A stretch of 29,274 nucleotides of DNA from a virus, in the IMG/VR virus record IMGVR_UViG_3300005613_000313, positions 1 to 29,274 of that record. One strand, given 5' to 3'. Under the pieces are notes generated by a model, which saw only the letters and a program-made list of their open reading frames with translations, had not been told where the DNA came from and made no database searches. Made by a program: the position numbers and the translations under genes. Positions 1-29,274 of this stretch are shown here, in pieces. The first letter of the stretch is position 1, and every line of letters begins with the position of its first letter.

Positions 1-85
1 TCTGCAGCCACGAACGTATGTTATGAAATTGTTGAAAAGTTCTTAACCCCCTTTCCCCTCTTAATTTATGTCTATAAGTCTCCAT
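1..85 (-). CDS. partial unknown small protein, cut by window edge
   Basis: An ATG at 85 opens a frame that stays open for 28 codons to the left edge, so the C-terminus is not in the window. The visible part is basic (METYRHKLRGERGLRTFQQF and on) and has no motif I recognise. The start lies inside the last codons of the preceding gene, a 25-base overlap, which fits the tight packing of this operon. It is too short to exclude chance. Confidence 0.35.
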   Translation of the reverse strand, partial: METYRHKLRGERGLRTFQQFHNIRSWLQ

Positions 86-216
86 AAATGTGTTTTCGTT
101 ATACCGTTGGCCTTCATCACTTCCATAAACAACCCACGCTTATCAGCTAAGGACCCACACACTCTTTGTGTGATTACTTTGCCTGCCTTTCTTACGCTTA
201 CTTTATATTCTTTCAT
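61..216 (-). CDS. small unknown protein
   Basis: A small basic protein of about 51 residues if it starts at the ATG at 216, which overlaps the end of the VRR-NUC gene by 14 bases. ATGs at 222, 237 and 270 in the same frame would make it longer but deepen the overlap. It begins MKEYKVSVRKAGKV and looks like a beta-hairpin followed by a helix; I recognise no family. It is the fourth gene of the leftward replication operon, so a nucleic-acid role is possible, but that rests on position only. Confidence 0.5.
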   Translation of the reverse strand: MKEYKVSVRKAGKVITQRVCGSLADKRGLFMEVMKANGITKTHLWRLIDIN

Positions 217-460
217 TACCATATATAATTTTACCATCGTGGATGCAGAACGCTGCAAACCCTCTTTCATTCAGTTCATCAATCCTATACTTCTGCAATG
301 GCTTCAATGTATCATTCCCAGTCTTACATTCAATGAAGACAGATTCACCATCCCTTAAACATAACAAATCTGGGTAACCATTAGCACCTAATCTTATTAA
401 GTTAATCACAAGATATCCTTTATTATTATATTCTTTTATTACTTTAGATTGATAATTCAT
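203..460 (-). CDS. VRR-NUC domain nuclease (PD-(D/E)xK)
   Basis: An 85-residue stand-alone VRR-NUC nuclease, a family that acts on structured DNA such as Holliday junctions or flaps. Visible motifs are an N-terminal helix with Q4, then GYPDLL (about 28-33), the active-site strand FIECKTG (about 42-48, E44 and K46), and LKPLQKYRIDEL (about 52-63), the usual helix after the active site. The length is normal for phage members. It sits 13 bases downstream of the SF2 helicase gene and probably processes replication or recombination intermediates with it. The metal-binding and catalytic residues are all present. Family assignment is firm; the exact substrate is not. Confidence 0.88.
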   Translation of the reverse strand: MNYQSKVIKEYNNKGYLVINLIRLGANGYPDLLCLRDGESVFIECKTGNDTLKPLQKYRIDELNERGFAAFCIHDGKIIYGNERI

Positions 461-473
461 TTCTTAATTGATA

Positions 474-1697
474 CTATATTCCATAATCTTTTCGGAAAGT
501 ATTAACCGTGTATTTTTTTTTATTCATTACGCTTTTATAAATCTTAGCTTCAATCCCTTTACGGGCAAACACCCAATACACTTCGTTTTCTTTTCTATCC
601 ATAAAAGTCATACGATCGCGACTTTGCCAATAACTTATCGCTGAGAAATCTATACTAAAATATACCAGTGCATCTGCTTCCTTTAATGATATACCTTCCC
701 TCCCAGATACTATTTGCAATGCAATGTTCTTATCACTGCCATTGAATTCTTCTAAGTTGGTGCAAAGGTTGTCACCGTATATGGTACGCAATATACTCAA
801 TTCTCCTTTATATTTATAAAATATTCCTATTTTTTTATCTTTAAATTTATCTCTTATAAACTTAGCTTTGGAATGGTCAATGATGCAAGTGGTCCCATCC
901 TCAAGAATAACCGAACCCCCACAGAGTTGGTGTATCTTGTTTTGTAGTTTCACTGCAGAATCTGCAACGATTACCCCCGCTTTACCTTGCACCACCTTAT
1001 CACGCTTCAGCTTATGTATAAGGTCATAGGTAGCATCACTCATATCACAGTGTAGTATGTGTTCATTCACATTGGTTTCAAACCCTGCTTGCTTCTGGGT
1101 AAAGGTGATGATGTGTTTGTCTATGTACGGCTTTATCTTGGTGTAGTCGGCATCACTATAGTCTTTCACATCAGCATAACCAAAGTTGCGTGTTGTTATC
1201 TTCACAAAGTCTTTGGCCCATTTGTAGAATGTTGGCCACTGCTTAAATGGTGAACGGTTGCTGACCCAGTACTGATGATATATCTGGCTATATGATTCAG
1301 CGTTTGGTGTACCGGATAGGAATATCATTGGAAGGTGTGCCCACCGTTCCTTTATTTGTTTGGTTGATTTGTTTGGCTTTGGGAATGACCCATTGCGGTG
1401 GTGTTCGTCACTTATGATAATATCAAAGTCACCTGTCACCTTATGGAGTGATTCATTGTTTATGATGTTGATATTGAATGTATGCCCAGCAGCAATATAG
1501 TCATCTTGGATGCTGCTGATGGCTTTCTTCTTGGTAATGAATAGAACGTTGTTGGCTCCAAGTTTTCTCGCTGCTTCTAAACTGATGTGCGTTTTTCCGC
1601 AACGTACTTCAACTTGTAAATAACAGATTCCGTAATCAATTATTTTATCAACGCATTCATCACTAATTGTCTCTTGATACTCTCTTAATTTAAACAT
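474..1697 (-). CDS. superfamily 2 DEAD/DEAH-like helicase
   Basis: A 407-residue ATP-dependent SF2 helicase or translocase. The first domain has a variant Walker A (EVRCGKTH, about 30-37, with RCGKT for the usual GxGKT), a Walker B/motif II of SDEHH (about 96-100) and motif III SGTPNAE (about 128-134). The second domain has motif V-like SGREGISL and motif VI-like YWQSRDRMTF near residue 370. It lies 2 bases after the primase-helicase and before the VRR-NUC nuclease; helicase next to nuclease is a common phage replication/recombination pairing. SNF2-like phage helicases are the closest fit. Role in fork remodelling or recombination is inferred. Confidence 0.88.
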   Translation of the reverse strand: MFKLREYQETISDECVDKIIDYGICYLQVEVRCGKTHISLEAARKLGANNVLFITKKKAISSIQDDYIAAGHTFNINIINNESLHKVTGDFDIIISDEHHRNGSFPKPNKSTKQIKERWAHLPMIFLSGTPNAESYSQIYHQYWVSNRSPFKQWPTFYKWAKDFVKITTRNFGYADVKDYSDADYTKIKPYIDKHIITFTQKQAGFETNVNEHILHCDMSDATYDLIHKLKRDKVVQGKAGVIVADSAVKLQNKIHQLCGGSVILEDGTTCIIDHSKAKFIRDKFKDKKIGIFYKYKGELSILRTIYGDNLCTNLEEFNGSDKNIALQIVSGREGISLKEADALVYFSIDFSAISYWQSRDRMTFMDRKENEVYWVFARKGIEAKIYKSVMNKKKYTVNTFRKDYGI

Positions 1698-1699
1698 AA

Positions 1700-4003
1700 T
1701 TAAAAAGGTAATATAGTCACTATTTCAAACCATCTTGCACCATTGGTATTGCCATCAATGTAATCGTGATTATTGAACCTTGCATACTTTTGGACCCAGA
1801 TGTTAAACTTCTTCTGTGTGAGCCATTTTTTATAATCTTGGTAATCTTCAACAAACTGATCATAAAAATTCTTTTTATTTATTCGTGTATCGTGTACGGT
1901 GTTATCTTTATCAGTTATCCATTCAAAGAACTCCATTGATGTCTCAGCAATAAATCTTCGTACTCTTATATTTTTGGCATTCTTCTGCTCAATCAATCCG
2001 TGCTTAAAAAAAGTTTGGATACACCCAACCATATAATTATCAAATCTGATATACTCATCATCATCCCAATCGTCAAACAACTGGCGACCAAAATCGTCAT
2101 ACGGTGTTTTTTTCTGGTTGTAGTACTGAGCAAACTCAACTTCGTGCCTTCTTCTGTTGTGGCTGTTACCTTCACCTTTTATTGCATAGTTGGTAGACAG
2201 AACCATCTTTGGTGAATCTTCAACACTCAATTTGATTGCATCCTTGTTCTTCCTTTCAAGTGTAATTCCTTCAGTCACTAAACTAAATTTGCTTTCAAAA
2301 TCAAAGTTTTTCTTTACATCGTCAAAAACAAGTATTTGAGTATCTTGGGCAATCGTTTGATATGGAAATGACTTTTTATCATCAAATGACTTACCATCTA
2401 ATATGCCGGTCCTTCTAATTTCACGCAACCCTTGAACAAATAACCCTTTGCCCGTTCCACCTTCTGGGTTGTCACTTATTACTTCATCATTGAGCATAAT
2501 GGCTTTATTGTTCACCTTATTTTTATAGGTGTGCAATAAATATCCAATAGTACACTCCATTGGTAATGGATCACCATTGCTGATGTTACTGATGAACTGC
2601 TTGTAATCGTTTTCTATTTTCTTTGATTTGCTAAAATCCCTTTCAATGATTTGATTCTTCCAGATGTAGCCATCACAATCAGCGTAATCATTCAATGAAT
2701 ACTTATCCTTTGTAATTTCTAATATGCCATTTTGATAGGCAATAAATGACTTATCACGACTATCACGCAACATTAATAATTCAATACTATCCAAGAATTG
2801 AAGGTAGTTATCACTGAACATCATTTGATAATTCACACAGTATGACCATACTTTTTCTTCATTATTATCCAATAGATAATTAAGTACAAAATCTTTGATC
2901 AACTCCGTGCTTGTTTCTTCAACAATATTGCTTTTTATTTTAACAAAAGAAGGTTTTAATGATTCACCACTGAAGAACTTTTTAAACCCGCTGCGCTCTA
3001 AAAATAGTTTGTATTTCAAAGGAATGATTTTCACTTTGTCTTTTTCAAAGAACCAAAAATCGTGGTGTTCAGTCTCATTGGCCACTTGGTCATATGTTAA
3101 ATCATCAATATTGTGTAATTCCTTTACTTCTTCTTTGGTATACTTTAAATCCTTTTTGATTTTATCAATTTTGCTGTAATCTTCAAAGTATTTTACTCCA
3201 AATCCCCTTAATTTATAAGCGCTTTTTACCGTTTGTGTGGCTTCATCTTCTTTAAAGTCACCGTGTACTACATTGTTAAGTATGTAACCCAGTGCGTTTG
3301 ATTCTTGCACCCCATACTCACAGAAAGCACCGGCAATGTCAAGTATAAAATTGTTGCGTTCACCTTCAACAAAATCTTTGGACCAATTCCACCCCATAAT
3401 GATTTCAATCTTCTTATCATCATCACCGATTGGAATTAATGGTGTTTTATCAGATACCTTAAATCCATCTTCAGTTAATTTGGGGCAGTACTCAACAGCA
3501 TCATAATTAATGTAAATATTTGGGTCATAAGATTCGAAACAAACACGGTCAACATTACACCCAGATAAATCAAAATACTCATAATTGAAATCCTCACTAA
3601 ACTGCCTAAAATATTTTTCGTGGTTTTTTGCATCGCATTTTGGTATTTTCACTACTCCCTTTATCCCGTTTCCAGATGGAGAACGAAACAAAGAAACAAT
3701 GTGGGTGTTTTCTTTTAGTATTTTGAAGAAGTGGTTGTATTTCTTTTCTGGTATCTTATCAAAATCCAACACCATTAAACCACTGTGTGTTTTTAGGCCG
3801 CTTTTTTTACGCTCAGTAAACTCCCCTGCAAACATAATACAAGGCAATTTGGTTTTTGCGCTTGGATCATCAACCATTTGTTCAATTATATGCTTACTCT
3901 TACCATCCTTAATACGTTTTAAAATACTTTCTAAGGTAAGAAGGTACGGAACATCCTTTGACTTATATAAGGACCTAAAAAGTGATATTTTGTTTTCTTT
4001 CAT
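1700..4003 (-). CDS. primase-helicase: VirE-N/BT4734-like, PriCT and SF3/D5-like helicase
   Basis: A 767-residue replication protein. Residues about 20-150 match the BT4734/VirE N-terminal family (GLMVLDFDKI with D-F-D near 80-82, SPSGNGIKG near 108-116), thought to be primase-like. Residues about 215-268 have the layout of PriCT domains (ERNNFILDIAGAFCEYGV, ending TVKSAYK). The C-terminal half is a D5/SF3-type ATPase with P-loop PEGGTGKG (GGTGKG 515-520) and Walker B ILVFDDV (557-563). It therefore probably primes and unwinds phage DNA. I chose the ATG at 4003 because the 14 codons upstream of it overlap the leader inverted repeat. First gene of the leftward operon. Confidence 0.87.
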   Translation of the reverse strand: MKENKISLFRSLYKSKDVPYLLTLESILKRIKDGKSKHIIEQMVDDPSAKTKLPCIMFAGEFTERKKSGLKTHSGLMVLDFDKIPEKKYNHFFKILKENTHIVSLFRSPSGNGIKGVVKIPKCDAKNHEKYFRQFSEDFNYEYFDLSGCNVDRVCFESYDPNIYINYDAVEYCPKLTEDGFKVSDKTPLIPIGDDDKKIEIIMGWNWSKDFVEGERNNFILDIAGAFCEYGVQESNALGYILNNVVHGDFKEDEATQTVKSAYKLRGFGVKYFEDYSKIDKIKKDLKYTKEEVKELHNIDDLTYDQVANETEHHDFWFFEKDKVKIIPLKYKLFLERSGFKKFFSGESLKPSFVKIKSNIVEETSTELIKDFVLNYLLDNNEEKVWSYCVNYQMMFSDNYLQFLDSIELLMLRDSRDKSFIAYQNGILEITKDKYSLNDYADCDGYIWKNQIIERDFSKSKKIENDYKQFISNISNGDPLPMECTIGYLLHTYKNKVNNKAIMLNDEVISDNPEGGTGKGLFVQGLREIRRTGILDGKSFDDKKSFPYQTIAQDTQILVFDDVKKNFDFESKFSLVTEGITLERKNKDAIKLSVEDSPKMVLSTNYAIKGEGNSHNRRRHEVEFAQYYNQKKTPYDDFGRQLFDDWDDDEYIRFDNYMVGCIQTFFKHGLIEQKNAKNIRVRRFIAETSMEFFEWITDKDNTVHDTRINKKNFYDQFVEDYQDYKKWLTQKKFNIWVQKYARFNNHDYIDGNTNGARWFEIVTILPF

Positions 4004-4029
4004 TATTGCTTTTTTAAAATAACATAAAA

Positions 4030-4100
4030 GGGCGGGGTGCAACAATGACTTGGATAGAAATTTACCGCCCTGATATGTAATATTTTTTTCATTGTTGCAC
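4030..4100 (-). promoter_or_regulatory. leader with pseudoknot-like paired repeats
   Basis: Read on the minus strand, GTGCAACAATGA (4100-4089) is perfectly complementary to TCATTGTTGCAC (4048-4037). Between them GGGCGG (4070-4065) is complementary to CCGCCC (4035-4030), which lies one base after the second arm. The order S1, S2, S1', S2' is that of an H-type pseudoknot. S2 alone, followed by TTTTAT, also resembles a terminator. It sits between the leftward promoter and the primase-helicase start, so control of that operon is likely. DNA operator use of the same repeats is equally possible. Confidence 0.5.
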
Positions 4101-4102
4101 TA

Positions 4103-4130
4103 CAAAAGTAATCAAATAATTTAAACGCAA
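4103..4130 (-). promoter_or_regulatory. leftward promoter of the replication operon
   Basis: On the minus strand TTG (4130-4128) is followed after 17 bases by TACTTTTG (4110-4103). This matches the Bacteroidota consensus of TTG at -33 and TAnnTTTG at -7. It points at the primase-helicase 100 bases away. The first copy of the 16-bp direct repeat (4123-4138) covers the -33 box, so a protein bound there would block the promoter. Confidence 0.6.
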
Positions 4131-4297
4131 CACATTTTTAATTTTAATTTTTATTTTTTGCATCCATTTTTGATGTTTTTTACCCTTAATTATATAGGTT
4201 TTTATATAAAATATTATTTTGTTTTTATAAACGTGTTGCAATGTGTTGTCATAACTATTTAATAATTAAGGGAATAACATAAAACGCAACACATTTT
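4123..4297. repeat. direct and inverted repeats of a putative origin or operator
   Basis: A perfect 16-bp direct repeat (AAACGCAACACATTTT) occurs at 4123-4138 and 4282-4297. Between the copies is GTGTTGCAATGTGTTG at 4233-4248, which carries the same core in the opposite direction. A perfect 11-bp inverted repeat, CCCTTAATTAT (4183-4193) and ATAATTAAGGG (4262-4272), surrounds the central element. The rest is very AT-rich. The arrangement suits binding of a replication initiator or a repressor between the divergent operons. Confidence 0.55.
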
Positions 4298-4400
4298 GTA
4301 AAGGTCAGAGGGGGACACCCCTTTTTTAAAAAAATCAAATTTTTGCGTATATAAGAAAAGAAGGTACTATTTAGAAAAAAGCGTTGTTTTAAAATTAAAA

Positions 4401-4431
4401 TTTGGTACTTCAATAATTAAGTGTATCTTTG
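4401..4431 (+). promoter_or_regulatory. early promoter P1
   Basis: TTTG (4401-4404), 19 bases, then TATCTTTG (4424-4431): an exact match to the Bacteroidota promoter consensus. It is followed by TGGTACAATAAAGG before the first early gene at 4455. The sequence is almost the same as P2 and P3, including a GGTAC after each box. Confidence 0.8.
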
Positions 4432-4454
4432 TGGTACAATAAAGGATATAACAA

Positions 4455-4823
4455 ATGAAAAAATTATTAGTAATCTCAGCTATGTTAATAGCATCGACAT
4501 CTTACGGACAGGCAAAAAAAGCAGAATACACTGTTAGCCAACAAATGCTTTTAAACAGCGCAAATGAGCAAAAGCTCTACGTTACAAACTACTATAAAGG
4601 CTTTGGCTTTGGTGTGGCTGGTGTTGGTCTATTAAGTATAGCAGCATCAATGCCACAAGGGCCAGGAGTTGAATCAAAGATGGTAGACCCTGGCCCCCTG
4701 TATATCATAGGTGGCTTTTTAGCCCTATCTGGTATTTACCACACCCTAAAAGCTCCTATACATTTAAAAAGAAGTTCCGCTTATTTAGAAGCATCAGTTA
4801 CTGGTATTAAAATTAGCTTTTAA
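4455..4823 (+). CDS. early secreted or membrane protein
   Basis: A 122-residue protein with a clear N-terminal signal peptide (MKKLLVISAMLIASTSYGQ, predicted cleavage after Q19, no lipobox cysteine). Two hydrophobic, glycine-rich segments follow, at about 50-65 and 82-97, so the mature protein is probably in the inner membrane or periplasm. It is the first gene after P1 and so probably made very early. I do not recognise the family. Early exported phage proteins are often involved in superinfection exclusion, but that is only a positional inference here. Confidence 0.75.
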   Translation: MKKLLVISAMLIASTSYGQAKKAEYTVSQQMLLNSANEQKLYVTNYYKGFGFGVAGVGLLSIAASMPQGPGVESKMVDPGPLYIIGGFLALSGIYHTLKAPIHLKRSSAYLEASVTGIKISF

Positions 4824-4828
4824 TAAAA

Positions 4829-4978
4829 ATGAAAGAGAAAATCACAAAAGCATTTACAATATTTTTGCCAATGTCATTCGTGTGTTGGTACTTAGACAAA
4901 CCAGCAATTGCAGTGATTGTATTTTTAATTGGTTTTACAGCCGCGTTAGAATATTATGATAGAACTTACAATAAATGA
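4829..4978 (+). CDS. small two-helix membrane protein
   Basis: A 49-residue protein with two likely membrane helices, about residues 6-22 and 26-41, joined by a short YLDKP turn, and a charged C-terminus (EYYDRTYNK). The start lies 5 bases after the stop of the secreted-protein gene, and the end overlaps the next gene by 23 bases, which supports it as a real gene of the P1 operon. No family recognised. It could act with the upstream exported protein at the membrane. Confidence 0.6.
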   Translation: MKEKITKAFTIFLPMSFVCWYLDKPAIAVIVFLIGFTAALEYYDRTYNK

Positions 4979-5132
4979 ACAAATCCAACTCCGTGTGATC
5001 TTATTAGATAAGATTGACGAGTACCAAAGCATCATTGATGAGTGCAGTGGAGACAATGAATCGGATATGGATCTTGGTATCTATTACAGAATAAGAATAA
5101 AAGAACTTAAAAACATATACAATAAATTATGA
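4956..5132 (+). CDS. small unknown acidic protein
   Basis: A 58-residue, mostly helical protein (MIELTINEQIQLRVILLDKI at the start) with an acidic middle (DECSGDNESDMD). It overlaps the membrane-protein gene at its start and shares ATGA with the HTH gene at its end, which indicates translational coupling. No domain recognised; short helical proteins of this sort are common accessory genes in Bacteroidota phages. Confidence 0.6.
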   Translation: MIELTINEQIQLRVILLDKIDEYQSIIDECSGDNESDMDLGIYYRIRIKELKNIYNKL

Positions 5133-5377
5133 CATTCAACAAAACAATCAGCCCAGAGCTCAGAAGAATTCTGAAGGCTTGCACCACGGTGCAGCAGAGA
5201 AACGACCTTGCACACATCCACGGCATCTCACCTTTCACACTGATGGCAGTGCTAAATGGCAAACGTGACATCACAGAAACAAACAAAAGTTGTATCATTG
5301 ACTTGCTTGAACTATCAATCAATAATGCAAAAGAATTTAACCAAACATTAGTTCAATATTATAATCAAATTAAATAA
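5129..5377 (+). CDS. small helix-turn-helix DNA-binding protein
   Basis: An 82-residue protein. Residues about 22-46 have the pattern of a helix-turn-helix (NDLAHIHGISPFTLMAVLNG): a short helix, a turn at GIS and a recognition helix ending in LNGKR. This layout is common in small Bacteroidota HTH proteins. The remainder is helical and may form a dimer. It is coupled to the gene before it by ATGA and lies just ahead of the SSB-like gene, so it may regulate early transcription, for instance at the GGTAC-bearing promoters or the 16-bp repeats. Target unknown. Confidence 0.65.
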   Translation: MTFNKTISPELRRILKACTTVQQRNDLAHIHGISPFTLMAVLNGKRDITETNKSCIIDLLELSINNAKEFNQTLVQYYNQIK

Positions 5378-5379
5378 AT

Positions 5380-5985
5380 ATGGCAATCACAGCAAAAACA
5401 AACAGCAAATCCAACAAAGTGGAAATCATTGAAGCAGGGAGCTATCCGGCCACTTGTTACTCAATGATTGAAATGGGTACCAATGAAGAAGTATTCCAAG
5501 GAGAAACCAAGATGGTTAACAAAGTTCGAATCACCTTTGAACTACCAACCGAATTGGTAACCTTCAGTGAAGAACGTGGGCCACAACCCAGAGTAATCTC
5601 AAAGGAGTTCAGTTTATCAATGCACGAGAAATCTAACCTGCGTGCCTTCTTAGAATCTTGGAGAGGTAAGTCATTCACAGAAAAGGAAGCAGAAGCCTTT
5701 GACGTGACCAAACTATTGGGTGTGCCGTGTTTACTTAGCATCACACATAAGACCGCTAAGAACGGCAACACGTACGCAAACATCACTGGCATATCATTAA
5801 TGCCAAAAGGGATGGAAGTACCTGAGATGGTAAACGAAAAGCAAGTATTGTCCTTTGATGACTTCAATGAAGAGTTATTTAGCTCACTACCGGACTTCAT
5901 TAAGGAGAAGATTGAAATGAGTGAGGAATATAAGTCACTACGAATGGAAGCAGATAAGCAAGATAATGATGATGTACCATTTTAG
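5380..5985 (+). CDS. phage single-stranded DNA-binding protein
   Basis: A 201-residue protein with a central beta-rich region (KVRITFELP near 48-56, AKNGNTYANITGISL near 126-140) typical of OB-fold phage SSB proteins. It ends in an acidic tail, DNDDVPF, which closely resembles the DDIPF tip by which SSBs recruit partner proteins. It probably coats ssDNA during phage replication, partnering the primase-helicase on the opposite strand. It resembles the phage DUF669-type SSB group more than host SSB. It begins 2 bases after the HTH gene's stop. Confidence 0.78.
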   Translation: MAITAKTNSKSNKVEIIEAGSYPATCYSMIEMGTNEEVFQGETKMVNKVRITFELPTELVTFSEERGPQPRVISKEFSLSMHEKSNLRAFLESWRGKSFTEKEAEAFDVTKLLGVPCLLSITHKTAKNGNTYANITGISLMPKGMEVPEMVNEKQVLSFDDFNEELFSSLPDFIKEKIEMSEEYKSLRMEADKQDNDDVPF

Positions 5986-6358
5986 AGAGATAGCAGACAA
6001 AGCAATTGAGGGGCATAGCAATCCCTTAATTGCATATGCTGAATTGAAAGCATATAAGCAGGAGGTTGAAGAGGCATTGAAGGAATTAGAACCAGTCGCA
6101 CTGGAAGAATCTGAAAAGTATGGCAAGTCATTTGAGTTGCACGGCATCAAGTTTGAGCGCAGGAATGGTGCAACCCGTTATGACTTCAAGCATATTGAAA
6201 GGTGGCAGGATCTCAATACCCAGTTAAAGAACTTCGAAAAAAGTAGCAAGCAAGCATTGGCAGCAAGTAAACAAGGGGCGCATTATGTTGATTCTGATGG
6301 TGAAGAGGTGCAATGCCCACGGGTGATGTACAATAAAGATTCTTTAGTTGTAAAATAA
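5966..6358 (+). CDS. unknown coiled-coil protein next to SSB
   Basis: A 130-residue protein if it begins at one of three ATGs in a row at 5966-5974, inside the end of the SSB gene; an ATG at 5921 would deepen the overlap. It opens with MMMYHFREIADKA, then has a long charged helix (KAYKQEVEEALKELEPVALEE), a short region FELHGIKFERR and a second helix. Such helical proteins are often found next to phage recombination or SSB genes and may interact with them. No domain named with confidence. Last gene of the P1 unit; P2 starts immediately after it. Confidence 0.72.
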   Translation: MMMYHFREIADKAIEGHSNPLIAYAELKAYKQEVEEALKELEPVALEESEKYGKSFELHGIKFERRNGATRYDFKHIERWQDLNTQLKNFEKSSKQALAASKQGAHYVDSDGEEVQCPRVMYNKDSLVVK

Positions 6359-6360
6359 AG

Positions 6361-6391
6361 TTTGGTAATATAAATATCTTGTGTATCTTTG
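6361..6391 (+). promoter_or_regulatory. early promoter P2
   Basis: TTTG (6361-6364), 19 bases, then TATCTTTG (6384-6391), followed by TGGTACAATAAA as in P1 and P3. It begins 2 bases after the previous stop codon and drives the gene at 6415 and those beyond. Confidence 0.8.
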
Positions 6392-6414
6392 TGGTACAAT
6401 AAACAATAAGAGAT

Positions 6415-6594
6415 ATGACAAATACACAAACAGAATTAAGCAAAGTAGAGTTTTCTAAAATAGTTGAGATTGCAACTAAAAAATTTGCAGACGCTTGTTA
6501 CGATATGGGCTTATCGGTAGAGGATGCTAGAAGAATAATGATAAGCAAAGAAGGTCTTGACGTAATAGCAAAAGAAGCCGCAAAATTAATTTAA
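6415..6594 (+). CDS. small unknown helical protein
   Basis: A 59-residue helical protein (MTNTQTELSKVEFSKIVEIA at the start) directly after P2 and immediately before an intrinsic terminator, so it may be expressed more strongly than the genes beyond. The leader and first codons (GATATGACAAAT) are the same as those of the first gene after P3, suggesting a duplicated promoter-start cassette. No family recognised; a small early host-takeover or anti-defence role is possible but unsupported. Confidence 0.68.
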   Translation: MTNTQTELSKVEFSKIVEIATKKFADACYDMGLSVEDARRIMISKEGLDVIAKEAAKLI

Positions 6595-6602
6595 CTAAAC
6601 CC

Positions 6603-6629
6603 GCCCTCCAGAAATGGGGGGCTTTATTT
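6603..6629 (+). terminator. intrinsic terminator
   Basis: GCCCTCC (6603-6609) pairs with GGGGGGC (6616-6622) over a 6-base loop, with one G-U pair, and TTTATTT follows. It separates the single small gene after P2 from the DnaA-like gene, so read-through must supply the genes downstream unless another promoter exists. Confidence 0.72.
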
Positions 6630-6638
6630 AAACAAACA

Positions 6639-7064
6639 ATGATACAAGAAAGGATAGAAAAACGAGCGGCTTTAATAGCTAAGCTAGAAGAACTTCAGAA
6701 GATAGATCTGGGATTGATTGGTAAAACCGAACCAGTGCCATTGACCAAGGAAATAGTATTGAAGAAGGTGTTAAAATGTCACCGCACTGATTTTGAAAGC
6801 GTTTTTAGAAAGCATAGAGCAAGCGGCAAAATAAACAGAGATTCCAAGAATGTGAGGATTAGGCAGATGTACTTTTTTATGTGCAAGAAATTTACAAATT
6901 TTACCCTCAAAGATATTGGGGTGATTGAATACAATCGAAAGGTGTACAAGGTGTTTGACCATGCGACCGTAATCCACGGCATTCAGGCGCATGAGGATTT
7001 GATAGACTGCTATAAGTCTCACAAGAAATTTCACGACCTGGTGATTAAAAATTTGAGTTTATGA
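6639..7064 (+). CDS. DnaA domain IV-like DNA-binding protein
   Basis: A 141-residue protein whose second half looks like the C-terminal DNA-binding domain of DnaA. RIRQMYFFMCKKFTNFTLKDIG (73-94) matches the helices before the turn, and FDHATVIHG (106-114) corresponds to the DnaA signature DHTTVLHA; the helices up to about 138 fit the end of that domain. There is no AAA+ ATPase, so it cannot initiate replication as host DnaA does. It may bind DnaA-box DNA, act as a phage origin binder, or compete with host DnaA. Coupled to the transglycosylase gene by ATGA. Confidence 0.75.
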   Translation: MIQERIEKRAALIAKLEELQKIDLGLIGKTEPVPLTKEIVLKKVLKCHRTDFESVFRKHRASGKINRDSKNVRIRQMYFFMCKKFTNFTLKDIGVIEYNRKVYKVFDHATVIHGIQAHEDLIDCYKSHKKFHDLVIKNLSL

Positions 7065-7453
7065 ACTTGTTAGTTGTTTATTCATTGTTGACTCTTGCCA
7101 CTTCCTTCAATGGGGTGGCAGGAAGTTCAACCGTAGACCCACTTATCATGGCCATCATTCAAGTTGAAAGCGGCGGTGACACACTAGCCCATAATATCAA
7201 AGAAGATGCCGCAGGAGTGCTACAAATACGCCCTATAATGATTGCAGAAGTGAACAGATTGATTGGCAAAGATATTTTTACATTGGAGGACCGGTGGAAT
7301 GTACACAAATCAATCGAAATGTTCAACGTCATCAGAAGCCACACCCAGAACCCAACCAATGAAAAACTTGCTCGCAACTGGAACGGCGGATGGAAAGGAT
7401 ATAAAAAACAAAGTACAATTAAATACTGGAATAAAGTAAGAAAATTATTATGA
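7061..7453 (+). CDS. SLT-type lytic transglycosylase
   Basis: A 130-residue exported enzyme predicted to cut peptidoglycan glycan strands. It has a hydrophobic N-terminus (about 1-20), then the SLT core IIQVESGGD with the catalytic glutamate E36 and AAGVLQIRP (50-58), the usual GxxQ motif. NWNGGWKGY near 108-116 and the C-terminal helix complete a small lysozyme-like domain. It lies on the early strand, not with the late amidase. It may serve DNA entry, wall opening or lysis. Overlaps the preceding and following genes by ATGA. Confidence 0.8.
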   Translation: MNLLVVYSLLTLATSFNGVAGSSTVDPLIMAIIQVESGGDTLAHNIKEDAAGVLQIRPIMIAEVNRLIGKDIFTLEDRWNVHKSIEMFNVIRSHTQNPTNEKLARNWNGGWKGYKKQSTIKYWNKVRKLL

Positions 7454-7719
7454 ACAACGAAATACCAAAAGAAGTGATGTTGTATCTGCTTTGCTTCCAA
7501 GCATTGGAAATTGCAGAAGAACTGGACACGGCGGCAACATTCAAAAAAAGTTTACGAACCCTTAAAACTTTCACGAATAAAAGCATTGTGGAATTTGAAA
7601 AAACAGAATTGGGCAGCGAATACCAAGCCCGTTCCATACACAATTTCAATGTGGTTCTGAGTGCATTGAAAAAAGATATATTACTGACACCCATTGGAGA
7701 TTTCGAAGTAAAATCATGA
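7450..7719 (+). CDS. unknown helical protein
   Basis: An 89-residue helical protein (starts MNNEIPKEVMLYLLCFQALE) without signal peptide or membrane helix. It is translationally coupled at both ends, by ATGA with the transglycosylase and by ATGA with the spanin-like gene. No family recognised. Its fixed position between wall-lysis genes suggests a linked function, but the sequence itself does not show one. Confidence 0.7.
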   Translation: MNNEIPKEVMLYLLCFQALEIAEELDTAATFKKSLRTLKTFTNKSIVEFEKTELGSEYQARSIHNFNVVLSALKKDILLTPIGDFEVKS

Positions 7720-7979
7720 AGCCATATTTAGCAATGATAATCGGTTCAGTTCAGCTGTCAATCATTATTTGGTTGCTGGCCTACATTTGCCAACTTAAAC
7801 CCCAAATAAAGGAAGTAAAGACAGTATTAACCAACACCGACACCATATACCAAGAAATTGAAGTGTTGAGATATAGACAGGATACAATTAAATTATATTA
7901 TGAAACAAAAATTATTAACTACCGTGCTCTTCCTACTAATGAGCGCATACAGCTATTCACAGAACGTATTAATCAATGA
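7716..7979 (+). CDS. Rz-like inner-membrane spanin candidate
   Basis: An 87-residue protein with one N-terminal membrane helix (about 5-25) and then a charged coiled-coil-like region (LKPQIKEVKTVLTNTDTIYQ onward) that would lie in the periplasm. This is the layout of an i-spanin (Rz). The C-terminal 27 codons are overlapped in another frame by the next gene, recalling the nested Rz/Rz1 arrangement. It follows a transglycosylase gene by one small gene. Spanin function is inferred from layout, not from sequence similarity to a known spanin. Confidence 0.62.
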   Translation: MKPYLAMIIGSVQLSIIIWLLAYICQLKPQIKEVKTVLTNTDTIYQEIEVLRYRQDTIKLYYETKIINYRALPTNERIQLFTERINQ

Positions 7980-8244
7980 GGAGACTTGTGATACTTTGGT
8001 TACTATTACCATCAATCAAATGGATGATATTTATATTGAACTCACTCAAAAGGATTCTTTATCCGCCCAAGCACGAATAAACGCCCTTAGAGAAACAAAA
8101 CACCTTCAGTTGATAGATAGTGCCAACAAAGATATAAAGTCTCTTAAAACGGCTAATTTGCAACTTGAAAGGAAAATAACCAGATACAAACCCACTGTGC
8201 TTATTATGGGTTCGATAATTATTTTGCAATTTTTAATAAAATAG
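7900..8244 (+). CDS. exported protein nested in the spanin-like gene
   Basis: A 114-residue protein with a clear signal peptide (MKQKLLTTVLFLLMSAYSYS, cleavage near Q21), a helical region rich in charged residues (about 45-95) and a hydrophobic C-terminal segment (about 99-112) that may anchor it. The first 80 bases overlap the Rz-like gene in a different frame. It lacks the lipobox cysteine of an Rz1 outer-membrane lipoprotein, so if it is a spanin partner it is an unusual one. Last gene of the P2 unit. Confidence 0.68.
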   Translation: MKQKLLTTVLFLLMSAYSYSQNVLINEETCDTLVTITINQMDDIYIELTQKDSLSAQARINALRETKHLQLIDSANKDIKSLKTANLQLERKITRYKPTVLIMGSIIILQFLIK

Positions 8245-8275
8245 TTTGGTACTTCAATATTCTTGTCTATCTTTG
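8245..8275 (+). promoter_or_regulatory. early promoter P3
   Basis: TTTG (8245-8248), 19 bases, then TATCTTTG (8268-8275), followed by TGGTACAATAAAGG. The stretch from the first box through the start site is almost identical to P1. It overlaps the stop codon of the preceding gene. Confidence 0.8.
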
Positions 8276-8298
8276 TGGTACAATAAAGGAAGAAAGAT

Positions 8299-8484
8299 AT
8301 GACAAATTTAGAAACAAAAACAAAAAGCCTAACAACTGAAATGTTAATTGAAACTTTCAAAGGACTAGAGAATAATAATACAACAGAAGCTGACATTGTT
8401 AACAATTTAGTAATGAAAGAACTTGAAGTAAGATTATCAGAAGAGCATTATTGTAACCTATTAGACGAGGTTTATGCAGACTAA
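8299..8484 (+). CDS. small unknown acidic protein
   Basis: A 61-residue acidic helical protein (MTNLETKTKSLTTEMLIETF at the start), first gene after P3. Its leader and first codons match those of the first gene after P2, although the proteins then differ. No family recognised. It overlaps the next gene by 11 bases. Confidence 0.7.
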   Translation: MTNLETKTKSLTTEMLIETFKGLENNNTTEADIVNNLVMKELEVRLSEEHYCNLLDEVYAD

Positions 8485-8638
8485 ACAAGCTAAAGAAGTA
8501 ATATTATACGAAGTAGCCGCTAATGGTGTGGTTACTTCTAAAGCCATAAGACTTTATTGTGAACATAAAATAAGTAAAAAAACATTTGATAAATTAGTAA
8601 ATGATGGAACTAGAAAATTTAAGACAACAAACAGCTGA
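8474..8638 (+). CDS. small basic protein, possibly DNA-binding
   Basis: A 54-residue basic protein. Residues about 7-46 (EVILYEVAANGVVTSKAIRL then a second helix KISKKTFDKLV) could form a winged-helix or HTH-like fold, in which GVVTSKAIRLYCEH would be the turn and recognition helix. It begins inside the preceding gene and ends inside the next, a dense packing typical of real phage genes. The fold suggestion is weak. Confidence 0.58.
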   Translation: MQTKQAKEVILYEVAANGVVTSKAIRLYCEHKISKKTFDKLVNDGTRKFKTTNS

Positions 8639-8840
8639 AAGAATATCTGAGTTTTTTAGTGGGGAAAGCACAAACCCACAAGTAGATACATACAAAAAAC
8701 TTTTAGATTTTGAACAAGCTATAATAAAACAATTGTCTAAAAATATAGATATGGCTTATGAACATGGATACTACGATGGGGAAGTATTAGGTAAGCAAAC
8801 CCAACACGGAAAATTTAACCCTAGAAATAAAATATTATAA
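8601..8840 (+). CDS. unknown small protein
   Basis: A 79-residue protein: a long helix (LENLRQQTAERISEFFSG and on) and a C-terminal segment with MAYEHGYYDGEVLGKQ, a tyrosine/glycine-rich stretch of a kind often seen in small phage proteins. Two ATGs stand in tandem at 8601 and 8604. No known domain. It overlaps the upstream gene by 38 bases. Confidence 0.65.
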   Translation: MMELENLRQQTAERISEFFSGESTNPQVDTYKKLLDFEQAIIKQLSKNIDMAYEHGYYDGEVLGKQTQHGKFNPRNKIL

Positions 8841-8842
8841 AA

Positions 8843-9007
8843 ATGGAAAAGATAGATTTGAGAGAAAAGGTAGATGAAGTTGTAAATAGAAATATTTCAC
8901 AAAATGCTGTTTATGATGATTTTTTAATTGATGGTTTAATGGTTATTTTAAAAAGGGAAATAATAAAAGAAAACATTATAGATATTGAAAACCAAGGAAA
9001 AGTATGA
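8843..9007 (+). CDS. small unknown protein
   Basis: A 54-residue helical, charged protein (MEKIDLREKVDEVVNRNISQ at the start). It starts 2 bases after the stop before it and shares ATGA with the next gene, which supports expression. No family recognised. Confidence 0.6.
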   Translation: MEKIDLREKVDEVVNRNISQNAVYDDFLIDGLMVILKREIIKENIIDIENQGKV

Positions 9008-9213
9008 CACCAAAAGAGAAAGCAGAAATACTACTAAATAAAATAAAATTTGAAAGTAGTGATAAAAACGAAAAAAGAAGAAACTCAAATTTAGGTTTAG
9101 TTTTTTGTAACGAAATATTAGAAAGTTTTATTATTAGATTAACACCTGACCAATTTGAATATTGGAACGAAGTTAGAAATGAGTTTTATAAGTTAAACAA
9201 AGAAGCAATATGA
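9004..9213 (+). CDS. small unknown protein
   Basis: A 69-residue protein beginning MTPKEKAEILLNKI, an opening very common in small conserved proteins of Flavobacteriia phages. Helical, with LTPDQFEYWNEVRNEF near the C-terminus. Coupled at both ends through ATGA overlaps. Function unknown. Confidence 0.7.
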   Translation: MTPKEKAEILLNKIKFESSDKNEKRRNSNLGLVFCNEILESFIIRLTPDQFEYWNEVRNEFYKLNKEAI

Positions 9214-9413
9214 ATGAAACTGCAATAGATTGGTTTGTTGATGAGTTGCAACGAGCCGAATGGATACCTAAAGATTCAGGTATAATGAATTCAGTAATAT
9301 TAATGGCGAAGGAAATTGAAAAGGAACAAATTATAAAGGCTTTTGATGAGGGCTTGTCTATTGGTGATTCAAGAAACTATAAAGGAATTAATTATTACAA
9401 AGAAAAATTTTAA
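9210..9413 (+). CDS. conserved small phage protein
   Basis: A 67-residue protein of a type I recognise from many Bacteroidota phages and prophages: an N-terminal helix with WFVDEL, then MAKEIEKEQIIKAFDEG (about 32-48), and a short tail. Its role is unknown. It follows the gene before it by an ATGA overlap. Confidence 0.72.
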   Translation: MNETAIDWFVDELQRAEWIPKDSGIMNSVILMAKEIEKEQIIKAFDEGLSIGDSRNYKGINYYKEKF

Positions 9414-9418
9414 AGGAT

Positions 9419-9592
9419 ATGACAATAACAAAACAACCATACAGAATCACCATTGAACACTATGATACAAAGGTGAGTATTGAAATAGACCACAGTGACA
9501 TCACTATTGATGAACTTGCAACGCTGTTAAAATCAGTGCTTCTTGCTGCAGGATGGAGTGAACAACTAATTAATGAATTGATAAATATATGA
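9419..9592 (+). CDS. small unknown protein
   Basis: A 57-residue protein with an N-terminal beta hairpin (YRITIEHYDTKVSIEIDH) followed by a helix containing LATLLKSVLLAAGW. The leader AAAGGATATG gives a reasonable ribosome site. The beta-hairpin plus 'GW' helix layout recurs in small conserved phage proteins, but I cannot name the family. Coupled to the next gene by ATGA. Confidence 0.65.
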   Translation: MTITKQPYRITIEHYDTKVSIEIDHSDITIDELATLLKSVLLAAGWSEQLINELINI

Positions 9593-9726
9593 TACATCAC
9601 TACGACAAGCAAACATTCACAAAAGAACAAATCCAACAATGGGCCATTGAAGAAGGTGGTGTATTAACTGAAGATGATTTGTTTTATAACATAGTTTTCC
9701 CACATAGGGTGACAGATGAACAATAA
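9589..9726 (+). CDS. small unknown protein, last early gene
   Basis: A 45-residue protein (MIHHYDKQTFTKEQIQQWAI at the start) at the end of the rightward early genes. Its stop is 13 bases from the end of the convergent late operon; no clear intrinsic terminator lies between. No family recognised. Confidence 0.58.
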   Translation: MIHHYDKQTFTKEQIQQWAIEEGGVLTEDDLFYNIVFPHRVTDEQ

Positions 9727-9739
9727 TAAAAATGTGCGC

Positions 9740-10858
9740 TCAGAAAAGGTGAGTAAATCTGGCGACTTGCCCGTGTTGCTTGTGATGCAAAAAACCTTCG
9801 ATAGCCTTCATTGATAAATAGCCTTGTTTTTTATGCCAGGAGTCTGTACCACTTGGTGAACGCAAAGACTCTATATTGACTGAAGTTATATCTTTTGAAA
9901 TTTTATGATGCACGTGATGCGTATATATGTAACGGTGCTTTGTTTCAGCCCAGTATTCTTTCGCTTCAACTGCCATTAATAAAGGCAAATCATTCATCTT
10001 TGCACCATCTCCGTGGGTTGTACCAATTACATTCTCACCATACTGAAAGTATTTCCTGTGTGCAATCGAACAATCAAATGTGATGTTTTTATTCTTCCTA
10101 AACCAAGACTGAATTACATCAGCTAAAAAAAATCCGGACTGATAATCGTGATTTGATGGGTTGAAAGTAAAATGCACATCAGCCAATGGGATCAGCATTT
10201 CTATCACATCAATATACACTTGCTTTGCTTTTAAAAAGTTACTGTACCACATCCCATCAGTATCTTGTGGTGTGCCGCTTGTTGTGGTCCGTGTTGGGCT
10301 GTCAATGTGTAGGATGTCATTTCCGCCAATGAATAGTATTTGGTCTATGTTGTACCCCCTGGACTTGTCAATGATGCCTTGTACGCCTTCTTTGACCCTT
10401 TGCACTGCTATATTGGTGTTGTAATCTTCGCCAGTCTCAAATGCTTCACAAAGTTTGCCAATGTGAACATCAGCAGGATCAATGACCAACAGATGGCCAT
10501 CCTTTGATTTGGTTCTTTTTAGTTTGGGGTATTTAGGTGAATATTGTTTAAGGTCTGCAATCAGTTTGTCACGTACCTTATCATAATCAACCGCCCCTTC
10601 ATAATCGGGGTTAGTAAAGAATAGTGATGTGTCTTTTGTTTTAACCCAACCGTGCTTAACGTTACTAATTGGCACACCTGCACCCTCACAATATGCATCT
10701 ATCCTTGATTTGTGTCTAAGGAAGTGCTGTTTGACAGTGTTGAAATTCTTATTGGTTAGGTTGCCAATTCGCTTGTAGTAATCATACCGTAATTCTTTTT
10801 CGCCTTGCTCATTTTTATTGAATATTTCAACCCAGTCACTTGAATAAATTAATTTCAT
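9740..10858 (-). CDS. calcineurin-like metallophosphoesterase
   Basis: A 372-residue enzyme with the whole metallophosphoesterase motif set: D130-V-H132, GGND (178-181) for GDx, NPSNHD near 236 for GNHD, THGDG, and HHVHH for GHxH. It may hydrolyse phosphodiesters of nucleotides or DNA. The N-terminal 60 residues have a helix-turn-helix look (NLTNKNFNTVKQHFLRHKSR) and could bind DNA. It is the last gene of the late operon. A TATATTTG box at 10883-10876 could give a separate start, but no -33 box is at the right distance. Substrate unknown. Confidence 0.83.
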   Translation of the reverse strand: MKLIYSSDWVEIFNKNEQGEKELRYDYYKRIGNLTNKNFNTVKQHFLRHKSRIDAYCEGAGVPISNVKHGWVKTKDTSLFFTNPDYEGAVDYDKVRDKLIADLKQYSPKYPKLKRTKSKDGHLLVIDPADVHIGKLCEAFETGEDYNTNIAVQRVKEGVQGIIDKSRGYNIDQILFIGGNDILHIDSPTRTTTSGTPQDTDGMWYSNFLKAKQVYIDVIEMLIPLADVHFTFNPSNHDYQSGFFLADVIQSWFRKNKNITFDCSIAHRKYFQYGENVIGTTHGDGAKMNDLPLLMAVEAKEYWAETKHRYIYTHHVHHKISKDITSVNIESLRSPSGTDSWHKKQGYLSMKAIEGFLHHKQHGQVARFTHLF

Positions 10859-10894
10859 TTGTATATTGTAATAAACAAATATACTAAAAATAAT

Positions 10895-11296
10895 TTATAA
10901 TGTATTCGATACGTCAAAAGAAGGGCAAGCTTTTGAGGAATACTCATTGTGACCGTGAACGGTACTGCCCGGATATCTTCTCTTTAGTTCATCTATAAGC
11001 CATATAAGAGCTTCTTTCTGTTCAGTAGTTCTTGTATCTTTAGGATTCTTATAAGCCTTATCCATTCCTCCTGCGTATGCAATTCCGATGCTATCTTTAT
11101 TGTGTCCACTAACGTGAGCACCTACCTTTGATTCGGGTCTACCTACTTCAACCGTTCCGTTCAAGGTTATTAAATAATGGTAGCCAATATCTGACCACCC
11201 CCGTGCTAAATGCCAAGCTCTTACCTCTCCTACTGTTACGTCTCTACCTTCAGGGGTAGCTGTGCAATGCACAATGATTCTATTTATGTCTCTCAT
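10895..11296 (-). CDS. N-acetylmuramoyl-L-alanine amidase (endolysin)
   Basis: A 133-residue Amidase_2/PGRP-type enzyme, similar in size to T7 lysozyme, that cleaves the bond between MurNAc and L-alanine. Zinc ligands are visible: VHCTATPEG with H10, HGHNEY near 114-119, and KACPSFD with the cysteine. GYHYLI (about 38-43) supplies the usual catalytic tyrosine. No signal peptide is seen, so a holin or other export route is needed; the holin-like gene overlaps it directly upstream. It is the main late endolysin candidate. Confidence 0.92.
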   Translation of the reverse strand: MRDINRIIVHCTATPEGRDVTVGEVRAWHLARGWSDIGYHYLITLNGTVEVGRPESKVGAHVSGHNKDSIGIAYAGGMDKAYKNPKDTRTTEQKEALIWLIDELKRRYPGSTVHGHNEYSSKACPSFDVSNTL

Positions 11297-11502
11297 TTTT
11301 TAGTAAATTTATCTAATGATGTAAGCCCAAAAGCCCCGAAGGCAAATAGTGCAACTGCGTTCACTAGCGTGTCAGATGGCTTAATTGTTTCGTGTGAAAA
11401 TGTGTTTGCTATAAGCGCAATCACTAAAGCCAAGACACAAATCATACCTGCCACTCTTTTTGAAGATAATGCACCCTTTTCATCTGTAAATAATTCTCTC
11501 AT
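11293..11502 (-). CDS. holin-like membrane protein
   Basis: A 69-residue protein from the ATG at 11502, whose ATGA overlaps the stop of the short peptide gene upstream; an apparent earlier start at 11547 is not needed. It begins MRELFTDEKGALSSKRVAG, then has two membrane helices (about 17-38 and 46-62) and a basic tail (LDKFTKK). That is the class II holin layout. It is immediately followed by the amidase, with overlapping stop and start, the classic holin/endolysin order. Confidence 0.78.
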   Translation of the reverse strand: MRELFTDEKGALSSKRVAGMICVLALVIALIANTFSHETIKPSDTLVNAVALFAFGAFGLTSLDKFTKK

Positions 11503-11585
11503 GTTAACCAATGTATTATTGCAACTATTACTGTAATTATTATACAAAAAATAGCTACTGTTTTTCCTCTGTTAAAATCTTCCAT
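11499..11585 (-). CDS. 28-residue membrane peptide
   Basis: A very short gene: MEDFNRGKTVAIFC followed by a hydrophobic helix to the end (about 9-27). It is supported by exact packing: its start overlaps the upstream stop as TGATG, and its stop overlaps the holin start as ATGA. It may be a second small holin, pinholin or antiholin. Its size means it would be missed by most gene callers. Confidence 0.62.
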   Translation of the reverse strand: MEDFNRGKTVAIFCIIITVIVAIIHWLT

Positions 11586-12223
11586 CACAACAATAAATCT
11601 CCAATTTCTTGTGTTTTTTTAAGAAACTTATTTTTTTTGGCATCTGAATTACTCATAAAATCGTCTACCTCCAATGCAGTTATTTTTTTTATATAGTCAA
11701 TACCTATTAATGCAAATAACTTTCCATCTCTGTAGTAAGGGGTTACGGCTATCGCTTCAACACCTTGCTGCTTTAGCATATACTTAACCCTTAAATCATC
11801 CATCGTATTAATATCAGTGACAAACATTTCCATATTAATCACATTCTTTATCCAATTTAAATACAAAGATGTTGGTAGGTCCTGCAACGCTTCTGCTTGT
11901 GTCGTAACACCTTCACGTACTACCTCATAATCGTTAGACATTTTAGACTTATGCGTCCCGTTGTAATAGGTTACTCCGTTGTGAAATCTAAAAATATATG
12001 CCCTATCAGAATTAGTTTCATTCAATAATGTTTTTAAAGCCCTTTCAATCAATAAATCATTTTCTAAATAAGATATTACAACATCCGTTTCAGTCCATTT
12101 TAATTCTATTAATCGTTTGATATGCGTTTCAAAAGAAAACAAAACACCTGCTAAAAAAATGACTATGACAGTATACCACCTTAGAGACTTAATTACTATT
12201 AATAGCTCCTTCCATTTCTCCAT
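11585..12223 (-). CDS. membrane-anchored GAF-like protein
   Basis: A 212-residue protein with one N-terminal membrane helix (about 16-32) and a large following domain. SDRAYIFRFHNGVTYYNG (about 72-89) and AIAVTPYYRDGKLFALIGID (about 157-176) recall a GAF sensory fold: a strand with RFHNG, and a last strand with G-K-L-F-A-L-I-G. Such domains bind small ligands or mediate signals. Its place at the head of the holin/amidase cluster suggests it senses a state of the cell or envelope and times lysis. The fold assignment is fairly likely; the role is inferred. Confidence 0.68.
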   Translation of the reverse strand: MEKWKELLIVIKSLRWYTVIVIFLAGVLFSFETHIKRLIELKWTETDVVISYLENDLLIERALKTLLNETNSDRAYIFRFHNGVTYYNGTHKSKMSNDYEVVREGVTTQAEALQDLPTSLYLNWIKNVINMEMFVTDINTMDDLRVKYMLKQQGVEAIAVTPYYRDGKLFALIGIDYIKKITALEVDDFMSNSDAKKNKFLKKTQEIGDLLL

Positions 12224-12225
12224 TC

Positions 12226-12558
12226 TTAAAACTTATGAGCGTTATAGCTTAATCCTAAAAATGAGTGTACACCATCGCCAGTTGAATCAATAGCATAAGA
12301 CTCCCAGCCTTGCGGGTGGTTATCTAAACCATTAAATAAAGCATCTACGTGCCATTTGTCAGATAATACCGGAGCAGTTAATTCTGTACCGTCCTCATCG
12401 TATGTACCTTGCTGTAAAACTATATTACCTAATTGCACTATTGTATGTTTGTGCGTTGGGTATTCGTTACCATTTTCATCTGTTGCAGTTCCTAAAGCCT
12501 TTATTTTAGTTTCTGCTTGTTCTTTATCAAGAAATTCATATTTAGCTATTTTTATCAT
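12226..12558 (-). CDS. small tail-fibre-associated protein
   Basis: A 110-residue protein (starts MIKIAKYEFLDKEQAETKIK) that follows the LamG tail-fibre gene by 2 bases. Proteins of this sort are common just downstream of fibre genes in Flavobacteriia phages and may be a fibre chaperone or a minor tip protein. No catalytic motif. The exact family is not named with confidence. Confidence 0.68.
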   Translation of the reverse strand: MIKIAKYEFLDKEQAETKIKALGTATDENGNEYPTHKHTIVQLGNIVLQQGTYDEDGTELTAPVLSDKWHVDALFNGLDNHPQGWESYAIDSTGDGVHSFLGLSYNAHKF

Positions 12559-12560
12559 AA

Positions 12561-13748
12561 TTATATTGTTGTAAGGTTAATTAATTCTTGGTCTGTTAAA
12601 GGTGTTGGAAATAGCAGTATTTGATTAAAGTTGTAGTTTGATACTATTGAGGTTAGTAATTGAGGATTAGACGCAAAGTCCAATCTTGTTGCGGTACTTG
12701 AAATCAAAGAACCATTTATAAATAATTTAGTGCCATCAACGCCCCAAGTTACCGCTAATTTATTTTCAACATTTGCAGAAAATCCCTCTTCAATTACATC
12801 GGCAGTTAAATCAACTCTTATGTAACTTGTAACACCATTATTCCCCTCATAAATACGAATTCTGTTCGATGTGGAATCTGAATTATCAGCTAATCTAATG
12901 TGGCGGAATCCAGCCGTAGAATCCCTCCTCCCGCTTACCTCTAAATCAAAGAATAAAGTACCTTCATTTAATTGGGGAAGTATTCCGTTGCTTTGCAAAT
13001 TTGCAAGAGAAAAAGCATCCGCTACTCTCGTAGCCGTTGCCCCTGCCGTTGGTATGTAGCTTGTGGGGTAGCTGCCGAGTTCTAGTTGGCTTCTGTATAC
13101 TTTAAAAGAGCCTACACTACTTGAGAAAGCTGCTCTTGTTGAATCAATATTATCTACAAAAATTAAAAAAATAGATGTTTTAGATGTAGTGTTTATATTT
13201 GCTATAATTCTTAGAAAAGAACCATAATCAACTATGCTTCCAACAACCGCACCTGATTGAGTACCTAATACTTTATTTTGAATATCAAAATTAATAAAAC
13301 CAAAATCAGTACCACCCGTACCTAAACCAATTTGAAGATATTGATGGTCTATGTATTCTACATCAAAATATAAAGATTGAACACCTTGTGTCGATTCATT
13401 TTTACTTAAACCTTTAAAAGCAGTTCCTGGACCTGCATTTATAGTATTATTTGAATAGTTTGAATCTAATTTAATCCAGCTCGCATCGCTAAAATCTTCA
13501 CTATAAGTAAGTAAATTAGTCCTCTGCGGCTCTAAAAGCAATTTACCACATCCACCCCCAGTGTAGTCTATTCTTGGTACTCCACTTGCTACACTTTCAA
13601 TCAAACCATCTGCATTTACCCTCGTTGCCGTGCTTGCTCTTGTGAAGTCAAAATCACCACTCCCATCGGTTGGCTTTAAACTGTATATTTTATTCGCCTT
13701 GTACCCGCTTGGATACATTATCAGGCTTGCATCATCGTAAAAACTCAT
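12561..13748 (-). CDS. tail fibre / receptor-binding protein with LamG domain
   Basis: A 395-residue virion protein. Its N-terminal part contains DFTRASTATRVNADGLIE (about 34-51) and LLLEPQRTNLLTYSEDF, a signature of phage head or tail spike/fibre proteins. The C-terminal part (about residue 255 on) has the beta-sandwich pattern of a LamG/concanavalin-like domain (GTLFFDLEV, NKLAVTWGVDGTKLFINGSL). It is the best candidate for binding the host surface. It lies at the end of the tail genes. Confidence 0.78.
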   Translation of the reverse strand: MSFYDDASLIMYPSGYKANKIYSLKPTDGSGDFDFTRASTATRVNADGLIESVASGVPRIDYTGGGCGKLLLEPQRTNLLTYSEDFSDASWIKLDSNYSNNTINAGPGTAFKGLSKNESTQGVQSLYFDVEYIDHQYLQIGLGTGGTDFGFINFDIQNKVLGTQSGAVVGSIVDYGSFLRIIANINTTSKTSIFLIFVDNIDSTRAAFSSSVGSFKVYRSQLELGSYPTSYIPTAGATATRVADAFSLANLQSNGILPQLNEGTLFFDLEVSGRRDSTAGFRHIRLADNSDSTSNRIRIYEGNNGVTSYIRVDLTADVIEEGFSANVENKLAVTWGVDGTKLFINGSLISSTATRLDFASNPQLLTSIVSNYNFNQILLFPTPLTDQELINLTTI

Positions 13749-13763
13749 CCTTGTATATTTATT

Positions 13764-14255
13764 CTATGTTATTGTTCTAATATATGCTCTTAAACAGGTT
13801 GCATTTTCAAAAGTACCACCGGTGGATGTAACCCGCCTTTCATACTTCTCAAATATTTGCCTTTTGCTTTCTCTTATCCCGTACTCCATTATCACCCTAG
13901 CGCATTGGCTTGTGTTATCAAATAGAATTTCTGTGTTGCTAAGCAATGTTTGCTGAATTACTTTGCCATTGACCATACCCTTGTATCTATAAAGTATTGT
14001 TTCAATTTCATCAGCTATGTTTGACGCTTCCAAAAAACCAGCGTTGCCATCCTTACCTTTTGATGCAAAAATATTTATTTCAACATCGTGGTTGGTTATG
14101 GTGAAGCCATCTTTGAAGTTCTCCGGTGTGCCACTCTCAGTAATAACCACCCTTGGAAAGACCCCATTTTGTGGAGCTATTCCGTAACTCAGTTGACCAA
14201 CCAAGTCAGTTATTGCGGGTACATTTAATAAAGCATATACAGCGTCACCTATCAT
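13764..14255 (-). CDS. DUF3168-like tail protein with GGTFEN motif
   Basis: A 163-residue protein whose first 130 residues resemble the DUF3168/tail-completion family: an N-terminal helix, then FPRVVITESGTPE, DVEINIFA, and a final strand with CARVIMEYGIRE. The C-terminus carries KYERRVTSTGGTFENATCL (137-155), a motif also found in the large tail protein of this genome. Being placed after the tape measure is unusual for a completion protein. Virion role is likely; exact position is not clear. Confidence 0.62.
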   Translation of the reverse strand: MIGDAVYALLNVPAITDLVGQLSYGIAPQNGVFPRVVITESGTPENFKDGFTITNHDVEINIFASKGKDGNAGFLEASNIADEIETILYRYKGMVNGKVIQQTLLSNTEILFDNTSQCARVIMEYGIRESKRQIFEKYERRVTSTGGTFENATCLRAYIRTIT

Positions 14256-14295
14256 ATTTGCAAAGATGGTAAACCATTAAGCAAAGGTTTGTAAT

Positions 14296-14598
14296 TTATT
14301 TGACTTTTTGTTTTGCAGTTTTGGACCCGTTGCAACTTTTGCAAAGTGCTTGCAGATTATTTTCATTCCACTTATCACCACCATCAGCCACGGGCAAAAT
14401 GTGATCAGTAAAAAAGGATGCATTATTGCACCCATCCACCTCGCACACTGGGTGTCTCATTTTATACCCTTTTGAAAGTTTGCGCCACGCTTGGGTGTTA
14501 TAAAACTTAATATCACCCTTATCCTTCAACCAATTGGTTTCAGTCTTCCTTGGCTTGTACTCCTTGATGCTATGCACCTTTTTTGGCATTGTTGGCAT
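14296..14598 (-). CDS. HNH endonuclease in the tail module
   Basis: A 100-residue HNH nuclease. Zinc cysteines are CEVDGC (52-57) and CKSC (86-89); the catalytic DH pair is TDHILPVADGG (D65, H66), with N81 and N90 completing an H-N-N variant (NENNLQALCKSCNGSKT). HNH enzymes of phages commonly sit beside the terminase and help with packaging, but this one is between tail genes, so a homing or other role is possible. It starts 1 base after the large tail protein's stop. Confidence 0.88.
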   Translation of the reverse strand: MPTMPKKVHSIKEYKPRKTETNWLKDKGDIKFYNTQAWRKLSKGYKMRHPVCEVDGCNNASFFTDHILPVADGGDKWNENNLQALCKSCNGSKTAKQKVK

Positions 14599-14599
14599 A

Positions 14600-17263
14600 T
14601 TATGCGAGGTATGGTGCTGCTCTGTGTCTGTAAATTGCGCCTGCTTCCTTCATATAAATATCACGACCCACAAACACAATTTCACCGTCTTTTAAATCAG
14701 ATACAGCAGTTGGGGCAACTCTCACTTCTGTATGTTGCAAACTGTCAAATCTAACTTTTTCAGAAAAATACATCCCTTTGTATCCATATATTAATCTGGT
14801 CCCGCTTGGTATTGGTACTAATAAATCAAAACTTTCAACATTTAAAGTGACATCATTTCCCGCTGTTGCTAAATCTTGTGCAGCTATTAAATTCAAGAAT
14901 ACATACCCTTTTTCATTTACCAATTGCAATTTGTCACCAATCTTTATGTCACCAGTGCTGTCAATTGTTATTTGAGTGATACCAGGTAATGGCATCAAAT
15001 CACCTCTAAGAACACCAACACCGACAGATTGATTTTGTGGTACTGTGAATGTATCACCTATTTCCTCATTGCCTCTGTCATCATCTTGACCAATAACATT
15101 TGATGATAACCCCACCCGTGATGTTAGAACCTCAAACCACTCCCCATCTACTTCATCAGATAGGTATTTTATTTTGAGTTGCTTTGCTGCAAAAACTGCA
15201 TTATCATATGGTATGGTTTGGAATGGATAGTACTTGCCTTCAAATGCGCCCATATACTTTTTAAGGGGCTTGTATTGTATGCTCATAGCTTCCAATACCC
15301 TTGATGTTGTCAAACCATAGTTAGCATCAAAATTTGCATCCCAATTACCCCCAACAACATAATCAACCGCCCCCCCATTATAATTGGCATCAACACTTAT
15401 ATTGTTTAATTGAACTTGTGAAGTGGTTTCATTGATTATCAAATTTCCAAGGTCCAAATCTTTGGTAAATTTCACATTGGGATTGTCAACATAAATTTTT
15501 TCTTTATTTTCACTTAAGCCAGAAGGTACTTGAACAAGCAAACCTACAATGTTAAATATTTGCTCACGTGATGCGCTTGGCTTTCTTATGTTTAAAATAT
15601 GTATTTCCAATTTTACCACCACATTTTCCATCTCGTATGGTATGACTGGTGTGGTCATTGTCACATATTCAGTCCTTGGTGATATACCACCTTTCAAACT
15701 CAAAGTTTTTGAATAATATTGGTCAGCTAAAACAAAATTCCCACTACCCCAATATGGTGCAACTGTATCAGACCCCTTTAAAAATCTCTTATTGGTAGCA
15801 TCAGTGACTGAAAGTCTGATTTCAAAATCCATATCGACCAAGTTGGTTTGCGATGTTCTTATTGGTGCATACAGAGTGATATATTGATTTGAAGCTAAAC
15901 CCCCTTGTATATTCCCAACATTCGCATTTATTGGTGGACTAAGCACCATTTCACCCGTTGATGTTGGATCAAAGTCAGCATAAACGGTATCATATATGCT
16001 ACTCGGTAACATAGTTAAATCAAACTTTCTTTCCGTCTCCATCAATGCCCGCTTGATGCCGTGCATATAACCAAACTTACCATCACTCAATGCAGTCATT
16101 TGGTCATTACTGTGGGTGTATGTTGTGGCGTTGTACGTTCCGTTTTTCAAATAGTCTCTTGTGGTTATTGCATTAGTATCGTAATTTCTTATTTGCTGAA
16201 TGTAATAATAACCATTTGTGTGAATTAATCTTGCAGAAAATAATTCCATCAAACCACTTAATATATCATACCCACTTCTAAACTCATATGCATCACCAAC
16301 TTTGCCGTCTGGTTCAATTAGTAGATTTTCATAGATGTAAGAATAATCAAGCGGGCTGTCACTTGCATTTACACCCCCCACTTCAACAGATTGGTATTCT
16401 ATGGTATCACGTATGTATATTTCACCATCAGCCCAAAATTCATCCAATCCATTAAGCGCTAATACATCAATTATAATGTCCTTGATTTGCTTATTTTGAA
16501 GGCTTGCGACATTTCCATTGTATGGTACATCTTTTATTCTGTCGATTCCATCTATTGCCCTAAAAACATATTGGCGTGGGCTGCTCTCATTATCCCACTC
16601 AATTAAGTCCATCACCAAATTACCGGCCCACTCTAATCTGTACCCGCTTACATTCCTCTCTATTGTAATCCTTAATTCATCATCATCACTCTGTAAATAT
16701 AAATCAATAAACCTATCAAAAAAGGCTGTATCAACCCCCGTTCTATCTTCTTGTACATTCGCATAAACAACATCTGTGCTTGATGTCATTAATGGGCTCA
16801 ACAAATAATTTTCAGAGTTTTCATAGTCAGTTGAAAGGTCAATTATAACTGGCTTGAATTTTGGTATGAAAGATGAAGGACTTTGGATGAAATTTGCCAT
16901 TGTTGTTTGACCACCAAAATCAATTGGCAATGTTATTTCTGTTCTGTTTTCGGCTTCGTTATATGTGAATGATTTTATCTTGGCAGATTCACCAAAAGCC
17001 TCCGGCAAACAATTTTCATTTTCAAACGTACCCCCATCAGCCAACACCCTTGTTTTGTACGCTTCAGACAAAGTGGAATTATTGAAAAAAACACTTTGCC
17101 CAACTTGAATATAATCACGCCAATCAGAAGCTATAAAGAAGTCATTGCCAATTCCGCCAATGATTGGCGTATCCAAACCAATGTATGTTTTGCCGTATAA
17201 TCTTACACGGTAATCTTCACCCGCTAAACTAAAAAACTGACTTTCAAATATTATGTTACTCAT
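14600..17263 (-). CDS. large tail (baseplate/tip) protein
   Basis: An 887-residue protein downstream of the tape measure, where siphoviruses encode distal tail and tip proteins. The sequence is beta-rich and repeats no simple unit. Segment 68-86 (AYKTRVLADGGTFENENCL) matches a motif in the DUF3168-like protein. Parts of the middle (DGIDRIKDVPYNG; SARLIHTNGYYYIQQIRN near 345) fit the fold of Tal/Dit-like tip hubs. A tail-associated role is well supported by context; the exact structural part is not. Length is normal for such proteins in Bacteroidota phages. Confidence 0.72.
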   Translation of the reverse strand: MSNIIFESQFFSLAGEDYRVRLYGKTYIGLDTPIIGGIGNDFFIASDWRDYIQVGQSVFFNNSTLSEAYKTRVLADGGTFENENCLPEAFGESAKIKSFTYNEAENRTEITLPIDFGGQTTMANFIQSPSSFIPKFKPVIIDLSTDYENSENYLLSPLMTSSTDVVYANVQEDRTGVDTAFFDRFIDLYLQSDDDELRITIERNVSGYRLEWAGNLVMDLIEWDNESSPRQYVFRAIDGIDRIKDVPYNGNVASLQNKQIKDIIIDVLALNGLDEFWADGEIYIRDTIEYQSVEVGGVNASDSPLDYSYIYENLLIEPDGKVGDAYEFRSGYDILSGLMELFSARLIHTNGYYYIQQIRNYDTNAITTRDYLKNGTYNATTYTHSNDQMTALSDGKFGYMHGIKRALMETERKFDLTMLPSSIYDTVYADFDPTSTGEMVLSPPINANVGNIQGGLASNQYITLYAPIRTSQTNLVDMDFEIRLSVTDATNKRFLKGSDTVAPYWGSGNFVLADQYYSKTLSLKGGISPRTEYVTMTTPVIPYEMENVVVKLEIHILNIRKPSASREQIFNIVGLLVQVPSGLSENKEKIYVDNPNVKFTKDLDLGNLIINETTSQVQLNNISVDANYNGGAVDYVVGGNWDANFDANYGLTTSRVLEAMSIQYKPLKKYMGAFEGKYYPFQTIPYDNAVFAAKQLKIKYLSDEVDGEWFEVLTSRVGLSSNVIGQDDDRGNEEIGDTFTVPQNQSVGVGVLRGDLMPLPGITQITIDSTGDIKIGDKLQLVNEKGYVFLNLIAAQDLATAGNDVTLNVESFDLLVPIPSGTRLIYGYKGMYFSEKVRFDSLQHTEVRVAPTAVSDLKDGEIVFVGRDIYMKEAGAIYRHRAAPYLA

Positions 17264-17266
17264 TTA

Positions 17267-19336
17267 TTATCTTACAAAAGAATTTTCTCTTTCTTGAACT
17301 AAAATTAAATCCCTGCCACTGATTCTTGTGGTTGTCATATTACTGTAACCCATTTCACCTGCTTGGCTTCCAAAGTCATAATTGCCGCCCCTTGGCATTG
17401 GGCTATCACCCGCCGCTGTTGAGCTTCCAATTCCTTTCTTGCTCAAATTGGATATGGCTGCCCCTGCTGCTACTAATGCAACACCGCCCACAATAGCTAA
17501 AGCAGGGTTCATTGATGCTATTGCTGTGTTTAACATCACTTGTGCAACACCCATCGCAATCATAGCTTCACCAAATTGGCCCATAAACTTACCAATGGAA
17601 TCAAGCAAGCCACGCCCAAAGTCTTTTGCTCTATTATCAAAATCAAATGATTCTTGTATCTCAGCTACTTTTTGGGCTTTCTCTTTTTCAATCCTTGCTA
17701 TTTCATCAGCATTCCCTTGTGCTGCTTGAATCATTCTATTGTAATGTTCTTCAGTTTGTTTTAGCTGATCATCCATCATAGTGTTTGCAGTCAATGAATC
17801 ACCCAGAAAAGAACCTAATTGACTCAACCCTTCTGTGGCTAAATCCTTCAATCCACTTGACAATGCAGCCCCCATATCTTGGCCAAGTTGTTCAAACACG
17901 TGAAGCGCTGTCGGTTTGATTGTTTCCATCTGTTCCTGCAAACCATCCATATTCACGACCGGTTCAATTGGGTTATCTTTGTTTATTTCATTGATACCCT
18001 CCATGATGGAATCGATTTCTTTTTTAAGTGCAGATACCCTTGATTCCTGTTTGTCACTTGGACCTTGTGCAGAACCGCCGCCGCCGCCCCCAGTGGATAC
18101 AGTGGCTACTGTTGGCGCAACACCGCCAAACTCTTTTTCTATTGACTTTTTTACTCCCTTAAATGAATCCTTTAAACTCTTGAATTCTTTTGTGCTTTCC
18201 CTTGTTTTTAGTTTAAATGAATCCAGCCAATCATTAACATCCTTGCCAATATCAAGGCCCATTATTGTTGCCAATTTAGTGTGACCAGAAATCATAAACT
18301 TAATGGCATCAACAAATCCATTTGCTATTTTGACCCATATATTATAGAAGAAATCCGCAAACGCTTGTGCATTATCCCTTACATATAAGAAGGCTGCAAC
18401 CAAAGCACCAATGGCCACAATTATTGCCGTTATAGTTAAAACAATAGGATTGGCAGCCAGAAATGCAAGCGCTGTTGTAAGTCCTGCAATGCCCAACATC
18501 AACGGACCAATGGCCGCAACTAATCCAGCAATCACAAGTATCATTTCTTTTGTAGCGGGTGTAGTGTCTTTGAACCTTTGTATCACCACTTTCATCTTGT
18601 CGGCAAAAGGTATCAAATATTCTGCTATTATCTTCCCAAATTCCTCAGACAAATCACCAATGGCCATTTGTAGCTGTTGGAGTGGTCCAAGACCTGCTCT
18701 TGCAGCCGCTTCAGCACTACCACCATATTGTTTTTCTAATTCATTTAATATCAGCGTTTGGGCTTCTGCCAACCTATTGGTTTCAACTAATGTCTTAACC
18801 GTTTGCTTTTGGTCCGTACTAAACTGAATACCTGCCCTGCTTAATGCAGAAAGATTTGCAACCGGATCATTTAAAGCCTTGCCCAACATTATTGAACTGC
18901 TCTTTAAATCGCCATCCAACCTTGTTGCAAGATCCAAGGCTGCTTGTTGTGTTCTTTCAAACTGAACCCCTGCAATGTTTGTGAATGTCAATAGTTGGGC
19001 CGTTGCACCTTTCAATATTTCTTCATCACCAAAAAGACTGTTTTGCTGTAAATCCTCGGCCATCCTTTCAAGTTGCTTGCTTGTGTATCCAACAGCGTTG
19101 CCCGTTGATTTCAAACCTGCTTCTACTTGTGCCAATGCCTTGGCTTGTTCATCAAATGCCTTTAATGATAAAGCCGCCATCCCTGCAAGTGGTGCCGTGA
19201 CATACATTGACATTGATTTCCCAATGGATTTCATTTTGTTTGCTGTGCCCTGCAAACTTCTTGTGAGATTTTGTGATGACGTTGAAAACGCCTTCATATC
19301 AAATCCCGCCCGTATATTGATGCTTTTCTTTGCCAT
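17267..19336 (-). CDS. tail tape measure protein
   Basis: A 689-residue tape measure protein, which sets the tail length and is ejected with the DNA. It has the typical N-terminus with SLQGTANKMKSIGKSMSMYV and a long helical region (AKALAQVEAGLKSTGNAVGY; GDLKSSSIMLGKALNDPVAN), then a strongly hydrophobic stretch (about 262-320) that could form membrane helices, a glycine-rich hinge and coiled coils. At roughly 0.15 nm per residue the tail would be about 100 nm, if the usual rule holds. Follows the chaperones, as expected. Confidence 0.93.
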   Translation of the reverse strand: MAKKSINIRAGFDMKAFSTSSQNLTRSLQGTANKMKSIGKSMSMYVTAPLAGMAALSLKAFDEQAKALAQVEAGLKSTGNAVGYTSKQLERMAEDLQQNSLFGDEEILKGATAQLLTFTNIAGVQFERTQQAALDLATRLDGDLKSSSIMLGKALNDPVANLSALSRAGIQFSTDQKQTVKTLVETNRLAEAQTLILNELEKQYGGSAEAAARAGLGPLQQLQMAIGDLSEEFGKIIAEYLIPFADKMKVVIQRFKDTTPATKEMILVIAGLVAAIGPLMLGIAGLTTALAFLAANPIVLTITAIIVAIGALVAAFLYVRDNAQAFADFFYNIWVKIANGFVDAIKFMISGHTKLATIMGLDIGKDVNDWLDSFKLKTRESTKEFKSLKDSFKGVKKSIEKEFGGVAPTVATVSTGGGGGGSAQGPSDKQESRVSALKKEIDSIMEGINEINKDNPIEPVVNMDGLQEQMETIKPTALHVFEQLGQDMGAALSSGLKDLATEGLSQLGSFLGDSLTANTMMDDQLKQTEEHYNRMIQAAQGNADEIARIEKEKAQKVAEIQESFDFDNRAKDFGRGLLDSIGKFMGQFGEAMIAMGVAQVMLNTAIASMNPALAIVGGVALVAAGAAISNLSKKGIGSSTAAGDSPMPRGGNYDFGSQAGEMGYSNMTTTRISGRDLILVQERENSFVR

Positions 19337-19958
19337 TACTTAAACCAATTCGGTTTTGTTTTTTTCAGTTCTTCTATTTCTTCTTTGGTCCATTTATTAC
19401 CCTTTGTACCTTTCTTGGCAGTCTCATTTTCCCACTCAAACCTCATCAAGTCAGTGGGTGTTTTTATCTTCTTATTGCCTGCCCCTTTCAACGTAACGAA
19501 AGAAACAAATCTTGCGGTTTCCCAAGCCACTCTGTCATTGACTTGTTGGTTTATTTTGTACCCGTAATAAGCATCCTGCACTTCAACCATTGACCAACTA
19601 TCTAAGGATAGTGGGCTTTGTTTCAAAACGCCTAAAACAAAGCCCCGTATCCAATTAGTTAATGGTTGGTTTACTTTTTTGCTTCTACTTTCAAGTTGTT
19701 CATTGCAGCCATATCCTTGGCCATCGCTTCAGTAAACACATTAAGTAGTGACATATCATCATCAATGGCATCAATAATAAAATCCTTCGTGACTTTCTCA
19801 CCGGATGCCTTTAACCCACAATAAGCGATTGAAATAACATCAGCCATTTTGATGTTCTCACCCAACTCTGAAATGCTTTTGCCGCTTTCTTCTTCAAAGA
19901 ACAATATTGCTTTGAAACCGAATTTAAATTTGTACTCTTTGTTTTTTATTTTAATCAT
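19336..19958 (-). CDS. tail assembly chaperone GT fusion (-1 frameshift)
   Basis: A 207-residue frameshift product: the G protein to its last lysine, then a change to the -1 frame at A AAA AAG (19680-19674) and 112 more residues (VNQPLTNWIRGF, then LKQSPLSLDSW) to the stop at 19336. The second frame has no ATG before its internal methionines, only TTG, which supports frameshifting. In lambda, gpG and gpGT play this role, gpGT bringing the tail tube to the tape measure. It overlaps the tape measure's start by 1 base. Confidence 0.82.
19613..19645 (-). promoter_or_regulatory. hairpin downstream of the frameshift site
   Basis: On the minus strand GGGCTTTGTTT (19645-19635) and AAACAAAGCCC (19623-19613) form a perfect 11-bp stem with an 11-base loop. 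It starts 28 bases after the slippery heptamer, which is further than the usual 5-9 bases. It may still help frameshifting or lie in a larger fold. Confidence 0.6.
19671..19958 (-). CDS. tail assembly chaperone G
   Basis: A 95-residue helical protein from the ATG at 19958. An earlier ATG at 19988 lies in the terminator hairpin, so I set it aside. Typical of phage chaperones: a short basic strand (MIKIKNKEYKFKFGF) and helices with FFEEESGKSISELG and a C-terminal LKVEAKK. It probably coats the tape measure during assembly. The last codons GCA AAA AAG TAA hold the slippery heptamer A AAA AAG (19680-19674), from which the GT fusion is made. Confidence 0.82.
   Translation of the reverse strand: MIKIKNKEYKFKFGFKAILFFEEESGKSISELGENIKMADVISIAYCGLKASGEKVTKDFIIDAIDDDMSLLNVFTEAMAKDMAAMNNLKVEAKK
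19674..19680 (-). promoter_or_regulatory. slippery heptamer A AAA AAG
   Basis: The heptamer stands in the X XXY YYZ phase of the G frame and directly before its stop TAA. After a -1 slip the codons GTA AAC CAA continue in the frame of the second chaperone half. This is the classic bacterial -1 frameshift signal. Confidence 0.85.
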
Positions 19959-19971
19959 AATTTTTGTATAT

Positions 19972-19998
19972 AAAAAAAGGGCGGGCAATCACCCACCC
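19972..19998 (-). terminator. intrinsic terminator after the tail tube gene
   Basis: Minus strand GGGTGGG (19998-19992), loop TGATTG, CCCGCCC (19985-19979) with one wobble pair, then seven T (19978-19972). It lies between the tail tube and chaperone genes and is almost the same as the hairpin after the capsid gene. Confidence 0.8.
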
Positions 19999-20024
19999 TT
20001 TTTAGTCTAATTTATTTTTAACGC

Positions 20025-20435
20025 TTAACTAACCACTGCTTTGGTTACAGCTCCAGTTCCTTCAAATGATACCGAGAAAGTGCTTGACTCTTCAAGTCCA
20101 TCAGTTCTTTCAAGTGAAGTGATGTAACAATCACCACTGTACTCCGTGTCACCCACCACAGAAGTGGTCCAGGTCACGTTAACTAATGTTCTCGCTATGA
20201 AAGCATCATACAAATCTTCGAAACCGTAGTTTGCATCCTCTGCAAAATAACCCTCAGCTGAACCGCTAAAACTCTTTTGCCCCTCAAGTGATTCCTTCCA
20301 CCCGTCACTGTCTTTTGTTGACGCATCTCTTGTTGAGTGATCAAATGTTAAACTGTTTGATGTTAAGTGTGCAACCGTTATGCCCAAGACTTGTATCTTT
20401 GCTAACGTTCCGTTTAATATTCCTGTACTTGCCAT
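20025..20435 (-). CDS. major tail tube protein
   Basis: A 136-residue beta-rich protein, the right size and place for the tail tube subunit. It opens MASTGILNGTLAKIQVLGIT and contains ESLEGQKSFSGSAEGYFAED, the loop pattern of TP901-1-like tube proteins, then ATWTTS-like strands and SSTFSVSFEGTGAV at the end. It is followed directly by a strong terminator, in keeping with high expression. Confidence 0.86.
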   Translation of the reverse strand: MASTGILNGTLAKIQVLGITVAHLTSNSLTFDHSTRDASTKDSDGWKESLEGQKSFSGSAEGYFAEDANYGFEDLYDAFIARTLVNVTWTTSVVGDTEYSGDCYITSLERTDGLEESSTFSVSFEGTGAVTKAVVS

Positions 20436-20461
20436 AATTATATTCTTTTATTTATGCAAAC

Positions 20462-20695
20462 TTAATCAGTCCGCTTTTTCTTTTTTGTAACTTTTTTAAC
20501 TTTTGGAAGTTCCTCATTGTCCACAGCTATTTGAACCAGATGCTCAACTTCTTCTTCTTCAGTGTAACCATCAAAACTTTTGGCAACACCTTTTTTTATC
20601 AACTCATTGCCCAATGCAGTGGACACCCTTAATTGTGTCCCCTCTGGCAATGTTCTTGTCAAAATTGCATAATCTTTTGTTAATTCTATTTTCAT
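20462..20695 (-). CDS. small unknown structural-module protein
   Basis: A 77-residue protein between the HK97 gp10-like and tail tube genes. It starts MKIELTKDYAILTRTLPEGT and ends in a basic tail (KVKKVTKKKKRTD). The first half may be a small SH3-like barrel as in head-associated phage proteins; I do not name a family. Its start overlaps the gp10-like stop by ATGA. Confidence 0.62.
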   Translation of the reverse strand: MKIELTKDYAILTRTLPEGTQLRVSTALGNELIKKGVAKSFDGYTEEEEVEHLVQIAVDNEELPKVKKVTKKKKRTD

Positions 20696-21156
20696 AAGTT
20701 TAATGTTTTTGCTTTTTTATCAATGTATTTTTTTAATTGTTCACTTGCTTGTGTTTGCACAGATTCTCCCTTTTGTTGCCAAGTCTTTTTAACAAAGTTC
20801 TTTGCACCCGTTGGGTTGCTTTCGTGCGTTCCGGTTCCATACTCAATCCACCACGCATAAAACCCATCATACTTCTTGCCACCTCTCCCATATCTTGGCC
20901 CTACCAAAACGTTTGGATATTTTTTTGATGGTGATGTTTTGATTGCAATTGATTTCCTTAAATTATTAGGTGAATAAACTTTACCCCTCACAACAATATC
21001 ACGATCAGCAACCGGTGCGTTTCTTCTCATTGTTTCCACTAATGGCTTTGCCTGCCTTCTTAAAACTTTCAGAATTTCACGGCGCTTCATCTTGTCACTT
21101 GACAATGATTTGATTTCTCTTGAAACCCCTTCCAAACCTTCTATTTTAAAACTCAC
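20692..21156 (-). CDS. HK97 gp10-like head-tail joining/tail completion protein
   Basis: A 154-residue protein of the HK97 gp10 family. It opens with IEGLEGVSREIKSLSSDKMK, then has a helix with LRRQAKPLVETMRRNAPV, and a C-terminal WWIEYGTG (about 101-108), which is the family's hallmark region. It probably sits at the head-tail junction or the upper end of the tail. Overlaps both neighbours by ATGA. Confidence 0.85.
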   Translation of the reverse strand: MSFKIEGLEGVSREIKSLSSDKMKRREILKVLRRQAKPLVETMRRNAPVADRDIVVRGKVYSPNNLRKSIAIKTSPSKKYPNVLVGPRYGRGGKKYDGFYAWWIEYGTGTHESNPTGAKNFVKKTWQQKGESVQTQASEQLKKYIDKKAKTLNL

Positions 21157-21467
21157 AGTTTTTTTGTTGCTGTTAAAAATAACCCTTCACGGTCTAATTC
21201 TTGTATCTCAATAATATCATAGTATGCACCATTGTATAAAACCCTCATTGATTCATTGATTCCATCAAAGAACCTTATTTTGAACCTCACTTTATTGGTG
21301 GCCGTTATCTGGTCCGCTTCCACCCTTTCACTTCCAGAAACTTTGGCAACTGATGCAAAGGCCGTGTGAAACACAGACCAACTAGCAACATATTCACCAA
21401 TACTATTGTTGGAAAACGTTTCCTGCTCAATTGTTATTTTACGGTCAAGCCGCCCGATGTTCATCAT
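21153..21467 (-). CDS. head-tail adaptor (stopper) protein
   Basis: A 104-residue beta-barrel protein of the SPP1 gp16/HK97 head closure type: MNIGRLDRKITIEQ at the N-terminus, then SWSVFHTAFASVAKVSGSER and a C-terminal strand YDIIEIQELDREG. This set of features is standard for phage head-tail adaptors that close the capsid after packaging. Its place between connector and gp10-like genes agrees. Confidence 0.87.
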   Translation of the reverse strand: MMNIGRLDRKITIEQETFSNNSIGEYVASWSVFHTAFASVAKVSGSERVEADQITATNKVRFKIRFFDGINESMRVLYNGAYYDIIEIQELDREGLFLTATKKL

Positions 21468-22015
21468 ATCTCTGTTCTTTGGCTAATCAATGAAAGTTGG
21501 TATTGTGTACCCCTGCTTAATTGCTTAACATTACCAATCACTTCACCTTGTCTCATTTCAAACATATCACCGACCACCATTCGCAACGCCTGCTTGACCA
21601 TCGCATCATTGGTGGATGTGGTTGTCACTTCAACCTCAACGGGCCAAGTACGTGTGCTAAAACTGGGTAAATTATCCAAAAACTCAATGTATGTATATAA
21701 CCCATCATTGACAATGTATTTGGAAGAATCCAATAGCGTTCTTGTGTTGGCTGCATCATAATAATAAATGGCAACTGTATCAACTGGTGCAACATCAATT
21801 CTAAAATCAACCCATTGTGTCATATACCCTTTTGTTGCCCCACTTATAAGCAATGCGCATTCATCATAAAGCATCACGTGTGCTGAACCAATATAGTCAG
21901 AAATTAAGTCATCAAAGGATGTATCTAAGATGTTCAAATGTCTTTTTGCTTCTGCTAATGTTAATGCCCAATCACCAGACGCTGTGTGTGTTGTTATTTT
22001 TTGATTTCTTATCAT
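21464..22015 (-). CDS. head-tail connector protein
   Basis: A 183-residue protein of the gp6-like connector group that forms the ring below the portal. It starts with TLAEAKRHLNILDTSFDDLI (about 19-38), the standard helix of that family, then a second helix with LYDECALLISGA, a strand region (DTVAIYYYDAANTRTLL) and a final helix with AMVKQALRMVVGDMFEMR. It starts 7 bases after the terminator T-run. Adaptor role is well supported. Confidence 0.82.
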   Translation of the reverse strand: MIRNQKITTHTASGDWALTLAEAKRHLNILDTSFDDLISDYIGSAHVMLYDECALLISGATKGYMTQWVDFRIDVAPVDTVAIYYYDAANTRTLLDSSKYIVNDGLYTYIEFLDNLPSFSTRTWPVEVEVTTTSTNDAMVKQALRMVVGDMFEMRQGEVIGNVKQLSRGTQYQLSLISQRTEI

Positions 22016-22021
22016 ATTGGT

Positions 22022-22051
22022 AAAAAAAAGGGGCGGGCATCAACCCACCCC
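22022..22051 (-). terminator. intrinsic terminator after the capsid gene
   Basis: Minus strand GGGGTGGG (22051-22044), loop TTGATG, CCCGCCCC (22037-22030), 8-bp stem with one wobble pair, then eight T (22029-22022). It is almost identical to the one after the tail tube gene and lies directly before the connector start. Confidence 0.82.
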
Positions 22052-22080
22052 CATTAGATATACAAATTAAAATTAAGTTA

Positions 22081-23289
22081 CTACACTCCGAAAGTTCCTA
22101 CGCTAATAGCCGCATCTTGTATAAGTGCTGCATCCCAGTAGCTGTTTAAGATAAGTCTGTTTGTTCCTTTGATTGCTTGTGTGTATGGATCCATAAGGAT
22201 TTCAACTCCACCAAATTGAGCAACTTGAACTTTTGACCAGTCTCCATAATAAACAGCAGGGTTGGTGATGTCTGCAATTTGGTTGCTAAACTTCGCCATA
22301 ACTCCCATAACCATTTCGTTTATGATTAACGGATTCACACCAGATACTTGTGCCGCTGTGTATATTTCAGTAAACAAATCATTGCTTATTGCAAAACCAA
22401 GATTCCCCCGGTTGTGGTTGTTTGATTGTACTTCCTCAACAAGACCCATCAATAGGGCAGTGATATCAGCATTAGTAACTGGCGTTTTACCAGCTCCAAG
22501 ATAAGCATATGCCCCATTTGCAGAATCATCAGTGAATAATGCATATTCAACTTTCGCTCCTACTGCTTGTGCAATTGAGTTTCTAAGTGCTGATTCTAAA
22601 GAACCGTTTGCTTGCATTGCTGCTTGCTTTGAGTAGTCAACATAAGCCGCTAATCGCTTCGGCGCTAAGTCTTTTTTGCTTGATGCCGTTCCGCCATCTA
22701 TTGCATCAGAAACTTCAGTTTCCCATTGTGTGCTTACAGCGCCAAGGATTGGAATGCGTTGGTCAGTGGTTGAACTTACTCGAGTGATACCAAGATCACC
22801 AAGGATAGTGTTTGCATATACTGCATCAACAAAAGACTGTTGCTCTATTCCAGTTGTGTCATTCTCAGTTATAACGGCTCTGTTAAGTACCATTGAAGGT
22901 ATAACAACACCATTTGATGAACGACCAATTGCGTTCATTTCTCTCTCTCCTTCTTGCGCCATTTCTGCTTCAACTCCTTCAAGTTTGCCACCAAATGCTG
23001 CACGAACTGCTTTACCGAAAGAAAAATCCTTGATAATTCTTTTTTCTTCTTTGGTTTGTTCCACAACTGGACTTCCACCTAAATTTGCTGCTTTCATTCT
23101 TATTTCTTCTTCTTTTTGAACCTTTGGAAGCTCTTCAACCAATGCGGTCAATCTCTCCATGTTTGTGTCAAATGACAATGTCTCTTCTTCTGTAAAATCT
23201 CTATTTTCAGAAGTAACCAATGTTTCTAATGAATCAATCTCACTTTTTACAGCTCCGATTTCTTCTCTTATTGCTTTACTATTTTTCAT
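22081..23289 (-). CDS. major capsid protein (HK97 fold)
   Basis: A 402-residue HK97-type capsid protein. Residues 1 to about 105 form a charged coiled-coil scaffold domain (AVKSEIDSLETLVTSENRDF), expected to be removed by the prohead protease. The shell domain follows, with TTDQRIPILGAVSTQWETEV in the usual N-arm/E-loop position, SNDLFTEIYTAAQVSG in the P-domain and a C-terminal FGGVEILMDPYT strand. Size and order between protease and connector are standard. A terminator follows it directly. Confidence 0.93.
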   Translation of the reverse strand: MKNSKAIREEIGAVKSEIDSLETLVTSENRDFTEEETLSFDTNMERLTALVEELPKVQKEEEIRMKAANLGGSPVVEQTKEEKRIIKDFSFGKAVRAAFGGKLEGVEAEMAQEGEREMNAIGRSSNGVVIPSMVLNRAVITENDTTGIEQQSFVDAVYANTILGDLGITRVSSTTDQRIPILGAVSTQWETEVSDAIDGGTASSKKDLAPKRLAAYVDYSKQAAMQANGSLESALRNSIAQAVGAKVEYALFTDDSANGAYAYLGAGKTPVTNADITALLMGLVEEVQSNNHNRGNLGFAISNDLFTEIYTAAQVSGVNPLIINEMVMGVMAKFSNQIADITNPAVYYGDWSKVQVAQFGGVEILMDPYTQAIKGTNRLILNSYWDAALIQDAAISVGTFGV

Positions 23290-23327
23290 TTTTATTTAAA
23301 TTAATTATTGCAAATATTATCCTATAA

Positions 23328-23927
23328 TTATAAGTACTTTGTAATTATTTTTACTTTGTTAAATTGTCTTAACTTAGACTTGGTTTCCAATCCCATCACT
23401 TTTGGTGCTTCTTCAATTGGTTCTAATGCCTTTTTTATTTCGTCAATTTGCTCTGCACTTCTTTTGAAAGCATCTTTATTGGACCCAGCTGAAACAACTG
23501 ACCACTCAATTAATTCTTGACGTGTAAAGTAAACAACATCTCTATCTTCGCCCTTCTTATCATCACCGTATCTGTATTCGTGTGGTATTGCACCAACAGA
23601 TGCCATTTTTAAAATACCATCATTTATTTTGTTAAAAACCTTATCTGCAATCGGGTTATTACCTTCACGCTCAAAAGTCACTTCACCAATCAATGCATCA
23701 CCATCTTGGTACACTCGTGATGTGCCAATTATTGTGTCAGGATTATCACCAGATACAACGTGATTGTATCCAACAATAGGGTTTCTGTTATAGTTTTCTA
23801 ATTCCCAACCCGCCAATTTGAACACCGTGCCGTGTCGGTCAATTGATTCGGTCGATATAACAAACTCAGCGGTTCGGCTTTCTACATTCACCCCGCGGCA
23901 CTCAATCAATCTTTCTATTTTATTCAT
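23328..23927 (-). CDS. prohead protease (HK97/S78 family)
   Basis: A 199-residue serine protease that trims the capsid scaffold domain. It starts with the family pattern VESRTAEFVISTESIDRHGT, then YNHVVSG with the catalytic histidine H56 and LKMASVG with the catalytic serine S110. The C-terminal part (LIEWSVVSAGSNKDA, about 139-153) is also typical. It overlaps the portal gene end by 8 bases. Confidence 0.93.
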   Translation of the reverse strand: MNKIERLIECRGVNVESRTAEFVISTESIDRHGTVFKLAGWELENYNRNPIVGYNHVVSGDNPDTIIGTSRVYQDGDALIGEVTFEREGNNPIADKVFNKINDGILKMASVGAIPHEYRYGDDKKGEDRDVVYFTRQELIEWSVVSAGSNKDAFKRSAEQIDEIKKALEPIEEAPKVMGLETKSKLRQFNKVKIITKYL

Positions 23928-25134
23928 CTTCTTTTTTGTAATAATTTTTTATGTCAGCTATTGGTATCCTATTTATTTGTACATACCTTTCATCACCACC
24001 CTCAACGCTGTTTCTATCTTCTAACTCTAACACATCATTGATTGTATAAGCGCCTATGTCAGTCATCAATCTGTAATACTCACCTTTAGTTTTTACATCT
24101 GTTCTTAGTAAGCGGTCTACATTATGTTTGAAATAGTAATCACGCTTTTCATTTTCTTTTAGTAGCTTTCTTCTGTATTCCTGCTCTATTTTCTCAATCC
24201 AAGAACCAATGCCATAAGTCACAAACTCAATGCCCATATGTTCAATGTTGCTGTAAGTACTGCCTTCCATTTCATTTATCATAAATGAAGGGATACCCAA
24301 TATTGTGGCTATCTCATTCTTTTGAAATTTCCTTGTGGCTATAAACTCAGCATCAGCAGGTGGCATACCTATTCGGTGATACTTACTGCCAGCGTCCAAT
24401 ATTGCAGTGCCTCGTGTGCCATTCGGGCCGTAGTTGGCTGTCCATTGTTGGTTAATGGCGTCTTTCGTCTCTGGTTTTAAAGTTCCTGCATATTCAATGT
24501 ATCCATCAATACGAGTTCCTTTATTGTAAAAATCTGCACCATAATCCTGGGCCGCTATTGACAAACCCAGGTTTTGTTTATGTATTTGGATAGCACTCAT
24601 ACCAATCACTGGATCAACACCAAAACCACGAAGGTTTATAATGTCACGGTCTGGCACGAGTAAAGTTTCAGTTTTATTGTTTGCTTGTTTGGTTTCAACT
24701 TTCCAATATATTTCATCATCGTACTTTAAAGGCTCACAAATCTCTCTGCTAACATTTACCAATGAAGTTGGGTTCCCGAAATTATCACGTTCAATTATGG
24801 CCAAGCCATTACCGTGGTTGATCGCTGATGTGATTAATATTTGAGTAAAATCAAATGATATGCTTTCGTAATTAGCTTCAGCATTCAACAAATATTCAAC
24901 TGGGTGGGTAACCATTTCCCTTTTACCATTGCTTTTTCTAAACACCTCAAGTGGGAGCATTGCAACTGATTCCGTAATTCTACGAACACCGGCCCAGTAG
25001 GCTGAAAGGCCCATTGCAGTTATCTCGGTGACTGGCGTTCTACCCACCATACCACCAAAATTTGCATTCAGAAAGCCCTTTTTTTCTGCGAAAACTGGAT
25101 TAATTCTTTTAATTTCTAAACCGAAAAACTTCAC
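23920..25134 (-). CDS. portal protein
   Basis: A 404-residue HK97-type portal. The N-terminal SAYWAGVRRITESVAMLPLE (about 45-64) and the NAEANYESISFDFTQILITS region are family hallmarks, with GFGVDPVIGMSAIQIHKQNL in the middle and MINEMEGSTYSNIEHMGIEF near 285-305. It forms the dodecameric gate at a capsid vertex through which DNA is packed and leaves. A 56-base gap separates it from the basic protein upstream. Confidence 0.94.
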   Translation of the reverse strand: MKFFGLEIKRINPVFAEKKGFLNANFGGMVGRTPVTEITAMGLSAYWAGVRRITESVAMLPLEVFRKSNGKREMVTHPVEYLLNAEANYESISFDFTQILITSAINHGNGLAIIERDNFGNPTSLVNVSREICEPLKYDDEIYWKVETKQANNKTETLLVPDRDIINLRGFGVDPVIGMSAIQIHKQNLGLSIAAQDYGADFYNKGTRIDGYIEYAGTLKPETKDAINQQWTANYGPNGTRGTAILDAGSKYHRIGMPPADAEFIATRKFQKNEIATILGIPSFMINEMEGSTYSNIEHMGIEFVTYGIGSWIEKIEQEYRRKLLKENEKRDYYFKHNVDRLLRTDVKTKGEYYRLMTDIGAYTINDVLELEDRNSVEGGDERYVQINRIPIADIKNYYKKEDE

Positions 25135-25190
25135 TGCACAAAGGTTGAAAAATATTTTAGCTTAAATTGTAATAAAATTAACTTTGTTTA

Positions 25191-25607
25191 TTACTTTTTA
25201 CGCTTTTTCTTATGTTTTATCGACTGAAGCGCTTTAAAACTTTGGTAATTTCTGTGTGGTTTGTAGTCTGGGAGGTAGATATTAATCTCCTTGACAACGG
25301 CGTCGTATGCCATTTTGCGAATTTTAACCCTCAATAAATGCTTGTGGAATAGCTTATCAATACCCTCTGTCACCGCTTGGATCACTTCTTTTGGCACTTC
25401 CATTTCCTTGGCGTTTTTATTTGATAGCATAACCCTATAGCTATCGAAGTCCTTGTAATATCTAAACTTTGGAGCATATTCGCGCATCAAATCAATGGCT
25501 GCATCATACGCATCTTCACTCGTGTTGGTCTTCAACATTTCCAAAAAGATGAAATCAAAGTTTTTTTTGTTGTTTAAAACATCGTAAATTTTTCTTGGTA
25601 TTTTCAT
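25191..25607 (-). CDS. unknown basic protein
   Basis: A 138-residue helical protein with a very basic tail (SIKHKKKRKK). It starts MKIPRKIYDVLNNKKNFDFI and has no catalytic motif I can see. It lies between the methyltransferase and portal genes with only 3 bases from the former, so it could be a partner of the methyltransferase or a DNA-binding packaging factor. Unknown family. Confidence 0.7.
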   Translation of the reverse strand: MKIPRKIYDVLNNKKNFDFIFLEMLKTNTSEDAYDAAIDLMREYAPKFRYYKDFDSYRVMLSNKNAKEMEVPKEVIQAVTEGIDKLFHKHLLRVKIRKMAYDAVVKEINIYLPDYKPHRNYQSFKALQSIKHKKKRKK

Positions 25608-25610
25608 TTT

Positions 25611-26531
25611 TTAAAATAATTTGTATTCATTTTGGTTAATTCTTTTTTTAGCTATCTCAAAATAGTTATCATCCATTTCAATTCCTATCCCGTTTCTGTT
25701 AGTGTTTTGACACGCTACCATAGTAGAACCGCTTCCCATAGTTAAATCCACCACTAAATCATTTTCATTGCTGAAAGTCTTAATTAAATCTTCAAGTAAT
25801 AAAATAGGCTTTTGAGTTGGGTGGTGTCCGTTGTAATCCTTTTTGTATTTAAGTATATTGCTTTTGTATTTTTTGCCTTCCCATAAGTTAAATGTTGCTC
25901 TATACTTTAAGTCCATTTCTTCTATTTCTTCAAATGGTTTTAAAAAATAACCTGTAACACTTAATTTTTCATAGTGTTTTTTAATTGGAAAAGCCCATTG
26001 TTTAGTGCCATCATTTTTAGGAGAAAACCAGTTATAGGGTTGGTTGCCTGTAAATCCACAAAGTTCTTTATAAAAAGAAATAGGTTTGCCACATTTTTTA
26101 AACTCGTCAAGTAAATAAGTCTGTATTGGGTTTTTCTCTGTATCGTATTTTTTACTAAAAACTAAAACATCTTCATAATAATTCAAAGGTGCTTTTTTGG
26201 CGGTTAAAGCGTTTGCAAAGTGGTCTTTTTCCCAAATCATAGAATAATTAAAAGGTAGGTTTTTATGTGCTTTATTTATCAGCTCATTTGTAAAAGGTTG
26301 TTGAGCAGTTAATATCATTTTTCCGTTTCTTCTTAAAATTCTATTTGCAATATCCATTATTTTATCAGTATCAATAACAACATCCCATCCACATTTCCCA
26401 CTCATTCCGTGATTCACATTTTTAATATCTTTTACAGTTCCATAAGGCAAATCCGTCAATATCAAATCAACACTACCGCTTTCTATTTTATCGCTTTCAA
26501 TAAGGCAATCCCCTTTGTATAATTCTATCAT
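25611..26531 (-). CDS. DNA methyltransferase (N6-adenine or N4-cytosine)
   Basis: A 306-residue amino-methyltransferase. Motif IV is TDLPYG (26-31), a variant of DPPY, at the N-terminus, and the SAM-binding motif I is DLTMGSGST (about 260-268) at the C-terminus, the order of the beta class. HPTQKPILLLEDLI before motif I is also typical. It probably protects phage DNA from host restriction or marks it. No restriction enzyme gene is next to it. The gene looks more AT-rich than terminase, so it may be a late gain. Target sequence unknown. Confidence 0.9.
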   Translation of the reverse strand: MIELYKGDCLIESDKIESGSVDLILTDLPYGTVKDIKNVNHGMSGKCGWDVVIDTDKIMDIANRILRRNGKMILTAQQPFTNELINKAHKNLPFNYSMIWEKDHFANALTAKKAPLNYYEDVLVFSKKYDTEKNPIQTYLLDEFKKCGKPISFYKELCGFTGNQPYNWFSPKNDGTKQWAFPIKKHYEKLSVTGYFLKPFEEIEEMDLKYRATFNLWEGKKYKSNILKYKKDYNGHHPTQKPILLLEDLIKTFSNENDLVVDLTMGSGSTMVACQNTNRNGIGIEMDDNYFEIAKKRINQNEYKLF

Positions 26532-28126
26532 ATTATGTATAAATTTCCTGTTTCTAAGTAACTCCCCCCAGTATCACCGCCATCAAGCCAAAGTCCGTAT
26601 GCCATAATATTGGTAATCAACCCATCTATTTTTTTGTTGGGTGTTTTAATATCCTTTTCAAGTTTAATGTTTCCACTTGGGTCAGACTTCACAGCGGCAT
26701 TTCCCGCCATCCATCTCAGCACCGGATTCCCAAAGTGGTTGAACTTCTTGCTTTCAATAGCTGCCTGCATCTCCTTGGTTGGGGCGGTCATGCTCTTGAA
26801 ACCTTGCCTAAACTCAACCAAATCAAATCCTTCATCCACCAACTTGGGTGCTATGTGGTGACTGTTCCAATTGTCATAAGCAATGGTGCGAATATCATAT
26901 TCCCTTCTCAACTCACCCATCTTGTGAATGATAAAATCATAATCAATCACGTTTCCACTTGTTTCTTCAATGTATTCATTATTTACCCAATCAAGATATT
27001 GTATGTTGTTTTTATCGGCTGATTGTGTGCCTTTATCTTCTGGTAACCAAAACCAGTTCTTTGAATAAAATTTATCATCTATTTGCCAAACTAAACTGAA
27101 TGCAGTGATGTCTGACCGTGATGACAAATCAAGACCACCAAAGCAGGGGTACCCCTTTAGTATTTCTTCATCAAAATCCCATTGACTGGCATCCCATATT
27201 TCATCGTTTATCCACCCATCCTTTGATTGTGTCCAAATATTTAAATAGTACCTTTTAAAACTGTTAAGACTTGCAGAACTTACCATTGCTTTTGCTGATT
27301 CCTTCTCATATGCACGTTTGCCAATTGAAACATCATAGTTTGGATTTGCTTTTTTCCAAGTGCTTTCACTAAATGGGTCATCATCTTTATCAGCCCCATA
27401 AATACAAACAAGCTGTGATTCATCTTCTACCAATCCTTTTGCCACATCAATGGCTTGCTCGTGCCTTTGGTATCCAATGCCATACAGGTCAGAACCCGCC
27501 GTGGTAATAATAAAACTCAATGGTTGTTTCCTGGCCCCTTGTGACTTCTCAACCATCTCCAGGACTTCATTATTCTTGTGTACGTGCAACTCATCAATGA
27601 TGGCCAGTTGTGGGTTAATACCATCTTCGCCCCCTGCTTCCTTACTTAGTATCTGGTAAGTTTTTAAACCACCAATGTGGTCCGGTGCTGTTATAGAATT
27701 ACGGTAAATATTACACTTTGATTTCAAACGTGGTGATTTTTGTATCACTTGTTTGGTGGCTTCAAATACTAACCCTGCTTGTTTACGGCCCCAAGCAACA
27801 CCAACAATTTCACTTCCACCTTCACGTTCAATGTCTATGAATACACAAGCTATTGATGCAGCCAAGAATGATTTGCCGCTTTTCTTTGGTATCTCAATGT
27901 AAGCACTGGTGTATTTTCTAAGTCCAGTATCTTTATGCTTCCAACCAAACAATGGTTTAATGATGTCATTCTTTTGCCAATCTTCCAAGATAAATGGCTC
28001 ACCTGCTTTGTCACCTTTCACGTGCTTCACATTATCTTCAATGTACTTCACCACCAGATTGGCTGTGCGTTCATCAAAGTAATATTTGTCTAAATCGTTT
28101 TTTGTGAAATCAGTTTTATATGCCAT
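26528..28126 (-). CDS. terL: terminase large subunit
   Basis: A 532-residue packaging motor from the ATG at 28126; a longer start at 28201 would overlap the small subunit by 86 bases. The ATPase has Walker A IEIPKKSGKS (77-86) and Walker B LAIIDELH (D178, E179). The RNase H-like nuclease has GLDLSSRSDITAF near 335 and later acidic residues (AYDNWN; KIDGLITNIMAYG). The layout is the Terminase_1 family, as in HK97-like phages. It overlaps the small terminase by 11 bases and the methyltransferase by 4. Confidence 0.95.
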   Translation of the reverse strand: MAYKTDFTKNDLDKYYFDERTANLVVKYIEDNVKHVKGDKAGEPFILEDWQKNDIIKPLFGWKHKDTGLRKYTSAYIEIPKKSGKSFLAASIACVFIDIEREGGSEIVGVAWGRKQAGLVFEATKQVIQKSPRLKSKCNIYRNSITAPDHIGGLKTYQILSKEAGGEDGINPQLAIIDELHVHKNNEVLEMVEKSQGARKQPLSFIITTAGSDLYGIGYQRHEQAIDVAKGLVEDESQLVCIYGADKDDDPFSESTWKKANPNYDVSIGKRAYEKESAKAMVSSASLNSFKRYYLNIWTQSKDGWINDEIWDASQWDFDEEILKGYPCFGGLDLSSRSDITAFSLVWQIDDKFYSKNWFWLPEDKGTQSADKNNIQYLDWVNNEYIEETSGNVIDYDFIIHKMGELRREYDIRTIAYDNWNSHHIAPKLVDEGFDLVEFRQGFKSMTAPTKEMQAAIESKKFNHFGNPVLRWMAGNAAVKSDPSGNIKLEKDIKTPNKKIDGLITNIMAYGLWLDGGDTGGSYLETGNLYII

Positions 28127-28592
28127 CAGAATAAATATCAGTTTTAGTTTCTGGTTTCTGTTCCAATTGTATTCTCGTACGTGCTGAAGGACTAAACCCA
28201 AATTCTTGGCTCAACCTTATGAACTCTTTTCGAATCTTGTTTAGTTCCATATACAACGGGTCTATTCTAATGGTTCCCTTTTCATCCGTATATGTTCTAT
28301 TTTTGGTGTTGGCCTTTAACCATTCCATTTCACCATACACATAGCAATATTCCTTGAACATTGACAAATCAATGAATGAGATATAACCCCACATCTTTTG
28401 TGCTTGCATCAATTGGCTGTTCCATATCTCTTTGGCTTTGTCATTCAAATCATCCGGTGGTGTTGGGATTGTATCGTGTACCCAATCCAATGCATTTGCA
28501 TCAGCTATTTGATCATCGTGCTTTGATGGTTGATAATAACCCTTTTTTATTGTTATTGCTTTTGGTGGTGGTAATGGTCCTCGTTTTCCCAT
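28116..28592 (-). CDS. terS: terminase small subunit (P27 family)
   Basis: A 158-residue protein that recognises phage DNA for packaging. It starts MGKRGPLPPPKAITIKKG, typical of P27-type small terminases, followed by PTPPDDLNDKAKEIWNS (about 42-58) and a helical core with a C-terminal SQEFGFSPSARTRIQ (about 128-142), the family's signature end. It is directly before the large subunit and 2 bases from the HNH gene. Confidence 0.9.
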   Translation of the reverse strand: MGKRGPLPPPKAITIKKGYYQPSKHDDQIADANALDWVHDTIPTPPDDLNDKAKEIWNSQLMQAQKMWGYISFIDLSMFKEYCYVYGEMEWLKANTKNRTYTDEKGTIRIDPLYMELNKIRKEFIRLSQEFGFSPSARTRIQLEQKPETKTDIYSDGI

Positions 28593-28593
28593 A

Positions 28594-29274
28594 TTATAAT
28601 AAATTTCTCATGTGTGGTAAATTGTTTTTTATAATATATTGATCTCTAAAAATAGCAGCTTCAATATTATTTTTAAAATTACCTAAATCGTGCCTTTTAT
28701 TTTTAAAATTAATTAAAACACGATAAGTGTTAGATTCTTTATTTTTATGAACACCTATAAAACCACTTGTATTTTTTACGGATCTTCTGTTTGCTGCATT
28801 TATATATGGCTCAACATAGCGGCAATTTAATGGCTCGTAATTACCATTATTGTCAATTCTATCAATTTCCAACCCTTTTTTGTATCCATTTTTTAATGAC
28901 CATTTTTCAAACTCATAAAAATCATTTTTCCATAAATCACAAATTTTTATTCCTCTACCACCATAATTTTTATATCCTGGATGTTTTTTGCTTGTGCATC
29001 TATACTTAACACTATGCCAAACACTATGCAAATCTCTGTCGGTTATATTAATACCATCTCTTTTAGGAATTTTTTTATTTACCCTGCCACCTAAATGATC
29101 AACGCACCATTTTCTTTTTTTAGTAGATTTAATTTCAACGCCACAAACAAAGCAATTACTTAAAATAATAGTTTTTAATTTATGTTTACTTTTCCAATTT
29201 CTATAACATACATCTGATGTAAAACTTTTATGTTTCTTGTTTAAAACATCAAACGCTTTTTTTACCGACCCAAT
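28594..29274 (-). CDS. partial HNH endonuclease with AP2-like domain
   Basis: The frame is open to the right edge, so the N-terminus is missing; 226 residues are visible. Near residue 41 is CFVCG followed by KWCVDHLGG, a zinc-finger/HNH-like part. Then comes YKNYGGRGIKICDLW (101-115), a second HNH-type core RIDNNGNYEPLNCR (139-152), and an AP2-like DNA-binding domain SGFIGVHKNKESNTYRVLIN (170-189) to the end. The layout fits a free-standing homing endonuclease. The DNA is AT-rich compared with terminase, a sign of recent gain. A packaging role like that of HK97 gp74 is the alternative. Confidence 0.8.
   Translation of the reverse strand: MGSVKKAFDVLNKKHKSFTSDVCYRNWKSKHKLKTIILSNCFVCGVEIKSTKKRKWCVDHLGGRVNKKIPKRDGINITDRDLHSVWHSVKYRCTSKKHPGYKNYGGRGIKICDLWKNDFYEFEKWSLKNGYKKGLEIDRIDNNGNYEPLNCRYVEPYINAANRRSVKNTSGFIGVHKNKESNTYRVLINFKNKRHDLGNFKNNIEAAIFRDQYIIKNNLPHMRNLL

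Follow-up and report, generated by a model that had tools for sequence, protein, structure and literature searches.

The window analysed here comprises 29,274 nt of an uncultured virus (IMG/VR record IMGVR_UViG_3300005613_000313) and carries, on its minus strand, a set of tail genes in the order major tail protein, G, T and tape measure, with the same flanking genes in relatives (Table 1). G and T have the genomic position of gpG/gpGT-type pairs, with the major tail protein gene on one side and the tape measure gene on the other, and the stop codon of T overlaps the start codon of the tape measure gene (TAATG). G matches the tail (chaperone) families PHROG 183/2115 with an E-value of 9e-8, and its hit to Pfam Phage_TAC_12 reaches 23.7 bits, just below the cut-off of 26.2. 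The AF2 model of G (pLDDT 79) is similar in fold to predicted tail assembly chaperones of phages (prob 1.00, TMq 0.66, best E 1.9e-3), and a fold search of the PDB with this model returned no match. PHROG, fold and the slightly sub-cut-off Pfam score thus place the G half in the tail chaperone family. The only families that T matches are PHROGs without an annotated function, including PHROG 16333 (E 2.4e-6), and the low-confidence AF2 model of T (pLDDT 61) was not used. Most relatives also have, 5' of G, a hairpin and/or T run like the one that separates G from the major tail protein gene in the window, with a sequence that has diverged. The hairpin of the window may reduce the expression of G and of the genes after it compared with that of the tail tube. 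A closely similar terminator-like hairpin (GGGGGTGGG..CCCGCCCCTTTTTTT) lies 3' of the major capsid gene (22029-22052, minus strand); both highly expressed structural genes, those for the major tail protein and the major capsid protein, are followed by a terminator-like hairpin.

Table 1. Coordinates of genes, slip site and RNA structure elements at the G/T locus of the window
Feature	Position	Strand	Remarks
Major tail protein	20025..20435	-	Directly upstream of G; PHROG 1407, E 5e-30; Pfam Phage_tail_2 above cut-off
Terminator-like hairpin and T7 run	19972..19998	-	Downstream of major tail protein, upstream of G
G, tail assembly chaperone, zero-frame product, 95 aa	19671..19958	-	ATG 19958; stop TAA 19673-19671
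Slippery heptamer A AAA AAG	19674..19680	-	Read directly; zero synonymous variation
T extension, -1 frame, 112 aa after the slip	19336..19674	-	Begins GTA 19674-19672; ends TAA 19338-19336
Spacer UAAAC, 5 nt	19669..19673	-	Includes G stop codon; 4-7 nt in relatives
Lower stem, 5' arm CAACCAUU	19661..19668	-	Compensatory A-U/U-A, columns 22-104
Middle stem, 5' arm	19648..19659	-	Pairs with 19599-19593 and 19610-19606; G-C/C-G, columns 38-82
Apical 14-bp stem, GCGUU loop	19613..19645	-	Contains the 11-bp hairpin; G-C/U-A/U-G/C-G, columns 47-73
Middle stem, 3' arm with 6-nt bulge (19605-19600)	19593..19610	-	
Lower stem, 3' arm AAUGGUUG	19584..19591	-	
Tape measure protein	17267..19336	-	PHROG 27166, E 3e-66; Pfam TMP_2 above cut-off

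Across the junction of G and T the minus strand reads ...GTA GAA GCA AAA AAG TAA ACC AAC..., with the final sense codons of G at 19682-19680 (GCA), 19679-19677 (AAA) and 19676-19674 (AAG). Direct reading agrees with all coordinates given in the initial annotation, which had G ending GCA AAA AAG TAA, a heptamer at 19680-19674 and continuation in the -1 frame. The heptamer is of the form X XXY YYZ and lies in the frame of G, as in other bipartite signals, and it leads into a second ORF in the -1 frame, the arrangement of gpG/gpGT-type genes; this frame is open from the heptamer to 19336. It also lacks an early ATG, as had been claimed: past the junction, no start-type codon occurs before TTG at 19626, and no ATG before about 19590. 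A shift at the heptamer would yield a G-T fusion of 207 aa with the predicted junction peptide ...EAKKVNQPLTNWIR. The heptamer alone says little, because AAAAAAG is common, with 24 copies on the minus strand of the window. A second in-frame A AAA AAG, near the start of the portal gene (about 25077-25084, minus strand), is followed by a strong downstream fold and is probably incidental, as both other frames close quickly.

The sequence downstream of the heptamer forms one slightly bulged rod of 34 pairs (19668-19584), beginning 5 nt past the heptamer. The minimum free energy of the segment 19673-19575 is -39.9 kcal/mol, while shuffled sequences average -19.75 (z -6.8). A 90-nt scan over 2.7 kb places the best score (z -7.67) on the segment starting right after the heptamer, the next best being -3.74, and the fold that follows the slip site is the strongest among 35 AAAAAAG copies. 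The perfect 11-bp stem on which the initial annotation relied (19645-19635 with 19623-19613, 28 nt after the heptamer) is present; it is, however, the tip of the 34-bp stem, and its identification as an isolated stimulator was wrong. Most of the proposed 28-base spacer is the 5' side of the rod's lower stem. Since CAACCAUU pairs with AAUGGUUG at the rod base (probabilities of 0.80-0.999 for the checked pairs in a 400-nt context), the true spacer measures 5 nt. An isolated 11-bp hairpin behind a 28-nt spacer is ruled out, as the flanking segments pair both in the window and in relatives. Spacers of -1 frameshift signals usually measure 5-9 nt (PMC5009743; PMC7618472), and a downstream structure supported by covariation is found here at 5 nt in the window and 4-7 nt in relatives. 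An unrecognised lower stem has been mistaken for spacer in earlier cases (2016 review, PMC5009743). The present locus shows how a locally perfect hairpin can mask a more extensive fold, so that the spacer is misjudged. For pseudoknot or ALIL pairing of the apical loop, the bulge or the spacer, no convincing conserved partner was found, the best candidates being a 6-bp pairing complete in only 64% of sequences and a 7-bp pairing in 36%.

A search of IMG/VR with the fused G-T protein recovered 76 loci with best-segment identities of 52-93%, two of which (L074 and L075) stop short of the site or at it. GC A AAA AAG is retained in all of the remaining 74 and in 16/16 further loci from a second scan by profile search. 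In the set of 74, the heptamer is directly followed by TAA or TAG everywhere except in L013, where CAA (2036-2038) replaces the stop, G is extended by four residues, and heptamer and stem are retained. One locus with a disrupted upstream frame (L019) was read from the heptamer onward. The -1 frame is open in the relatives with an intact frame, and T is conserved from the first residues past the junction. The loci with enough downstream sequence represent 42 distinct relatives, or 43 distinct sequences including the window. All 43 fold with z <= -3.1, and a comparable rod is formed in every one except L073, in which an in-frame loss of 45 nt (around 4309) removes the upper rod and leaves the lower stem. 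This deletion could be a real variant or a contig or assembly artefact; if it is real, the whole rod may be non-essential. These relatives are fairly close to the window, with the exception of L254, which was found by a scan with the major tail protein and whose G and T are 31% and 42% identical to those of the window. In L254, GC A AAA AAG TAG and the -1 relation of the two frames are retained, but a different stem follows, a 15-bp hairpin 4 nt after the heptamer (z -4.3); here the stem has been replaced, with slip site and spacing preserved. Among the approximately 90 loci there is no case of a lost heptamer with both frames intact. INPHARED yielded no convincing DNA or protein match to the G-T region, and two scans of GTDB genomes returned no prophage relatives.

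Support for the rod comes from an ungapped alignment of 42 sequences (the window and 41 relatives). When the structure of the window is imposed on this alignment, 88% of cells are paired, compared to 38-51% when the partners are slid by 1-3 columns, and 56 cells are changed on both sides, compared to a shuffle mean of 27.5. Kinship was controlled for by simulating the substitutions on a FastTree tree, with each one reassigned to a different column that has the same base. Three null models were used: free reassignment, reassignment matched for codon position, and reassignment matched for codon position with weights from the variability of the columns. Neither the observed pairing nor the observed covariation was reached in any of the 1000 simulations under each model. 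Informative pairs include those of columns 22-104 (A-U/U-A), 38-82 (G-C/C-G), 47-73 (G-C/U-A/C-G) and 34-92 (A-U/C-G/G-C), while columns 31-95, 37-83 and 53-67 are unpaired in most relatives. As some pairs are clade-specific, conservation acts at the level of the rod and not pair by pair. Additionally, the ratio of synonymous differences to expectation is 0.00 at the slip codons A-K-K, 0.26 in the first block of five codons after them and 0.19 in the second, an approximately three- to four-fold reduction compared to the values elsewhere (about 0.45-1.0, typically about 0.7). Such a profile would be expected where a slip site and the 5' arm of a stem are superimposed on coding sequence. The initial annotation had proposed to ask whether heptamer and stem persist in related phages whose third codon positions vary elsewhere, and this comparison came out in its favour.

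Taken from sequence comparison, the locus very probably encodes a programmed -1 ribosomal frameshift of the G/GT type that produces two tail assembly chaperones from one message, a proposal that the conservation of heptamer, frame and stem strongly supports. From these observed features and the covarying pairs, we infer the slipping itself, its efficiency and lambda-like roles of G and GT as follows. Most ribosomes would stop at the UAA of G. A minority would stall when the base of the rod, a bulged structure of 34 bp instead of the 11-bp hairpin alone, meets the mRNA entrance while A AAA AAG occupies the decoding sites. Lysyl-tRNA would then re-pair one base back, from AAA AAG to AAA AAA, and translation would proceed into T, giving the fusion, as the conservation among relatives suggests. 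By analogy with lambda, G would coat the tape measure protein, whereas GT, the less abundant product, would recruit tail tube subunits.

Several other explanations can be considered. The stem could have another role, as a terminator, attenuator or RNase site, with frameshifting driven by the heptamer alone, and some phages appear to use heptamers without strong structure. However, no T run follows the stem, the stem is absent from the terminator-like hits, and its start is held 4-7 nt past the heptamer. A search of Rfam matched no family at gathering score and gave only sub-threshold miRNA/sRNA matches at chance level. On these grounds together, this explanation is unlikely. Even less probable is the separate synthesis of T, by re-initiation or from a hidden start after the stop of G, with the heptamer being incidental. 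Such starts are on offer, namely TTG at +5 after the heptamer in the largest clade and, in the window, the TTG and ATG already mentioned. Against this, the first start-type codon lies at +5, +11 or +47 depending on the clade, without positional conservation, and the first ATG lies at +83 or +206. In addition, both codons of the window sit within the stem, the protein is conserved ahead of the first of them (V..PL..(W/F)IRGF), and synonymous change is absent from GCA AAA AAG. Transcriptional slippage, in which RNA polymerase adds a base on the A6 run, is equally improbable. Bacterial polymerases are known to slip on A runs, and the gain of one base would lead into the same frame as T, yet six A residues are short for strong polymerase slippage. 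The run is also invariably six A followed by G in every covering relative, and a conserved stem at the spacing of ribosomal frameshift signals, a spacing that L254 keeps with a different stem, argues against it. Finally, a sequencing or assembly error in a single gene, which as a one-base error in the A run could create the same pattern in one contig, is already refuted by the two-frame arrangement common to about 90 loci from many metagenomes and can be dismissed.

The setting of this predicted frameshift is probably a marine Bacteroidota host. The top-ranked matches of the tape measure protein are Flavobacterium phages, with Rhodobacter-group phages scoring similarly, and the capsid matches include Cellulophaga phage phi39:1, which has a similar gene order. 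A Shine-Dalgarno (SD) core is found upstream of 0/29 genes of the window, which has a GC content of 36%. In the aligned contexts, the region 9-14 nt 5' of the shift site, where an internal SD would be located, contains no conserved purine block that resembles an SD. The probable hosts belong to the Bacteroidia, whose ribosomes do not respond to SD sequences (PMC9976891). The rod would then be the main stimulator of the shift, and it is probably the only one acting in cis. A more tentative extension is that, in phages of SD-blind Bacteroidota, an unusually long RNA rod serves as the sole -1 stimulator in place of the SD-plus-hairpin combination of E. coli, with the strength and length of the rod possibly tuned to the host ribosome for the G:GT ratio.

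A close counterpart is the G/GT tail chaperone frameshift of lambda, reportedly described by Levin, Hendrix and Casjens in 1993 and by Xu, Hendrix and Duda in 2004 and 2013. As in lambda, a small chaperone gene is flanked by the genes for the major tail protein and the tape measure protein, and an X XXY YYZ site close to its end, where a -1 shift is predicted, would give rise to a minor extended product. The slip site of lambda is G GGA AAG (PMC7618472), whereas the locus described here uses A AAA AAG, with the stop codon of G directly after it and a 34-bp stem 5 nt downstream. A_AAA_AAG is the shift site of E. coli dnaX (PMC5009743), where it is also combined with a downstream stem-loop (PMC5009743, PMC7282821). 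Unlike dnaX, which has an internal SD, the present site lacks a conserved SD at the right distance, its probable host ribosome cannot read one, and the frameshift extends the protein instead of truncating it. The dnaX stem is also much shorter than the rod. The HIV-1 gag-pol signal offers a structural parallel, in which the apparent spacer forms a lower stem that a bulge separates from a stable upper stem (PMC7618472), although it belongs to an unrelated virus and ribosome, and the rod is longer and has its main bulge on the 3' side. For SPP1 17.5/17.5*, a -1 frameshift has been proposed as a siphovirus analogue of gpG/gpGT, with UUUUUUC as slip site; the portion of that report consulted does not describe a stem (PMC6316719).

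The signal is a new lineage of the known gpG/gpGT kind, in which the long stem and the SD-less setting stand out. No report of it was found in the open-access literature, and a prior description in subscription papers is possible. It provides a well-supported predicted tail chaperone frameshift in an uncultured phage lineage without a close INPHARED match, together with about 90 natural variants, one of which (L254) combines a replaced stem with the retained slip site. This makes it a good system for relating stem length and spacing to frameshift efficiency on ribosomes that ignore SD sequences. In Cellulophaga phage phi39:1 (L183, 10687-10704), the putative G and T counterparts gp19 and gp20 meet at an A8 run. 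Read by hand, the frame of gp20 is +1 (or -2), not -1, with respect to that of gp19, and phi39:1 may use another kind of shift, or polymerase slippage.
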